A stretch of DNA of 64,000 nucleotides from Paucibacter sp. B2R-40. Its GTDB lineage: Bacteria; Pseudomonadota; Gammaproteobacteria; Burkholderiales; Burkholderiaceae_C. Location of the stretch: assembly GCF_025717555.1 (NCBI RefSeq), contig NZ_JAJIRP010000003.1, positions 434,001 to 498,000 on the forward strand, read 5' to 3'. A program made the position numbers and the translations under genes. The notes below the pieces were generated by a model. It was not told where the DNA came from, searched no databases, and worked only from the letters and a program-made list of their open reading frames with translations. Within the stretch, counting starts at the first letter, position 1, and each line of letters starts with the position of its first letter. Below are positions 1 to 64,000 of this stretch, one piece after another.

Positions 1-2
1 CG

Positions 3-1010
3 GGGCTGTTTTTTGGGCTCTTGAATGTCCTGGTGGCGATCTGGGCGCTGTGGCTGTTTCGCGCGCAACTGCGCGCTTGGCGTGGCCATGCAGTCGCCTG
101 CGCGGCCAGTTTGGGGCTGTTGTTGGTGGCAATGGCAGGCGCTGACCGGCTGACAAGCTGGGCCGAGGATCGCTTCTACGGCGAGCACATGCTGGTGCGC
201 GAAAGCTCGGACTACCAGCGCGTCGTCATCACCCAGGGCAATGCCGGCACAAGGCTATTCCTGAATGGCAATCTGCAATTCAATTCCAAAGATGAGTATC
301 GGTATCACGAGGCGCTGGTACACCCGGCCATGGCCGGCCACGGTGCGCCGAAAAAAGTCTTGGTCTTGGGCGGTGGCGACGGAATGGCGGTGCGGGAAAT
401 ATTGCGTTACCCCAGCGTGCAATGCATCACCCTGGTTGAGCTAGACCCGCATATGACGCGCCTGTTCTCCACCCTGCCCTTGTTGCGCCAGCTCAATGGC
501 GATGCACTGCTGTCGCCGAAGCTGAGCATCGTCAATGCCGACGCCTTCGGCTGGTTGGAGCAGCACCCGGAGCACTTCGACGTGATCGTGATCGACTTCC
601 CCGACCCGAGTAATTTCGCCTTGGGCAAGCTCTATACGACGAGCTTCTACCAGCTGATCGATCAGCATCTGGCGGCCGGCGGATATACGGTCGTGCAGAC
701 GACTTCGCCTTTGATCGCGCGGCGCAGCTACTGGACCGTGGTCAGTACCTTGGAAGCGGTGGGCCTGACGACGACGCCTTACCACGCCCATGTACCGAGC
801 TTTGGCGAATGGGGCTTTGTGCTTGCTGGGCGGCGGCCCTGGGCGCCGCCTCGGGCCTTGCCTGCCGGCCTCAAGTTTCTGGACCTCGAGGGCCTGCCCG
901 TGCTGATGAACTTCCCCCCCGATATGGCCCGCGTGAGGACCGAAGTGAACCGCTTGTCGAACCAGCAACTGGTGCATGAATTCGAGGCCGAATGGGGCAA
1001 GGTGCATTGA
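3..1010 (+). CDS. Polyamine aminopropyltransferase (spermidine synthase-like), membrane-bound, 5' partial
   Basis: The frame is open from base 3, so the true start lies upstream. The visible N-terminus has two hydrophobic segments (about bases 3-70 and 85-160), as in membrane-anchored spermidine synthase homologues. The soluble part has the AdoMet-fold motif VLVLGGGDGMAVREIL (about bases 358-405), an acidic strand end LVELDPHM, and VIVIDFPDPSN, all typical of the SpeE fold. The family transfers aminopropyl groups from decarboxylated AdoMet. The downstream FAD oxidoreductase starts on the base after the stop codon, so the two are probably cotranscribed. The natural acceptor is unknown for membrane-bound members. 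Confidence 0.85.
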   Translation, partial: GLFFGLLNVLVAIWALWLFRAQLRAWRGHAVACAASLGLLLVAMAGADRLTSWAEDRFYGEHMLVRESSDYQRVVITQGNAGTRLFLNGNLQFNSKDEYRYHEALVHPAMAGHGAPKKVLVLGGGDGMAVREILRYPSVQCITLVELDPHMTRLFSTLPLLRQLNGDALLSPKLSIVNADAFGWLEQHPEHFDVIVIDFPDPSNFALGKLYTTSFYQLIDQHLAAGGYTVVQTTSPLIARRSYWTVVSTLEAVGLTTTPYHAHVPSFGEWGFVLAGRRPWAPPRALPAGLKFLDLEGLPVLMNFPPDMARVRTEVNRLSNQQLVHEFEAEWGKVH

Positions 1011-2582
1011 GTGAAACGGCGTGAGCTTTTGATCGGCAGCGCCTCGCTGCTGCTGGCGGGCTGTGATTCGCCTGCCCCCGAGCTGACCGGCGGCTGGGTG
1101 GGTGGCGCCAATGCAGCGCGCGGCCATCGCCTGCGCGCGCCATTGCCCAAGGCCGGCGAGGGGCCGCTGCGCCGCACCAAGATCTTGATCATTGGCGGCG
1201 GGGTGTCAGGTCTTGCCTGTGCGCGGGGTCTGAGCCAGGCCGGCATCACTGACTTTGCCCTGCTGGAGCTGGAGGACGCTAGCGGGGGAAACAGTCGCGC
1301 CCACCAGATGGGCGGCATGGCCTGCCCGACCGGCGCGCATTACCTGCCCTTGCCGGGGCCGCATTCCCAAGAGGTGTACCAACTGCTTGAAGAGCTAGGC
1401 CTGGTGAGCCAGCAGCTCGGCCGGGCGGTGTGGGATGAGCGCCATCTCTGCCACAGCCCGCAGGAACGCTTGTTTTTCGAGGGCAGCTGGCATGAAGGCC
1501 TGTTGCCGCCGCCGCAGACGCCATCGGCCGTCGCTCAGCAGCACTTGTTCGAACGCGCCGTCGAAGCGGCCCAGGCCACGCTGGGTTTTGCCATGCCGAG
1601 CCGGCGCGCGCGCTGGACGCCGGGTCATGCGGCCTTGGACGCCGAGACTTTTGCCGCTTGGCTGACACGCCAGGGCCTGCATGAGCCACATCTGCTCTGG
1701 TACCTGGACTACTGCTGCCGCGACGACTACGGCGCGGGCATTCAAGATGTGTCGGCCTGGGCCGGGCTGCACTACTTTGCCAGCCGCCACGGCTTTCATC
1801 CGGCCAACTCGAACAGCGAGCGCGAAGCAGTGCTGACCTGGCCGCAGGGCAACGCCTTTTTGACCGACGCAATCACCGCGCCTCTGGCCGAGCACATTCA
1901 CCCCGGCCGCAGCGTCATGCGCGTTGAGCCAGGTAAGCATCAGGTTGAGTTGCTGGCCTGGCATGAAGCCACACAGTCGCCCGAGCGCTGGGTGGCCGAT
2001 CAAATCGTGTTTGCGACACCTCTCTTCATTGCCAACAAGCTGCTGGATCAAACCCTCGCACCACTCAAAGCCGCCGCCGAACAGCTGCGTTATGCGCCCT
2101 GGCTGGTGGCCAATCTTCAACTCAAGGCGCCGCTGCTGCAACGTACGGGCGCACCTCCCTCTTGGGACAATGTGCTCTACGCCAGCCAGGGCTTGGGCTA
2201 TGTCGATGCGATGCACCAAAGCCTCAAGCCGCAGGCTGGCCCAACGGTGCTGAGCGCTTACTGGGCTCTGCCGCAAGCGCGGCGAGCTGAATTGTTGACG
2301 CAAGACTGGCGCCACTGGCTGCGCCAAGTGCTGGCGGATTTAAGCCCTGTGCACCCCGATCTGGCTGACCAACTGCAGCGTGCCGACTTGGTGCGCTGGG
2401 GTCATGCGATGAGCATCCCGGTGCCGGGGCTGCGCAGCTCGGCAGCCTTGAGCGCGCTGCTGCTGCCGCAAGGTCGGCTGCACTTTGCGCACAGCGATCT
2501 GGCCGGCTATTCGGTCTTTGAAGAGGCTTATACGCGGGGGCGGCAGGTTGCGTCCGGCCTAGCCGCTCAACTCGGGGTTTAG
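1011..2582 (+). CDS. FAD/NAD(P)-dependent oxidoreductase, amine-oxidase-like, predicted lipoprotein
   Basis: The GTG start directly abuts the stop of the spermidine-synthase-like gene. Residues 1-18 form a lipoprotein signal with lipobox LLAGC (Cys18), preceded by KRR, so export by Sec or Tat followed by lipidation is likely. A dinucleotide-binding motif, ILIIGGGVSGLACARG, lies near residues 58-73 and is followed by the acidic strand end LLELED, as in flavin monoamine oxidases. At 523 residues it has the usual length for a flavin amine oxidase. Pairing with an aminopropyltransferase suggests a polyamine-related substrate, which is inference. It ends 9 bp from the converging questin-oxidase-like gene. 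Confidence 0.8.
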   Translation: MKRRELLIGSASLLLAGCDSPAPELTGGWVGGANAARGHRLRAPLPKAGEGPLRRTKILIIGGGVSGLACARGLSQAGITDFALLELEDASGGNSRAHQMGGMACPTGAHYLPLPGPHSQEVYQLLEELGLVSQQLGRAVWDERHLCHSPQERLFFEGSWHEGLLPPPQTPSAVAQQHLFERAVEAAQATLGFAMPSRRARWTPGHAALDAETFAAWLTRQGLHEPHLLWYLDYCCRDDYGAGIQDVSAWAGLHYFASRHGFHPANSNSEREAVLTWPQGNAFLTDAITAPLAEHIHPGRSVMRVEPGKHQVELLAWHEATQSPERWVADQIVFATPLFIANKLLDQTLAPLKAAAEQLRYAPWLVANLQLKAPLLQRTGAPPSWDNVLYASQGLGYVDAMHQSLKPQAGPTVLSAYWALPQARRAELLTQDWRHWLRQVLADLSPVHPDLADQLQRADLVRWGHAMSIPVPGLRSSAALSALLLPQGRLHFAHSDLAGYSVFEEAYTRGRQVASGLAAQLGV

Positions 2583-2591
2583 CTTGCCATT

Positions 2592-3620
2592 TCATCGCAA
2601 AGCCATCGCCGCCGCCTGCAGGTAGCGCGAGTCGCCATAGAAGGCCCACTCGTCGCGGCAGGCATGCACCAGCTTGATTGCATGATCGTCTTCGGCGCGT
2701 GTCGCGGCAGCAGCGAGATCGAGCCAATTCAGTGTAGGCTCGGGGCTCGGAAGATCGCGTCGCTGCACACGGCCGGCCATATAAGCGGCAACAAAAGCCT
2801 GCATCAAAATTTGCTGCGCTTGCGCTTGAAAGGCCGCGTCATTCGGCAGCCAAGGCGCCAGCACCCGCATGGAGCGCAGGCCGGTAATCATGTGCAGCAC
2901 GGTGAAATTGCCGCTGTGCAGGTAGTAGTCCAGGGCCAGGCCGGCCAGCTCCGAAACACGCAGCTGCAAAGACGGGGCTGCGGGCAAGACCCCACCTGCC
3001 AGCTCGGCATACAAGGGCCTTGCACTGGCCTCCATCATGCGCAAAAAGATCAAGGGAGCATCGCTGCGCCAGCCCGTCGCTTCGCTGACTAAGCGAGCCG
3101 ACCATTCGCCTAAAGACAGGCTGCTGACTCCACTCAGTTGCGGCGGCGCAGGCAGCAGTTGCCAACGACTGGCCCAGTAGGCCAGTGCCGCAGCCAACTC
3201 GCCCTGATGACCGCCCTGAACCGCATGGGCCAAGCGAATCAGGCCATGAAAAGCGACCGCCGACACGCCCGGCAAGAGTTCGGGCAATGCTCGGCGCAAA
3301 AGCGCGTCGGCACCTTGCTCGGCCAGCGCTCGCTCAAAAAAACAGCGCAAGCCGCTATAGGCCGAGAAGTCGCCGCGCACTGCCAGCCAATCTTTCGGCA
3401 CTAGCGCCGAGGTCGGCGCAGGCATGCCCTCAAACCGGCGCGTGTAGCGATCGAAAAAGGCGCGCATGCGCGGCTCATCCGCCCCCAGGCTGTGCAGCGC
3501 ATGCAGCGCCATCGGCAGATGGCTGCTTAGCTGATCGCCATAGTCGGGCGGGAATTGCTGCAGATTGAGTTCCAGCCAAGGGGCCAAGGCGGAATTGGAA
3601 TTGATTTCAGCGTGGTGCAT
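2592..3620 (-). CDS. Questin oxidase family protein (DUF4243-type)
   Basis: The 342-residue protein resembles bacterial members of the questin oxidase family. It has the HGLIRLAHAVQ segment, repeated helical HxxI/L patterns (LHMITGLRSMR) and a length in the family range. The fungal founding member carries out Baeyer-Villiger-type cleavage of an anthraquinone; bacterial roles are not established. An in-frame TTG at 3668 would fall inside the SoxR operator, so I chose the ATG at 3620, which begins MHHAEINSNS. The gene diverges from soxR, and its promoter carries a SoxR box between -35 and -10. This suggests induction by redox-cycling compounds. Confidence 0.75.
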   Translation of the reverse strand: MHHAEINSNSALAPWLELNLQQFPPDYGDQLSSHLPMALHALHSLGADEPRMRAFFDRYTRRFEGMPAPTSALVPKDWLAVRGDFSAYSGLRCFFERALAEQGADALLRRALPELLPGVSAVAFHGLIRLAHAVQGGHQGELAAALAYWASRWQLLPAPPQLSGVSSLSLGEWSARLVSEATGWRSDAPLIFLRMMEASARPLYAELAGGVLPAAPSLQLRVSELAGLALDYYLHSGNFTVLHMITGLRSMRVLAPWLPNDAAFQAQAQQILMQAFVAAYMAGRVQRRDLPSPEPTLNWLDLAAAATRAEDDHAIKLVHACRDEWAFYGDSRYLQAAAMALR

Positions 3621-3653
3621 GGCAAAGCCGTCGAATTGATTAACAAGGCCTCT

Positions 3654-3684
3654 ATACTGAAAGTTCAAGTTAACTTGAAGTCAA
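3654..3684 (-). promoter_or_regulatory. SoxR box inside a 19-bp-spacer promoter
   Basis: The perfect 16-bp palindrome TTCAAGTTAACTTGAA occupies 3664-3679 and matches the core of the E. coli soxS operator. On the minus strand TTGACT (3684-3679) is the -35 and CAGTAT (3659-3654) the -10, with a 19-bp spacer holding the dyad. This is the overlong spacer that MerR-family activators correct. The -35 abuts the TCAAGTTAACTTGA core exactly as in soxS. It drives the questin-oxidase-like gene and also lies just upstream of soxR, allowing autorepression. Confidence 0.85.
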
Positions 3685-3699
3685 GCGCCTTTTCAAACC

Positions 3700-4263
3700 A
3701 TGATGACAAAGCCTGAGGCCCCATACAAAACAATCGCGGTAGAGACCCGCCTACCGATTGGCGAGTTGGTGCGGCGCAGCGGTGTGGCGGCCAGCGCCCT
3801 GCGTTTTTATGAAGAGCAAGGCCTGCTGCTCAGCACAAGAAGTGAGGGCGGCCGGCGCCACTATGCGCGCGGCGATTTGCGCCGAGTCGCCTTTATTCGT
3901 GCCGCCCAAGCGGTCGGCTTGAGCCTGGAGCAAATTCGCGCAGCCTTGGCGGAGTTGCCGGACGGACGCACGCCGACCCCCGCCGATTGGCAGCGCTTGT
4001 CTAGCGCTTGGCGGCCCTTGCTGGATCAACGCATTGCCGAATTGACCAGGCTGCGCGACACCTTGACTTCATGCATAGGCTGCGGCTGCCTGTCGCTGAG
4101 CAAATGCGCGCTTTACAACCCCGCCGACGCCGCCGCCAAGGCCGGATCAGGCGCGCGCTACTTGCTGGGAGACAGCGCTCAGGCCGTAATGGCCGAGGCC
4201 GCTAAAGCAAGCCGCCGCGCTGCAAAGCCTGCTGCTGCACGTTCGTCGGCCCGAAAGCGCTGA
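3700..4263 (+). CDS. soxR: Redox-sensing MerR-family activator SoxR
   Basis: The 187-residue protein has a MerR winged helix-turn-helix (about residues 18-85: IGELVRRSGVAASALRFYEEQGLL), a dimerisation helix, and the diagnostic [2Fe-2S] cysteines C125, C128, C130 and C136 in CIGCGCLSLSKC. SoxR is oxidised by redox-cycling compounds and then activates promoters with a 19-bp spacer. The ATG at 3700 is followed by a second in-frame ATG. The Ala/Lys/Arg-rich tail (about residues 160-187) is longer than in E. coli SoxR and overlaps the convergent speD by 62 bp. No soxS is present, so the adjacent questin-oxidase-like gene is the obvious direct target. Confidence 0.95.
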   Translation: MMTKPEAPYKTIAVETRLPIGELVRRSGVAASALRFYEEQGLLLSTRSEGGRRHYARGDLRRVAFIRAAQAVGLSLEQIRAALAELPDGRTPTPADWQRLSSAWRPLLDQRIAELTRLRDTLTSCIGCGCLSLSKCALYNPADAAAKAGSGARYLLGDSAQAVMAEAAKASRRAAKPAAARSSARKR

Positions 4264-4582
4264 TCAAGCGCGCCATCAGGACTTGCCCCTTGACGCTATT
4301 GTCCTGCCCCATATTGCAGACATAAACATCCAGCGTCACGCTGCCCAATTCGGGCCAGGTGTGAACCGCCAGATGCGACTCGGCCAGCAGCACGACGCCG
4401 GTGATGCCGGACTGGGTTTCGCCTTCGGCCGGCGTAAAACGATGAAACAACTCGGCCACAGCGCCCAGGCCCGCCTGCGCCACCGCGTCGACACAGAGCG
4501 CTTGCAGCGCGGCCGGCTCGAGCATCAAGGCATGGTCGGCCTGGACACCGCTCAAATCGGCCGTCAGGTGCAAGCCTTGCAT
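4202..4582 (-). CDS. speD: S-adenosylmethionine decarboxylase proenzyme
   Basis: This class 1 bacterial AdoMet decarboxylase has the self-cleavage site LAESHLAVHTWPE. Ser69 becomes the pyruvoyl group, and the following His and the later Cys of VYVCNMG are the expected processing and catalytic residues. It makes decarboxylated AdoMet, the aminopropyl donor used by enzymes such as the one at the window's left edge. I chose the ATG at 4582 (MQGLHLTADL), 16 bp after the moaD stop. A GTG at 4639 would add 19 poorly supported residues overlapping moaD. Its 3' end overlaps soxR tail to tail. Confidence 0.9.
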   Translation of the reverse strand: MQGLHLTADLSGVQADHALMLEPAALQALCVDAVAQAGLGAVAELFHRFTPAEGETQSGITGVVLLAESHLAVHTWPELGSVTLDVYVCNMGQDNSVKGQVLMARLISAFGPTNVQQQALQRGGLL

Positions 4583-4598
4583 ACCGAATTGGCTTGGC

Positions 4599-4859
4599 TC
4601 AGCCGCCGGTGACGGGCGGAAAGAAGGCGACTTCCGCACCGTCGGTGATCACTGCGTCTTCGGCACATAACTGCTGATTCAAGGCACAACGAACCGCGCG
4701 GCCTCGGGCCAGCAGCTCGGCGTGAAGGTCAGAGCGGGCCAGCAGCAGATCGCGCAGCTTGCCCACCGTGGTGCCGGACGGCAAGCTCAACACCTCGTTG
4801 GCACCGAGCCGTTCGCGCAAGGCCGCAAAGAACTTCAGCTTGACCGTGATCATGCTCAT
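4599..4859 (-). CDS. moaD: Molybdopterin synthase sulfur carrier subunit MoaD
   Basis: The 86-residue ubiquitin-fold protein starts MSMITVKLKFFAALRE and ends in the essential Gly-Gly (PPVTGG), the site of adenylation and thiocarboxylation. It donates sulfur to precursor Z within the MoaD-MoaE complex during molybdopterin synthesis. The ATG at 4859 overlaps the moeA stop as ATGA, indicating translational coupling. A second ATG at 4853 is possible. The partner gene moaE, often found next in this gene order, is absent here and speD takes its place. Confidence 0.93.
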   Translation of the reverse strand: MSMITVKLKFFAALRERLGANEVLSLPSGTTVGKLRDLLLARSDLHAELLARGRAVRCALNQQLCAEDAVITDGAEVAFFPPVTGG

Positions 4860-6091
4860 GCCAATAGCTCGCTCATCGGTAAGTAACGCACCAGTTGACC
4901 GGCAGTGATGGTTTGGCCGGCAGGATTGTCGAGCAAGCCATCGGCCCACACGGCCGAGGTCAGCACGCCCGAGCTCTGATTGGGAAACAAGTCCAAGCCG
5001 CCGGCGTCGTTCAGCCGGACACGCAAAAATTCACGCCGCCGGTCGGCCTTGGGCCAATCGAAATCGGCCCGCAGCATGAAGCCGCGCGGTTGGAGCTTGG
5101 TGGCGCCCTGCAGTCGCAGAATCACCGGCCGCACCAGCAAGGCAAAGGTCACAAAACTGGAGACCGGATTGCCGGGTAGGCCAATGAACCAAGCCCCCGC
5201 CACTCGACCGAAAGCCAGCGGTTTGCCCGGCTTAATAGCAATCTGCCACAGATCCAGGCTGCCTTCGGCCTGCACGGCCGGGCGCAGATGATCTTCCTCG
5301 CCGACCGAAACGCCGCCCGAGGTGATGATCAGGTCGGCCTGCCCAGCCGCCTCGCGCAGCGCGGCGCGGGTGGCGTCTAGTTTGTCGGGCACGATGCCCA
5401 AGTCGATCACCTGGCAGCCCAGGCCTTGCAGCATGGCGCGCAAGGTGTAGCGATTGGAGTTGTAAATCGCGCCGGGCTTGAGCGGCTCGCCCGGCATCAC
5501 CAACTCGTCACCGGTCGAGAACAGCGCCACGCGCGGACGGCGTGCGACCGTCAGCTGCGCTGCGCCAACCGAGGCAGCCAGGCCCAAGGCTGCGGCATCA
5601 AGCCGGCAGCCCGCGGCGAGCACGGTGGCGCCCTCTTTCACATCCTCGCCACGGCGGCGAATCCACTGACCAGCTTGCACTGCAGCATTGACGCGCACGC
5701 TGCCCAAACCCTCGCCGGCCAGCGCCTCGCACTGCTCCTGCATGATGACGGCATCGGCACCGATGGGGATCTGCGCGCCGGTAAAAATGCGCGCGGCCGT
5801 GCCCGCTTGGTGGACAGCGCCGACCACGCCGGCCGGCACTCGCTGAGCGACCGGCAGCAAGCTGCCCAGCGCCTGCACGTCGGCCGCACTGAGCGCATAA
5901 CCATCCATGCTGCTGTTATCGGCCGGCGGCACATCAATCAGCGACACCACTGGCTCAACCAGTACCCGACCCAGCGCGTCGCCGGTGGGCATGCACTCGC
6001 TCAGCCCCAGCGGCTGGACGGTTGACAGCAAGCGCTCCAGCGCCTCGTCCAGGCTTTGCATGGCCGGACGGTGAGGGGCAGCTTCAGACAT
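4856..6091 (-). CDS. moeA: Molybdopterin molybdenumtransferase MoeA (copy 1)
   Basis: At 411 residues it matches E. coli MoeA in length. It carries the family motifs VPPADNSSMDGYAL (domain I/III), FTGAQIPIGADAVIMQE, IITSGGVSVGEEDH and LPGNPVSSFVTF. MoeA inserts molybdate into adenylylated molybdopterin. The gene overlaps the end of thrC by 8 bp and the start of moaD by 4 bp, so it is translated in line with the amino-acid genes upstream. A second moeA lies at 34549-35829. Confidence 0.95.
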   Translation of the reverse strand: MSEAAPHRPAMQSLDEALERLLSTVQPLGLSECMPTGDALGRVLVEPVVSLIDVPPADNSSMDGYALSAADVQALGSLLPVAQRVPAGVVGAVHQAGTAARIFTGAQIPIGADAVIMQEQCEALAGEGLGSVRVNAAVQAGQWIRRRGEDVKEGATVLAAGCRLDAAALGLAASVGAAQLTVARRPRVALFSTGDELVMPGEPLKPGAIYNSNRYTLRAMLQGLGCQVIDLGIVPDKLDATRAALREAAGQADLIITSGGVSVGEEDHLRPAVQAEGSLDLWQIAIKPGKPLAFGRVAGAWFIGLPGNPVSSFVTFALLVRPVILRLQGATKLQPRGFMLRADFDWPKADRRREFLRVRLNDAGGLDLFPNQSSGVLTSAVWADGLLDNPAGQTITAGQLVRYLPMSELLA

Positions 6092-7490
6092 GGGCTTGGA
6101 TAAAGGACTTGACCGCTTGAACGTCGACCGGCATCACGCTCACACGCTTGGGCAGCGACTCGATGTTGTCCAAACCGGCCGGGCGCGGCGGGGTCAGATT
6201 CAGCGCCTCTTCGATGGTCGCGGCGAACTTCACCGGCAAAGCTGTCTCCAACACCAGCATGGTGGTGCCTGGCTGGCGGTGCTCAAGCGCCACCTTCAAG
6301 CCGTCGGCGGTATGGGTGTCGACGATGACGCCGTATTTCTGATAGGTCGAGCGTATCGTCGCCAGCCGGTCAGCGTGGCTGCTGCTGCCGGAGACAAAGC
6401 CGTAGGGCTGAATCTGCGCGAGTTCGTCCGAGCTGATCTCGAAGCGCCCAGCCTTGGCGATGGCGTCATCAAACAGCGACTTCACTCGCACGCCGTCACG
6501 CCCCAGCAGGTCAAACACAAAGCGCTCGAAATTGCTGGCCTTGGAAATATCCATCGAGGGGCTGGAGGTCTCATGCGTATCGGCGCTGCCGCGCACGCGG
6601 TAAACGCCGGTGCGGAAGAACTCGTCCAGCACATCGTTTTCGTTCGTCGCCACGACCAGATTCACAATGGGCAGGCCCATCATTCGGGCCACATGGCCGG
6701 CGCAGACATTGCCGAAATTGCCGGACGGGACGGTGAAACTCACCTTCTCTTCGTTCGACTTCGTGGCGGCAAAGTAGCCAGCGAAGTAATAGACCACCTG
6801 AGCGAGCAGGCGCGCCCAGTTGATCGAGTTGACCGTGCCGATCTTGTATTTGCGTTTGAAATCCAGATCGTTGGAAACCGCCTTGACGATGTCCTGGCAA
6901 TCGTCAAACACGCCTTCGATGGCGATGTTGTGGATATTGGCATCTTGCAGGCTGAACATCTGCGCCTGCTGGAACGGGCTCATGCGGCCATGCGGGCTGA
7001 GCATGAAGACATTGACGCCGGCCTTGCCGCGCATCGCATACTCGGCCGCACTGCCGGTGTCACCCGAGGTGGCGCCAAGGATGTTGAGCGTCTCGCCGCG
7101 ACGCTTCAACTCATACTCGAACAGCTGACCGAGCAGCTGCATGGCCATGTCCTTGAAGGCCAGCGTCGGGCCGTTGGACAAGGCTTGCAGGGCCAGGCCG
7201 GGCTCCAAGACCTTCAGCGGCGTAATCTCGGGCGTACCGAACACTGCCTCGGTATAGGTCCGGCGGGCAATCGCGCGCAAGTCTTCTGTCGGGATGTCGT
7301 CGATATAGAGCGACAAGATCTCGAAGGCCAGATCGGCGTAGCTCAGACCACGCCACTTGCTCAGCGTCGCGGCGTCGATCTGCGGATAGCTGACCGGCAA
7401 ATACAGCCCACCATCGGGCGCCAGGCCTTCCAGCAGGATTTCGCAAAAAGCACGCTCGGTCTTGTCGCCACGGGTACTGATGTACTTCAT
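6084..7490 (-). CDS. thrC: Threonine synthase
   Basis: The 468-residue PLP enzyme converts O-phosphohomoserine to threonine. Its N-terminus, MKYISTRGDK, and the PLP-lysine motif SNGPTLAFKDMAMQLL (Lys113) are those of the long, fungal/proteobacterial type of threonine synthase. LGATSGDTGSAAEYA follows and forms the phosphate-binding loop. The ATG overlaps the hom stop as ATGA, and the stop overlaps moeA. No thrB is present, so homoserine kinase must be encoded elsewhere. Confidence 0.96.
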   Translation of the reverse strand: MKYISTRGDKTERAFCEILLEGLAPDGGLYLPVSYPQIDAATLSKWRGLSYADLAFEILSLYIDDIPTEDLRAIARRTYTEAVFGTPEITPLKVLEPGLALQALSNGPTLAFKDMAMQLLGQLFEYELKRRGETLNILGATSGDTGSAAEYAMRGKAGVNVFMLSPHGRMSPFQQAQMFSLQDANIHNIAIEGVFDDCQDIVKAVSNDLDFKRKYKIGTVNSINWARLLAQVVYYFAGYFAATKSNEEKVSFTVPSGNFGNVCAGHVARMMGLPIVNLVVATNENDVLDEFFRTGVYRVRGSADTHETSSPSMDISKASNFERFVFDLLGRDGVRVKSLFDDAIAKAGRFEISSDELAQIQPYGFVSGSSSHADRLATIRSTYQKYGVIVDTHTADGLKVALEHRQPGTTMLVLETALPVKFAATIEEALNLTPPRPAGLDNIESLPKRVSVMPVDVQAVKSFIQAHV

Positions 7491-8797
7491 GCCAACTCTT
7501 CCTTGCGCAGTCGCACGATAGGCGCCAACACGGTCGGCAGACCTTGCATGCGTGCCAAGGCCTTGTTCATGCCGCCTTCGCTGGTTTCATGCGTCAGGAT
7601 GATCAGATCGGTCTGACGCTCACCATCAGCAGATTCGCGTTGCAGCACCGCATCGATCGAGATATCGCCCTCGGCCAAGATGGTGGTGATGCTGGACAGC
7701 ACGCCGGCCTCATCGGCCACGCGCAGGCGCAGGTAGTAGCTGGTCAGCACGTCTTCCATCGGCAGGATGGCGGTATCGCTGATCGCATCGGGCTGGAAGG
7801 CCAGGTGCGGCACGCGGTGATCAGGGTCGGCGGTGTGCAGGCGGGTGATGTCCACCAGGTCGGCAATGATGGCCGAGGCGGTCGGCTCCGCACCCGCGCC
7901 CTTGCCGTAGTACAGCGTGGTGCCGACGGCATCGCCCTGCACCACCACCGCATTCATCGCGCCTTCCACATTGGCAATCAAGCGCGTGATCGGCACCAAG
8001 GTCGGGTGCACACGCAGCTCGATGCCCTTCTCGCGCCGGCGCGTCAGGCCCAGCAGCTTGATGCGGTAACCGAGTTGTTCGGCGTACTTGATGTCGGCCG
8101 CCTGCAACTGGCTGATGCCTTCGACATGCGCTTTGTCAAACTGCACCGGCACACCGAAAGCGATCGCACTCATGATGGTCAGCTTGTGCGCGGCGTCCAC
8201 ACCTTCCACGTCGAAGGTCGGGTCTGACTCGGCATAGCCGAGGCGTTGCGCCTCTTTCAGCACGGTCGCGAAGTCCAAGCCCTTGCTGCGCATCTCGGAC
8301 AGGATGAAATTGGTCGTGCCGTTGATGATGCCGGCGATCCACTCAATGCGGTTGGCGGTCAAGCCTTCACGCAAGGCCTTGATGATGGGGATGCCACCGG
8401 CCACCGCCGCTTCGAAAGCCACCATCACACCTTTGGCACGCGCGGCGGCAAAAATCTCGGTGCCATGCACGGCAAGCAAGGCCTTATTGGCGGTGACCAC
8501 ATGCTTGCCGGCCGCGATCGCTTCCAGCACCAGCGTGCGCGCCAAATCGCAGCCGCCAATGGTTTCGACGACGATGTCAATCTCGGGGTCGCGAATGATG
8601 TCGTAAGGGTCGGCGGTCACGGTCACGCCTTCACCAACGATTTGCCGGGCCAGCGCCACATTGCGGCGGCACACCGTCGTGATCTCGATGCCCCGGCCGG
8701 CGCGGCCGCGAATTTCTTGCTGGTTGCGACGCAGCACATTAAAAGTGCCGCTGCCCACGGTGCCAATGCCCAGCAAGCCAACTTTGATCGCTTTCAT
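7487..8797 (-). CDS. hom: Homoserine dehydrogenase
   Basis: The 436-residue enzyme reduces aspartate semialdehyde to homoserine. It shows the NAD(P)-binding GLLGIGTVGSG at the N-terminus, the substrate-domain motif GIINGTTNFILSEM, and a C-terminal ACT domain (ADEAGVLSSITTILAEGDISI), which in the family gives feedback control by threonine. I chose the ATG at 8797 (MKAIKVGLLG), preceded by an AGAGAAAG ribosome-binding stretch, over an upstream in-frame start at 8827. It lies 49 bp after alaA and is coupled to thrC by a 4-bp overlap. Confidence 0.95.
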   Translation of the reverse strand: MKAIKVGLLGIGTVGSGTFNVLRRNQQEIRGRAGRGIEITTVCRRNVALARQIVGEGVTVTADPYDIIRDPEIDIVVETIGGCDLARTLVLEAIAAGKHVVTANKALLAVHGTEIFAAARAKGVMVAFEAAVAGGIPIIKALREGLTANRIEWIAGIINGTTNFILSEMRSKGLDFATVLKEAQRLGYAESDPTFDVEGVDAAHKLTIMSAIAFGVPVQFDKAHVEGISQLQAADIKYAEQLGYRIKLLGLTRRREKGIELRVHPTLVPITRLIANVEGAMNAVVVQGDAVGTTLYYGKGAGAEPTASAIIADLVDITRLHTADPDHRVPHLAFQPDAISDTAILPMEDVLTSYYLRLRVADEAGVLSSITTILAEGDISIDAVLQRESADGERQTDLIILTHETSEGGMNKALARMQGLPTVLAPIVRLRKEELA

Positions 8798-8846
8798 GGG
8801 GATTCTTTCTCTCTGCTCTTCGCTCATAAACCAAGGCGACCGGCGA

Positions 8847-10076
8847 CTAGCGCCCGGCCCGCTTGCGGTAATGCGTCAGGAAACGCTCGATTCGCCCCAC
8901 CGCTTCCCGCAGGTCGTCGGAGTTGGGCAGAAAAACGAGCCGGAAATGATCGGGGGCTATCCAGTTGAAGCCCGTCCCTTGCACGATCAGTACCTTTTCC
9001 TCGGCCAGCAATTCATAGGCGAATTGCTGGTCATCCTCGATCGGGTAGATCTTCGGGTCCAGGCGGGGGAACATATACAAAGCCGCTTTCGGCTTGACCA
9101 CGCTGACGCCAGGAATCTGCGTCAGCAAGTCGTAGGCGAGGTCACGCTGGCGGCACAGGCGGCCGGTTGGTGCGACCAGGTCGTTGATGCTCTGGTAGCC
9201 GCCCAAGGCGGTCTGAATCGCCAACTGACCCGGCGTGTTGGCGCACAAGCGCATCGAGGCCAGCATATTCAGGCCGGTGATGTAGTCCTGCGCGTGGCGC
9301 TTTTCGCCCGACACCACCATCCAGCCGGCGCGGTAGCCGCAGGAGCGGTAGTTCTTGGACAGGCCGTTGAAGGTCACGAACAACACATCGTCGGCCAGCG
9401 AGGCCAGGCTGGTGTGCACATTGCCGTCGTAGAGCGTCTTGTCGTAGATCTCGTCGGCAAAAATAATCAACTGGTGCTGGCGGGCGATTTCAACGATTTC
9501 CAGCAGCACGCTATCCGGGTAGAGCGCGCCGGTCGGGTTGTTCGGGTTGATGACCACGATGCCCTTGGTATTGGGCGTGATCTTGCGGCGGATGTCGGCC
9601 ACATCGGGCATCCAGTCGGCCTGCTCGTCACACACATAATGCACCGGCGTGCCACCGGCCAGCGCCACCGAAGCGGTCCACAAGGGATAGTCAGGCGCCG
9701 GCACCAGGATTTCGTCGTCGCTATTCAGCAAGGCGTTCATGCTCATCGTGATCAATTCAGACGCGCCATTGCCCAGATAGACATCGTCGATGGTGACGCC
9801 GGCGATCTTCTTTTCCTGGCAGTAGTGCACCACGGCCTTGCGCGGGGCGAACAGGCCCTTGGAGTCGGTGTAGCCGGCCGCAGCGGGCAGGTTGCGGATC
9901 ATGTCTTGCACGATCTCGTCCGGCGGCTCAATGCCAAAGGCGGCAATATTGCCGATGTTCAGCTTGATGATCTTGTGCCCTTCTTCCTCCATTTGCCGGG
10001 CCTTGTCGAGCACGGGCCCGCGAATGTCATAGCAGACATTGGACAATTTGCGAGACTTGAGCGTGGGCTTCAACAA
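8847..10076 (-). CDS. alaA: Alanine/glutamate-pyruvate aminotransferase AlaA-like
   Basis: The 409-residue fold type I aminotransferase aligns along its length with E. coli AlaA: SNVCYDIRGPVLDKARQMEE, KLNIGNIAAFG, YLGNGASELI, LVPAPDYPLW, VVINPNNPTGA, FADEIYDKTLYD, and the PLP lysine in FNGLSK (Lys241). It probably makes alanine from pyruvate and glutamate. I see no ATG; the TTG at 10076 sits 8 nt after a GAGGAG ribosome-binding site, with a second TTG directly after it. First gene of the alaA-hom-thrC-moeA-moaD run. The 218 bp upstream, shared with the divergent Mth938-like gene, show no promoter I would call with confidence. Confidence 0.9.
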   Translation of the reverse strand: MLKPTLKSRKLSNVCYDIRGPVLDKARQMEEEGHKIIKLNIGNIAAFGIEPPDEIVQDMIRNLPAAAGYTDSKGLFAPRKAVVHYCQEKKIAGVTIDDVYLGNGASELITMSMNALLNSDDEILVPAPDYPLWTASVALAGGTPVHYVCDEQADWMPDVADIRRKITPNTKGIVVINPNNPTGALYPDSVLLEIVEIARQHQLIIFADEIYDKTLYDGNVHTSLASLADDVLFVTFNGLSKNYRSCGYRAGWMVVSGEKRHAQDYITGLNMLASMRLCANTPGQLAIQTALGGYQSINDLVAPTGRLCRQRDLAYDLLTQIPGVSVVKPKAALYMFPRLDPKIYPIEDDQQFAYELLAEEKVLIVQGTGFNWIAPDHFRLVFLPNSDDLREAVGRIERFLTHYRKRAGR

Positions 10077-10294
10077 GACTTGAACTCCTCAGGGACGGCT
10101 GAAAGATGGCGGGTCTTCGACAGGGATAAGCGCCAGAGGCGCGCAAATGCTGCGCCGCAATACATACAATTTAATCACAGGCGAGCGAGCGGGCTACGAA
10201 GCGCACGCTCAGCCGGATTGAATCCCCTCCAGACTCAGCCAGCTTTCAAGGCAAGCCTCGTCAGCAACTTTCAGCATCAACCTCCACAAGCCAC

Positions 10295-10669
10295 ATGAAA
10301 TTTCAACTCGATGAGCCACTGGGTGGCAATAGCATCTCAAAGCATGATGGCCAGACCGTCTGGGTCAATGGCGCTGCACATGCAGCGAGTTTGCTGGTGC
10401 CCTGGCGCGGTGAGGTGCAGGCTTGGGACTTGCAGCGCTTTGAAGATCTCAACGAACAGCACTTTGAGCAAATTTTGAGTCTGCGTCCCGAGTTGGTGAT
10501 TTTCGGCAGCGGTGCGCGCATCAGATTTGCCAAACCGGCGCTCTACCAGGCGCTGATTCAGGCCCGCATAGGTGTCGAAACTATGGATTTGGCGGCGGCT
10601 TGCCGCACTTACAACGTGTTGGCGAGCGAGGGCCGCAATGTGTTAGCGGCCTTGCTGATCGAGGCTTGA
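10295..10669 (+). CDS. Mth938-like domain protein (DUF498)
   Basis: This small 124-residue protein matches the Mth938/NDUFAF3-like fold, with VWVNG near the start, LLVPWRGEVQAWD, LVIFGSGARIRF and a C-terminal VLASEGRNVLAALLIEA. Bacterial members are widespread and of unknown function; the eukaryotic relative NDUFAF3 assists complex I assembly. It is divergent from alaA and about 160 bp upstream of the peroxiredoxin gene on the same strand. Confidence 0.8.
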   Translation: MKFQLDEPLGGNSISKHDGQTVWVNGAAHAASLLVPWRGEVQAWDLQRFEDLNEQHFEQILSLRPELVIFGSGARIRFAKPALYQALIQARIGVETMDLAAACRTYNVLASEGRNVLAALLIEA

Positions 10670-10782
10670 AGGCCGAGCAAGGCGGCTACGCAGCAGGCTT
10701 TGCGGCACGCCCTGCGCCGCCCGCAGCAGCGGTCTCCTGAGCGTGCGGACCACTCCTCCTCGGAGGGGCCTGCCGAACAACG

Positions 10783-10788
10783 TATAAT
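10783..10788 (+). promoter_or_regulatory. Candidate -10 box (TATAAT) for the peroxiredoxin gene
   Basis: A consensus TATAAT lies 43 bp before the peroxiredoxin ATG in an otherwise GC-rich 160-bp gap. I see no convincing -35 hexamer at the right spacing, so this rests on the -10 alone. Confidence 0.45.
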
Positions 10789-10831
10789 CAGCAGCTATGC
10801 CTACTCGGGCGCATCATACCTACATCGCCAA

Positions 10832-11311
10832 ATGACGCCAGCGCTCAACAAACCTCTCCCGGAAATTGAAGCCCTTGCCACGGGAGGCGTGAAGTTCACT
10901 CCGCACACCTACCTCGGACATGCCGTTGTCTTGTTCTTCTACCCCAAGGACAACACGCCGGGTTGTACCACCGAGGCGATGCAATTCCGCGATCGCTACA
11001 AAGACTTTGTGAAATCCGGCACGGTTGTGCTGGGAGTTTCGCGTGACAACATGGCCTCACATGACAAGTTCAAGCAAACGCTTGAGTTGCCGTTTGAGTT
11101 GATTGCCGACACCGAAGAAAAGCTTTGCCATATGTTTGGCGTGGTCAAGAACAAGATCATGTACGGTAAAAAGGTCAAGGGCATCGAGCGCTCCACCTTC
11201 TTGATCGACGCGGCCGGCGTGCTGCGCGCCGAATGGCGCGGCATCAAGGTCGCTGGCCATGTGGACGAAGTGCTGAAGGAAGTTGGCAACTTGAAGAAGG
11301 AAATTGCCTGA
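10832..11311 (+). CDS. bcp: Thioredoxin-dependent peroxiredoxin, Bcp/PrxQ type
   Basis: The 159-residue protein reduces hydroperoxides through the peroxidatic cysteine in YPKDNTPGCTTEAMQFRD (Cys45). The position five residues later, where many Bcp proteins carry the resolving cysteine, is Met50. Another cysteine, C99 (EEKLCHMFG), may substitute or the enzyme may be 1-Cys. I chose the ATG at 10832 (MTPALNKPLPE); the frame is open further upstream, but that stretch contains the TATAAT box and does not look coding. A strong terminator follows. Confidence 0.9.
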   Translation: MTPALNKPLPEIEALATGGVKFTPHTYLGHAVVLFFYPKDNTPGCTTEAMQFRDRYKDFVKSGTVVLGVSRDNMASHDKFKQTLELPFELIADTEEKLCHMFGVVKNKIMYGKKVKGIERSTFLIDAAGVLRAEWRGIKVAGHVDEVLKEVGNLKKEIA

Positions 11312-11340
11312 ACCTTGCAACTGCTGCATTGAGACAGGAA

Positions 11341-11376
11341 AACCGGCCCGCGCTGTTCAAGCCCGGCCGGTTTTTT
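11341..11376 (+). terminator. Rho-independent terminator after the peroxiredoxin gene
   Basis: The arms AACCGGCC (11341-11348) and GGCCGGTT (11365-11372) pair perfectly and are followed by TTTTTT (11371-11376). It lies 30 bp after the peroxiredoxin stop. Confidence 0.85.
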
Positions 11377-11456
11377 CTTGGGCCAAGACCTTCCTTTTGT
11401 GTCACCATGCTTTGTGCATAATGGGTCCATGCCCGAGAGCCGCAAAGCCAAACCCC

Positions 11457-11492
11457 AAAGCCGCACAGCTGCCTGTGCGGCTTTTGTTTTTT
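11457..11492 (+). terminator. Second strong hairpin terminator, upstream of the PIN-PhoH gene
   Basis: AAAGCCGCACAG (11457-11468) pairs perfectly with CTGTGCGGCTTT (11473-11484) across a CTGC loop and runs into TTTTGTTTTTT. This 12-bp stem stands 80 bp after the first terminator and 41 bp before the PIN-PhoH ATG. It could be a back-up terminator, the end of a short transcript, or an attenuator in the phoH leader. Confidence 0.8.
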
Positions 11493-11532
11493 GCGCACCG
11501 ACCCCATTTCTCAACGCAGACTGACGCCCACC

Positions 11533-13287
11533 ATGCCCCTGCCAAAGCCCCCGACCAAACGTGCCAGCCGCCTGGAGTCTTCCGCCTTCGAGGCCAACTT
11601 GGCCGTCAGCAAGCCTGATGCGCCGCGTAAGTCAGCGCCGCCTATCGCCGCCGCCAAACCGGCACCGACCGTCAGCCAAGCCGCGCCCGTAGCCAGCGCC
11701 AAGCCCGCAGCAAGCAGCAAGCTTGCCACGCCGGCAGTTACAAGCCAGGACGTGCAGACGACTTTTGCGCCGCCACGCGCGACCGGCGCAAAGCCTCGCC
11801 CGACGGCGACCCCCGCCGCCAAGCCCGCTTTGACCGACCTCGCCGCCCAGCCCAAGTCGTCCAAATCGAAAAAGGCCGCAGCGGCCGGAGCGCCCAAGCT
11901 CTTCGTGCTCGACACCAATGTGCTGATGCATGACCCGATGTGCTTGTTCCGCTTCGAGGAACACGACATCTATCTGCCGATGATTACGCTGGAGGAAATG
12001 GACGGTCACAAGAAGGGCATGACCGAGGTCGCACGCAATGTGCGCCAGGTCAGCCGCGAACTGGACAACCTCGCCGGTGGCTTGAAAAGCAGCGGTCTGG
12101 AGGAAATGGCCAAGGGCCTGCCACTGAACCACACCGGCCACCGCGAAGCCGGCGGCAAACTGTTCTTCCAGACCCAGTTGGTTGACGCGCCGCTGCCCGC
12201 CGGCTTGCCACAAGGGAAGGCCGACAACCAGATTCTGGCCGTTGTGACGGCGCTGAAACTGCAAGAGCCCGGCCGCGAGGTCGTGTTGGTGTCCAAAGAC
12301 ATCAATATGCGCATCAAGGCGCGGGCCTTGGGCCTGCCGACCGAGGACTACCGCAACGACAAGACACTGGAAGACTCCGACCTGCTCTACACCGGCGTGC
12401 AAGCCTTGCCGGCCGACTTCTGGGAGCGCCACGGCAAGACCATGGAGAGCTGGAGCCAAGGCGGCATCACCTTCTACCGCATCAGCGGGCCCTTGGTGCC
12501 TTCGCTGCTGGTCAACGAATTGGTCTATCTGGAAGCAGCGGGCGCCGCACCGCTCTATGCCAAGGTGCTGGAGATCACCGGCAAGACCGCCGTGCTGAGG
12601 ACGCTGAAAGACTACGGTAACCAGAAGCACAAGGTCTGGGGTGTGACCGCACGCAACCGCGAGCAAAACTTTGCGCTTAACTTGCTGATGGACCCCGATG
12701 TCGACTTCGTTACCCTGACCGGCACGGCCGGCACCGGCAAGACCTTGATGACGCTGGCAGCCGGTCTGTCTCAGGTCTTGGACGAGCGCCGCTATTCCGA
12801 AATCATCGTCACCCGCGTGACTGTGCCGGTGGGTGAGGACATCGGCTTCCTGCCTGGCACCGAGGAGGAGAAGATGAGCCCCTGGATGGGTGCGCTGGAC
12901 GACAATATGGAAGTGCTGGGGCGCGGCGATAACGCGGCCGGCGAATGGGGCCGCGCCGCCACCAATGACTTGGTGCGCAGCAAGATCAAGATCAAGAGCA
13001 TGAACTTCATGCGCGGCCGCACCTTCTTGAACAAGTACGTGATCATCGATGAGGCGCAGAACCTGACGCCCAAGCAGATGAAGACCTTGATCACGCGGGC
13101 CGGCCCCGGCACGAAGATTGTTTGTCTGGGCAACTTGGCGCAGATCGACACACCCTATTTGACCGAAGGCAGCTCGGGCCTGACCTTTGCAGTGGACCGC
13201 TTCAAGGGCTGGGCGCACAGTGGCCACGTGACGCTGGCGCGGGGTGAGCGATCCAGGCTGGCCGACTTTGCCTCCGAGGTGCTCTGA
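11533..13287 (+). CDS. PIN-PhoH fusion ATPase (PhoH2-like)
   Basis: The 584-residue protein has three parts. Residues 1-125 form an Ala/Pro/Lys-rich low-complexity tail. A PIN nuclease domain begins with LFVLDTNVLMHD (about residue 133, Asp136) and continues with LPMITLEEMDGHKKG. A PhoH ATPase domain carries the Walker A GTAGTGKT (about 396-405) and the Walker B region YVIIDEAQN. PhoH2-type proteins combine RNA helicase and ribonuclease activities. I chose the ATG at 11533; the in-frame extension to 11491 lies inside a terminator tail. A terminator follows the gene. Confidence 0.92.
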   Translation: MPLPKPPTKRASRLESSAFEANLAVSKPDAPRKSAPPIAAAKPAPTVSQAAPVASAKPAASSKLATPAVTSQDVQTTFAPPRATGAKPRPTATPAAKPALTDLAAQPKSSKSKKAAAAGAPKLFVLDTNVLMHDPMCLFRFEEHDIYLPMITLEEMDGHKKGMTEVARNVRQVSRELDNLAGGLKSSGLEEMAKGLPLNHTGHREAGGKLFFQTQLVDAPLPAGLPQGKADNQILAVVTALKLQEPGREVVLVSKDINMRIKARALGLPTEDYRNDKTLEDSDLLYTGVQALPADFWERHGKTMESWSQGGITFYRISGPLVPSLLVNELVYLEAAGAAPLYAKVLEITGKTAVLRTLKDYGNQKHKVWGVTARNREQNFALNLLMDPDVDFVTLTGTAGTGKTLMTLAAGLSQVLDERRYSEIIVTRVTVPVGEDIGFLPGTEEEKMSPWMGALDDNMEVLGRGDNAAGEWGRAATNDLVRSKIKIKSMNFMRGRTFLNKYVIIDEAQNLTPKQMKTLITRAGPGTKIVCLGNLAQIDTPYLTEGSSGLTFAVDRFKGWAHSGHVTLARGERSRLADFASEVL

Positions 13288-13314
13288 CGCCGGAGCCTGC
13301 TTCGACTCTTCACC

Positions 13315-13346
13315 AAGGGCGACCCAACGGTCGCCCTTCTTGTTTG
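13315..13346 (+). terminator. Rho-independent terminator after the PIN-PhoH gene
   Basis: AAGGGCGACC (13315-13324) and GGTCGCCCTT (13329-13338) form a perfect 10-bp stem with a CAAC loop, followed by the T-rich CTTGTTTG. It lies 27 bp after the stop codon and just before the HAD gene. Confidence 0.85.
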
Positions 13347-13359
13347 ATGAATTCAAAAA

Positions 13360-14196
13360 ATGAGTTTCTACATCTCTGACCTTGACGGCACCTTGCTGGA
13401 CCAGCAGGGGCAATTGGCCCTGAGCACCCGCGAAGGCCTGATGCGCCTGCTCGACGCCGGCCTGACCTTCACCGTGGCGAGTGCACGCCATGTCTCATCG
13501 ATACGCCAGATTTTGGGCGACTTGCCGCTGCGCCTGCCCGTGATCGCGTCCAACGGCGCCTATATCAGCGAGATGGCCACAGGCCGGCACGAATTGGTGC
13601 ACGCGATCGAGCCCGCCATGGCGCAAGCGGTATTCGCCTTGATACGCCAGTACGGCTTGATGCCCTTTGTTTCAACCCATGGCCGCAAGGGCGACCAGTT
13701 GTTCTACCAATCGGTGCACAACGAGGCACAGCAGGCCTTTGTCGACGAACGCCTGCGCAATGCCGACCCGCGCCTGCGCCACAGCGCCCGTCTACAAGAC
13801 GAGTTAGTGGACCCCGCAGTGACCTTTGTCGTGGTGGCGCGCGAGGCGCCTTTGGCCGCGCTGCAAGCGGCGATCGACGAACTATGCGGCGATGCGGTCG
13901 AAACCCATCTGGCCGAAGATCTCTACAAACCCGGCTGGCCCTGGCTGACCGTACACGATAGACGCGCCACCAAGGATCAAGGGATCAAGACGGTGGCCGA
14001 GCGTTACGGGCTGGCCGAGCGCGAAGTCGTGGTGTTCGGCGACCATGTCAACGACATCAAGATGCTGCGCGCCGCGCATCGCGGCATCGCGGTCTCGAAC
14101 GCGATCGCAGCGGTCAAAGATGAGGCCCATCAGGTGATCGGGCCACATTTTGAGGACAGTGTGCTGCGCTTTATTGACGCAGACTGGCGACGCTGA
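13360..14196 (+). CDS. Cof-type HAD-superfamily phosphatase
   Basis: The 278-residue protein carries the HAD motifs in order: I, ISDLDGTLLDQQG (two catalytic Asp near residue 7); II, TVASARH; III, the lysine in RRATKDQGIKTV; IV, VFGDHVNDIKML. The Cof-type C2 cap lies between motifs II and III. Family members dephosphorylate sugar phosphates, pyridoxal phosphate or flavin precursors; the substrate cannot be read here. The ATG follows the phoH terminator closely, and the stop lies 3 bp from the end of convergent yidB. Confidence 0.88.
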   Translation: MSFYISDLDGTLLDQQGQLALSTREGLMRLLDAGLTFTVASARHVSSIRQILGDLPLRLPVIASNGAYISEMATGRHELVHAIEPAMAQAVFALIRQYGLMPFVSTHGRKGDQLFYQSVHNEAQQAFVDERLRNADPRLRHSARLQDELVDPAVTFVVVAREAPLAALQAAIDELCGDAVETHLAEDLYKPGWPWLTVHDRRATKDQGIKTVAERYGLAEREVVVFGDHVNDIKMLRAAHRGIAVSNAIAAVKDEAHQVIGPHFEDSVLRFIDADWRR

Positions 14197-14199
14197 GGG

Positions 14200-14646
14200 T
14201 CAAGCTTTTTTCAGCAGGCCACCCAGCAAGCTGGCCAATTCGCCCATATCGCCCAGACCGCCGGCACCGGCTGCCGGCACTTCACCGTGAGGCGTCAGCA
14301 TATTGATGATTTCCGGCAGCATTTGGCTCAATTGCGAGCCCGCTTCCGCGTGCGAGACACCGGCCTGACCGGCCAATTGAGACATCAGATCGCCACCCAA
14401 GGCCGCACTGAGTTGATCGCCCGAGACCGGCTGATTGGCGCCGTGGCCCACCCAGGACTGCACTTGCTCGCCCAGGCCGGCGCCTTCCAATTGTTTCAAC
14501 AAACCGCCCAAGCCGCCCTGCGCCGAGCCATTGGCCAGCAGGCCTGAAACGATACCGACCCAGTCCGGGCCGCTGCCGCCATGGCCTTGCCCCTGGCCTG
14601 CCAATGCTTGCGTTGCCGCACCAATCAAAGAATCCATCAAGCCCAT
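14200..14646 (-). CDS. YidB family protein (DUF937)
   Basis: The 148-residue, Gly/Ala/Leu-rich protein starts MGLMDSLIGAATQAL and repeats short GLLxxL and LGGLL helices, as in the YidB/DUF937 family. Bacterial members are small soluble proteins of unknown role. A GGGAG ribosome-binding site precedes the ATG. It is convergent with the HAD gene. The 281 bp between this gene and the NlpC/P60 gene hold a promoter for the latter and otherwise nothing I can name. Confidence 0.8.
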   Translation of the reverse strand: MGLMDSLIGAATQALAGQGQGHGGSGPDWVGIVSGLLANGSAQGGLGGLLKQLEGAGLGEQVQSWVGHGANQPVSGDQLSAALGGDLMSQLAGQAGVSHAEAGSQLSQMLPEIINMLTPHGEVPAAGAGGLGDMGELASLLGGLLKKA

Positions 14647-14788
14647 GTTTCGCTCCCTAGTTCAAAACCACGATGCCATTCACCGTGCGCAGATTGTCTA
14701 TGCAGAGCAGCACACCCCTGTGAAAAAAAGTTAGGGACAGGGAAACTCTTGCCCTCAGTCACCGGCGCGGTAGTGCATCTGAGTTAGA

Positions 14789-14818
14789 TTGGGGATTACC
14801 CTTAAATTCCGGTAAAAT
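14789..14818 (+). promoter_or_regulatory. Candidate sigma-70 promoter for the NlpC/P60 peptidase gene
   Basis: TTGGGG (14789-14794) and TAAAAT (14813-14818) are separated by 18 bp, about 110 bp upstream of the chosen ATG. The surrounding sequence is locally AT-richer than the genes. Confidence 0.45.
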
Positions 14819-14927
14819 GCTTTGTCCAACACCTGGCTTGCTCCGGGCTTTCCCTCGCTTTTCATCGCTTACACGCCCGACTGCTTGACACTTGCAACAG
14901 CCCCCGCCTAAGCTGCGCGCCGAACCT

Positions 14928-15740
14928 ATGCTCGACGCCAGCCTCCGCCACTCCTCTCCAATCAACACCATCTTGACCCTGTGCCGCCTGACGGCCAGCA
15001 CGGTTGGCTTGGTTTTGTGCGTCAGTACGGCAAGCCAGGCACAGAACGCGCCACCGCCAGGCATGGTCACCGGCGCCTGGGGCTTGAGCCTGCTGCAGAC
15101 CACGAGTTCAGCAAAGTCAGCGCAAGCGCCAGCCCTTGTTGCACCGGCCCCTGCTGCGACGCCCGCATCAGCCGCTATAGCCTCCGCAGCGGTGCAGGCG
15201 GCTGCCGTGCCCGCCACCGTTGCGAATCCGGTGGCTGACCCGGTCAGTCGCTTCTTGCAGGAACGGGGCTTCTTGTCGGCCGCTCAGTCTGAGCCTGGCC
15301 GCCTGATGGAGCAGGTGCGCGACGCGGCCTCCAACCTGGTGATCTCTTCGATGAACTTTCTGGGCGTGCGTTACACGCGCGGCGGCTCGTCAGAAGAAAG
15401 TGGCTTCGATTGCAGTGGCTTTACCCGCCATATCTTCGAGTCCAGTGTCGGCATGATCCTGCCACGCCGCGCTGATGAGCAGGCCAAGATGTCGAATCTG
15501 CTGAGCGTCAAGCGGGACGAGCTCAAGCCTGGCGATCTGGTGTTTTTCAACACCATGAAGCGCACTTTCTCGCATGTGGGCATCTATGTCGGCGAAGGCA
15601 AGTTCATCCACTCGCCGCGCGTGGGCGGAGCCGTGCGTGTAGAAGATATGCGTGAAGCCTATTGGGCCAAACGCTTCACCGGCGCACGCCGCGCCGACCT
15701 CAAGTCCGCCGGCGCCGCAGCCATCGACAGTTCACGCTGA
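14928..15740 (+). CDS. C40-family NlpC/P60 cell-wall peptidase
   Basis: The 270-residue protein has an N-terminal hydrophobic segment (about 18-37, ending ASQAQ) as an export signal and an Ala/Pro-rich linker. The NlpC/P60 domain has its nucleophile in SGFDCSGFTRHIF (Cys162), and histidines in SHVGIYVGEGKFIHSP (His216, His228). Such enzymes cleave peptidoglycan stem peptides in the periplasm. I chose the ATG at 14928; an in-frame TTG at 14892 would add 12 residues before a less typical signal. Convergent with the next gene. Confidence 0.88.
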   Translation: MLDASLRHSSPINTILTLCRLTASTVGLVLCVSTASQAQNAPPPGMVTGAWGLSLLQTTSSAKSAQAPALVAPAPAATPASAAIASAAVQAAAVPATVANPVADPVSRFLQERGFLSAAQSEPGRLMEQVRDAASNLVISSMNFLGVRYTRGGSSEESGFDCSGFTRHIFESSVGMILPRRADEQAKMSNLLSVKRDELKPGDLVFFNTMKRTFSHVGIYVGEGKFIHSPRVGGAVRVEDMREAYWAKRFTGARRADLKSAGAAAIDSSR

Positions 15741-15752
15741 GCAAGTTTGAAG

Positions 15753-16268
15753 CTATTTCGACGGCTTTAAGAAGTCCCGCTCCACCCAGGCCTGCGCGCT
15801 GTTCTCGGTCAATTTGAAACCAGCGCTGACTTTGACCTCGGCCAACACATCGCCATCGGCATTTTTGGCGCTCAGCGTGGCATAAGGGTTATCTTCATCG
15901 GGCACGATGTCCAGCAGCACGGTCAAACGGCCCTTCTCGCTGTCTATCTTCAGGCTCTTGTGCAGTTGCGCATGCAGTTGCTGCTCATGGCGGCGCAAGA
16001 CTTCTGAGGCCGTTTTCACCAAGGTGTGAAAGGCCGGCGCCGACAGCGGCTTGGGGTTCTTTTTATCGCGCCCCATGGTCCAAGGCCCGACCAGCGCCGG
16101 CTCGACCTCACCCGCCAAGGTCATCGCGACGGCCCAGCCCTCGTCATCTTCGTTCTTGATGACCTGGGCAGTCCAGCGCTCGTCACGCCAGCATAGGTCG
16201 CCCTGGGTCCAGGTTTCTTCGGCGTTCAACGCCATTTCGTTCAATGGTGATTCAAGCTGTATATCCAT
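15753..16268 (-). CDS. Conserved hypothetical protein
   Basis: I do not recognise this 171-residue protein. It is acidic and soluble-looking, with no signal peptide, membrane segment or cysteine cluster. Visible features are a WTQGDLCWRDERW patch and an alternating strand-like C-terminal half (GRLTVLLDIVPDED, ATLSAKNADGDVLAEVKV). It starts 12 bp after the paaZ stop on the same strand, so it may be read from the paa operon. No functional link to phenylacetate degradation is visible. Confidence 0.7.
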   Translation of the reverse strand: MDIQLESPLNEMALNAEETWTQGDLCWRDERWTAQVIKNEDDEGWAVAMTLAGEVEPALVGPWTMGRDKKNPKPLSAPAFHTLVKTASEVLRRHEQQLHAQLHKSLKIDSEKGRLTVLLDIVPDEDNPYATLSAKNADGDVLAEVKVSAGFKLTENSAQAWVERDFLKPSK

Positions 16269-16280
16269 ACAGCTACGATA

Positions 16281-18332
16281 TCACGACATCTTGGCCACCA
16301 GGGTCAGAATGTCGTAACTGGCCACCATTTCGCCACGCTGATTCATCACTTGCACGTCCCAAGCGACCACGCCTTGCGGCGGCTGATCCGGGCGATTGCC
16401 CCGATCGATACGGCGCTTGCAGGTCAGCCGTGCCTGAATCGTGTCGCCGATGGCCACCGGATTGACGAAGCGCAGCGTGTCAAGGCCATAGTTGGCCAGC
16501 ACCGGCCCCGGTGCAGGAGACACGAACAAGCCGGCCGCCGCCGACAAGACAAAATAGCCATGCGCGATGCGCTGGCCAAACTGTGTATCTTTGGCGGCGA
16601 TCGCATCAAAGTGCATATAGAAATAATCACCCGACACACCACCGAAGTTGACGATATCGGCCTCGCTGACGGTGCGTCGGTGGGTCAACAAGGAGTCGCC
16701 AATCTGGATCTCCTCGAAATGCTTGCGGAAGGGGTGAACGGCGTGCTCTTGCACCTTGGCGCCGCGCTGGTATTCGCCGGTGATGGCGCTCAACATGGTC
16801 GGGCTGCCTTGCACCGCACAGCGCTGCAGGTAATGCTTGATGGCCCGCGAACCACCCAGCTCCTCGCCGCCCCCGGCGCGGCCCGGGCCGCCATGCTTGA
16901 GTTGCGGCATCGGTGAGCCGTGGCCGGTCGACTCCTTCGCGGCATCACGATCCAGCACCAGGATACGGCCGTGGAAGGCACCGGCGAAATAGACCGTTTG
17001 CGCCGCGATTGCCGGCGTCTTGGTGACCACCGAGGCAACCAGGCTGCCGCGCCCCTTGGCGGCCAGACTCAGGGCCTGATCAAGATCGTCATAAGGCATC
17101 AAGGTCGAGACCGGGCCGAACGCTTCCAGATTGTGGACCGCCTGATTGGCGAAGCCATCCCGGCAGAGCAAGAGGGTCGGCGCGAAGAAGCAGCCTTCGC
17201 TAACGCCCTCCCCGATCGGTGCAAAGCCATCGCGCTCACCGAAGATGACTTCATTGCCGGCGCTTAGCGCTGCCAGCCGCTCGGCCACATCGGCCTGCTG
17301 CGCCTTCGAGGCCAGCGCGCCCATGCGCACACCGTCGACCGCCGGGTCACCGACCTTGATCTTGGCCAGCCGCTCGCGCAGCGCCGAGGCTACTGCATCG
17401 ATATGGCGGGCCGGCACGATGGCGCGCCGAATGGCCGTGCACTTCTGGCCCGCCTTGGCCGTCATCTCTTTTGCTACTTCCTTGACGAACAGCTCGAACT
17501 CCGGATCACCGGCTTCGACATCGGGCCCGAGAATCGAGCAATTCAGGCTGTCGGCCTCGGCGTTGAACGGAATCGAGCGGCGCACCAGATTGGCATTCAC
17601 ACGCAGCATCGCAGCGGTGTCGGCGGAGCCGGTGAAGGTGACGACATCGGTTTCCTCCAAGCGATCAAGCAGATCGCCGGAGCCGCCGATGATCAGCTGC
17701 AAAGCGCCGGCCGGCAGCAGGCCGCTGGCGTGAATCAAGCGCACGCAGGCCTCGGCGACAAAGGAGGTGGCGGTGGCGGGCTTGACGATACAAGGCATGC
17801 CGGCCAAAAAGCTCGGCGCAAACTTCTCCAACATGCCCCACATCGGGAAGTTAAAGGCATTGATGTGCACGGCCACGCCGCGCTTGGGCACCAGCACATG
17901 CGAGCCGATGAACTGCCCTTCTTTGCTGAGCGGAATCGCCGGGCCTTCGTGCAACACGTTGCTGGACGGCAACTCGCGCCGGCCTATGCTGGCATACGCA
18001 AACAAGGTGCCGATACCGCCTTCGATATCGATCCAGTTGTCGCTGCGCGTGCCGCCGGTATGGGCCGACACGGCGTAGAGCGACTCTTTGTGCTCCATCA
18101 AATAGGTGGCCAAGGCCTTCAGGCAGGCGGCGCGCTGTTGGAAGTCGAACTTCAGCAGGGCCGGCAAGGCCTGACCCCGGGCAAAGGCGAGGCTCTCGGC
18201 GAAGTCGATCTCGTCCGCATGCGTCTGCGCCACGATGCGGCCGTTGACGGCGCTGTGCAGGCTGCGCGCGGCCTGCGTGCCGACCCAGCGGTTGGCGATC
18301 AAGCTTTGCAGAATGGGGGCTTGGATGTTCAT
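16281..18332 (-). CDS. paaZ: Bifunctional oxepin-CoA hydrolase / semialdehyde dehydrogenase PaaZ
   Basis: At 683 residues it is almost the same length as E. coli PaaZ (681). The N-terminal aldehyde dehydrogenase domain has [26 protein letters not shown] and the catalytic-cysteine segment [13 protein letters not shown]. The C-terminal MaoC-type hydratase domain (about 540-683) has [14 protein letters not shown] and [13 protein letters not shown]. The enzyme opens the oxepin-CoA ring and oxidises the aldehyde. I chose the ATG at 18332 ([11 protein letters not shown]); an in-frame start at 18422 would overlap the TetR gene. Confidence 0.95.
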
Positions 18333-18357
18333 CAATGTCTCGCTATTCAAATATTCG

Positions 18358-18966
18358 TCAAGCCTTGACGGCTGAGATGCCACCAAAGAACAGGTCGGCG
18401 ACCATAGGCGCCACCGCCTCATAACTCAAATCACCATCGGGCTTGAGCCAAGTAAAAGTCCAGTTGATCATGCCGAACAAGAGCATGGTCAGCGGCTTGT
18501 GCAGCTTGGCCGCACTCAACTCCGGCCGCAGTGCCGCCACCGCGTCTGCAAAGGCGGCGACCACACGGCGTTCGATTTCTAACAGGCGGGCGCGGTCCTC
18601 GTCGTTCAAGAACTTGACGTCCTCGGTCAAGACCCGGTGTTCGTTTTGCGCCTCGCCGTAAGCCTGCACAAAGCGCGCAATCAAGCGCCGCAACAAGGCC
18701 TCGGGCGCCAGGTTTTGCTCACGTGCCTGCGCTTGCACCTCGGTGACCAGAGTCTCCAACCACTGCACATGGGTCTCGCAGATCTGCATCAAGAGTTCAT
18801 GTTTGTCGCGCACATAGTGATAAAGCGTGGGCTTAGAGACCGCGCAAGCCTCGGCTACCGCATTCATCGAGGTGCCGGGGTAGCCCTGGTTCGCGAACAG
18901 GCGCGCCGCGTTGCGCAAAATTTCATCGCGTTGATTCTCAAAACCGGGGGCGCGTCCACGAGCCAT
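18358..18966 (-). CDS. paaR: TetR-family repressor of the paa operon (PaaR-like)
   Basis: The 202-residue protein has an N-terminal TetR helix-turn-helix (about 12-58: ILRNAARLFANQGYPGTSMNAVAEACAVSKPT, shown in part as GTSMNAVAEACAVSKPTLY) and a helical ligand domain. It lies between paaE and paaZ in the same orientation, as in beta-proteobacterial paa clusters whose TetR-type PaaR responds to phenylacetyl-CoA. The palindrome at 24058-24071 is the likely operator. Being inside the operon it would repress itself. Confidence 0.88.
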   Translation of the reverse strand: MARGRAPGFENQRDEILRNAARLFANQGYPGTSMNAVAEACAVSKPTLYHYVRDKHELLMQICETHVQWLETLVTEVQAQAREQNLAPEALLRRLIARFVQAYGEAQNEHRVLTEDVKFLNDEDRARLLEIERRVVAAFADAVAALRPELSAAKLHKPLTMLLFGMINWTFTWLKPDGDLSYEAVAPMVADLFFGGISAVKA

Positions 18967-18983
18967 GGCTGCTCAGTCCTCAA

Positions 18984-20069
18984 TCAGCGTTCATCAAAAG
19001 AAATCACCACGCGCGGTGTCAAAGCATGGGCCTGGCAGCTGAGGATGAATCCTGCTGCCACCTCGGCCTTGTCGAGCGCGAAGTTCTTGTCCATGCGCAC
19101 TTCACCCTCCATCAGCTTGCAGCGGCAGGTCGAACAAACGCCGCTCTTGCAGGAAAACGGCACGTCCATGCCGGCACGCGCCGCCGCGTCGAGCAGACTG
19201 GCGTCGGTCTTGGCAAACTCGATCTCGCGACTGACGCCGTCGCGAATCACCGTCACGCGGGCGCTGTCGGCATCGCCCGCCAAGACCAGATGCGGCGCAG
19301 GCCGGCCGGTCTGCATCTCGACGGTACCGAAACGCTCGACATGAATGCGATCATCGGCCACACCGGCCGCCTTCAGCGCGGCCTCGGCCGCTTCGTTCAT
19401 CTCGAAAGGACCGCAAACAAAGACATGGTCAATGCTGTTGGCCGGCAGCAAGGCTTGCATGAATTCGCTCAGCTTGGCGGCGTCGATGCGCCCGGCCTGG
19501 AGCGGCGAATCCACATGTTCGCGCGAGAACACATGATGCAAGGCCAGCCGCGTCATGTGGCGGTTTTTCAGGTCCTCGATCTCTTCCTTGAACATCGTCG
19601 AGGCCTGCGCGCGATTGCCGTAGATCAGCGTGAAGCGGCTCAAAGGCTCGCGCGCCAGCAGCGTCTTCATGATGGACAAAATCGGTGTGATGCCCGAGCC
19701 GGCGGCAATGCCGACATAGTGGCGCGCTTCGCCCGGGGCCGCTGCCACCGCGCCAAAGCGGCCCTGCGGCGGATAACTTTCGATCACCGCGCCGGGCTTC
19801 AAGTCCTGGTTGACCCAGGTCGAGAACGCGCCACCTTCGACCTGGCGCACGCCGACGCGAAGTTCGCCGTCATCCGCGCCGGCGCAGATCGAATAGCTGC
19901 GGCGCAGGTCCTGGCCATTGATCTCGTGGCGCAGGGTCAGGTATTGCCCGGCCTTGAACTTGAAGGCCTCGCGCAGCGCGACCGGCACGTCAAACGAGAC
20001 CACGACCGCTTCGTCGGTATCGGGCGTTATGGCGCGTACCGTCAGAGGATGAAAATGCAAGCTGCTCAT
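18984..20069 (-). CDS. paaE: Phenylacetyl-CoA 1,2-epoxidase reductase subunit PaaE
   Basis: The 361-residue protein has a ferredoxin-NADP reductase module (FAD site RRSYSICAG, NAD(P) site GIAAGSGITPILSIMK, C-terminal VFVCGPFEM) and a plant-type [2Fe-2S] domain with CKSGVCSTCRCKLMEGE. It passes electrons from NADPH to the PaaABCD oxygenase. The frame stays open upstream to 20510, but I chose the ATG at 20069 (MSSLHFHPLTV), directly after paaD, as it matches the family start. Confidence 0.95.
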   Translation of the reverse strand: MSSLHFHPLTVRAITPDTDEAVVVSFDVPVALREAFKFKAGQYLTLRHEINGQDLRRSYSICAGADDGELRVGVRQVEGGAFSTWVNQDLKPGAVIESYPPQGRFGAVAAAPGEARHYVGIAAGSGITPILSIMKTLLAREPLSRFTLIYGNRAQASTMFKEEIEDLKNRHMTRLALHHVFSREHVDSPLQAGRIDAAKLSEFMQALLPANSIDHVFVCGPFEMNEAAEAALKAAGVADDRIHVERFGTVEMQTGRPAPHLVLAGDADSARVTVIRDGVSREIEFAKTDASLLDAAARAGMDVPFSCKSGVCSTCRCKLMEGEVRMDKNFALDKAEVAAGFILSCQAHALTPRVVISFDER

Positions 20070-20086
20070 TGCCGCGCTCTCTTTTG

Positions 20087-20596
20087 TCAAATAGGTTTGA
20101 AGTGTTCGAAGGGCTCTTGGCAAGCCAGGCAGCGGTACAAGGCCTTGCAGGCGGTGGAGCCGAAGGCCGAGAGCTTCTCGGTGTGATCGCTGCCGCAACG
20201 CGGGCAGGCCAGCTTGTTCAAAGACGCACGGTGAACCAAGCGGATCGGCTGCGCATCGGCCGACAAGACCCGGCCGGGCGGCGCAATGCCGTAGGCACGC
20301 AGCTTCTCGCGCCCTTCTTCGCTGATCCAGTCGGTCGTCCAGGCCGGCGCGCGTTGCATCGTGATTTGAATCTCGCCGAACGCGGCCAGCGCGGCGCGCA
20401 CATCGTCTTGAATCAACTCTGTCGCCGGGCAACCGGAATAGGTTGGTGTCAGCACCACTTCCAGGCCGCCGGCTGTTTCTCTCAGGCCGCGCACAATGCC
20501 CAGCTCGCACAAAGAGATCACCGGCACCTCCGGATCAGGGATCTGGCGCAACACCTCCCAGGCAGCGGCCAAGCGCCCGCAGGGACTGGATGGCAT
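20087..20596 (-). CDS. paaD: Phenylacetyl-CoA 1,2-epoxidase subunit PaaD
   Basis: The 169-residue protein has an N-terminal DUF59/MIP18-like domain (IPDPEVPVISLCELGIVRG, TPTYSGCPATELIQDDV) and a C-terminal zinc-ribbon-like pair CPRCGS...CLAC. PaaD is needed for an active epoxidase and probably helps Fe-S assembly in PaaE. I chose the ATG at 20596 (MPSSPCGRLAA); upstream in-frame codons overlap paaC. The gap to the paaC stop is 8 bp. Confidence 0.93.
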   Translation of the reverse strand: MPSSPCGRLAAAWEVLRQIPDPEVPVISLCELGIVRGLRETAGGLEVVLTPTYSGCPATELIQDDVRAALAAFGEIQITMQRAPAWTTDWISEEGREKLRAYGIAPPGRVLSADAQPIRLVHRASLNKLACPRCGSDHTEKLSAFGSTACKALYRCLACQEPFEHFKPI

Positions 20597-20604
20597 GTCC
20601 AAAC

Positions 20605-21381
20605 TCACCACTTTCCGCCAGGGTAGGCGCGCTGCAAATACTGCATCTCGGCCAGCAGGTGGCCCATATGCTCGCTGTGCACACCGCGCCGGCCGGCCGA
20701 CACATAAGCACTGGCTTTTGGATGAGCAAGACCGGCATCGGCCAAGACTTCGTTCAGATGCGCGGTCCACTCAGGCTCCAACTCGGCCCATGACGGGCCC
20801 AGGCCTTGAACGACAGCTGCGGCATCAACCGCATCCGCATCAAACAGTTCATTGAACAAGGGCCACAACTGCGCCAAAGCCTCAACCATACGGGCTGTGG
20901 ACTCGGCCGTGCCGTCACCCAGGCGCACCAGCCAATCGGCCGCATGCTGCTGGTGGTAGGCGCTTTCCTTGACCGCCTTGGCGGCGATTGCCGCCACATC
21001 CGGATCGGTCGAGCTTTGCAGGCGCCGCCACAAAAGCAGCAGCCAAGTCGCCACAGCGAAGTTGCGCACTTGCGTGAAGGCGAAGTCGCCGCGCGGCAGC
21101 TCCATCAGCACCGGGTTCAGGTACTGGCGCTCTTCGCGCAGAAAGGCCAGTTGATCTTCGTCATGGCCCTGCCCGTCTAAGCGAGCGGCATGGGTCAGCA
21201 AGGCGCGTGCTTGGCCGAGCAGGTCCAAGGCCATATTGGCAAGGGCCAGGTCTTCTTCGAGGATGGGCGCATGGCCGCACCACTCACCCAGGCGCTGGGC
21301 CAAGATCAGGCAGCTGTCGCCGATGCGCAGCAGGTATTGGACCTGTGGCGAGGAACCGACTTGTACGGAGGCTTGGCTCAT
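20605..21381 (-). CDS. paaC: Phenylacetyl-CoA 1,2-epoxidase structural subunit PaaC
   Basis: The 258-residue ferritin-like protein has the family helices LILAQRLGEWCGHAPILEED, LANMALDLLGQARALL and KAVKESAYHQQHAADW. PaaC pairs with PaaA in the epoxidase core but lacks its own diiron chemistry in characterised enzymes. I chose the ATG at 21381 (MSQASVQVGSS), 7 bp after the paaB stop; longer in-frame readings cover paaB. Confidence 0.95.
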   Translation of the reverse strand: MSQASVQVGSSPQVQYLLRIGDSCLILAQRLGEWCGHAPILEEDLALANMALDLLGQARALLTHAARLDGQGHDEDQLAFLREERQYLNPVLMELPRGDFAFTQVRNFAVATWLLLLWRRLQSSTDPDVAAIAAKAVKESAYHQQHAADWLVRLGDGTAESTARMVEALAQLWPLFNELFDADAVDAAAVVQGLGPSWAELEPEWTAHLNEVLADAGLAHPKASAYVSAGRRGVHSEHMGHLLAEMQYLQRAYPGGKW

Positions 21382-21388
21382 GGCTGGA

Positions 21389-21697
21389 TTACATGTGGTT
21401 GATGGCATCAGGCAACTCATAGAAGGTCGGATGCCTATACACCTTGTCTTCCATCGGGTCGAAGTACATGCCCTTCTCGCCCGGGTCCGAGGCGACAATC
21501 TGGTTTGACAGCACCACCCAGATGCTTGTGCCTTCTTGGCGCCTGGTGTAGACCTCGCGGGCCATCTGAATTGCCATCTTGGCGTCGGCCGCATGCAGGC
21601 TGCCGCAGTGCTTGTGATCCAGCCCTGCCTTGCTGCGCACAAAGACTTCCCACAGCGGCCATTCTTTGTCAGTACCCGTGTTGCTCACGCTGCTCAT
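21389..21697 (-). CDS. paaB: Phenylacetyl-CoA 1,2-epoxidase subunit PaaB
   Basis: The 102-residue protein contains the conserved [39 protein letters not shown] and [14 protein letters not shown] segments of PaaB, which bridges PaaAC units. Its ATG at 21697 overlaps the paaA stop as ATGA, consistent with coupled translation of equimolar subunits. Confidence 0.95.
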
Positions 21698-22701
21698 GCT
21701 GCTTGCTCCTGTGTCTTCATCGTTTGTTTGCGTGCATGGGCGAGCGCGGCTTCGCGCACCCAGGCACCGTCGTCCCAGGCCTTGACGCGGGCTGAGAGGC
21801 GCTCGCGGTTGCAGGGCCCGTCGCCGCCGACGACGCGCCAGAACTCGGCCCAGTCGATCGCACCGAAGTCGTATTCGCCGCGCGCTTCGTTCCACTTCAG
21901 GTCCGGGTCCGGCAGCGTGATGCCGAGCAATTCGGCCTGCGGCACCGTCGCGTCGACGAACTTCTGGCGCAGCTGATCATTGGTGATGCGCTTGATGCCC
22001 CAACGGATCGACTGCTCGGAGTTCGGCGAGTCTTTATCAGCCGGGCCGAACATCATCAGCGACGGCCACCACCAGCGGTTGACCGCGTCCTGCACCATCG
22101 CTTTTTGCGCGGCATTGCCCTCGCGCATCATCACCAGCAGCGACTCATAACCCTGTCGTTGGTGGAAGCTCTCTTCGCGGCAAACGCGGATCATGGCCCG
22201 AGCGTAAGGCGCGTAGGAGCAGCGGCACAGTGGCACCTGATTCATGATGGCCGCGCCGTCCACCAACCAGCCGACCACGCCGATATCAGCCCAGCTGGTG
22301 GTCGGGTAGTTGAAGATCGAGCTGTACTTGGCCTTGCCTGTATGCAGCGCGTTCAGCATCTGATCACGGCTGGTGCCCAGCGTCTCTGCGGCCGAATAGA
22401 GGTAGAGACCATGGCCGCCTTCATCTTGCACCTTGGCCAACAAAATCGCCTTGCGCTTGAGCGTCGGTGCGCGGCTGATCCAGTTGCCTTCGGGCAGCAT
22501 GCCGACAATTTCTGAATGCGCATGCTGGCTGATCTGGCGTACCAGCGTCTTGCGGTAATGCTCCGGCATCCAGTCCTTGGCCTCGATGAAATCACCGGCA
22601 TCGATGCGCGCCTCAAAAGCCGCTTCTTTGGCCGCATCCTCGGCGCTCTTGACCTTGGCGGCCGCGTCCTGCGGGCCCACACTCATCGCTTGGGTATACA
22701 T
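21694..22701 (-). CDS. paaA: Phenylacetyl-CoA 1,2-epoxidase catalytic subunit PaaA
   Basis: The 335-residue diiron oxygenase subunit shows the PaaA helices [40 protein letters not shown] and [16 protein letters not shown], whose Glu and His residues bind the two irons. It epoxidises the aromatic ring of phenylacetyl-CoA. Length and start (MYTQAMSVG) fit the family. It follows paaI by 23 bp and overlaps paaB by 4 bp. Confidence 0.96.
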
Positions 22702-22724
22702 AGTTTGTCTTCCTTGATTCAGGC

Positions 22725-23177
22725 TCAGCCTTGCGGCTCGCTGGGACCGTGCAGTGCCACCACCGGCTTGCCCTTGATGCGGTAGGAGCGCCCCCTGAAC
22801 ACGGCGATCAGCTCATCGGCCTGGTTGGTGATGGTGATGTCATAGACGCCGGTGCGGCCGGCCAGCGAAGTTTCTTTGGCCACCGCCTTCAAGCGATCAC
22901 CCAGCCTTGAGGGCGCCACGATGTCGATCGAAAAACCCGAGGCCACGGTCAGCTCGTTGTAGGAGTTACAGGCGAAGGCAAAGGTCGAATCGGCCAGCGC
23001 CGTGACCATGCCGCCATGGCAGATGTCGAAGCCGTTCAGCATCGCCTCGGTCACCGTCATCGCCAGCGTGGCCGAGCCGGGGCCGATCGCCAGCACATCC
23101 ATGCCCAGCGCTTTGCTGGCTCTGTCGTTGGCGAGCATGCCGTCCCGGACGGCCTCGGCAATTTCTTGTGAGGTCAT
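22725..23177 (-). CDS. paaI: Hydroxyphenylacetyl-CoA thioesterase PaaI
   Basis: The 150-residue hotdog-fold thioesterase carries [20 protein letters not shown], with the catalytic Asp in the ALADS turn, and [20 protein letters not shown]. PaaI hydrolyses dead-end ring-hydroxylated phenylacetyl-CoA and spares CoA for the pathway. It sits between paaG and paaA with short spacers. Confidence 0.92.
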
Positions 23178-23192
23178 AGGCTTTCTCCTGAC

Positions 23193-23996
23193 TCAACGGT
23201 CGCTGAACTTGGGCGCGCGCTTTTGCAGAAATGCGGCCGCGCCTTCTTGGTAATCATCGGCAAATCCGAGCCGGCTTTGCAGCGTCGCCTCCAACTTCAA
23301 GGCATCCTCAAACTCCAACCTGCCCGCCGCGTCAAAGGCGCGGCGTGTCTCGGCCATCGCGCGCACCGGCATTTGACTCAGACGCTGCGCCAAGGCTTGT
23401 GCCGTGACGACCAGGTCCTCATCGGCGACGCAGCGATAGATCAGGCCCATCGCCTGCGCTTCGGCGGCCGACAACTTCTCGCCCAGCAAAGCCAATTGCA
23501 AGGCGCGTGCGCGGCCGACCAGGCGCGGCAGCAGCCAAGTACCGCCGCAGTCCGGGATCAAACCAATCTTGGAAAAGGCCTGAATGAAGTTCGCCGAAGC
23601 CCCGGCGATGACCAGATCACAACCCAGCGCCAGATTGGCACCGGCGCCCGCCGCCACGCCGTTGACCGCCGCGATCACCGGCACCGGCATGCTGCGCACC
23701 CGCAGCGCCAGCGGGATGTAATAGGCATCGAGCAGATGGCCGATGTCCTTGGGCGCCTCGCCGGGCTGCAACTGCGGATTGACCAAGGGGTCGGACAAGT
23801 CTTGACCGGCACAAAAGCCACGGCCGGCGCCGGTGATGACGACACAGCGCACGGCTGCATCATCCGCTGCGGCATCCAGGGCTCCACGCAGTTGCGCCAG
23901 CATTGCGGCCGTAAAGGCATTCAGCGCGGCCGGCCGATTGAGCGTCAGCGTCCGTACAGCGCCATCCTGGCTGATCTCGATCAAAGGGTCATTCAT
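23193..23996 (-). CDS. paaG: 2-(1,2-epoxy-1,2-dihydrophenyl)acetyl-CoA isomerase PaaG
   Basis: The 267-residue crotonase-fold enzyme has the oxyanion-hole region GRGFCAGQDLSDPL, NGVAAGAGANLALGCDLVIAG, and the catalytic Asp in KIGLIPDCGGTWLLPRLVG. It isomerises the ring epoxide to oxepin-CoA. It is the first gene of the paa operon, and its upstream region carries a perfect palindrome that is the likely PaaR operator. Confidence 0.93.
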   Translation of the reverse strand: MNDPLIEISQDGAVRTLTLNRPAALNAFTAAMLAQLRGALDAAADDAAVRCVVITGAGRGFCAGQDLSDPLVNPQLQPGEAPKDIGHLLDAYYIPLALRVRSMPVPVIAAVNGVAAGAGANLALGCDLVIAGASANFIQAFSKIGLIPDCGGTWLLPRLVGRARALQLALLGEKLSAAEAQAMGLIYRCVADEDLVVTAQALAQRLSQMPVRAMAETRRAFDAAGRLEFEDALKLEATLQSRLGFADDYQEGAAAFLQKRAPKFSDR

Positions 23997-24057
23997 GGAA
24001 GGCCTCAGGCATCAAATCGGTCTACGCGACTCACGGAAATACCCGCAAACACTCTTG

Positions 24058-24071
24058 ACCGACCGGTCGGT
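24058..24071. promoter_or_regulatory. Candidate PaaR operator between paaG and paaY
   Basis: The perfect 14-bp palindrome ACCGACCGGTCGGT lies in the 169-bp divergent gap between paaG and paaY. On the plus strand it directly overlaps a TTGACC -35 (24055-24060), with a weak TAAGGT at -10 (24078-24083, 17-bp spacer). A bound TetR dimer would block this promoter and could also block paaG. Assignment to PaaR is inferred from position and symmetry. Confidence 0.7.
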
Positions 24072-24165
24072 AGATCGTAAGGTGGGCATTGATTTAGCGC
24101 AAGTCGGGCCGCCCTGGTGAAAACCCTAGGAGCGCCTTGCCCGCTCTTTGAAAAGGAATGTCCCT

Positions 24166-24771
24166 ATGCCTTGCTATGCCATCGACGGCGTGATTCCCGT
24201 CGTTCACCCCAGCGCCTATGTTCACCCCACAGCCGTGCTGATCGGCGACGTGATCATCGGCCCGGGCTGCTATATCGGCCCCTTGGCCAGCCTGCGCGGC
24301 GACTTCGGCCGCATCGTCTTGCACGCCGGCGCCAATGTGCAGGACAGCTGTGTGATGCACGGCTTCCCGGACTCGGAGACCGTTGTCGAGGCCAACGGCC
24401 ATATCGGCCATGGCGCGGTGCTGCATGGCTGCGTGGTGCGCCATGACGCTTTGGTCGGCATGAACGCAGTGGTAATGGACGAGGCCGAGGTGGGCGCCTA
24501 CAGCATCGTGGCCGCCTGCGCCTTTGTGCGGGCCGGCATGAAGCTGCCCGAAAAGTCGCTGATCGCCGGCCTGCCGGCCAAGGTGTTGCGCGCTTTGAGC
24601 GAGGACGAGATCAACTGGAAGTTGGCCGGCACCCGGACCTATCAAGACCTGACCCAGCGCTGTTTGGCGACGCTGCAAGAAGTGCAGCCGCTGGCCGAAT
24701 TGGAAGCTGACCGTCCCGCGCTCCCGACTCAGCAACACAAACCGCGTGCGCCCAGCCAGGCCGGCACATAG
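24166..24771 (+). CDS. paaY: Phenylacetate pathway thioesterase / gamma-carbonic-anhydrase-like PaaY
   Basis: The 201-residue left-handed beta-helix protein has hexapeptide-like rungs ([38 protein letters not shown]) with the histidines of a zinc site (MHG, GHIGHG). PaaY proteins resemble gamma carbonic anhydrases and act as pathway thioesterases. The ATG at 24166 follows an AAAAGGAA ribosome-binding site at 24151-24158; a TTG at 24148 is less likely. It diverges from paaG and shares the candidate operator. Confidence 0.9.
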
Positions 24772-25764
24772 TCACTCGCCCGGCAGCACCCGAACGGACG
24801 CGGCCAAGGTCGCCACCAAGGCCGGCGGCAAGGTCCAAGGCTGAGCGCGCGGCAACGCGTAGTCACTGCAGGCCGTGCAGGCGGCCGAGGCAGCGGCGAC
24901 CGCCCAGCGCAAATGCTGCTCGGCGGCGGCGGCGGGTTCACGCATCAAACTCAAGAGCAATCCCGCTGCCGCAGCGTCACCCAGACCAAGCGCGGTCTTG
25001 CCCGCAATATCCTCCAATTGGGGAGGTGCTGCATGCCACTCGCCGGTCCCGCTGTACAGCGTGGCACCTTGAGCGCCACGCGTCAGCAAGACATAAGCAC
25101 CCGAATTCCAGGCCCCGATTTGGGCCAGACCGGAGTGATAGTCGGCCGTGCGAAACAAGCCGCACAGCTCGGCGGGAGAGACCTTGATGACATCGGCCAA
25201 GCGACACATGCGCTCCAGACAGTCGTCATAGCGCGAATCCATCAGGGTCCGAAAGCCCGGCGCATAGGAAATCTTTTTGCCCTCCGCCTTGAGTCCCGCG
25301 GCCAAGGCTTCAAGTCGCTGGGCCTGTGGTTGGCGCACCAGGCCGAGGCCGCCAAAATGAGCCCAGCGCAAGGCCTTGACCCAGCCGGCGGGCAAACCCT
25401 CGGGCCGAAAGTGCAGGTCGGCGCTATCGGCGCCGACAAAAAACCCCTCGGGCGCCTCATCGGCGTCAATGAAATTCAGCAGTGGCGGACGCGGGAGTTG
25501 CTGCAAATAACGCAGATCCAGGTGGGCGTCGGTGCAGGCCGCCCAAACTTCTTGCCCGAACAGGTCCGAGCTGATCGCGCCGCCATAGGCGCTGAGCTCG
25601 CCCAAGCTGGACATCGCCATCGCGACTTGCCAAGGCGAGCCCGCGCAGGCGCTGCGCCAGCTCCCGTCGCCTGCTCTGACGAGGTCGATGCGGACCTCGC
25701 CAAAGGAAACAAAACGAGCCAGGTCGGGGTGCAACATGGTGGGGGTGTAGGGCATGCCCGCCAT
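24772..25764 (-). CDS. PfkB-family carbohydrate kinase
   Basis: The 330-residue ribokinase-fold protein opens with FVSFGEVRIDLVRAG and shows a substrate glycine region (AGSPWQVAMAMSSLGE), the mid-domain ADVIKVSPAELCGLF, and ALGLGDAAAAGLLL. The last motif keeps the catalytic Asp, though the usual GAGD is GLGD. It phosphorylates a sugar or nucleoside that I cannot identify. A second possible ATG is at 25755. It abuts convergent paaY and is divergent from the giant gene. Confidence 0.82.
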   Translation of the reverse strand: MAGMPYTPTMLHPDLARFVSFGEVRIDLVRAGDGSWRSACAGSPWQVAMAMSSLGELSAYGGAISSDLFGQEVWAACTDAHLDLRYLQQLPRPPLLNFIDADEAPEGFFVGADSADLHFRPEGLPAGWVKALRWAHFGGLGLVRQPQAQRLEALAAGLKAEGKKISYAPGFRTLMDSRYDDCLERMCRLADVIKVSPAELCGLFRTADYHSGLAQIGAWNSGAYVLLTRGAQGATLYSGTGEWHAAPPQLEDIAGKTALGLGDAAAAGLLLSLMREPAAAAEQHLRWAVAAASAACTACSDYALPRAQPWTLPPALVATLAASVRVLPGE

Positions 25765-26051
25765 TCAAACATCACGAGCCGAACAGCGCAATGCTTGCAA
25801 TGCTTTTCGGCCGAGTAGGCCCGGCGCCACAACGAAAGAACTGACCCGTTTTTACCGTCCAGTTCTGGCGTTTGCATCAAATGGACCGCCCAGCGCGCTG
25901 AACTAGTCCAAAGAGCAGTTCATTTCCGGCGACCACCAAGGCCCCGGCTTACCTACATTTATCGGACAAGATAAACAAAGCTTTAGCCGTATCTTCCAGA
26001 CTTTCGAATTTTTCTGGGCCGGCTGGGTCTGTCTTGATTCCGGAGTTCAAG
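25765..26051 (+). promoter_or_regulatory. 287-bp upstream region of the giant octapeptide-repeat gene
   Basis: This gap separates the kinase gene from the giant gene and is AT-richer than its surroundings. It holds a tandem 9-mer GCAATGCTT twice (25788-25805), an imperfect inverted repeat of GAACTG and CAGTTC about 16 bp apart (near 25837-25866), and a perfect hyphenated palindrome TTTATC-N6-GATAAA (25958-25975). A ribosome-binding GGAG (26042-26045) precedes the ATG. I cannot assign a specific promoter or regulator. Confidence 0.5.
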
Positions 26052-29000
26052 ATGTCGTTCATATCAACCCTGCCGCCCGAACAAATTGCCAAGCTGTCCA
26101 CCAAGGCGATAGCCGCATTGACCAGCAGCGATTGGCAGGACTTCAGCGCCAGCCAAATGGCCGCCTTGACGGCGATCCAAATCAGCGCCATCACGGCACG
26201 CGGCTGGATGAGCATTGCCGCCGAGCAATTTGTCTCAGTGAGCGTTGACGCGGTAGCGGGCCTCAATGCGCATTCGATGCCACTGGTGCCGATCAAGCTG
26301 CTTGGCGCCATGGAGCAGGATCAGATTGCCGCGCTGAGCGCGATCGGCCTGCGCGCCCTGACCAGTGCCCAAGCGCCTGCGCTCAGGCCCGACTGGCTGG
26401 AGGCCTTGGCCTCGCCGCAGGTTCAGGCCATCTCGAACGCAGCGCTTACGGCGCTGGACACCGGTCAGATTGCGGGTTTGCATGCGCAGACGGTGCAGAG
26501 TTTTTCAGAAAATCAAATCCGCGTCCTGAAAACCCAACAGATCGCCGCTTTCGAGGACGAGGGTCTGGGTGCGCTCGCTTCCAATCATATGCGCGCCTTG
26601 GTCAGCGCGCAGGTGCATGCCCTGAGCAGCTCCCAAATCAACGCGCTCAGCGCGGCTCAACTCGACGGTTTGACCAGCAACCAACTGGGTCTGCTGAGCA
26701 CGGTGCAGTTCAATGCCTTGAACGCGGACGACCTGCAAGGCCTTGAGACTTCGCAGCTGCGTGGCCTGGGCAGCCGGCATATAGCCCAACTCGATGCGAG
26801 CGAATTGGGCAGCCTGAGTGAGGCCCAGCTTGCCTCATTCAGCTCGGCTCAAGCAGCCGGCTTGAACAGCCTGGCTTTGAGCGGCTTGTCCAGCCTGCAA
26901 CTGCAAGCATTGTCGAGCTCGGCGCTGGCCGGCTTGAGCGGCACCGCTTTGCAAGCACTCAGTCCGGAACAGATTGCCGCGCTCGACCCGGCGCAGATCA
27001 AAGCCCTCAGCACCGCCGCTCTGCGCGGGCTGTCGGATCTTGCGCTGGCCGCCTTCAATACCGAACAAATGCCGGCCTTCAGCGCCAGCCAGCTGAATGC
27101 CTTCAGCACCCATCAATTGCAGCAATTGGGTGAGGATCAGATTGCGGCCTTGAGTACCGCTGCTTTGCGTGGCCTGGCCGGCACCAGCGTCGCCGCATTG
27201 ACCGAATCGCAGCTCGACGCTTTGCTGGTTGAGCAGGTGCGGGCCTTCAGCACACAGGCCGTGCGCGCGCTCCAAATTACCCAGCTGAACCAGCTCGACT
27301 CGGATCAGTTGGGTGCGCTCACCGGCCTTCAAATCAGCGCCTTGAGCAGCACGCAAGTGGCCGGCCTGGACGCGGGCATCGTGGGCAGCTTGTCCAGCGG
27401 CCAATTGATGTCGCTCAGCTCCAGCCAATTTGCGCGCCTGAGCAATGCTGCGATTGCCGACCTCACACCCGATCAAGTGGGCTTGCTGAGCAGCAAGCAG
27501 CTGATGGGCTTGAGCAGTACGCAGTTCGCGCTGATGAGCAGCAGTGATGTGGCAGCCTTGTCGCTGGGCAGCTTGCGCAGTCTGAGCAGCGGGCAGCTGG
27601 CCGGGATGAGCTCGGACGACTTTGAGGCCCTCAGCGCAAAGCAATTCCAGGCCATCAGCGCCAGTCAATTGAAGGGCTTGGGCGAGGGCTTGATCGACAA
27701 GCTGGGCATTGAGCAAATCGCCGCCATCAGCTCGGCGCAAATGGGTGGGTTCAGCGCCGCTCAGCTGCACCAGCTCAGCCTGGAACAAATCGCCGTACTC
27801 AGCACCCAAGCGATCAGCGGCCTGGGCAGTGCCGGGGCAAGTGCGCTGAGCTCCAGCCAAGTGGCCGCCTTGGACGCGGATCAGTTTCGCGCCCTTTCGG
27901 GCTCGGCCATCAACGCCTTGACCAGCGGCGTGATGGTCGGCTTGACGCCGGCCCAGTTGGCCGCCCTCTCCCCGACGCAAATCGGCTTGCTCGGCACGGC
28001 TCAGATCAGCGCCTTGGGGGCAGCTCAGATCGACGCACTCAGCGCGCCTCAAGTCGCGGCATTGACCTCGAATCAGTTCAGCCGACTTGGCGCCGAAGCC
28101 ATCGCGTCCCTCAACGCGGATCAACTCGCCGCCATCACGGCGCGCCAAATTGCCGGCGCCACGCCCACGCAGATCGGCCTGCTCAGCCCGGAGCAGTTCC
28201 GCTTCATCAGCCCGGCGGCCTTGGGCGCCTTGAACAACAGTCAAGTCGCCGCTTTGAGTGCGGCCGACATCGCGGCGCTGAGTGGGACGCAGTTCGCCGG
28301 TCTCGGCCCCGCCCAGTTGCGGGCCTTGCCCGATGCGGTCCTGGTGTCGTTGAGCATCGACCAATTGGGGGGCTTGAGCGCAACCCAAGCCGCCGGCCTG
28401 CAAGCTCATCAAATTCAAACCCTGCTGCCCGATCAACTGGCTGCCTTCAGCAGCGTGGCCTTGCGCGCGCTCGGCGCCGGTGCAGCGCAGGCTTTGAGCG
28501 CCGACCAACTCCGTGCGCTTGACCCGAATCAAATTGCATCGCTCTCCAAATTGGCCTTGACCAGCTTGGACGCGAGCCAGCTCCAGGTGCTCAACATCGA
28601 CCAATGGGCGGCGCTTGGGCCCGCCAACGTGGCGGCGCTGACGCTGACACAAATCGCTTCGCTGGGTGCTGCACAAGCCTCGATGCTGACGCCGGCCGAG
28701 CTGGCTGCGCTCAGCGCCAGCCAGTTCAATCGCCTCAGCGCTGCCGCCGTACCAGGCCTGAGCGTCGAGCAAATTGAAGCACTTGGCAGCCGCCAACTGC
28801 AGGCCATGAGCAGCACACAGCTGCAAGCGCTCTCACATCTGCAGGTCCAGGCCCTGAGTCCCTCGGCCATCGGCAGTCTGTCGCTGGATGCCGTCAAAGT
28901 ACTCAGCCTGGACGCCCTGACGCCGACCCAGTTGGCCGGCCTGCGGGCGGTGCAAATTCAGTCGCTCGGCGATGCGGCGATTGCCACTTTCGGCAATACC

Positions 29001-32000
29001 CAAGTTGCTGGATTGAGCGCCGTCCAGGTCTCCGGCCTGACCGCCCATCAAATAGACCTGCTCTCACCCGGCCAGATCGCGGCCATCAGCACCGACGCGA
29101 TTGGCGCGCTGTCGGCCAAAGCGGCGCAGGCCATGTCTGCCGCGCAAGTCGATAGCCTGAGCGCCGCGCAGATGCAAATGCTGGGCACCCAGGCGACCCA
29201 TGCGTGGTCAACCGCACAATGGGCAGGCATCAGCAGCGCCCAAGCGGCCGCACTGAATACGGCCACAGTTGCCATCCTCAGCACCGCTCAATTCAACAGT
29301 TTGGCAGCCGACGCGGTGCTGGCCTTGAGCTCGAGCCAAGTGCTCAGCCTGTCCACCGCCGCACTGCGCAGCCTCGGCAGCCAGCAACTGGGCAAACTCA
29401 GCGATGAGCAATGGGGTGAACTCAGTTCGCGCCAGCTGAACGCGCTGGCTACGGCACAGATCTCCCATCTCAGCGTCGCGCAAGCCAGCGCCCTGGATGC
29501 CGCGGCCCTGAGTGGCTTGAGTACCCAGCAATGGCGTGCCATGGGCACGCAGCAACTGCAGGGCTTTGAGACCGAGTCCGTGCGCGCACTCAGCGGCAGC
29601 TCATTGATCAGTTTGTCGCAGGCGCAGGTTCAAGCGCTGTCGACGCTGCAAATTCAAGCCCTGTCCAACGTGGCGCTGCGCCAACTCGACAGCACCCAGA
29701 TGCAGGAATTCAGCGGCACGCAGATTCAAGCTTTCAGCAGCGGACAAATCGGCGCGTTGGCGGCCAATGTCTGGCCCTCCATGAACGCCGCCCTGCCCTC
29801 GCTGAGCACGGCCCAAGTCGCCGGCCTGACGAACAACCAGATTCAAGCCTTCAGCAGCGCCAACATCCTGGCGCTGAACACCGCGCAGGTCGCGGCCTTG
29901 AGCGCGAGCACGATTGCGGCCTTGTCGACGTCGGCGATCAAACTGCTGAGCAACGCCCATATTGCCGCCTTGACGACCGAGCAAGCGCAAGCCCTCACCA
30001 GCAGCGAGCTGGGCGTGATGAACACGGCTCAGTTGGATGTTTTTTCAAGCCAGCAAGTCTATGCACTGCAGCCCTCGGCCATCGCCGCCTTGAGCAGCGC
30101 GCAATTGACCGCTTTGGTGATGAATGACCTGGCAGCCGTCAGCACGGCCACTTTCGCCAGCCTCAGCAGCATGGCCCTGGCCCAGATCACCGCTCAAGCC
30201 CGGCCCGAGATCAGCAATGCCCAACTGGCGGCGATGACCTCGACCCAGGCGCCCGGACTCAGCACCGTCCAGCTGAGCAGCCTGACGACCGGCCAAGTGG
30301 AAGCGCTGTCGGTGGCGGCCCTGAATGGCCTGGGCAGCGCACAGTTCGCGGCCTTCAGCAGCGCACAGCTGTTGGCGCTGAGCTCGGCTCAAATCGAAAC
30401 GCTCGACAAAAACGACTTGCCCTTCCTGGGTGCGGACACCATGCAGGGGCTCAAAGCCAATCAGATTCAAGCCCTGAGCGCGGCGCAAGTCGTGCTGCTG
30501 AGCAGCGCACAGCTGCAGGCCATCAATCCGGACAGTTTGCGCGCCTTGACCACGGCCGCACTGGATGCGATCAGCGCCGAGAATTTCGGCGCCTTGAGAC
30601 CGGCCCAAATTGCCGCCCTGGGCGAAGCGCAGATCGCTGTGCTTGACGCAGGGCAGCTGCATGCCATGTCGGCCTCGGCCTTGCAGGCCCTCAATGTGGG
30701 CCAACTCAATTTGCTGACGACGCAGCAATTGCAAGGCCTCAGCGGTAGTCAGATCAACGCTTTTGCGCCGCAGCAATTGGTGGCCTTGAGCACGGCCGCA
30801 ATTGGCTCCTTGAGCCTGGATCAATTGAAAGGGCTGAGCCCCACCCATATGGGCGAGTTGTCTGCGACACAGCTGGCTGCCATCGCACCGTTCAGACTCA
30901 GCGAGCTGCCCACCACCCATATAGCCGCGCTCAGCGCCAGCCAATTGGCCGGGCTGACGGTGCCGCAAGTCTTGACGCTCACCGACGCGCAGTTCGGCGC
31001 GCTCAGTGCAGCGCAAATACCCGGCATCAGCGTCGACGCATTGCGTGCGATGGCGCCGGCGCAATTTGGCGAGTTCCGTCCCGACCAGTTTGCGGCCTTG
31101 ACCTCGGCCCAAGTTGTCGCCTTGTCACCGGCCGATTTGTCTCATCTGAGCGCCTCGCACATCACGGCGATGGAGCCCTTGCAATGGAAGGCCTTGCTGC
31201 CCACCCAGGTGGCTGCACTGAGCGCATCACAGGTAGAGGCGATTGGCCCGAGCCACCTGGCCTTGTTCGCGCCGACACAAATTGCCGCACTCAACGTCAC
31301 CGCTGTCGCGGCGCTTTCGGGCGTTCAGCTCAATGGGCTGCCCGTTGCCGACCTTGCTGCTTTCACGCAAAGCCAGATCTCGGCGCTGAGCACCCAACAG
31401 CTGGCAACTTTGGACATGCCGCATGCGGCCGCGTTTACCGGCACACAGCGCGAAGCCATGACAGCGGCCCAACTGGGCGTGCTGGCGGCCGCCTCGCCTT
31501 TGATGCTGGATCTGAGCGGCATCGGTGTCGGCGAAGCTGCCGGTATTCATACCCTTGGCGTGGAAAACGGCGTCACCTTCGACATCAATGCCACCGGCCA
31601 CGCTTCGCAAATCGGTTGGGCCGGAGCCCACAACGGCATGCTGGCCTTGGACCGCAATGGCAATGGCCAGATTGACAACGGCAGCGAGCTGTTTGGCACC
31701 GCGACCAAGCTGAACAATGGTCATCTGGCCGACAACGGCTTTCAGGCGCTGGCTCAGCTGGACAGCAATCACGACGGCAAGATTTCGGCCGCCGACGCCG
31801 AGTTCAATCATCTGCAGGTCTGGGTTGGCGCCAGCAACACCAGCAAAGGCCAACTGCATAGCCTGGCCGAGTTGGGCATCGTCGAGTTGGACCTCAACGC
31901 CAATCACCAAGAAGTGATGCAAAACGGCAATCTTGTCGGCATGGCGTCCAGCTTCAAGTCTGCGGACGGCGCCAAGCATGAGTTGGTCGACGTCTGGTTT

Positions 32001-32216
32001 GCGCAGGCACCCACGTCCAGCAACACGGCAAACTCAGGTCCGACTCTGCATGACTTGCTGCAAGGCCCCTCGACCAATCTTTTGACCGACAAGGCGGCGC
32101 CGACCGAATCGCCTGCAGCCGAGCCGGCTCAACACGGCCTGGCTCATCATGCGATGTGGCGCAGCGAGCAACTGCAAGACGAGCTTGAGCGCAACCGGAG
32201 CCATTTGCTGATTTGA
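26052..32216 (+). CDS. Giant octapeptide-repeat protein with C-terminal calcium-loop domain
   Basis: The 2054-residue protein starts at an ATG with GGAG six bases upstream; a TTG at 26034 is less likely. Residues 8-1811 are a near-perfect array of eight-residue units, consensus [S/T/D/N/G]-x-x-Q-[I/L/V/F]-x-[A/G]-L. Residues 1812-2054 form a separate domain with [19 protein letters not shown] (Asp1867) and [16 protein letters not shown] (Asp1904), two EF-hand-like Ca loops common near the C-termini of large type I-secreted proteins and adhesins. There is no cysteine and no N-terminal signal peptide. Surface or secreted location is inference; no secretion genes are adjacent. Proline tolerated at unit position 2 (SPEQ, TPAQ, DPAQ) suggests each unit is a short helix with a Ser/Thr N-cap. 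Confidence 0.9.
26073..31484 (+). repeat. Tandem 24-nt coding repeat array (224 octads plus two short units)
   Basis: Hand parsing gives 224 consecutive eight-codon units that stay in phase over 5.4 kb. The exceptions are one five-codon unit (SLDAL, 28905-28919) and one seven-codon unit (NAALPSL, 29784-29804). Leu at position 8 and Gln at position 4 dominate; positions 2, 3 and 6 vary. At DNA level adjacent units differ in many synonymous and variable positions, so this is not a recent expansion of one 24-mer. Confidence 0.9.
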
Positions 32217-32231
32217 CCCGCTTGAAGCGGG
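32217..32231. repeat. Short palindrome between the giant gene and moaA
   Basis: CCCGCTTGAAGCGGG has 7-bp arms around one central base and starts right after the giant gene's stop. It has no T tract, so it is not a typical terminator; it could be a weak hairpin or protein site. Confidence 0.4.
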
Positions 32232-32245
32232 CACAATGCAGCGCT

Positions 32246-33361
32246 ATGTCAGACAAGGTGATTCCCCTCCTCGACCAGCGTCGCTTGCAGCCAAGGCCGG
32301 CCATCCCGGCGCAGTCTGTGCCTCCAAGCGGCTTGTTGGTCGACGCCCTGGGCCGGCCCTTGCGCGATCTGCGCATTTCGGTCACCGACCGCTGCAATTT
32401 CCGCTGCAGCTACTGCATGCCCAAGCAGGTGTTTGACAAGCACTACGAGTTCTTGCCGCACAGCGACCTGCTCAGCTTCGAAGAGATCAGCCGCTTGGCG
32501 CGCGTCTTTGTCGCCCACGGCGTGCAAAAACTGCGCCTGACCGGCGGCGAGCCGCTGCTGCGCCGACATATCGAGGCGCTGATCGAAATGCTCAGCGAGA
32601 TCCGCACGCCCGAGGGCAAGCCGCTGGACCTGACCCTGACCACCAATGGCTCGCTGCTGGCCCGCAAGGCCGCTTCTTTGAAGGCGGCCGGACTGCAGCG
32701 CGTGACGGTCAGCCTGGACGGGCTCGACGACGCGGTGTTCCAGCGTATGAACGATGTCGGCTTCCCCGTCGCCGACGTGCTGGCCGGCATAGACGCAGCC
32801 CAAGCGGCCGGCCTGGGCCCCATCAAGGTCAATATGGTGGTCAAGCGCGGCGTCAATGACCAAGAGATTTTGCCGATGGCGCGGCATTTTCGCGGCTGCG
32901 GCGTCAGCTTGCGCTTCATCGAATACATGGATGTCGGCGCCACCAACGGTTGGCGCATGGACGAGGTGCTGCCGTCCAGTGCGGTGCTGGCGCGGCTGCG
33001 CGAAGAATTTGAGCTGCAGCCGCTGTCGGCCAGCGTCGCGGGCGAAACGGCCGAACGCTGGGGCTACGCCGACGGCCAGGGCGAGATCGGGCTGATCTCC
33101 AGCGTCACGCAAGCCTTTTGCGGCGACTGCAACCGCGCACGCCTGTCCACCGAGGGCAAGCTCTACACCTGTCTATTCGCTCACAGCGGCCATGATTTGC
33201 GTGCGCTGCTGCGCAGCGAGGCCAGCGACGCCGAACTCAGTGGCGCGCTGGGCTTGCTCTGGGGCTCGCGAAGTGATCGCTATTCACAACTGCGCGCCAG
33301 TGGCGCTGCCGAGCTTGGCCCGGGCGAGCGACGGGTTGAAATGCACTACATCGGAGGCTGA
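32246..33361 (+). CDS. moaA: GTP 3',8-cyclase MoaA
   Basis: The 371-residue radical SAM enzyme starts molybdenum cofactor synthesis from GTP. The N-terminal cluster is in [12 protein letters not shown] (Cys50, Cys54, Cys57), and a second cluster uses CGDCNRARL plus the Cys of GKLYTCLF. It ends with the essential Gly-Gly (MHYIGG). [12 protein letters not shown] is also canonical. I chose the ATG at 32246 ([10 protein letters not shown]); the frame extends to 32213 inside the giant gene. First of a plus-strand run through the second moeA. Confidence 0.95.
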
Positions 33362-33367
33362 GCGCAC

Positions 33368-33910
33368 ATGCCAAGCAAGGACTTCACCGCCGATCCACCC
33401 ATCAGGCTGATGCGCTTGGCCGATTTGGCGGCTTACAAAGAGCTGCGCGACGGCATGTTGGCCGACCATCCGCAAGCCTTTACCTCGGATGCGGCAACCG
33501 AGCTCTTGCGCGACGCCGACAGCTACCGGGGCCGGCTCAGCGCCGGCGGCGACGGCGCCAACCTCTTCACCCTGTGCGCCTGGGCCGGGCCGCGCATGAT
33601 TGGCGCCATCAGTTGCGAGCATGAGGCGCGCGTCAAGGTGCGCCACATCGCCCACATCGTCGGCATGATGGTCAGCAACGAGATGCATGGGCAAGGCGTG
33701 GGCCGTCGTTTGCTGGAGCGTGCCTTGACGCTGCTGCAAGGCGAGCCGGTGCTGGAGTTGGTCACGCTGACGGTGACCAGCAGCAACACCCGCGCCGTGC
33801 GCCTGTACGAGGGCTGTGGTTTCACCCGTTATGGCCGGCTGGAGGGCGCGATCAAGCTGCAGGACGGACAGGTGCTGGCCAAGGACTTGATGAGCCGCCG
33901 CCTGCGTTGA
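33368..33910 (+). CDS. GNAT-family N-acetyltransferase
   Basis: The 180-residue protein has the GNAT acetyl-CoA motif A, IVGMMVSNEMHGQGVGRRLLERAL (Q/R-x-x-G-x-G/A as HGQGVGRRL), and motif B, SSNTRAVRLYEGCGFTRYGR. The substrate is unknown. It starts 6 bp after moaA and is probably in the same transcript. Confidence 0.87.
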   Translation: MPSKDFTADPPIRLMRLADLAAYKELRDGMLADHPQAFTSDAATELLRDADSYRGRLSAGGDGANLFTLCAWAGPRMIGAISCEHEARVKVRHIAHIVGMMVSNEMHGQGVGRRLLERALTLLQGEPVLELVTLTVTSSNTRAVRLYEGCGFTRYGRLEGAIKLQDGQVLAKDLMSRRLR

Positions 33911-33934
33911 AACTGACCGAACTGAAACCCGGAT

Positions 33935-34552
33935 ATGACAAGAAAAATAGCCCCGAGCAAAGAGCAAACCACCTTGCTGCCGCCGTTTGAATGCTTGCGT
34001 CTGGACCAGATCCTGGTGCCGACCACCCGGCTCCAATTTGAGGCAGCGGCCGTGGACATCGCACAAGCCGGCGTGGTCGGCTTTGACACCGAGTCCAAAC
34101 CGACTTTTTTAAAAGACAGCGTCAGTGAAGGCCCGCACATCGTGCAATTTGCGACTCAGCAAAAGGCCTATATCTTTCAGCTGCACCAGGGCGACTGCCG
34201 GCAGTTTTTGGCCGACCTGCTGTGTTCCAGCGAGGTCCTGAAGGTCGGCTTCGGGCTGGAGTCCGATCATGAACAGATTCAGCACAAGCTGGGCTTTCGC
34301 TTGGCCAACGTGCTGGACTTGAACCAGGTTTTTCGCAAAGACGGCTACGCCAACTCGACCGGCGCGCGCGCCGCCGTGGCCATCATGTTTGAGCAGAAGT
34401 TTCACAAGTCGAAAAAAATCACCACCTCCAACTGGGCCGAGCGCCAGCTGACGGAGCGCCAGCTGCTTTACGCCGCCAACGATGCCTATGTGGCGCTGCG
34501 CGTGCATACAGCTCTGAATGCGCCGAAGTCGCTGCCGGAAGCTCAGCCATGA
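33935..34552 (+). CDS. RNase D-like 3'-5' exonuclease (DEDDy)
   Basis: The 205-residue protein is a bare DEDDy exonuclease domain. Exo I is GVVGFDTESKP (Asp51, Glu53), Exo II is LKVGFGLESDHEQI, and Exo III is LLYAANDAYVALR with the Tyr and Asp. It lacks the HRDC domains of full RNase D, so its substrate may be RNA or DNA. The stop overlaps the next moeA start as ATGA. Confidence 0.85.
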   Translation: MTRKIAPSKEQTTLLPPFECLRLDQILVPTTRLQFEAAAVDIAQAGVVGFDTESKPTFLKDSVSEGPHIVQFATQQKAYIFQLHQGDCRQFLADLLCSSEVLKVGFGLESDHEQIQHKLGFRLANVLDLNQVFRKDGYANSTGARAAVAIMFEQKFHKSKKITTSNWAERQLTERQLLYAANDAYVALRVHTALNAPKSLPEAQP

Positions 34553-35829
34553 ACCCAACTTTTGAAGCCATTGCCGCCCGGCTGGACGGTTATGACCCGC
34601 AAGCACTGCGGGTCGAGCTGGCGCAGCAGTTCATCAAAGCGCTCTTGCCCTTGCCGCAAGAGACGGAAAAACTGGGCCTGCGCGCCGCGTTGGGCCGGGT
34701 GCTGGCGGCCGACCTCATCTCGCCGCTGCAAGTGCCCGCTGCCGACAACTCGGCCATGGACGGCTATGCCTTGCGCGCCAGCGACCTCTTGCCTGGCGGC
34801 CAGACGCGGCTGCGGCTGGCCGGCACCAGCCTGGCCGGCGCTGTACCGAGCGCGGCCTTGGCGCCGGGCCATTGCCAACGCATCATGACCGGCGCTTTGA
34901 TGCCGCCGGGGCTGGACACCGTGGTGCCGCAGGAATTCACCCAAAGGGACGGCGAATTCGTCGTAATTCCCGCCGGTCTCCTGCGCGCCGGCGACAACCG
35001 CCGCTTGGCCGGTGAGGATTTGGCGCTGGGCAGCGTGGCGCTGGCGGCTGGGCGTGTCTTGAAGCCGGCCGACCTGGGGCTGCTGGCCTCCTTGGGGCTG
35101 GCCGAGGTGGTGGTTTGGCGGCGACTCAGGGTCGCCATCATGTCCACCGGCGACGAGTTAAGAGGCTTGGGCGAGCCACTACCCCCCGGCTGCGTCTACG
35201 ACAGCAACCGCTACACCATGTGGGCGATGCTGGAGCGACTCGGTGTCGAAATCATCGATCTGGGCATCGTGCGTGACCAACCCGAAGCGCTGCGCGAAGC
35301 CTTTGGCCGCGCGGCGCAGCAGGCCGATGCCATCATCAGCTCAGGCGGCGTCAGCGTCGGCGAAGCCGACCACACCAAGCGGGTGATGGCCGAACTCGGT
35401 GAAGTGCTGTTCTGGCGCATCGCCATGCGGCCGGGCCGGCCGATGGCGATTGGGCGCATTCGCAGTGGTGAAAAATCAGCACTGCTGTTCGGCCTGCCGG
35501 GCAACCCGGTCGCGGTGATGGTGACTTTTTATGCTTTTGTGCGCGATGCCTTGCTGCGCATGAGCGGCGCCAACTCCGAGCCCATGCCCATGCTGCGCGC
35601 GGCCAGCACCGGCGCGCTGCGCAAGAAAGCCGGCCGCACCGAGTATCAGCGCGGCGTCGTGACGCGCCGCCCGGACGGACAATGGCAGGTCGCCATCACC
35701 GGCAACCAAGGCTCGGGCATCTTGTCCAGCATGTGTCAGGCCAATGGCCTGGTGCTGCTGGGGCATGAACAAGGCGATGTGGCCACAGGCGACTTCGTTG
35801 ATGTGCTGCCGTTTGACGGCTTGATGTAA
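34549..35829 (+). CDS. moeA: Molybdopterin molybdenumtransferase MoeA (copy 2)
   Basis: The 426-residue paralogue has VPAADNSAMDGYALRASD, MTGALMPPGLDTVVPQE, AIISSGGVSVGEADHTKR and FGLPGNPVAVMVTF. It differs from copy 1 at several conserved positions: VAVM for VSSF after PGNP, and EADH for EEDH. The extra N-terminal stretch (about residues 1-30) is specific to this copy. It overlaps the exonuclease by 4 bp and shares a transcript with moaA. The two copies may divide insertion of different metals or redundantly supply the formate dehydrogenase. Confidence 0.93.
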   Translation: MNPTFEAIAARLDGYDPQALRVELAQQFIKALLPLPQETEKLGLRAALGRVLAADLISPLQVPAADNSAMDGYALRASDLLPGGQTRLRLAGTSLAGAVPSAALAPGHCQRIMTGALMPPGLDTVVPQEFTQRDGEFVVIPAGLLRAGDNRRLAGEDLALGSVALAAGRVLKPADLGLLASLGLAEVVVWRRLRVAIMSTGDELRGLGEPLPPGCVYDSNRYTMWAMLERLGVEIIDLGIVRDQPEALREAFGRAAQQADAIISSGGVSVGEADHTKRVMAELGEVLFWRIAMRPGRPMAIGRIRSGEKSALLFGLPGNPVAVMVTFYAFVRDALLRMSGANSEPMPMLRAASTGALRKKAGRTEYQRGVVTRRPDGQWQVAITGNQGSGILSSMCQANGLVLLGHEQGDVATGDFVDVLPFDGLM

Positions 35830-35861
35830 GAACTATTTCATATCGAGGCCCGGGGCTGCTG

Positions 35862-35867
35862 TATAAA
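35862..35867 (+). promoter_or_regulatory. Candidate -10 box for the YebC-type gene
   Basis: TATAAA stands 28 bp before the YebC-type ATG; an AAGGAG ribosome-binding site follows at 35882-35887. No clear -35 is visible, so initiation here is only suggested. Confidence 0.35.
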
Positions 35868-35895
35868 CCCGGCCTTCAACCAAGGAGACTCTCAG

Positions 35896-36594
35896 ATGGG
35901 TGCGCAATGGAAAGCCAAACACAAGGACCTGGCGGCGAATGCCCGCGGTCGCGCTTTCGGCAAGTTGTCAAAGGACTTGATGGTGGCAGCCCGCAATGGC
36001 GCCGACCCCGACATGAATGCGCGCCTGCGCCTGGTGGTCGAGCAGGCCAAAAAAGTCTCGATGCCGCGCGACACGATTGAGCGGGCGATCAAGAAAGGCG
36101 CCGGGCTGCTGGGCGAGCCGGTGCATTTCGAGCGCGTCACCTACGAGGGTTTTGCACCACACCGTGTGCCGGTGATCGTCGAATGTCTGACCGACAACAT
36201 CAACCGCACTGTTTCCGAGATCCGCGTCTGCTTCCGCAAGGGGCAGCTCGGTGCCGCCGGCTCGGTGGCCTGGGATTTTGATCACCTCGGCATGATCGAA
36301 GCCGCACCGAACCCAGGTGCAGACCCGGAACTGGCGGCGATCGAAGCCGGCGCGCAGGACTTCGAGCCCGGCGAGGACGGTGCCACGTTGTTCTTGACCG
36401 AGCCGGCCGACCTGGATCTGGTTTGCCGCGCCCTACCTAACTTCGGATTCACCGTGCTGTCGGCCAAGATTGGCTACAAGTCCAAGAGTCCGGTCACTTT
36501 GGGTGAGGCCGAAATGGCCGAGGTCGAGCATTTTCTGGATGCCATCGACGGCCAGGATGATGTGCAAAACGTCTACGTCGGCCTAGCCGGCTAA
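35896..36594 (+). CDS. YebC/PmpR-family (TACO1-like) regulator
   Basis: The 232-residue protein begins [35 protein letters not shown], a variant of the family start (usually AGHSKWANIKHRK), shown here only to its first motif [18 protein letters not shown]. It continues with [15 protein letters not shown] and [15 protein letters not shown]. The family binds DNA or assists translation at difficult codons. The variant N-terminus places it in the YeeN-like second branch. A strong ribosome-binding site precedes it, and its stop overlaps the convergent nitroreductase by 4 bp. Confidence 0.88.
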
Positions 36595-37163
36595 GGCCAT
36601 TCAGAAAGGGCGAGCGCCACGCCGCCCTTTCTCGAGGGTCCGGTGGCGCGCCGCAGCGGCGTGCCCAGGGCGATCCAGCCTAGCAGCGTTTCGCCGGGGC
36701 CGCAAAACGCGGCCATGATGGCGGCATCGCGTACCTTGGCGCCGGACAGCATCTTGCCGCCATAACCCAATAAATGCGCGGCATTGAGAAAGTTGGTCAG
36801 CGCCCCGCCCACGCAAGCCCATTGCTCATGGGCCGGCACCAAGGGATGACTCAGATCGATGCGCGCCAACACCGCCACGGTGACCGGCGCACGCAAGGCC
36901 CGCTCGGCATCGATCGCGGCACCGGCCTCGTCCTTACCAGCCGCCCGGCCCGCCGCCACGAACAACTCGGCCATGCGCACACGCGCCTCGCCGCGCACGA
37001 TTTTGAAGCGAAAGGGCAGCAGCTCGGCATGGTCGGGCGCGCGCAGCGCCGCCTCCACCATCAGACTCAGCTCCGCCTGATTCGGCCCCGGCTCGGCGAG
37101 GTGCTTGGGTCCGACCGAATAGCGGCTCAGCAGCGCCTGCAAAGCCTTGTGTTCGTCATTCAT
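36591..37163 (-). CDS. Nitroreductase-family flavoprotein (YdjA-like)
   Basis: The 190-residue protein has the minimal nitroreductase fold: [34 protein letters not shown] (FMN-binding Arg/Ser region) and [21 protein letters not shown]. YdjA-type proteins are small FMN- and NAD(P)H-dependent reductases of uncertain substrate. It directly abuts fdhD and is the last gene of the formate dehydrogenase run, which may be only positional. Confidence 0.83.
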
Positions 37164-38024
37164 TCACGACGCCTCCGACAATAGTCGCGCCGGCTCCGGC
37201 TCGCCATCGAAGCGCTCGAAACCGCTATAGCAAATGAAATGCCGGCCTTTGGCGCGGCCTATCAAGGTCAGGCCAAGTTGCTGCCCCAAGGCATGGCCCA
37301 TCTGCGTGATGCCATTGCGCGAGACGATGATGGGCACGCCCATTTGCGCCGACTTCATCACCATCTCGCTGGTCAGGCGGCCGGTGGTGTAGAAACACTT
37401 GTCTGCCCCGCTAACGGGTAATTCCCCAGCCTGCATCCACATCCAGCCTGCAATGCTGTCGATCGCGTTATGGCGACCCACGTCTTCCATGTGAACCAGC
37501 ATCTGCTCGCCGCAGAAAAGCGCGCAGCCATGCACCGAGCCGGCTTTTTTATAGACGCTGTCAAGTTTGCGGGCCTGCTCCAGCATCGCGTACAAGCTGC
37601 TCTGGCGCAGACGGGCGCTGGCCGCGCTGGGCAGTTGCACGCTGTTCACATCGGCCATCAGGGCACCGAACACCGTACCCTGTCCACAGCCGGTGGTCAC
37701 GATGCGCTGCGCCGTTTTCTGCTCGATATTGGCAATGCCGGCGCGCGTGCGCACGGCCGCCGCATTGACCTCCCAGTCGACCGTGATCGACTCGATCTCG
37801 GTCACGTCATTGATCAGACGCTGGTTGCGCAGGTAGCCCAGCACCAGCAGCTCGGGCGCCAGGCCCAGGGTCATCAAGGTGACCAACTCACGCTTGTCAA
37901 CGAACACCGTCAGCGGCCGCTCGGCCGGGATGTGCATGGGGCGGCGCGCACCGAACTCGTCCAGCACCGTCACTTCATGGGTCAAAGGCGCTGAGCATTG
38001 GGTCAGCCTTGGCAAATTTCGCAT
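37164..38024 (-). CDS. fdhD: Formate dehydrogenase accessory sulfurtransferase FdhD
   Basis: The 286-residue protein has the FdhD core: LVTLMTLGLAPELLVLGYL, ALFCGEQMLVHMEDVGRHNAID and CFYTTGRLTSEMVMKSAQMG. FdhD passes sulfur from IscS to the molybdenum site of formate dehydrogenase. The usual CxxC active loop is TTGCGQGTV here, so only one cysteine (Cys113) is present, at the position of the essential E. coli Cys121. It lies between mobA and the nitroreductase. Confidence 0.9.
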   Translation of the reverse strand: MRNLPRLTQCSAPLTHEVTVLDEFGARRPMHIPAERPLTVFVDKRELVTLMTLGLAPELLVLGYLRNQRLINDVTEIESITVDWEVNAAAVRTRAGIANIEQKTAQRIVTTGCGQGTVFGALMADVNSVQLPSAASARLRQSSLYAMLEQARKLDSVYKKAGSVHGCALFCGEQMLVHMEDVGRHNAIDSIAGWMWMQAGELPVSGADKCFYTTGRLTSEMVMKSAQMGVPIIVSRNGITQMGHALGQQLGLTLIGRAKGRHFICYSGFERFDGEPEPARLLSEAS

Positions 38025-38030
38025 TCGAGC

Positions 38031-38636
38031 TCAGCGAGGCGCAGGCAAGCGCTGCAACTCGTCCAGCGTATTGGCATTGGCGAACGCCTCGGCATCGTCA
38101 AACAGGACCCGCGCACAGCGATGCTGCGCCGCCCATTTACCGATCTTGGCTTCGCCGCCTTGGGTGAAGCGCACAAGGCTTTCCAGCAGCTCGGTCTTCA
38201 GCAGGCAGAACACAGGCTGCGGCTGCGGACGGCCGGTCTCGGCGTCTGTCGTCAGCACCATCGCCAGCTCGGCGTTCTCATGCTCCATGGCCGCCGCCAG
38301 CCGCGCCACCATATCAGTGGGAAACAAGGGCGAGTCGCAGGGCACCGTGACCATATACGGGGTCTCGCAATGCTCCAGCCCCGCCATGAAGCCGGCCAGC
38401 GGGCCGGCGAAATCGGGCAAGCTGTCCGGCCAGACTGCCGCACCCATGGACTCGTAGGCACTCAAGTTCCGGTTGGCATTGATGATGACTTCGCCCACTT
38501 GCGGCCCTAAACGCAACAGCGCATGCAAGGCCAAGGCCGTGCCCTGGTACGGCTGCAGGCCCTTGTCGACGCCGCCCATGCGGCTGCCGCGGCCGCCGGC
38601 CAGGATCAGGCCGGTGATGTCTTTGGGATCAATCAC
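38031..38636 (-). CDS. mobA: Molybdenum cofactor guanylyltransferase MobA
   Basis: The 201-residue enzyme attaches GMP to molybdopterin, giving the bis-MGD cofactor of formate dehydrogenase. It shows the nucleotidyltransferase loop [21 protein letters not shown], the [10 protein letters not shown] loop and [10 protein letters not shown] see no usable ATG; the GTG at 38636 ([10 protein letters not shown]) follows GGAG by 7 nt and starts close to the conserved loop. A longer reading to 38711 would overlap tupA. It is 6 bp from fdhD. Confidence 0.9.
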
Positions 38637-38655
38637 GTCACTGCTCCAACTTGCG

Positions 38656-39486
38656 TCAGTTTTTTGCGTTAGGGAAAAACAACTGCTCGCCGCCAATCTT
38701 GTAGGCGGCAATGGTGGCCTGGCCGTCCGGCGATACCACCCAGTCGGAGAAGGCCTGTGCCAGCGCGGTCTTGGTGTGCGGGTGCTTGGCCGGATTGACG
38801 ACGATCACGCCATATTGGTTGAACAGGCGCTTGTCGCCCTCGACCAAAACGGCCAGATTGCCGCGATTCTTGAAGGACAGCCAGGTGCCGCGGTCGGTCA
38901 AAGCATAGCCATCGACGCTGGACGCGATATTCAGCGCCGGTCCCATGCCGCAGCCACAGGCGCGGTAGTCGAACAGACTGCCGTCTGCCTTGACGGCGGG
39001 GTCGGCGATGCCGGCGGCCTTCCAGAAGCGCAGCTCGGCCGCATGGGTGCCGCTCTTGTCACCGCGCGACACGAAGATCGCCTTGGCCGAGGCCAGCTTG
39101 TTCAAGCCCACCACCACATCCTGGCCGCGCACGCCGGCCGGATCACTGCTCGGTCCGACCAAGACGAAATCATTGAACATCACCGGCCGGCGGGCCAACC
39201 CGAAACCCTCGGCAACGAACCTTTCTTCGGCCACTTGGTCATGCACGAACAAGACATCGGCATCGCCGCGCCGGCCCATATCAAGCGCCTGGCCGGTACC
39301 TTGGGCGACCACGCGCACCTCGATGCCACTGGCTTTTTTGAAGGCCGGCAACAAATGAGCGAACAGGCCCGACTGCTCGGTGCTGGTGGTCGAAGCCATC
39401 ACGATAGACCGATCCTGTGCGTGGCCGCTCGCGCTCAGGGCTGCGGCGAACAAGAATGCAAGAACAGACTTCACAGCAAATCCCAT
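38656..39486 (-). CDS. tupA: Tungstate ABC transporter substrate-binding protein TupA-like
   Basis: The 276-residue periplasmic protein has a signal peptide ending near SASGHAQ and the TupA motifs [36 protein letters not shown] and [13 protein letters not shown]. The TTS stretch and later Ser/Arg contacts bind tungstate in TupA proteins. Tungstate rather than molybdate is inferred from resemblance to TupA over ModA. It overlaps the ATPase gene by 16 bp. Confidence 0.87.
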
Positions 39487-40178
39487 GTCAACTCCCCTTT
39501 TAGAAACAATTCAAGCCTTGCATCGAGTGCATGCTTGTTGAAGAAATCAGCGCTGGGCAGATCGACACGGATCTTGCCACGGTCCAGATAGATCACCCGG
39601 CTGGCCAAACGCTTGGCCTGACCCAGATTGTGCGTGCTCATGATCAGGGTCATGCCCTCCGCACTGAAGCCGGCCAGCAGTTGCTCGATCTCCTGTTTGG
39701 CCGAGGGGTCGAGGTTGGCGGTCGGCTCGTCCAGAAAAAGAATAGCCGGCCTGACGGCCCAGGCCCGCGCCAAAGCCAAGCGCTGCTGCTGGCCGCCCGA
39801 AAGGCCGCGCGCCGGGCGGTCCGCCAGCGCCATCAGCCCTGCACGTTGCAAGGCCTCATTGGCCCGCGTCGCCCGCTCTAGCCGCGGAACGGCAGCCAGC
39901 CACAGCGCCAACAGCAGATTGCGCCGCACCGACAGCCGCAACATGAAGGGCCGCTGAAACACCATCACCTGCGGCCCGCAACTCTGGCCCACCGTGCGAC
40001 TGCCGCTCAGCGGCAGCAAGCCGTGCAAGGCCTGCAAGAGCGTGGTCTTGCCCGAGCCATTGGCGCCGACCAGGGCAATGAATTCGCCCTGATGGACTTG
40101 CAGCGTGACCTCGCTCAGCGCCTGCACAGAGCCGAAGGAAACGCCGACGTCCTTCAGATTCAGCAAGTCATCACTCAC
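39471..40178 (-). CDS. tupC: ABC transporter ATP-binding protein TupC-like
   Basis: The 235-residue ATPase has Walker A LVGANGSGKTTLLQ, the Q-loop VFQRPFMLRLSV, the signature LSGGQQQRLALARAW, Walker B ILFLDEPTANLDP and the H-loop STHNLGQ. I chose the GTG at 40178 (VSDDLLNL), which overlaps the permease stop as GTGA. A longer reading to 40217 lies inside the permease gene. It energises uptake through the TupB-like permease. Confidence 0.9.
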   Translation of the reverse strand: MSDDLLNLKDVGVSFGSVQALSEVTLQVHQGEFIALVGANGSGKTTLLQALHGLLPLSGSRTVGQSCGPQVMVFQRPFMLRLSVRRNLLLALWLAAVPRLERATRANEALQRAGLMALADRPARGLSGGQQQRLALARAWAVRPAILFLDEPTANLDPSAKQEIEQLLAGFSAEGMTLIMSTHNLGQAKRLASRVIYLDRGKIRVDLPSADFFNKHALDARLELFLKGELTWDLL

Positions 40179-40900
40179 TTGGCATACTCCGACTGCCCGC
40201 CCTGCGACCGTTGCCATGCCTGCACCAGTGCAATCATGAGATTGATCAGAGCGACCAGACCCAGCAGCACCAGGCCCAGCGCCAACGCCAGTGGCAGATC
40301 GCCCTTGCTGGTTTCAAGAGCAATCGAGGTGGTGATGACACGGGTCACCCCGTCAATATTGCCGCCGACAATCATCACCGCGCCAACTTCAGAGATCGCG
40401 CGCCCGAAGGCGGTCAGCAAAATCGTCAGCACGGCCCAGCGCTCATGGACCAGCATCAGCAAGGCAGCGGTAAAAGGCCGCGCACCCATCGAGCGAAGCT
40501 GCTCGCCGCCGTCGCGCAGCGCGTCGCGCACCAGTTGCTGCGAGAGCGCGGCCATCACCGGCAAGACCAAAATGGTCTGCGCCAGCACCATCGCTGACGG
40601 CGTGAACAAAATGCCCCAGGAACCAAGTGGCCCGCTGCGCGACAAGAGCAGATAGACCACCAGACCCACCACCACCGAGGGCAGAGCCAACAAGGTCGCC
40701 AAAAAGCCCTGCAGGATGCGGTGACCGGGGAAGCGCGCGACCGCCACCCAGGCGCCTGCGGCCAGCCCAAAGCCGGCGGCGATCAAGCAGGCCGAGCCGC
40801 TGACCAGCAAGGACAGGCGCAAGGTGTGCATCAATACCGGGTCGGCGCTCAGCAGCATCGCCCACGCCGCGCCCAGGCTCTCGGAAAATGCTGCGCTCAA
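40175..40900 (-). CDS. tupB: ABC transporter permease TupB-like
   Basis: The 241-residue protein has about five or six hydrophobic helices and the inner-membrane ABC permease loop GRAISEVGAVMIVGGNIDG (EAA-type). It is the same length as TupB and ModB-like permeases. It lies 7 bp after the DUF6352 gene and is coupled to tupC by a 4-bp overlap. Confidence 0.9.
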   Translation of the reverse strand: MSAAFSESLGAAWAMLLSADPVLMHTLRLSLLVSGSACLIAAGFGLAAGAWVAVARFPGHRILQGFLATLLALPSVVVGLVVYLLLSRSGPLGSWGILFTPSAMVLAQTILVLPVMAALSQQLVRDALRDGGEQLRSMGARPFTAALLMLVHERWAVLTILLTAFGRAISEVGAVMIVGGNIDGVTRVITTSIALETSKGDLPLALALGLVLLGLVALINLMIALVQAWQRSQGGQSEYAK

Positions 40901-40907
40901 ACGGCGA

Positions 40908-41930
40908 TCACCCCAGCAAGGCCAGCTCGGCCGGCAAATTCAGGAGGAGGTTCTGCGGCTTCAGCTTCAGCCGCTTGTCGGCCGTCATCGCCAGACCCAG
41001 GTAAATGGGCTTGGCATAGCCGCCCGGAACATCAAGTCTGAACAGGCTGATCAGCTGCGTCAGGCGCTCGTTCGCAAGCGGCTGGCCCTCGTACAAATCG
41101 TTCAGCAAGCCCATCGCCTCCACATCCAGGCCGATATGCCAGCTCCAAGCTGGGTCATCGACCTTTTGCAGCGGCGTGATGCTGAGCGGCTGCCCCAGAA
41201 AATGCTGCAGCCATTGTTCAAGCACGCGGGCCAGCGCACTCAGGCCCGAATGTTTCAGCGTGAGATTGAATTTGAAGCCATGGCCGAGTTCGGTGCTGAT
41301 CTCATGCGTCAGGTCGAGCGCGAACAGACCATCAGCGCCAGCGCGCCAGAAGTCGGCGGCATTGCCCGGGCTCAGCACGTCCAACAGGCCTGCAGCGGCT
41401 TGGCGCTGATCCAAGCCCTGCTGATCGACACAGAGCAGCCGGCCCTCGACCAAGCTCAGTCGCTGCGTGCGGAATAGCATTTGCCCAGCCCGGACTTGAA
41501 AAGCATCCGCCTGGCCGGCCTGCAGGTGGCCCACGATGGCTGCAACCAGTCCGTCCAGAAACACCGGCGGCAGGTTCAAGGGGCGCCCGAGCAGGCCCAA
41601 ATAGCAGGCTTCCAAGGTGCCGGCGGCCAGCAACTCGTCTCTGAAACGCAAAAAGAACTGATAGTTGGCGCGCGCGTCGGGGTCCGCGATTTCCACCAAC
41701 TGGGCGGGCGAAACAGCTACTGAGGGCGCGAGCGACAAGGCTTGGTGGAGCGCGATCTCGGCCGGACATGACTCGTCCAACAAGGTCAACTCGGGGCCCT
41801 GCAGCCACAGCCGCAGAAAATCATCGTTAGGCAGCAGCCAACCCTGGGCGTTCGTCGTCAAATTTGAGCGCGCGCCAAGGTCCCAGAAATCATGCAAGGA
41901 TGTCGAAGGGTTCAGATCCAGGGTCGTCAC
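40908..41930 (-). CDS. DUF6352-family protein
   Basis: The 340-residue soluble protein begins with the family-type LHDFWDLGARSNLTTNAQGWLLPNDDFLRLWL and continues with ELTLLDESCPAEIALHQAL (given in part as LLDESCPAEIALH). I know it only as a conserved protein found beside formate dehydrogenase genes in this order; its function is unknown. I chose the GTG at 41930, which overlaps the upstream stop as GTGA. The longer open frame to 42143 covers the previous gene. Placement between fdh and tup genes suggests a maturation or regulatory role. Confidence 0.75.
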   Translation of the reverse strand: MTTLDLNPSTSLHDFWDLGARSNLTTNAQGWLLPNDDFLRLWLQGPELTLLDESCPAEIALHQALSLAPSVAVSPAQLVEIADPDARANYQFFLRFRDELLAAGTLEACYLGLLGRPLNLPPVFLDGLVAAIVGHLQAGQADAFQVRAGQMLFRTQRLSLVEGRLLCVDQQGLDQRQAAAGLLDVLSPGNAADFWRAGADGLFALDLTHEISTELGHGFKFNLTLKHSGLSALARVLEQWLQHFLGQPLSITPLQKVDDPAWSWHIGLDVEAMGLLNDLYEGQPLANERLTQLISLFRLDVPGGYAKPIYLGLAMTADKRLKLKPQNLLLNLPAELALLG

Positions 41931-42283
41931 TTCTTGGCCGGAACTGGAGCTGTCGCAGGAGCAGAGGCAGCGGCTGATACGGCAAGCAGCTCGGGCGGCA
42001 CAAAGGCTCCTGGATCGACGCAAGCCGGCGTATCCACAGCAGGCTGGACCTCGCGACCTTCGGCCTTGGCATTTTTTCGGTAGCCATCGGCAACCCGGTT
42101 CATCGCTTGGCAGAGCTGGTAGGCCGCCAGCTTGTCGGACCAAGCCGTCTTTGCAGCTGCAGCGGCCGCCTTGGCCTTGGCTTCATCGCTGGCCGCCGGC
42201 AACTTGGCTGAAACGCCCGCGGCCGCCAGACAGATCAAGGTGGCCAGGCACAGTCTAGGAAAAGAGTTGGTCAAGCGGCGCAT
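41927..42283 (-). CDS. Small secreted hypothetical protein of the formate dehydrogenase operon
   Basis: The 118-residue protein has a clear signal peptide (LCLATLICLAAAGVSA, cleavage near residue 26) and an Ala/Lys-rich region. Mature cysteines are in YQLCQAMNRVADGYRK and DTPACVDPG, and the tail is Ala/Pro-rich. The two mature cysteines could form a periplasmic disulfide. I do not recognise a family. It sits 31 bp after the gamma subunit gene and is translationally coupled to the DUF6352 gene. Confidence 0.7.
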   Translation of the reverse strand: MRRLTNSFPRLCLATLICLAAAGVSAKLPAASDEAKAKAAAAAAKTAWSDKLAAYQLCQAMNRVADGYRKNAKAEGREVQPAVDTPACVDPGAFVPPELLAVSAAASAPATAPVPAKK

Positions 42284-42314
42284 GATCGGCTTCCTTGTCA
42301 AATGTCGTCGTTGT

Positions 42315-43451
42315 TCAGTGCTGAGCGGCCGGATTCGCTGGCCGCGACTGATCCACTGGCGTCGAGCGTTGGGCGGGGATGTTGCCAGCGCGAATGTCAT
42401 CGAACCAGAGTTCATGATGTTCTTTTGCCCAGCCCTCATCGACCATACCGGTCTGCATCGCCTTCAGCGCGTCCTTCATGCCCACGGTGCCCATATAAAT
42501 GTGGCCGAGGAAGAGCACCATCATCAGCATGGCCGCAACCGCGTGGATCATGTGAGCGATCTGCATATCACCGCGCAAATAGGCCAGACCCGGGAGCAAC
42601 TGATCAAGCACCAGGCCCGAACCGACAACGGTGAAGCCGAGCAAGAACACACCACCCCAGAACACCACCTTCTCACCGGCATTGAAGCGCGCCGACGGCA
42701 CTTCATGTTCACCGAACAGACCACCGCCCTTGAGCATCCATTTGAGGTCATGAACTGTAGGCAAGTTGTCACGTACAAAGGTCATGAACACCACCAAGAG
42801 CGAGACCGCAAACAGCGGGCCGGCAAGATTGTGTGCGGTCTTCAGCGCATAGGTCAGCCAGCCGAACAGCGTGGCACCCAGCACCGGCAGCAAGAAGAAC
42901 TTGCCGAAGGCCATCACCAGGCCCGAGATGGCCAGCAGACTGAAGGCCGCCGCGTTGCTCCAGTGCGCGGCGCGCTCGAAATAGGTGAAGCGTTCGATCA
43001 GGCGGCCGGTATAGGGCACATGGCCGCCCAGCGTGCCCTTGGAAAAATAGAACAGCGCCAAGGCCAACACCGTGATCAAGAGCAGCGACCCACCATAGGG
43101 AATGATCCACTGATTGCGTACTTGGCGCCAGGCCTCGCCGGCCGTGGTCAGCTTGGAGCCGGGGTACTGGATCATGGACTGAATCAAGACGCCCTTCTCA
43201 GCGCCGGGCAGATTGCTGGTACCGGCATGATCACCGGAGCCATGCACGGCCCGCCAAAAAGGCGCGTTATTGCCGGGCTGGGATTTGGCGCGCTGGGCGT
43301 TGCTGTCGTCCGCCTTGGGCAGGGCCGGAGCGACAAAACCAGCCGGTGGCGCGACCGCCGCAGCGGCCGAAGCTGCGGAGTCCGGTGCGGCCTGCGCGCA
43401 GGCCACCGACAGTGTCAACAACGCCAGCAAAGAAGCAAAGAAGTTGCGCAT
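42315..43451 (-). CDS. Formate dehydrogenase cytochrome b556 (gamma) subunit
   Basis: The 378-residue protein has an N-terminal signal (ALLTLSVACAQAA), a periplasmic stretch with WRAVHGSG...QYPGSKL, and four to five membrane helices. Haem-ligand histidines occur in RFTYFERAAHWSNAAAFSLLAISG, shown in part as YFERAAHWSNAAAF, and in MIHAVAAMLMMVLFLGHIYMG (part). It passes electrons from the beta subunit to quinone. I chose the ATG at 43451 (MRNFFASLLALL); longer in-frame readings overlap the beta subunit. Confidence 0.93.
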   Translation of the reverse strand: MRNFFASLLALLTLSVACAQAAPDSAASAAAAVAPPAGFVAPALPKADDSNAQRAKSQPGNNAPFWRAVHGSGDHAGTSNLPGAEKGVLIQSMIQYPGSKLTTAGEAWRQVRNQWIIPYGGSLLLITVLALALFYFSKGTLGGHVPYTGRLIERFTYFERAAHWSNAAAFSLLAISGLVMAFGKFFLLPVLGATLFGWLTYALKTAHNLAGPLFAVSLLVVFMTFVRDNLPTVHDLKWMLKGGGLFGEHEVPSARFNAGEKVVFWGGVFLLGFTVVGSGLVLDQLLPGLAYLRGDMQIAHMIHAVAAMLMMVLFLGHIYMGTVGMKDALKAMQTGMVDEGWAKEHHELWFDDIRAGNIPAQRSTPVDQSRPANPAAQH

Positions 43452-43465
43452 CTTGGCCTCCGTCT

Positions 43466-43696
43466 TCAGCGTGAATAGTCGTTCTGCGCCTGGTTGCGCC
43501 GGCGTATCTGGCCCTCCCAAGAGGCTTGGTCGCCAGGCGTCCAGCCGGGCGCCTTGAAGGCCGGATTGGCGGCCGCGCTGACGCTCCAGGTCGACGCATC
43601 GGAGCCCGCCCTCTTGAGCAGCTTTTGCTCGCGTTCGGCACAAGCCTGCAGATTCAACAAAGCAATCGCGGCGAGCGCCAAGAGCCGGGCCTTCAT
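43466..43696 (-). CDS. Small predicted lipoprotein between formate dehydrogenase beta and gamma genes
   Basis: The 76-residue protein has a signal peptide ending in the lipobox LQAC (Cys19) and a short charged mature part. WTPGDQASWEGQIRRRNQAQNDYSR at the end (its core, SWEGQIRRRNQAQNDYSR) is unlike anything I can name. The ATG overlaps the beta-subunit stop as ATGA, and 14 bp separate it from the gamma subunit. It may be an accessory or anchoring component of the periplasm-facing enzyme. Confidence 0.72.
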   Translation of the reverse strand: MKARLLALAAIALLNLQACAEREQKLLKRAGSDASTWSVSAAANPAFKAPGWTPGDQASWEGQIRRRNQAQNDYSR

Positions 43697-44310
43697 GATT
43701 TCGCCTCGCCGGGCTTGCCGCCGACGGGCTTGCCGTAAGCAGTGCCCCAGCCCCAGACCTCGCTGCCCTTGCCACGCACCAGCACCCGGTTGCGCAGAAT
43801 GTCGGCGACCACATCACCGTCGCCGGCCAGCAAGGCCTTGGTTGAGCACATCTCGGCACAGGCCGGCAACTTGCCCTCGGACAGACGGTTGCGGCCGTAT
43901 TTTTCAAACTCGGCCTGGCTGCCATTTTCTTCGGGGCCACCGGCACAGAAAGTGCATTTGTCCATCTTGCCGCGCAGACCAAAGGCGCCGGTGCTGGGGA
44001 ACTGTGGTGCGCCAAAGGGGCAGGCGTAGGAGCAGTAGCCGCAGCCAATACAGATGTCTTTGTCATGCAGCACCACACCTTCGTCGGTGCGGTAAAAGCA
44101 GTTGACCGGGCAGACCGCCATGCAGGGCGCGTCCGAGCAATGCATGCAGGCGACCGAGATGCTTTTCTCGCCCGCCACGCCATCGTTCAAGGTGACGACG
44201 CGGCGGCGGTTGACACCCCAGGGGATGTCATGCTCGGCCTTGCAGGCGGTCACGCAGCCATTGCACTCGATGCAGCGCTCCGAGTCGCAGATGAATTTCA
44301 TTCTTGCCAT
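43693..44310 (-). CDS. Formate dehydrogenase iron-sulfur (beta) subunit
   Basis: The 205-residue ferredoxin-like protein has sixteen-type cysteine spacing for four [4Fe-4S] clusters: CIECNGCVTACKAEH, CMHCSDAPCMAVCPVNC, CIGCGYCSYACPFGAP and CTFCAGG...CAEMC. It relays electrons from the catalytic to the cytochrome subunit. It lacks the C-terminal membrane anchor of E. coli FdnH. It lies 13 bp after the alpha-subunit gene. Confidence 0.94.
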   Translation of the reverse strand: MARMKFICDSERCIECNGCVTACKAEHDIPWGVNRRRVVTLNDGVAGEKSISVACMHCSDAPCMAVCPVNCFYRTDEGVVLHDKDICIGCGYCSYACPFGAPQFPSTGAFGLRGKMDKCTFCAGGPEENGSQAEFEKYGRNRLSEGKLPACAEMCSTKALLAGDGDVVADILRNRVLVRGKGSEVWGWGTAYGKPVGGKPGEAKS

Positions 44311-44323
44311 GTCAGTACTCCCC

Positions 44324-47296
44324 TTAGACGGTCGCTTTAGCGATTTGGCAGACCGTCGTCTTGGTCTCTTGCATCATCGTCACGCTGTCATAACCATAAG
44401 TCGTGGCGGTATTGACCGCCTCGCCGCGCACAATGGGTGCTGCGCCTTCCGGGTAATGCTGCAGCAGATCAACGCCCTGCCAGCGGCCCGAGAAGTGAAA
44501 CGGCAGCCAGACGGTATCGCGGTCGACCCGCTCGGTCACCAGGGCCCGCACGGTCAGCTTGGCGCCAGTCGGCGTGGTCACCCAGACATCCTCACCGTCG
44601 CGGATACCTCGGTCATTGGCCGTGGCCGGGTTGATCTCGACAAACATATGCTGCTGCAACTCAGCCAGCCAGCGGTTCGAGCGCGTCTCCTCGCCGCCGC
44701 CCTCGTACTCGACCAAACGGCCCGAACTCATGATCAGGGGATAAGTCTTACCAATGTCGATGTTCTTGTCCTGCACGCTCTTGTACAGCGTGGGCAAGCG
44801 CCAGAAGCTCTTCTTGTCATCATGCGTGGGGTACTTGGCAATTAAGTCTGGCCGGGTCGAGAACAAGGCTTCCCGGTGCTGCGGAATCGGATCGGGGAAG
44901 TTCCAGACCACCGCCCGCGCCTTGGCGTTACCGAAGGGATGGCAGCCATGTGCCATCGCCACACGCTGGATGCCACCGGACAGATCGGTCTTCCAGTTCT
45001 TGCCCTCGGCCAACTTCATTTCGGCCTCGGTCAGGTCGTTCCACCAGCCCAGTTTTTTGAGCAGCAGATGGTCGAACTCCGGGTAGCCGGTGGTGATGGC
45101 CGAGCCCTTGGAATGAGAGCCATCTTCGGCCAGCAAGCTGACGCCATCCCGCTCAACGCCGAAGTTAGCGCGGAAGTTGCCGCCGCCCTCCATCACATGC
45201 TTGGAAGTGTCGTAGAGATTGGGCGAACCGGGGTGCTTGAGCTCGGGCGTGCCGTAGCAGGGCCAAGGCAGGCCGAAGTAGTCGCCGTCGAGCTTGTAGC
45301 CGGTTTCCTTGTCGATGCCGCCCTTGGCGCGCAGGGTCTTGACATCGAAGACATTCATATTGCGCATATGCGCTTTGAGCCGCTCAGGGCTCTGGCCGGT
45401 ATAGCCAATCGTCCACAGGCCACGGTTGATCTCGCGCAGCAGCGACTCGGGCTCCGGCTCCATCATGCCGCCCTTGCCCGCCACCAGCTTGCCGCTCTTC
45501 ATCAGCTCTTTGTCAAAGCCAAGTTTTTGCGCCAGCTGGTACATGATCATGTGATCGGTGCGCGACTCCCACAGCGGCTCGATCACCTTCTCGCGCCATT
45601 GCAGTGAGCGGTTCGACGCGGTGCAGGAACCGCTGGTTTCGAACTGCGTGCAGGCCGGCAGCAGATAGACCGCGCGGTTCGGGTTCAGCTCCTCCGCCTT
45701 GCCAGGCATGGCGGCCATCGCGGCGGTAGCGGACGGGAACGGGTCAACCACAACCAGCAGGTCGAGCTTGTCCATCGCCTTCTTCATCTCCAGACCACGG
45801 GTCTGCGAGTTGGGCGCATGGCCCCAGAAGAACAGGCCGCGCAGATTGCTGTCCTGGTCGATCAGCTCGTTCTTCTCCAGCACACCATCGATCCAGCGCG
45901 AGACGGTCATGCCGGGCTTGGTCAACATACCCGGCGCGTACTGCTTTTTGATCCACTCGAAGTCGACATCCCAGATCTTGGCGAAATGCTTCCAGGCACC
46001 CTCGGCCAGGCCGTAATAGCCAGGCAGCGAGTCGGGATTCGGGCCTACATCGGTGGCACCTTGAACGTTGTCGTGGCCACGGAAGATATTCGTGCCGCCG
46101 CCACTCACGCCCACATTGCCCAGTACCAACTGCAGGATGCAGGACGCCCGCACCACCGCATTGCCGGTGGTGTGCTGGGTCTGGCCCATGCACCAGACCA
46201 CCGTGCTGGGCCGGTTGTCGGCCAAGGTCTTGGCCACCTTGTAGCAAGTGGCCTCGTCGACGCCGCAGGCCTCAAGCACCTTGTCCGGCGTCCACTTGGC
46301 CATGATCTCCTCACGCACCTTGTCCATGCCGAAGACACGGTCGTGGATGTACTGCTTGTCTTCCCAGCCGTTCTTGAAGATGTGATAAATCAGGCCGAAC
46401 ACGAAGGGGATGTCAGAGCCGGAGCGGATGCGCACATAGTCATCGGCCTTGGCCGCCGTGCGGGTGAAGCGCGGGTCGACGACGATCATCTTGCAGCCGT
46501 TTTCCTTGGCATGCAGCATGTGCAACATCGAGACCGGATGGGCCTCGGCCGCGTTCGAGCCGATGTACATCGCAGCGCGGGAGTTGCGCATATCGTTGTA
46601 CGAGTTGGTCATCGCGCCGTAACCCCAGGTATTGGCCACGCCGGCCACCGTGGTGGAATGGCAGATGCGCGCCTGGTGGTCGCAGTTATTGCTGCCCCAC
46701 ATGCTCACCCACTTGCGCAGCAGATAGGCCTGCTCGTTATTGTGTTTGGAGGAGCCGACGATAAAGACCGAGTCCGGGCCGGACTGTTTCTTCAACTCAA
46801 GCATCTTGGCGCTGATTTCGGTCAGCGCCACGTCCCAGCTGATTTTCTGGTACTTGCCGTTCACCAGCTTCATCGGCGTGCGCAGCCGGTGCTCGCCGGC
46901 GCCATGCTCGCGCAAGGCCGCACCCTTGGCGCAATGCGCGCCCAGATTGATGGGTGAGTCAAACACCGGCTCTTGGCGCACCCAGACGCCGTTCTCGACC
47001 ACCGCGTCGACCGCGCAACCCACCGAGCAATGGCCGCAGATGGTGCGCTTGACTTCCACCTTGGCGCCAGGACCGGCGGCCGGCGCCGCAGTTTCGGCGG
47101 CCTGGGCATTGCGCTGCACCAGGCTGAGCTGCGTGGCGGCCAAGCCAGCGCCCAAGCCCAAACCGGAGCGACGCAGGAACAGGCGTCGGTCCATGGTCGG
47201 AATGGCCCTGCGTTGGCCATCGAGGCCCCGGCTCAGGCTGTTCAGCAGGCCCGTCGAAGTCGACGCAGTGGCAGAAGTCTTGCGTGTCAGCAGCAT
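44324..47296 (-). CDS. Formate dehydrogenase catalytic (alpha) subunit, cysteine type
   Basis: The 990-residue molybdopterin oxidoreductase has a Tat signal (DRRLFLRRSGLGLG, residues 36-49) and a [4Fe-4S] site CGHCSVGC plus HCAKG (Cys87, Cys90, Cys94, Cys122). The active-site ARICHSTTVAG has Cys212 in place of selenocysteine, followed by His213. Motifs MGQTQHTTGN and GGGTNIFRGHDNVQGATDVG (part) bind bis-MGD. It oxidises formate to CO2 on the periplasmic face. No in-frame UGA is present. Gene order alpha-beta-lipoprotein-gamma fits one transcript. Confidence 0.95.
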   Translation of the reverse strand: MLLTRKTSATASTSTGLLNSLSRGLDGQRRAIPTMDRRLFLRRSGLGLGAGLAATQLSLVQRNAQAAETAAPAAGPGAKVEVKRTICGHCSVGCAVDAVVENGVWVRQEPVFDSPINLGAHCAKGAALREHGAGEHRLRTPMKLVNGKYQKISWDVALTEISAKMLELKKQSGPDSVFIVGSSKHNNEQAYLLRKWVSMWGSNNCDHQARICHSTTVAGVANTWGYGAMTNSYNDMRNSRAAMYIGSNAAEAHPVSMLHMLHAKENGCKMIVVDPRFTRTAAKADDYVRIRSGSDIPFVFGLIYHIFKNGWEDKQYIHDRVFGMDKVREEIMAKWTPDKVLEACGVDEATCYKVAKTLADNRPSTVVWCMGQTQHTTGNAVVRASCILQLVLGNVGVSGGGTNIFRGHDNVQGATDVGPNPDSLPGYYGLAEGAWKHFAKIWDVDFEWIKKQYAPGMLTKPGMTVSRWIDGVLEKNELIDQDSNLRGLFFWGHAPNSQTRGLEMKKAMDKLDLLVVVDPFPSATAAMAAMPGKAEELNPNRAVYLLPACTQFETSGSCTASNRSLQWREKVIEPLWESRTDHMIMYQLAQKLGFDKELMKSGKLVAGKGGMMEPEPESLLREINRGLWTIGYTGQSPERLKAHMRNMNVFDVKTLRAKGGIDKETGYKLDGDYFGLPWPCYGTPELKHPGSPNLYDTSKHVMEGGGNFRANFGVERDGVSLLAEDGSHSKGSAITTGYPEFDHLLLKKLGWWNDLTEAEMKLAEGKNWKTDLSGGIQRVAMAHGCHPFGNAKARAVVWNFPDPIPQHREALFSTRPDLIAKYPTHDDKKSFWRLPTLYKSVQDKNIDIGKTYPLIMSSGRLVEYEGGGEETRSNRWLAELQQHMFVEINPATANDRGIRDGEDVWVTTPTGAKLTVRALVTERVDRDTVWLPFHFSGRWQGVDLLQHYPEGAAPIVRGEAVNTATTYGYDSVTMMQETKTTVCQIAKATV

Positions 47297-47353
47297 ATTG
47301 TCTCCAGCGGGGCCTGTTGTCGGCCCGTCAAAACCCAGTACCAGAAGGTGAAA

Positions 47354-47602
47354 TCAGGAGCGCGCGGTTTCGTAATAGCGCAGCACATGCGGGCTGAGCT
47401 GATAGCCACCGGCGGTGTCGGCCGCCACCTTCTCAGCAAGAGCAGGGGCCTGCTCCTCGACCGCAACGACGGGCAAGGCCTTGGCCACCACGGCGGCAGC
47501 ACCCGCCGCACCTAAGCCCAATAGCCAACCGCGTCGCTTCAACGGTGCGCTGGCTGCCATGCTGTCCATCTTTTCGGTGACTTGCTGTTTGCTCATACTC
47601 AT
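47354..47602 (-). CDS. Formate dehydrogenase region Tat-target small protein
   Basis: The 82-residue protein matches the small Tat-target family encoded before formate dehydrogenase alpha genes: a basic LKRRGWLLGLGAAGAAAVVA segment, an acidic middle, and GYQLSPHVLRYYETARS at the end. Its role is unknown. I chose the ATG at 47602, 9 nt after GGAG; an ATG at 47608 is too close to that site. Confidence 0.85.
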   Translation of the reverse strand: MSMSKQQVTEKMDSMAASAPLKRRGWLLGLGAAGAAAVVAKALPVVAVEEQAPALAEKVAADTAGGYQLSPHVLRYYETARS

Positions 47603-47699
47603 GGTCATCAACTCCGTAACAAGCTTGCTGGACGAATATAGCCCTGTTGCCTGGTTTTTGCATCGGGCTACACCCGCGCAGCGCACAGGCAGAGAAAAC

Positions 47700-48329
47700 T
47701 CAGGTCTCAAGCAGATCAAAACCCTGCGCTTCGACGGCAAAGAAGTCCCGCGCAAAGCCGGCCAAGGCGCGATAAAAATCAGCCTGTGGCTGGGCGCTAA
47801 GCGCATCGCAAAGTCCATCAACCCAGCCGCGCAGGTGAAGGTTGAAAAAGCGCTGCTGCCCGGCCAGATTGCTGACACCGGCGTCCTCGCCGGCGATCAG
47901 GTAACGCATCACTTCACACAGACTGGCGACATGGTCCTCGGTCTCCAGCACCGTTTGCGGTCGCTCCAGGCCCAGCGCCGCCAAGGCGCTACGCAACTCG
48001 ACCAAGGGCTGTTGATTCAGCGAGCCGGCCAAATACTGCGAGCTGAACAGGCAAACCGCCGGCTTGCCGACGCCGCCGAACAGGGCGACAAACTCGGCCT
48101 CTATGGCCGCCAAGCCCAGACGCCGCGAGGCTGCCACCAACTCACCCCAAGACGATTCCAAGAAGGCGCCCGCCATGGGTGCCTCGGTCACCGCCACGCG
48201 CAACTGGCTGTACAAGTCATTCGAGGGCGGCGCGTAGAACAACTCGGCCAGCAAGCCGTAAACCTCGGCACGGGCCAACTCTTCAGCCGCATCCGGGCTG
48301 TGAAAGTCGATTGAGGCAGTCTTGCTCAT
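47700..48329 (-). CDS. TorD/DmsD-family chaperone for the formate dehydrogenase
   Basis: The 209-residue all-helical protein has ARAEVYGLLAELFYAPPSND, EAEFVALFGGVGKPAVCLFSSQYL (part: FVALFGGVGKP) and ETEDHVASLCEVMRYLI. The family binds the Tat signal of a molybdoenzyme and holds export until the cofactor is loaded. It overlaps the poly-ferredoxin stop by 4 bp and lies upstream of the Tat-exported alpha subunit. Confidence 0.88.
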   Translation of the reverse strand: MSKTASIDFHSPDAAEELARAEVYGLLAELFYAPPSNDLYSQLRVAVTEAPMAGAFLESSWGELVAASRRLGLAAIEAEFVALFGGVGKPAVCLFSSQYLAGSLNQQPLVELRSALAALGLERPQTVLETEDHVASLCEVMRYLIAGEDAGVSNLAGQQRFFNLHLRGWVDGLCDALSAQPQADFYRALAGFARDFFAVEAQGFDLLET

Positions 48330-50485
48330 AGCTGATCGATCCTGACTTCATTGGGGTTGCTGTGCATCGCGATGACGCGGCAATCGCCGCACATTTTCAA
48401 TCGATCGGCAGCGGCTCCTTGGAACATCGGGTGAGCACCCAGCTTGGCCAACATCAGCTCGATCGCCTTCGGCGTCGCGAAGGGCTTGGCGCAGCGGACG
48501 CAGCAAAACGGTTCGACCTCATTCAACACTCGCATTTGCTTGCGCAGCCGCCCACCGTCGGCCAGCAAGAATCTGGGCTGCAAGCTGATCGCGCGCTCTG
48601 GGCAGGTGCTCGCGCACAGGCCACATTGGACGCAGTTCTTTTCGATGAAGCGCAGTTGCAGCTTGTCCGGGTTGTCGGCCAGGGCGGCTGCAGGGCAGGC
48701 GCTGACGCAACTCAAACACATGCTGCAGCGATCCGGGTCGACCTGCAATGTCCCAAAAGGGCTGCCCAGAGCCGGCAAGGCAATCTCGTCGGGCAGCTGT
48801 GTCGCCTGGGTCATCAAATGGTCCAGGCATAACTCCAAGGTGGCGCGCTTGTCGGCCAGCACGCGGTAGCTGGCGACTTGCGGCACGGATTGGGCCGGCT
48901 GCGCCTGCAAAGCCAGATCCAAGGCCGCAAGGTCCGTGGCCTCAATCAGGGTCAGATGTTGCCCCTTGAAGCCCAGGCCATGCAGGATCGCCTGGGCTGC
49001 GGCCATCTGCGCACGCACGGCGGCGCGGTAGTCGGGCGCTTCTTCCGTCGTCATCAAAACCCAGACCTGGGAGGCGCCGTAGGCAATCGCCGACAGCCAC
49101 AACTCCATCCCCATTGAGGCGGTATGCCAGGCATCGAGCGGCAGCACACGGGCCGGCACGCCCTGCACGGCCGCCCGCGTACGCGCCGCGCGGCCCAGCT
49201 CGCCGACCAACTTGGCGCCGCCGCCTTGGCTGTGGATCAGCAGCGCCGCGTCCTTCCCGCCCGCGCGGGCATAAGTGCTCAGCAGCGTGCGTATGCGTTG
49301 ACCCTGGGCATCAGGCCCGGGCGTCGCGTATTGCAACGCGCCGCTCGGGCAGACGGTGGTGCAAGCACCGCAACCCACACACAGATGCGGCTCCACGATG
49401 ATGCCGGCCAAGGTCGGCCCGCCGGCCTTGCCTTTTCTGGACGCATCGCTGCGAATCGCTTGCGCCGAACAGACATCGATGCAAGCCGTGCAGCCGATCT
49501 GCTCATTGCGGCTGTGCGCGCAAAGCTTTTGCTTGTAGTTGAAAAATTTGGGCTTCTCGAACTCACCGACCGCCTCGCGCAGTTGCAAGACGGCGGCCAT
49601 CAGCTGCGCGTCGTCACCAGCGTGGAAATAGCCCTGCGGCGGCTGATGCAGGGAGATCAAGGGCGCGCGACTCAGGTCCAGCACAAGATCGAACGACTCG
49701 CTGCGGCTCTGTGGCAAGCGATCAAAATCTATGGCTCCGGCGGCGGCGCAAACCTTGACGCAGTCGCGGTGGCTGCGGCACTTGCTCAGATCAACTTGGT
49801 AGCTGAAATCGATCGCGCCTTCAGGGCAGGCCTCGACGCAGGCATTGCAGCGGGTACACAGGTCCAGGTCAATCGGATTGCGCTGCGTCCAGCTGACTTC
49901 AAACGCACCCAGCCAACCGCTGATCTGCACCTGCTCGCCAGCAAAGACCGGCAGCGTGCGGGTCTGCGGCAATGCGCCCTGCCCTGGGTGCAGCAGCAAA
50001 CTCAGGTCCAGCTTATCGGCCAGCATCTCGGCCGCACGCGCGGCGCGCTCAGCATCACCAATGATCAAGGCACGGCCTTGCGAGCGATAACTGACCGTCG
50101 GCACCGGCGCGGCATCGGGCAATTGCGCCAGCGCCAGCAGCGCAGCGATCTTGGGGCTGGCCTGCAGGCCGTCCTTGGACCAGCCACCCGTCTCGCGAAT
50201 ATTGACGAAGCGAATCGGCCGCTCGCTGAGCGGCAGCGCACCCTCGGTCTGCTCATTCAGCTGCAGGAACAGCCGGCTTTCCTGGGTGCAGGCCACCAAC
50301 AGATCGTCACCGGACTTGGCTGCGCGCTGAAACGCGGCGGCCTCGCGGCGACACAGCAAGGTGTGAACCGTCTCCAGACCCGCGCCGGCTTCAGGCCCGA
50401 GCGCCGCTTTCAGAGCCGTCTTCAGGGCCGGGCCGTCCAGCGGCATCGTCTTGTTGCAGTCGCAAATCAGCGTGGTCGTCGTCAT
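48326..50485 (-). CDS. Poly-ferredoxin (4Fe-4S protein) of the formate dehydrogenase cluster
   Basis: The 719-residue cytoplasmic protein starts MTTTTLICDCNKTMPLDG and carries several ferredoxin motifs in order: CTRCNACVEACPEGAI, CRSHRDCVKVC, CTACIDVCSAQAI, CVGCGACTTVCPSGAL, CSMCLSCVSACP and CVQCGLCASTCPERAI. Further pairs near the end are CCVRC and CGDC. It may shuttle electrons during cofactor maturation or link the enzyme to a cytosolic partner; this is not established. The chosen ATG lies 95 nt inside the DUF3306 gene. Confidence 0.85.
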   Translation of the reverse strand: MTTTTLICDCNKTMPLDGPALKTALKAALGPEAGAGLETVHTLLCRREAAAFQRAAKSGDDLLVACTQESRLFLQLNEQTEGALPLSERPIRFVNIRETGGWSKDGLQASPKIAALLALAQLPDAAPVPTVSYRSQGRALIIGDAERAARAAEMLADKLDLSLLLHPGQGALPQTRTLPVFAGEQVQISGWLGAFEVSWTQRNPIDLDLCTRCNACVEACPEGAIDFSYQVDLSKCRSHRDCVKVCAAAGAIDFDRLPQSRSESFDLVLDLSRAPLISLHQPPQGYFHAGDDAQLMAAVLQLREAVGEFEKPKFFNYKQKLCAHSRNEQIGCTACIDVCSAQAIRSDASRKGKAGGPTLAGIIVEPHLCVGCGACTTVCPSGALQYATPGPDAQGQRIRTLLSTYARAGGKDAALLIHSQGGGAKLVGELGRAARTRAAVQGVPARVLPLDAWHTASMGMELWLSAIAYGASQVWVLMTTEEAPDYRAAVRAQMAAAQAILHGLGFKGQHLTLIEATDLAALDLALQAQPAQSVPQVASYRVLADKRATLELCLDHLMTQATQLPDEIALPALGSPFGTLQVDPDRCSMCLSCVSACPAAALADNPDKLQLRFIEKNCVQCGLCASTCPERAISLQPRFLLADGGRLRKQMRVLNEVEPFCCVRCAKPFATPKAIELMLAKLGAHPMFQGAAADRLKMCGDCRVIAMHSNPNEVRIDQL

Positions 50486-50978
50486 GGATAGGGCTCGGGG
50501 TTTCGGGTGCGACAAGTTTTGGCGGGGTCAGGTCTTGCGCTGCGGCAACTGGCGCTTCTTCTTCAAGCTCGAACAAGCCCAAGGCCTGACTTTGATGCAA
50601 CTGCCGCAACATGCTCAAGGGTAGCGGGTCGGGCTGGCTGTAATCATCAATATAGGTATCGAGCCCGTCCATCAAGTTGAAATGGGGGTCGGAGAAGAAC
50701 AGTTTTTTCATCGCCGCACGCTGCACGCCGGCATCAACATCCTGACTCATGAAGCGCGTGTAGTCGCTGGCCTGCGTCAACAGTTCGACATCGGCGTAGC
50801 TCGGGGCGGGCTCGGCGGCAACTTCTGCTGCCGCAGCTTCTTTGGCTTGCGGCGGCGTCAAGGGCAGCGTCAAGGGCGCCGCCGCCACTGGCGCGCGAGC
50901 CTCGGCCTTGCGTTTGCCCCAGCGCGCCAAAAAGCCGACCGGCTCCTGGGCGGCCGCGTCTTTGTCCTGAGCCGCCAT
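50391..50978 (-). CDS. DUF3306-domain protein
   Basis: The 195-residue protein has FLARWGKRKAEARAP near the start, an Ala/Pro-rich linker, and the DUF3306 core SDYTRFMSQDVDAGVQRAAM and KKLFFSDPHFNLMDGLDTYIDDY (part: FFSDPHFNLMDGLD). It occurs with DUF3305 and formate dehydrogenase genes; the function is unknown. Its last 30 or so codons run in a different frame through the start of the poly-ferredoxin gene. The start overlaps the DUF3305 stop by one base (TGATG). Confidence 0.85.
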   Translation of the reverse strand: MAAQDKDAAAQEPVGFLARWGKRKAEARAPVAAAPLTLPLTPPQAKEAAAAEVAAEPAPSYADVELLTQASDYTRFMSQDVDAGVQRAAMKKLFFSDPHFNLMDGLDTYIDDYSQPDPLPLSMLRQLHQSQALGLFELEEEAPVAAAQDLTPPKLVAPETPSPIHDDDHADLRLQQDDAAGRPGPEDGSESGARA

Positions 50979-51526
50979 CAGCGTCTTTGCTCCGGCGGCA
51001 AGAAGGACTGCGGGCGGCGCCGCTCCTTCTTCACTTCGGGGCGGTAATGCTGCTCAACAAAGGCTTGCAACCAAGCTGCCAGATCGGCCGGCAGCGGCAC
51101 GTTGTCGACCCGCTCCTGCGCGTCCAACCAGCGGCCAGCTTCGGTATAGCTGAGGCTCACGCGTTCGGCCCAGGCCGATGAGGGGTCTTCATCATCAATG
51201 CGCCAGACCACAAACCAAACCGGGGCGCGCGTATTCAAATTAAGAAAATAGCCTTCGGCCTCATCCGCAAACAGAGCCAGTTCGAAGTTTGGGTAGAGGC
51301 TGGTCTGCAGCTTGCCGTCATCGCGCAGCACGCGCGGCTGATGGCCAAACCCGGCTTCATGCGCGACCACATCCACGACCGAAAAACGCCAAGCTTCCCA
51401 TTGATTGGGCTGCGCCTGCCGCTCCATCACGACAGCCACGCGCACCGACGGGCGCTGTGCGGGCGAGGCCAGGGCTGTTGAGCCAGGCAAAGAGGGCGGG
51501 TGCGCGGCAGCAAGATCCGAATTCAT
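50978..51526 (-). CDS. DUF3305-domain protein
   Basis: The 182-residue protein has VRVAVVMERQAQPNQWEAWRF and LSYTEAGRWLDAQERVDNVPLP, the DUF3305 core. It is the first gene of the formate dehydrogenase run and pairs with DUF3306. Upstream, 72 bp separate it from the chemoreceptor gene's end, so the operon promoter lies there or further up; I see no clear one. Confidence 0.85.
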   Translation of the reverse strand: MNSDLAAAHPPSLPGSTALASPAQRPSVRVAVVMERQAQPNQWEAWRFSVVDVVAHEAGFGHQPRVLRDDGKLQTSLYPNFELALFADEAEGYFLNLNTRAPVWFVVWRIDDEDPSSAWAERVSLSYTEAGRWLDAQERVDNVPLPADLAAWLQAFVEQHYRPEVKKERRRPQSFLPPEQRR

Positions 51527-51598
51527 GCAGCCAGTCTAGCGCCCTCTTGCCAATTGAGCTGCGCCGCCCACTTGCACAACCTGGTCAAGCCAGGGAAT

Positions 51599-53269
51599 TC
51601 AGCGCAGCGTAAACACAGCCACCGCCTGTTGCAGGTTTTGCGCTTGGTGGCGCAGACTTTCGGCGGCAGCTGCGCTTTGCTCGACCAAGGCCGCGTTTTG
51701 CTGTGTACTTTGATCCATCTTGCCGACCGCAGCGCCGATCTCGGCCACACCGGCACTTTGCTCCCGGCTGGCATGACTGATTTCGGCCACGATGTCGGTC
51801 ACGCGCTTGATGGATGTAACGATTTCTTCCATCGTGGCACCGGCTTGATCAACCAGGCTGGTGCCGCGCTCGACCCGCTCGACGCTGTCGTTGATCAACT
51901 GCTTGATCTCTTTGGCCGCCTCGGCGCTGCGCTGCGCCAAGCTTCGCACCTCGCTGGCCACCACCGCAAAACCGCGCCCTTGCTCGCCGGCACGAGCCGC
52001 CTCCACTGCCGCGTTCAAGGCCAAGATATTGGTTTGGAAGGCAATGCCGTCGATCACGCTGATGATGTCCGAAATGCGGCGCGAGCTGTCGTTGATGCCC
52101 TTCATGGTGTCGACCACCTGACTGACCACTGCCCCGCCTTTGATGGCCACCGAACTGGCGTTGGCCGCCAGCTGGTTGGCCTGCGCAGCGCTGTCGGCAT
52201 TGCGCCGCACGGTGTCGCCCAACACATCCATTGACGAGGCGGTTTGCTGCAGACTGCTGGCCTGCTGCTCGGTGCGCACACTCAGATCGTTATTGCCCTG
52301 CGCGATCTCGGCACTGGCCGTGGCCACGCCGTCGGTGCCATTGCGCACCTGCGAAACCGCCTGCGAGAACTGCTCCACCATGGTCATCAACACGCCCATC
52401 ACGCTGTGCGCGTCCTGGCTCTCGTTGTGCAGGCGCTGGGCCAAATTGCCCTCGGCGATTTCTTTGACCGCGGCCACCACCTGATGAGGCTCACCCCCCA
52501 AACGCTGGGCCATCCAATGCTTGGCATACCAAAGCAGACCCAAGCCAAGGCTCGCCAATAAAAACGCCAAGCCCATGACGATGCCGAACCAGCGACCCTC
52601 GGCGGCTTGGGCGGCGCTCACTTGTGCCTCGGTCCGCGCGTCCAGCATGCGCAAAAACTCATCCACCGGCTTCATGATCTTAGCCTTGTATTGGTGGTAG
52701 TTCTTGTCATGCATCATGGCCTGCGCCTTGGGCAGATCGGGCTCGCCTTGTTTGGTGAACTTGCCCGCGCCATCATCGAACAGGCCCTTGACCATATTCA
52801 TCGCCACGGTCTCGGTCTTGACCAGATCATCGGAATTGCCGGCCGCCTCTTTGAGCTTGCCGAACTCGGCCTCGGTGAAACCGGCCGCCTTCATGGATTC
52901 AAGCAAGGGCGTGCTGGTGCTGCCCCCCTTGCCCATAGGCGGCTCGCTGCCGGCAGCACGAAAGTCCCAATAGATCTTCTCGTACCCCGCCGGCCTGGGT
53001 TTCTTGCCGTTGCGGATGTCCAGCACCTCGAAGTACTGCTGCTCCCATTGGGCATCGCCGGTCATCACATAGGTGCGCGCCAACCGTGTCAGATCATCGG
53101 AACTCTGCCGTAGCTCATCGGCCAGCATCGAGGACACATAACGAGAATTTTCAGCGGCGGACAAGGCGCTGCCGGCAGCATGCAAGCGGGAAATAGCAAA
53201 CAGCAGCAGCAACACGGCCACCCCCATCGCCAGCAAAGCCATGCCGAACATCTGCTTGACAGTTTTCAT
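51599..53269 (-). CDS. Methyl-accepting chemotaxis protein
   Basis: The 556-residue chemoreceptor has TM1 (about 8-28), a roughly 195-residue periplasmic ligand domain, TM2 (about 228-248), a HAMP region and a signalling hairpin centred on [36 protein letters not shown] (tip part: [18 protein letters not shown]). It ends AVAVFTLR with no C-terminal CheR-docking pentapeptide. The ligand is unknown. I chose the ATG at 53269 ([10 protein letters not shown]); an upstream start at 53305 adds a non-signal tail. No chemotaxis genes are adjacent. Confidence 0.92.
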
Positions 53270-53384
53270 TTGATCATCCCTAGGCCGATAGCGAAACGAA
53301 TTCACCCGCCGATGACCGGCCCATGCCCCATCGGGCAGCCGGTTCCGACGCCTATGGCCTATCGGATCAAACCAAACTCAGCTG

Positions 53385-53402
53385 AAGGTGATTTTTCACC
53401 TT
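53385..53402. repeat. Perfect inverted repeat in the gap between the chemoreceptor and apbC genes
   Basis: AAGGTGA and TCACCTT pair across TTTT. No T tract follows on the minus strand, so a terminator role for apbC is doubtful; it could be an operator for the chemoreceptor gene. Confidence 0.4.
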
Positions 53403-53430
53403 ACCCCGGCCGAGCAGCCAGGGGATCAAT

Positions 53431-54525
53431 TCAAGTGCCCTTGGAAATCGAAATGCTCGGGAACTTGGCCGAATAGTCCTTGGACTGCGCCGCGATCTTC
53501 ACCGCCACCTTGCGGGCCAGGGTCTTGTAGAGGCCAGCAATTTCGCCGTCCGGATCGGCCACCACGGTCGGTTGACCGGCATCGGCTTGAACGCGGATGG
53601 ACATCGCCAGCGGCAAGCCACCCAGGTAATCGATGCCGTATTGCTGCGCCATTTTCTGCCCGCCGTCGGCGCCGAAGATGTGCTCGGCATGGCCGCAGTT
53701 GGTACAGATATGTACGGCCATGTTCTCGACCAAGCCCAAAATCGGCACGCCGACTTTCTCGAACATCTTCAAGCCCTTCTTGGCATCGATCAGCGCGATG
53801 TCCTGCGGCGTGGTGACAATCACGGCACCGGTCACAGGCACGCGCTGCGACAGCGTCAACTGGATATCGCCGGTGCCGGGCGGCATGTCGACGATCAAAT
53901 AGTCCAAGTCTTGCCAGCGGGTCTGGCGCAGCAACTGCTCCAGCGCCTGCGTGGCCATAGGGCCGCGCCAGATCATCGCCTGGTCTTCCTCGACCAGAAA
54001 GCCGATCGACATGATCTGCAGGCCGTAAGCCTCCATAGGCTCCATCAGCTTGCCGTCTTCGCTTTCGGGGCGACCGCTGACGCCCAGCATGGTCGGCTGA
54101 CTGGGGCCATAAATATCGGCGTCCAGCATGCCCACGCGTGCACCCTCGGCGGCCAGCGCCAGCGCCAGATTGGCAGCGGTAGTGCTCTTGCCAACCCCGC
54201 CCTTGCCCGAGGCCACGGCGATGATGTTTTTCACGCCCGGCAGCAGTTGCACACCGCGCTGCACGGCGTGCGCAGCGATCTTGCTGTGGATCTGCACGCT
54301 GACATTGGCAACGCCGGCCACCGTGCGGGCAGCGGCCACCAATTGCCGGCGCAGCTCGGCGACCTGGCTGGCGCCCGGGTAGCCCAGCTCGATCTCGAAG
54401 GACACATCCGCGCCGTCTAGGCGCAGATTCTTCAACTGTTTGGCGGCGACAAAGTCTTGGCCGGTATTGGGGTCGACGACGGTTTGCAGGGCTTGCAGCA
54501 GGGAGGATTCTTGGATCGTGGACAT
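53431..54525 (-). CDS. apbC: Iron-sulfur cluster carrier protein ApbC/Mrp
   Basis: The 364-residue P-loop ATPase has an N-terminal DUF59/MIP18 domain (about 1-80, VVDPNTGQDFV), the deviant Walker A VASGKGGVGKSTTAANLA (107-115), DADIYGPSQP, and the Fe-S binding pair CTNC (274, 277). It carries [4Fe-4S] clusters to target enzymes. Fe-S proteins such as the neighbouring dehydrogenase and poly-ferredoxin are plausible clients, by context only. Confidence 0.94.
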   Translation of the reverse strand: MSTIQESSLLQALQTVVDPNTGQDFVAAKQLKNLRLDGADVSFEIELGYPGASQVAELRRQLVAAARTVAGVANVSVQIHSKIAAHAVQRGVQLLPGVKNIIAVASGKGGVGKSTTAANLALALAAEGARVGMLDADIYGPSQPTMLGVSGRPESEDGKLMEPMEAYGLQIMSIGFLVEEDQAMIWRGPMATQALEQLLRQTRWQDLDYLIVDMPPGTGDIQLTLSQRVPVTGAVIVTTPQDIALIDAKKGLKMFEKVGVPILGLVENMAVHICTNCGHAEHIFGADGGQKMAQQYGIDYLGGLPLAMSIRVQADAGQPTVVADPDGEIAGLYKTLARKVAVKIAAQSKDYSAKFPSISISKGT

Positions 54526-54770
54526 GTCAGCGGTCGGTTAGAGGCGGCTTTTGCTTGGGTAGCAAGGCTTTGTCCGAACAGTCTAGCCCAGCCCCTATTT
54601 GGGGCAGTGCTGCAAGGTGAAAACAAGATAGAAGCAGAATGGAAGTCTGGGGCGGGAATTCCCGCCCCCCCCGAACCAGGGAGTTCGCGCGCCATCACTG
54701 TTCAGGTACATTCGCCTGCAAGCGCGCCAATTCCCTATTGCCCGCAGCCATCTACCCCACAGGAGTTACC

Positions 54771-55250
54771 ATGTTGATTAAATCCCTTGCCGTCGCCGTC
54801 GCGCTCGCCGCCGGCGCCAATGCCGCGGTTGCAAACGACGTGAGCAGCTCACCTTCGTTCACCGGCCTGACCGCCACTTTTGCGGCCCTGCATACCGCCG
54901 GTTCGTTCATCGATACCTTCACCTTCACGCTGCCCGGCATCACCTCGGCCGACGCCAGTGTGGTCACCATCGGCGCGGGTGCGGCCGACATCGACTTCGC
55001 CTCGGCCACCTTGAATGGCATGCCATTGGTCTTGACTACCGATGCCGGCGGCTTTGTTGAACTGCTGTATACGCCGTCAGCCTATGCTGTGACAGGCCCG
55101 CTGACGCTGATCGTCAAGGGCACATCGGCTGCCAACGCCAGCTACAGTGGCACATTGAACGTTAGCGCAGTACCAGAGCCCGAAAGCTATGCCTTGCTGC
55201 TGGCCGGTCTGGGCGTGCTGGGCTTCGTGGCCCGTCGTCGCAACAGCTGA
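54771..55250 (+). CDS. FxDxF-type PEP-CTERM protein
   Basis: The 159-residue exported protein has a signal peptide (LAVAVALAAGANAAVA), the FIDTFTFTLPG segment typical of the FxDxF group, and a C-terminal sorting signal: VPEPESYALLLAGLGVLGFVARRR (PEP motif, helix, basic tail). Exosortase would cleave it during export linked to exopolysaccharide. An AGGAG site precedes the ATG at 54771. It stands alone between a divergent apbC and a terminator. Confidence 0.9.
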   Translation: MLIKSLAVAVALAAGANAAVANDVSSSPSFTGLTATFAALHTAGSFIDTFTFTLPGITSADASVVTIGAGAADIDFASATLNGMPLVLTTDAGGFVELLYTPSAYAVTGPLTLIVKGTSAANASYSGTLNVSAVPEPESYALLLAGLGVLGFVARRRNS

Positions 55251-55281
55251 AAACGGTGCGAGCTCGGCTCGCGCTGCAAAA

Positions 55282-55312
55282 AAAGGGCTCCCTCGTGGAG
55301 CCTTTCTTTTTT
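55282..55312 (+). terminator. Rho-independent terminator after the PEP-CTERM gene
   Basis: AAAGG-CTCC (55282-55291, one bulged G at 55287) pairs with GGAGCCTTT (55296-55304) around TCGT, followed by CTTTTTT. The upstream A run would let it work for the convergent kinase gene too. Confidence 0.8.
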
Positions 55313-57771
55313 CAGCCGATTTGCTTGAACGCCATCACCGCCTGATTGCGCAGCGTGCGCAGCAGTTGCAGCTCTTTCTCGCCCAGGTCTATGCCGCCGG
55401 CCTTAGCCTTATCGGCATAAATCAGCGCAAATGGCGCGCCCTTGAGCGTCATCGGCAGCAACAAGAAGTTGGGTGCGCGCACTTCCCCGCGGTACCAAAG
55501 TGGCAGGCGGTCGGCGATCTTGGCCACGGTGGCATCGGCAATCAAGGTGTCCACACCTTTTTGGCAGACAGCGGCAAAAAGATCCGCGTTGGCGCCATCA
55601 ACCAAGCGCAGGGGCACCTTGAAGGCGGGCACAACAGCTTCGACGCCCTCCCCCAAACCAAAGCGCCCGGTCAAGGTCTCGGTCTTGGGGTCGCGCAGGC
55701 AAAACACCACCCGCCTGAAGCCCAGGGCGCGGAAGATGGTCTCCAAAATCATGCGCAAAACTTCGTTGAGCTTGAAGTTCTCCACCATCACATTGGTGAT
55801 GTCCTGAATGCCGGCGGCCATCATTTCGACGGCCTGCTCGCGCGTCAGCTGCTGCGGGCTCAGTCCTTGCGTGGGCTCCAAGATCTGCGTGGCTTGCAGC
55901 TGATGAGCGGCCAGCGAGTCATCGACCGTAGGCGCCAGCGGCGACAGCAGCCGGCGCGCATGCGAATTCTTGGGCAAATGAATCCCCATCGCATCGGCCA
56001 CCTGCGCCAAGCGCTGGCGCGCTTGATCAGCGGCCACATCGAAGGTCTGCGCCGTCACGCCGAGCACGCGTGCGTAGCGTTGCGCCATCGCATGCACGCG
56101 ACCATGGGCATCGGCCGGGTCGGTGTGCAAGATGACATCCGCCACATCATTGGCCGCATGGGCCAGCCAGCGCTGGCGCTCATCGCTGTGCTCGGCGCGG
56201 CGTGTCGGCGGATCGCCGTCGGGCCGGCGCATGCTCAGCTGCAAGGACTCCGGCAAGCCCCATTGACGGGCCACGCCCAGGCCGAGTTGCTCATAACTCA
56301 TGCCCAGCACCTGCGCCGAAGCGGCCGCCTCGCTCAAAGGCGGGGCGGCTTGACCGGTGGCTTGGGCGATCCGCTCGGTGCGCGTGATGCGGCGGATTTG
56401 TTGTGCCTCCTCGGGGAAATAGAACTCGCTCAGCGAGCGGCCCAGGTTGTGCAGCATCGCGCATAAAAAGGCCTCCTCGGCCTCGCGCGGATTCAGGCAC
56501 AGCTCTCGCGCCAGCGACGCCGCCATCAACGAACGCAAGAACTCCTCGCGCAATTGCTGCGCATGAGCCTTGTTCTCCATGCGCTCCAGCAGGATCAGCG
56601 ATAAAGCCAGATTGCGGATGCCGGAAAAACCCACCAAGGCGACCGCCCGCGAGACGGTACTGATGCTGCCGCCCCCGGCATGGCTGAATTGCACCGTGTT
56701 GACCAGACGAAGCAGCTTGTGGGTCAGCGCCACGTCCTTGAGGATTTCATTTGATAAGCTGGCCAGGCTGCCGTTCTCGGACGCGGTCAGGCGTTGAATA
56801 CGGCCGATTGCGTCCGACATGGCCGGGAAGTCGCTCTTGTGGCGCATGCGGCGCAGCAAGAACTCGAGCGCCGCGCCGTCCACCACATCGGGTACGGCTG
56901 TTTGTGCCGGATACAGCCACTCTGCCAAGGCATCATGCATGGCCTTGGCCGTTGGCCAACGCTCTACGGCCTTGCGCGCCAGGCCGCGCTGCACGATGGC
57001 TCGCAGCGCATCATCGACGTCCAACCCCAGATCAGACGGCAGGGTCAGGTCTTGCTCCAGCACGCGCTGCACCGACACCCAGGGATCGGGGTCGTAATTC
57101 AGTCGCTGGCCACTGAGCATTTCACCCAAGATCACGGCGGCCGCGAAAACGTCCATCTGCGCGCTAGGCGGCTCACCACTTGCCGCCTCGGGCGAGATAT
57201 AGCCGGGCGTGCCGACCACGCGCTGTGGCTGGGCCGATGCCTGCCCGGCCTCCTCAGCCGACAAGCGCGCCGCAATGCCAAAGTCCATCACGCGCGCACG
57301 GCCCTTGGCATCGATCAGGATATTGCTGGGTTTCAAGTCGCGGTGCACGACGCCGACCGCATGAGCTGCCTGCAAGCCATCCAAGATGCCAAGAAGCAGC
57401 TCGACCGCAGCACGCACACCGAAGCGAGCGTTGCGCCCACCCAGCAGACGATCCGCCAAGGTGCCGCCGGCCACATATTCAAACACCAAATAGGACTGCC
57501 CATCTTGGCTATCGGCCTCAAACACCGGCACGATGTGGGGGTGCGTCAGCCGACTCACCGCGCGCGCCTCGTGCAGCCATTCATCGACGCTGAGCGGATC
57601 GGCGCCCGGCCGCAAGACCTTCAGCGCCACATCCCGGTCGAGCCTGGGGTCATGGGCCAGCCAGACGGTGGCTTGGGCCCCCTCGCCCAATTTTTTGAGC
57701 AAATGAAAGCGGCCCAGGTCGGGCAAATGGGGCGCAGCGGAAGAGTAGGTCAAGGAGTCGTCGGGGTTCAT
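55312..57771 (-). CDS. Serine/threonine protein kinase with HDOD and GAF domains
   Basis: The 819-residue protein joins three domains. The kinase (about 21-290) is complete: glycine loop LGEGAQATV, Lys51 in ALKVL, HRDLKPSN (143-150) and DFG (163-165). An HDOD domain follows (about 300-510), with LSNEILKDVALTHKLLRLVN and AMLHNLGRSL. A GAF-like domain is C-terminal (about 655-805). HDOD proteins relay signals in c-di-GMP, motility or competence circuits. The paralogue upstream on the same strand lacks catalytic residues. Confidence 0.88.
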   Translation of the reverse strand: MNPDDSLTYSSAAPHLPDLGRFHLLKKLGEGAQATVWLAHDPRLDRDVALKVLRPGADPLSVDEWLHEARAVSRLTHPHIVPVFEADSQDGQSYLVFEYVAGGTLADRLLGGRNARFGVRAAVELLLGILDGLQAAHAVGVVHRDLKPSNILIDAKGRARVMDFGIAARLSAEEAGQASAQPQRVVGTPGYISPEAASGEPPSAQMDVFAAAVILGEMLSGQRLNYDPDPWVSVQRVLEQDLTLPSDLGLDVDDALRAIVQRGLARKAVERWPTAKAMHDALAEWLYPAQTAVPDVVDGAALEFLLRRMRHKSDFPAMSDAIGRIQRLTASENGSLASLSNEILKDVALTHKLLRLVNTVQFSHAGGGSISTVSRAVALVGFSGIRNLALSLILLERMENKAHAQQLREEFLRSLMAASLARELCLNPREAEEAFLCAMLHNLGRSLSEFYFPEEAQQIRRITRTERIAQATGQAAPPLSEAAASAQVLGMSYEQLGLGVARQWGLPESLQLSMRRPDGDPPTRRAEHSDERQRWLAHAANDVADVILHTDPADAHGRVHAMAQRYARVLGVTAQTFDVAADQARQRLAQVADAMGIHLPKNSHARRLLSPLAPTVDDSLAAHQLQATQILEPTQGLSPQQLTREQAVEMMAAGIQDITNVMVENFKLNEVLRMILETIFRALGFRRVVFCLRDPKTETLTGRFGLGEGVEAVVPAFKVPLRLVDGANADLFAAVCQKGVDTLIADATVAKIADRLPLWYRGEVRAPNFLLLPMTLKGAPFALIYADKAKAGGIDLGEKELQLLRTLRNQAVMAFKQIG

Positions 57772-57835
57772 CTCGAATATATTGCTCTATCCTGACCTTC
57801 GCGTGGAGTTCGCGGCCTTCGTTGCAGACCCACGG

Positions 57836-59704
57836 TCAATGCGGCAGATCGCCATTGGCCCCGCCGTCCGCTGCTGCCTTGGCCGCAAGCCGGGCGCGCA
57901 GGGCGGAAGGCTTTGGCGCGTCGCCGTCCAGCGGCATAAAGCCGGAGCGACCCCGATCCACTGGCGGCGCGGCTTCTGGATTGAGCGCCAGCTGAATATC
58001 TTTCAATCCCAGCCCCAAGGTGCGCGCATAGCGTTTGGTCGCGACCTCGACGCCGGCCACGCGCTTGGCCTCGGGCTGCATCAAGGCGTCGACCAATTCA
58101 TTCGCCAGACTGCAGGTCAGGCGCAGCACTTCGTTATCGCTTTCCTTGCCGTGGGCGCTGGCGCGCAGCGCGGCAGTGGGCGGCTGGCGCCGCATCATGT
58201 GCAGCAACTCCTCACCCAGACTCCAATGCTTGGCCACCGCCGTGCCCAGCGACTCTAGGTCGCAACCCATCACCGCAAAGGCCGCCGCCTGCTCGCTCAT
58301 ACTGGCAGGATGGGGTTGATCGGCGGTCGGCTCAGGCGGTTGCATCAATTGGCGGATCTGCTGCGCATCATCCGGGAAGTGATATTGCAGCAGCAGGCGG
58401 CCCAGGTTTTGCATCACCGTGATCAGGTAGACCACCTCGGCGTCATAGCCGGCCGGGCGCAGCGCCTGCGCGATTTGCCCTGCACGGTGCACCCGCTTCA
58501 TCAGGCTTTGCAGCATCACCGCTTGCGTCTCGTTCAAGGGCCCGGGCCAGGGCTTGAGCGCGCGGGCCGCTTGTTGCACACCTTCCAGGCCCAGCATGGC
58601 GATGGCCCGCTGCATATTCAGCACCGTGCCGTCGACCGCCGCACCGCTTTGCTTCAAGGCGTTGTTGACCCGGCGCAGCAGCTCCAAGGCCAGCGCCATG
58701 TCTTGCATCACCAGCGTGGCCAGTGCGCTGGTGTGCTGCCTGTCCATGGCTGACGATTGCCCGGCTCTTTGCAAAGCAGTCGAGGTGCTGGGCAGATGGC
58801 CGATGCGCTGCAACTTGTCGATCAGCAAAGCAATCGGTCCTTGCTCATCATGGCCGGCCGAGGTGCGCCAACCATCGAGCGCCCGTAAAAAGCTGCGGGC
58901 GATGTGATAGCGCTGGCGCTCTTGGCGGTCGGTGGCGCGGTTGCAAATCGCGCGCAGCGGCTCAGGAATCGGATGCGGCGTTTCCCAGCCCATGCGCACC
59001 AACTCATGGCCGGTCGGCTGCATTTGTTGCACGACCAAATGCAAGTCGGGCTGCTCCAGCACCGGCCGCCCGCTCAACAGGCGGTGCAGCATCAGGCCCA
59101 CACACAAAATGTCTTCAGCGGCTGAATCTCGCACCGCGCGCCGCGTGACCGAGTTGTAGTCGGCATTGGCAGGAAAAACCTCTTGCGCTGCTTCCAGGCC
59201 CAGGACCCGCACCTGGTTGTTCGGGCCGATGATCAGCGTCGCGCACTGCACGTCCCGGTGCGCATGGCCGGCTTCATGGGCAAAGGCCAAGCCTTCCAAA
59301 TATTGGCAAACCCATTCGGCGACCTCCAGTGGCAAGGGCGTGGGCTGGCGCGTCAAACGCTCGTCCAAGGTCTCGCCCAAGGCGCGGTCGTACGCCATAT
59401 AAGGCCATTTCTCGACCTGTCCGACCTCGATCACATGGGCCAGATTCGGATGCAGGACGCGCGCGCCGGCACTGGCGGTCTTGATCCAATGCTCGGTGGC
59501 CGCGGCGCTATTGGGCACCACCCGCGGCATGCACAGCATCAACTCCTGATCCAGCTTGGCATCAAACACCAACCAGATCATGCTGCGCGTACTCTTGCCC
59601 AGCAGTTGGCGCAGCTCGAAACGGCCGAAGCGACGCATCGGCGCGGCTGGCTTAGCGGCAGCAGGAGAGTTGGCTGGCTTGGAACTGGGCGTGGAATCGG
59701 ACAC
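57836..59704 (-). CDS. Pseudokinase-HDOD protein, paralogue of the downstream kinase
   Basis: The 622-residue protein has the same kinase-HDOD order but no GAF domain. The kinase part looks inactive: the glycine loop is LGKSTRSMI, the VAIK lysine region reads LMLCMP, HRDLKPSN is HRDVQCAT (149-156, without the Lys and Asn), and DFG is LGL. The HDOD part (about 285-490) keeps LVMQDMALALELLRRVN and VMQNLGRLLLQYHFPDDAQQIR (part: MQNLGRLLLQYHFPDD). It precedes the active kinase by 64 bp and may regulate it or sense a ligand. Confidence 0.83.
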   Translation of the reverse strand: MSDSTPSSKPANSPAAAKPAAPMRRFGRFELRQLLGKSTRSMIWLVFDAKLDQELMLCMPRVVPNSAAATEHWIKTASAGARVLHPNLAHVIEVGQVEKWPYMAYDRALGETLDERLTRQPTPLPLEVAEWVCQYLEGLAFAHEAGHAHRDVQCATLIIGPNNQVRVLGLEAAQEVFPANADYNSVTRRAVRDSAAEDILCVGLMLHRLLSGRPVLEQPDLHLVVQQMQPTGHELVRMGWETPHPIPEPLRAICNRATDRQERQRYHIARSFLRALDGWRTSAGHDEQGPIALLIDKLQRIGHLPSTSTALQRAGQSSAMDRQHTSALATLVMQDMALALELLRRVNNALKQSGAAVDGTVLNMQRAIAMLGLEGVQQAARALKPWPGPLNETQAVMLQSLMKRVHRAGQIAQALRPAGYDAEVVYLITVMQNLGRLLLQYHFPDDAQQIRQLMQPPEPTADQPHPASMSEQAAAFAVMGCDLESLGTAVAKHWSLGEELLHMMRRQPPTAALRASAHGKESDNEVLRLTCSLANELVDALMQPEAKRVAGVEVATKRYARTLGLGLKDIQLALNPEAAPPVDRGRSGFMPLDGDAPKPSALRARLAAKAAADGGANGDLPH

Positions 59705-59854
59705 GAGAAAGGGGCACTTGTGCCAATAAATCTACTTGACCCCCATTTAACCCAATTTCGCCGCGTCTCGATAGACCAAGCTGAGCAAGATTCTCAGCCC
59801 TAATCCCCAATCTAATGCAAACTCTGCCCTCGGCTTCGGGGCTGCACTGAGCCC

Positions 59855-62800
59855 TCAATGCCCCAATTGCGCCCAAACCTTCTCCAGGCGCTTGACGCTG
59901 ACCGGCTGCGGCGTGCGCAATTCCTGTGCAAACAGACTGACCCGCAACTCCTCCAATTGCCAGCGGAAATCAGTCATGCGCGGGTCCGGTGCGCCCTTCA
60001 TCTCCATGACGCGCCTCAGATAGCGTTGCTCCAGCGGGCGCAGCTCGGCGAGCAACTTTGCATCGCGCGCAGGGTCGGCACGCAGCTTATCCAGCCGCGC
60101 CGTGATGGCCTTCAAGTAACGCGCTAGATGCTGCAACTGCGCCCAAGGCGTGGCGCTGACGAATTGCTTGGGCACCAAGCGCTGCAATTGCGCGGTGATG
60201 TCATCGGCAGCTTCTTTGGGTGCCCGCGCGTCTTTGAGTTTGCGCACTGCAGCGGCGTACTCCAGCAACACCACGCCGCCCTGCCGCGCGACCTCCTGGG
60301 CAATCAAATTCAGTCTCGACCGGCCTTCATCAATACGCTTCTTGAAGCTGAACTCATCGGTCGGCAGCGGCTCGGCCAGAAAGGCCCGGTCCAGCGCCAC
60401 GCCGATGATTTGATCGCGCAGCTCTTCGGCCGTGCCCAAGCTCATGAACAGCACCGACATCTTTTGCAGATCGGGGATGTTCTTTTCCAGAAACTTCAGC
60501 GGCTCCTTCAGCTGCAGGGCCAGCAAACGGCGCAGGCCCAGGCGGTGGCGGGCCGCGGCCACATCGGGCTCATCGAAGACTTCGATCTCGACATGCGTGC
60601 CACGGTCCAACAGCGCCGGAAAGCCAATCAGCGTCTGCGCGCCGCGCGTCACCTCCATCAGCTCGGGCAACTCGCCGAAGGTCCATGCGGTGTAAGTCTT
60701 GCTGACTTCGCGTATCGGTTTAGGCGGCGCCTTGACCTCGGCGCGGATGCCGCCCGGTTTGACCGGCTGCTGCTCAGCGACAGCAGGCGCCGACGCGGGC
60801 AGACGCAGCGCCGCCAGCGCCTGAAACGCCGACCTGGCTTGCCCGCCCAGCTCGGCCTTCAGAGCCGCCAGATTGCGACCGATGCCGAGCTGCCGGCCAT
60901 GCTCGTCGATGACCCGGAAGTTCATGAACAGATGCGGCAGCAACTGCTCCAGCTTGAAGTCATTGCGCTGGATCGCCAGTTGCGTGCGCTCCTTGACCGC
61001 CTTCAGCAGCACCTCGATCAGCGCGCCCTGCCCGAAGGGATTGGCGGCGATGAACTCGGCCACAAACTCAGGCAGCGGCACCAATCTTGAGCGCGGGCGC
61101 TGATGCAGGCTCTTCAGCAAGACCAAGACCTTGGCCGCCAACATGCCGGGCACCAACCACTCGCAGCGCTCCTCGCTGACCTGGTTGAGCGCGTAGATCG
61201 GCACATCGACCGTCACACCGTCGCGCGCATCGCCGGGTTCGTGCAAGTAACTGACCAGGCAATCGACACCGCCCATGCGCAAGGTTTTGGGGAAGGCATT
61301 GCTGGTAATGCCGGCCGCCTCATGGCGCATCAACTCGTCACGGCTCAATTGCAGCAGTTTGGGCTCGGCCTTGGAGGCGTGGCGATACCAGCGCTCCAGC
61401 GTCGCGCCGGACACCACATCGGCGGGCAGATGCTCGTCGTAATAGGCGTAGATCAGCTCATCATCGACCAGCACGTCCTGGCGGCGGGATTTGTGCTCCA
61501 ACTCCTCGACATGAGCGATCTGACGCTTGTTGTGCGCCAGAAACGGCAGTCGCGATTCCCACTCACCATTGACCAGCGCCTCGCGAATGAAGATCGCGCG
61601 CGCGGCCGCTGCATCCACATTGCCAAAGTTCACACGCCGGTTGGCGTAGATGACAATGCCGTAAAGCGTCGCCCGCTCCAGGGCGATCACCTCGGCCGCC
61701 TTCTTCTCCCAATGCGGCTCAAGCAACTGGGTCTTGATCAAATGGCCGGCGATGCCCGGCAGCCATTGCGGCTCAATCGCCGCGATGCCGCGACCGAACA
61801 GACGTGTGGTGTCGACCAACTCGGCGCTGACGATCCAGCGGCCCGGCTTCTTGCTCAGATGCGCGCCGGGGTGGCGCCAGAACTTGATGCCGCGCGCGCC
61901 CAGATACCACTCGTCCTCGTCGCTTTTGAGCCCCAGATTGCCGAGCAAGCCGGCCAGCATCGACAAATGCACCTGCTCATAGGTGGCCGGCGCGGTATTC
62001 ATGCGCCAGCCATGTTCGGCAACAACCGTGTGCAGCTGCGAATAGACATCGCGCCACTCACGCACGCGGCGCGGGCTAACGAAATTCTCACGCAGCAAGG
62101 CCTCGTAGCGGCGGTGGCTGAGCTTGTGCTCACCCGCACCACCCTTGCTTTCTTCCAGCCACTTCCACAGCTTCAGATAGCCCAAGAATTCGGACTTGTC
62201 GTCATCGAACTTCTTGTGCCGCTCGTCCGCCGCTTGTTGCTGCTCCATCGGCCGGTCACGCACATCCTGGCCGGACAAGGCGCTGGCGATGATCAAAATC
62301 TCGGCCAAAGCCTCGCGACTGCGCGCCTCCAGAATCATCCGGCCGACGCGCGGGTCAAGTGGCAGCTTGCCCAGCTCCTTGCCCATCGCCGTCAGCTCAT
62401 TGGCGTCGTCAACGGCACCTAACTCGTTGAGCAATTGGTAGCCATCGGCGATCGCCTTGCGCGGCGGCGGCTCGATGAAGGGGAAGTCGTCGACCTGGCC
62501 CAGGCCCAGCGTCTTCATGCGCAGAATCACCCCGGCCAGCGAGCTGCGCAGGATCTCCGGGTCGGTAAAGCGCGGTCTTGCGAGGTAGTCTTTCTCGGCG
62601 TAGAGCCGTATGCAGATGCCGTTAGCGACACGGCCGCAGCGGCCGGCGCGCTGATTCGCCGAAGACTGGCTGACCGGCTCGATTTGCAGCTGTTCGACCT
62701 TGTTGCGGTAGCTGTAGCGCTTGACGCGGGAGGTGCCGGGGTCGATCACATAACGGATGCCTGGCACGGTCAGCGAGGTCTCGGCCACATTGGTGGCCAA

Positions 62801-63763
62801 GACGATGCGGCGCTGGCCGTGCGGCTCGAAGACCTTGTCCTGCTCCTGCTGGGACAGGCGCGCGAACAGCGGCAAGACCTCGACACCGGGCGGATGGTGT
62901 TTTCTCAGCGCCTCGGCCGCCTCGCGAATTTCGCGCTCGCCGGGCAGGAAGACCAGCACATCGCCGCCACCTTCGCGCCACAACTCATCGACCGCATCGC
63001 AAATCGCGTTGTTGAGGTCGTACTCGCGTGACTCCTCGAACGGCCGGTAGCGCTGTTCGACCGGGAACAGCCGCCCCGACACGGTGATCACCGGCGCCGG
63101 ACCTTTGGCTGATTCAAAGTGCTTGGCGAAGCGGTCAGCGTCGATGGTGGCCGAGGTGACGATGACCTTCAGATCGGGCCGTTTTTTCAGCACCTCGCGC
63201 AAGTAGCCGAGCAGGAAGTCGATGTTCAACGAGCGCTCATGGGCCTCGTCGATGATCAAGGTGTCATAGGCGCGCAGCAGCGGGTCGGTCTGGGTCTCGG
63301 CCAGCAAAATGCCGTCCGTCATCAGCTTGACCGAGGCCCCCGGCGAGAGCCGGTCCTGGAAGCGCACCTTGAAGCCGACCACCTCGCCCAGCGGCGTTTT
63401 CAGCTCCTCGGCGATGCGTTTAGCGACGCTGCTGGCGGCGATCCGGCGCGGCTGGGTATGGCCGATCAGCTTACCGGTGTTGGCGCGGCCACGCCCCAAT
63501 GCGAGCGCAATCTTGGGTAACTGGGTGGTCTTGCCGGAGCCGGTTTCACCGCAGACGATGATGACTTGGTGCTCGCGCAGCGCCTGCGCAATGTCATCGC
63601 GCCGGCTGGAGACCGGCAGCGACTCGGGAAAAGTTATCGGCGGCAGCGGATTGGCGGGCGGCCCTGGACGGCGCGCAGCGCCAGCCTTGCTTGCGTTGGC
63701 GTTAGCCTTGAAGCCGGGCGCGGCTGGCGCGGTGGGTTTGGTGGGGGGGCTGGAATCATTCAC
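59855..63763 (-). CDS. hrpA: ATP-dependent RNA helicase HrpA
   Basis: The 1302-residue DEAH-box helicase is close to E. coli HrpA in length (1300). Walker A CGETGSGKTTQ (about 72-81), TQPRRIAA, IIDEAHERSLNIDFLL, SATIDADRFA and the motif VI region SANQRAGRCGRVANG are present, followed by the HrpA-specific C-terminal DUF3418 region. I chose the GTG at 63763 (VNDSSPPTK); the open frame continues to 63835 through the end of the upstream gene. The first 45 residues are a Pro/Ala-rich leader. Confidence 0.93.
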   Translation of the reverse strand: MNDSSPPTKPTAPAAPGFKANANASKAGAARRPGPPANPLPPITFPESLPVSSRRDDIAQALREHQVIIVCGETGSGKTTQLPKIALALGRGRANTGKLIGHTQPRRIAASSVAKRIAEELKTPLGEVVGFKVRFQDRLSPGASVKLMTDGILLAETQTDPLLRAYDTLIIDEAHERSLNIDFLLGYLREVLKKRPDLKVIVTSATIDADRFAKHFESAKGPAPVITVSGRLFPVEQRYRPFEESREYDLNNAICDAVDELWREGGGDVLVFLPGEREIREAAEALRKHHPPGVEVLPLFARLSQQEQDKVFEPHGQRRIVLATNVAETSLTVPGIRYVIDPGTSRVKRYSYRNKVEQLQIEPVSQSSANQRAGRCGRVANGICIRLYAEKDYLARPRFTDPEILRSSLAGVILRMKTLGLGQVDDFPFIEPPPRKAIADGYQLLNELGAVDDANELTAMGKELGKLPLDPRVGRMILEARSREALAEILIIASALSGQDVRDRPMEQQQAADERHKKFDDDKSEFLGYLKLWKWLEESKGGAGEHKLSHRRYEALLRENFVSPRRVREWRDVYSQLHTVVAEHGWRMNTAPATYEQVHLSMLAGLLGNLGLKSDEDEWYLGARGIKFWRHPGAHLSKKPGRWIVSAELVDTTRLFGRGIAAIEPQWLPGIAGHLIKTQLLEPHWEKKAAEVIALERATLYGIVIYANRRVNFGNVDAAAARAIFIREALVNGEWESRLPFLAHNKRQIAHVEELEHKSRRQDVLVDDELIYAYYDEHLPADVVSGATLERWYRHASKAEPKLLQLSRDELMRHEAAGITSNAFPKTLRMGGVDCLVSYLHEPGDARDGVTVDVPIYALNQVSEERCEWLVPGMLAAKVLVLLKSLHQRPRSRLVPLPEFVAEFIAANPFGQGALIEVLLKAVKERTQLAIQRNDFKLEQLLPHLFMNFRVIDEHGRQLGIGRNLAALKAELGGQARSAFQALAALRLPASAPAVAEQQPVKPGGIRAEVKAPPKPIREVSKTYTAWTFGELPELMEVTRGAQTLIGFPALLDRGTHVEIEVFDEPDVAAARHRLGLRRLLALQLKEPLKFLEKNIPDLQKMSVLFMSLGTAEELRDQIIGVALDRAFLAEPLPTDEFSFKKRIDEGRSRLNLIAQEVARQGGVVLLEYAAAVRKLKDARAPKEAADDITAQLQRLVPKQFVSATPWAQLQHLARYLKAITARLDKLRADPARDAKLLAELRPLEQRYLRRVMEMKGAPDPRMTDFRWQLEELRVSLFAQELRTPQPVSVKRLEKVWAQLGH

Positions 63764-63794
63764 GAGGCGCGGATTATCCGCGCCCGCCGAAAAC

Positions 63795-64000
63795 TCAAGT
63801 TTTTGCCACGTAAGTGATGATGTTGATGGCCGCACCTTGAGGGTCGCGGATGGTGGCCATGCGCCCTACCGTGGGTACATTCATCGCCGGCATCAGCACC
63901 GCGCCGCCTAGCTCGGTGCACTTGGCAATCGTTTCGTCCACATCGTTGACGGTGACGTAGCTGCTCCAGCTGGTCGGCATCTGCAGGGCGGGGTCGGGGC
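63795..64000 (-). CDS. VOC-family (glyoxalase-like) protein, 5' partial
   Basis: Only the C-terminal part is in the window; the frame runs off the right edge. WSSYVTVNDVDETIAKCTELGGAVLMP and GRMATIRDPQGAAINII (parts: DVDETIAKCTELGG, IRDPQGA) are the second half of a vicinal-oxygen-chelate fold. It lies 31 bp upstream of hrpA on the same strand. Confidence 0.8.
   Translation of the reverse strand, partial: PDPALQMPTSWSSYVTVNDVDETIAKCTELGGAVLMPAMNVPTVGRMATIRDPQGAAINIITYVAKT

What the first reader, a model, noticed from the sequence alone, without database searches (positions are those of the whole stretch)
26052..32216. A 2054-residue protein built of about 224 tandem octapeptides ending in a calcium-loop domain
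Seen: from residue 8 to 1811 the protein is an almost uninterrupted run of eight-residue units with Leu fixed at position 8, a branched or aliphatic residue at 5, Gln favoured at 4, Ser/Thr/Asp/Asn/Gly at 1 and Pro tolerated at 2. The last 243 residues hold two EF-hand-like loops. There is no cysteine and no N-terminal signal. Known: the terminal domain type and lack of cysteine are common in type I-secreted giant proteins. Inference: a Ser/Thr-capped mini-helix every eight residues could stack into a very long solenoid, perhaps a surface or secreted fibre. I know no named family for this array and no described structure with this period.
Basis: partly seen in the sequence, partly recalled or inferred. 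Interest (0 to 1): 0.9.

Follow-up and report, generated by a model that had tools for sequence, protein, structure and literature searches.

The report
Secreted octapeptide solenoid with silenced calcium module
A bacterium related to Paucibacter and Roseateles encodes a 2054-residue protein made almost wholly of eight-residue units, predicted to be mini-helices, that ends in a calcium-binding type of domain lacking the residue where its known relative cuts itself; many relatives lie near a protein-export pump and a sugar-adding enzyme, which suggests a little-studied class of secreted fibres.

Summary
In detail: residues 8-1811 form a strict octapeptide array, with no cysteine and a calcium-loop C-terminal domain. 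The array is not unnamed: it belongs to Pfam PF20080 (ALTTAQ_rpt, E 1.1e-181), and a 120-residue protein with the same octad is in the PDB (9ZEM, HeliScrew4). My searches of the held library found no paper naming either. AlphaFold2 gives a mini-helix about every eight residues (240 aa, pLDDT 86).
New here: (1) the C-terminal domain is a homologue of the FrpC self-processing module with Ser in place of the scissile Asp; Ser/Thr stands there in 45 of 45 array-linked modules read. (2) In 150 sampled genomes of the family, a distinct LssB-type exporter goes with strong module hits (28 of 29 exporter genomes; 20 of 29 within 30 kb), and an OGT-like GT41 gene lies within 1 kb of it in 24 of 29. (3) In four genomes the first 1814 codons align without a gap, dN/dS 0.11-0.15. 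The window gene itself is an orphan beside moaA.
Best reading: a type I-secreted, calcium-nucleated mini-helical solenoid, perhaps O-glycosylated. Secretion and glycosylation are inferred, not shown.

The parts
26042..26045 (+). GGAG ribosome-binding site, 6 nt before the ATG
   Evidence: same spacing in window, L029, L030, L031
26052..32216 (+). ALTTAQ-repeat protein gene, 2054 aa plus stop
26073..31484 (+). octapeptide array, residues 8-1811, about 225 units
   Evidence: mini-helix model of residues 560-799
28905..28919 (+). phase break, 5-residue unit at residues 952-956; the more distant relatives L106-L108 carry 3 more residues here, which makes a full octad
29760..29804 (+). phase break, residues 1237-1251
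31494..31499 (+). Ser1815-Pro1816, the position of the Asp-Pro bond cleaved in the FrpC self-processing module
31497..32003 (+). self-processing-module-like domain, residues 1816-1984
   Evidence: phmmer to 6SJW E 1.2e-27, 3.7e-26 with the whole protein
31650..31688 (+). EF-hand-like loop 1, residues 1867-1879 (FrpC 462-474 equivalent)
   Evidence: alignment; A1
31761..31796 (+). EF-hand-like loop 2, residues 1904-1915 (FrpC 499-511 equivalent)
   Evidence: alignment; A1
32004..32213 (+). C-terminal tail ending [12 protein letters not shown], candidate type I secretion signal
   Evidence: shared end motif in 46 ALTTAQ tails
24772..25764 (-). divergent pfkB-family kinase gene, neighbour also in L029-L031
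32246..33361 (+). moaA, its in-frame ATG about 30 nt after the ALTTAQ stop codon, neighbour also in L029-L031
   Evidence: ATG 32246 read from the junction

Best explanation
The gene encodes a secreted solenoid protein of the ALTTAQ_rpt family. Each octad is an N-capped mini-helix (Ser/Thr cap, then Gln, an aliphatic residue and Leu facing in); about 225 of them stack into one long regular solenoid. The chain is most likely exported unfolded, C-terminus first, by the LssB-type type I system encoded elsewhere in the genome, guided by an uncleaved C-terminal tail that ends in (P/L)-L-I. Outside, the C-terminal self-processing-module-like domain binds calcium, folds first and anchors the end of the chain, taking the place that the glycine-rich beta-roll has in ordinary RTX proteins; it does not cut itself because the scissile Asp is Ser. 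The OGT-like GT41 enzyme beside the exporter may glycosylate Ser/Thr of the array in the cytosol before export. Shown: array, family, domain homology, missing Asp, conserved length, gene linkage of relatives. Predicted: mini-helix fold. Inferred: secretion, order of folding, glycosylation, role as surface or released fibre.
For: Family and period. Fold: residues 560-799 predicted with pLDDT 86.2, pTM 0.77 and 28 helices of 4-9 residues, most spaced 8 apart; the last 13 octads likewise, at about 75-91 pLDDT; PDB 9ZEM matches the array in sequence at E 3.4e-19. C-terminal domain: 169 residues aligned to 6SJW, E 1.2e-27. Ser/Thr before the Pro in 45 of 45 ALTTAQ-linked domains read, Asp in 0; Asp in 8 of 29 other domains. 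Linkage: 29 of 150 sampled family genomes carry an ABC protein at least 58% identical to the own-genome LssB protein; 28 of the 29 have a strong domain hit, 20 of 29 within 30 kb on one contig; Fisher table 28/1/3/118, p 7e-26, not corrected for kinship. GT41 (61% identical or more) within 1 kb of that ABC gene in 24 of 29, and a distant GT41 (37-38%) at 3.2-8.1 kb in three more, G067, G046, G139 (my subtraction); its nearest solved relatives are XcOGT (E 9.7e-81) and the 110 kDa O-GlcNAc transferase (E 1.4e-79). LssB model 790 bits against a cut-off of 693; HlyD model 296 against 209. End motif: last residue I/L/V in 45 of 46, penultimate L in 42 of 46. Window-type copy at 60% identity or more in 7 of 18 genus genomes, all 7 with the exporter, which 13 of 18 have.
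Against: The window copy is an orphan: between pfkB and moaA, as in three named records; three more distant relatives (L106-L108) have no T1SS match in the fetched 11.5 kb. Of five other genomes whose flanks I fetched (G236, G258, G212, G133, G218), only G258 had the exporter in those flanks. Two of four calcium sites of the module are degenerate in the window clade. The model of the module has block pLDDT 23-67 and is not usable. No GGxGxDxxx repeats, the usual type I hallmark. The TolC-like protein on C9 is below the family cut-off (60 against 225 bits), though two others in the genome are above it. Distant GT41 genes are common (67 of 150 genomes have a match), so only the adjacency and the close group speak for a link; two of the adjacent GT41 matches (G062, G143) hold one in-frame TGA. 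No secretion or glycosylation data. Linkage counts come from related genomes.
Confidence: 0.6

Rival explanations
1. It is a cytoplasmic solenoid scaffold, not secreted; the calcium module and tail are relics, and the gene serves the moaA neighbourhood (molybdenum cofactor) or another cell process.
For: Orphan position about 30 nt before moaA on the same strand, kept in four genomes; two of four calcium sites degenerate.
Against: Shares domain order, module and end motif with paralogues in the own genome, of which those on C9 lie near type I genes; relatives L106-L108 have no moaA or pfkB match in the fetched stretch; all 7 genus genomes with this copy have the exporter.
Confidence: 0.2
2. The module is still self-processing, by another chemistry that uses the Ser/Thr in place of Asp, so the array is released or linked after export.
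For: Ser/Thr in 45 of 45 ALTTAQ domains, stricter than the 64% Ser/Thr at octad position 1 of the window protein; Pro kept in all 45; the Asp equivalent to D579 of FrpC kept in all seven aligned.
Against: The published mechanism needs the Asp side chain to attack its own carbonyl and form the anhydride (passages of PMC7078468); Ser/Thr is also simply an octad cap, and it is common in non-ALTTAQ domains (14 of 29).
Confidence: 0.08
3. The array is an LRR-like or otherwise known beta-type solenoid.
For: Weak hits to LRR proteins (E 1.5e-4 and above) and LRR_EndoS in Pfam, above its whole-protein cut-off.
Against: Prediction is all-helical without strands; no single LRR_EndoS stretch passes on its own; ALTTAQ_rpt scores far higher.
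Confidence: 0.03

Closest known systems
Pfam PF20080 ALTTAQ_rpt
   Same: Octad array scores 588.6 bits against a cut-off of 26.4, 42 stretches
   Different: Window array is strongly diverged with fixed unit number in four genomes; the paralogue L009:16524-19415 has 408-bp tandem copies. The family gives a name; I saw no function for it
PDB 9ZEM, HeliScrew4 (probably a designed protein, my inference from its name)
   Same: Same octad pattern over 104 residues, E 3.4e-19
   Different: 120 residues against about 1800; no C-terminal module; no paper found; coordinates not compared
FrpC self-processing module (6SJW, 6SJX)
   Same: 169-residue homology, two calcium loops, both Trp of the pair and the D579 equivalent kept (residue numbers by my own count from P415)
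   Different: Scissile Asp is Ser, D478 equivalent is Thr, two calcium sites degenerate, module is C-terminal and not internal
Type I-secreted RTX proteins
   Same: Giant, Cys-free, calcium-loop C-terminal part, exporter genes near paralogues
   Different: No GGxGxDxxx repeats; helical octads in place of beta-roll
O-GlcNAc transferase type GT41 (XcOGT)
   Same: Enzyme beside the exporter matches XcOGT at E 9.7e-81
   Different: Here linked to a secretion operon; substrate unknown

Membership tests
Pfam PF20080 ALTTAQ_rpt | profile score above curated cut-off | tested here: met
   588.6 bits, cut-off 26.4
FrpC-type self-processing module | sequence homology over the whole module | tested here: met
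   169 residues to 6SJW, E 1.2e-27
FrpC-type self-processing module | Asp-Pro scissile bond | tested here: not met
   Ser-Pro here; Ser/Thr in 45 of 45 ALTTAQ-linked domains read
FrpC-type self-processing module | four calcium sites | tested here: not met
   sites 462-474 and 499-511 kept; 419-424 and 521-532 degenerate; the three paralogues in L009 and L010 keep the loop signatures
FrpC-type self-processing module | calcium-dependent cleavage and linkage | not testable with these tools
   needs purified protein
RTX protein | GGxGxDxxx nonapeptide repeats | tested here: not met
   0 in the window protein
Type I secretion substrate | exporter genes beside the gene | tested here: not met
   window copy orphan; paralogues on C9 and many relatives linked
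Type I secretion substrate | conserved uncleaved C-terminal signal | tested here: inconclusive
   conserved end motif in 46 tails; function untested
Type I secretion substrate | found outside the cell by this route | not testable with these tools
   no proteomics
HeliScrew4 fold (9ZEM) | same three-dimensional fold | not tested
   sequence match only; 9ZEM not among the 50 Foldseek rows listed of 349; pdb_via unavailable

The most novel reading that the evidence does not exclude
ALTTAQ proteins, an LssB-type exporter and an OGT-like GT41 enzyme form one system: the enzyme decorates Ser/Thr helix caps of the unfolded octad chain in the cytosol, the exporter sends it out, and a cleavage-silent self-processing module folds on calcium to start a glycosylated mini-helical fibre whose unit number is fixed by selection.
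Probability: 0.3. Interest if true: 0.8.

Novelty: new variant of a known kind. Interest (0 to 1): 0.6.

Why it matters
It gives a named repeat family, on which I found no paper, a testable role. It links an O-GlcNAc-transferase-like enzyme to type I secretion, shows a consistent replacement of the catalytic Asp in a module whose anhydride chemistry is used for protein ligation (abstracts), and offers a natural long solenoid built from what may be one of the shortest helical repeat units (that last comparison is recalled, not searched).

Tried and rejected
Pfam hits CAAP1 and LRR_EndoS (and in paralogues Phage_TAC_7, SapC, SnoaL_3): some pass the whole-protein cut-off, but 0 stretches pass on their own; taken as repetition effects. 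XopAW in NCBIfam (20.6 bits, cut-off 120): calcium-loop match only. Mesothelin as the best Foldseek row (TM 0.33, E 2.7e-5) and the viral library (TM to the query at most 0.34 in the 50 rows shown): too low for homology. S-layer protein NpdA: the two passages seen of PMC10765051 do not speak of octads. Alignment A2 of shifted array segments was too gappy (328 columns) and was not folded; A4 was misregistered and replaced by A5. The joint model of the end of the array and the module failed for the module. Paper searches without hits: ALTTAQ, PF20080, HeliScrew, type I secretion with O-GlcNAc terms, eight-residue repeat with solenoid and helical from 2015 on, octapeptide repeat with type I secretion. 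Octapeptide/type I/Burkholderiales gave 18 papers, listing seen; HMW1C with type I secretion gave 3, listing seen. PMC12538545: passages seen.

Full report
What is there. The frame 26052-32216 encodes 2054 residues without Cys. Residues 8-1811 repeat every eight residues: lag-8 autocorrelation of Leu/Phe 0.56 against at most 0.07 in 1000 shuffles, still 0.54 at lag 40. The unit is S/T - x - x - Q - aliphatic - x - A/G - L. Apart from two phase breaks the period is kept throughout.

Family. Pfam places it in PF20080 ALTTAQ_rpt at E 1.1e-181; NCBIfam gives no match up to E 0.01. The family matches in 81 of 299 sampled genomes of the same family and 28 of 398 of the phylum, and in 1 of 14 control genomes, Caulobacter vibrioides. 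My searches found no paper that names it in the held library. The only three close named relatives found are two Paucibacter genomes and a Roseateles MAG, so the window is a relative of these.

Fold. AlphaFold2 on residues 560-799 with three orthologues gives mean pLDDT 86.2, pTM 0.77, and 28 helices of 4-9 residues, most spaced eight apart. The solved protein 9ZEM, HeliScrew4, aligns over 104 residues at E 3.4e-19; from its name I take it to be a design, and I have not compared coordinates. Foldseek finds no good match (best row mesothelin, TM 0.33). No coordinates were at hand to measure rise or handedness.

C-terminal domain. Residues 1816-1984 match the FrpC self-processing module 6SJW at E 1.2e-27. 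In FrpC the Asp414-Pro415 bond breaks after calcium-induced folding, and the released Asp forms an anhydride (PMC7078468, abstract and passages seen). Here the pair is Ser-Pro. Over the loci read, 45 of 45 domains preceded by octads have Ser (24) or Thr (21) before the Pro; of 29 domains without octads 8 have Asp, 14 Ser/Thr, 7 other. An earlier, stricter pattern gave 43 of 43. Neither set is random or free of kinship: the 45 come from the window genome, three named relatives, the 30 best module loci and other fetched stretches; the 29 are 6 from viral contigs and 23 from 20 stretches that I picked (18 places with weaker hits and two strong hits of G076). The octad class rests on a pattern count in the 400 residues upstream. 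The window clade keeps two of four calcium sites; the three paralogues in L009 and L010 keep the loop signatures.

Linkage. The own genome holds paralogue frames at L009:9938-16150, L009:16524-19415 (cut by the contig end), L010:1-2562 (in pieces, cut by the contig start, partly masked) and L010:3325-4824, with stops in the stretch upstream of it. On C9 an operon-like run GT41 - LssB ABC - HlyD, then a TolC-like gene, lies 16 kb away. In a sample of 150 genomes of the family, 29 carry an ABC protein at least 58% identical (the next lower is 46%); 28 of 29 also have a strong module hit (E at most 1e-70, a threshold that I set after seeing the list). Of the 29, 20 have one within 30 kb, 1 at 62 kb, 1 at 437 kb, 6 on another contig, 1 none (G043, 80% complete). 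Three of 31 strong-module genomes lack this ABC (G012, G084, G138). G076 holds strong hits of both kinds, with and without octads. In a separate set of five genomes whose flanks I fetched, only G258 showed the exporter in those flanks. GT41 lies within 1 kb of the ABC gene in 24 of 29. The enzyme resembles O-GlcNAc transferases, so Ser/Thr of the array (341 of residues 1-1811) are candidate targets; only 6 N-x-S/T sites exist in the protein.

The window copy. It lies between pfkB and moaA also in L029, L030 and L031. Codons 1-1814 align without a gap in the four genomes at 76-82% identity, dN/dS 0.11-0.15, with dS about 0.9-1.2, near saturation. Two more distant relatives (53-54% identical, L106, L107) keep the array length to within 3 residues, those 3 filling the phase break at 952; a third (48%, L108) has these 3 and two extra runs of 80 residues, ten whole octads each. 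In contrast the paralogue L009:16524-19415 has a 408-bp unit (17 octads) repeated 4.8 times at DNA level. So the units are individually conserved, the larger length changes seen are whole octads, and the gene is under selection.

Mechanism. The most economical reading is export by the type I system in trans and C-terminal, calcium-driven folding that starts the solenoid. The end motif (last residue I/L/V in 45 of 46 tails, L before it in 42 of 46) is a plausible signal. That all 7 genus genomes with the window-type copy also have the exporter, found in 13 of 18, fits but is a small sample; three of the 7 (G299, G300, G303) are probably the same genomes as L030, L029 and L031, by identity and frame length. 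Secretion, glycosylation and fibre role are inferences.

Noticed in passing
L009:2-9040 and L027:5388-10100 (own genome C48): Giant RTX gene on the minus strand (33 HemolysinCabind stretches, at least 3013 aa in L009, probably continuing into the open frame of L027) between an ALTTAQ paralogue and a second type I ABC/TolC set; a possible further type I substrate.
   Followed up: partly
L079, L080, L081, L082, L083, L084: Self-processing-module-like domains with Ser-Pro on viral-collection contigs, without octads; in five of six the domain starts within 182 residues of the frame's end.
   Followed up: partly
the 29 non-octad domains: 12 of 14 Ser/Thr-Pro domains start within 240 residues of the end of the readable frame, 7 of 8 Asp-Pro domains more than 300 from it (some frames are cut by the stretch end), as if the non-Asp form were the terminal cap.
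   Followed up: no
L104 and L105 (G076): Strong module hits without octads upstream, one with Cys-Pro; the module may cap other secreted proteins.
   Followed up: no
L010:4986-18312 (own genome C9): Between the ALTTAQ genes and the exporter lie glycosyltransferase-like, DegT aminotransferase, AMP-ligase, ketoacyl-synthase, reductase and methyltransferase genes, perhaps sugar or lipid modification.
   Followed up: partly
window 32217-32248: Inverted repeat CCCGCTTGAAGCGGG right after the stop; a block GAAGCGGGCACAATGCAGCGCTATG before moaA is identical in four genomes.
   Followed up: no
G012:C70, G067:C33, G046:C70, G139:C2: Distant GT41 genes (37-38% identical) lie near ALTTAQ-type module or exporter genes here, as if the enzyme had been exchanged.
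   Followed up: no
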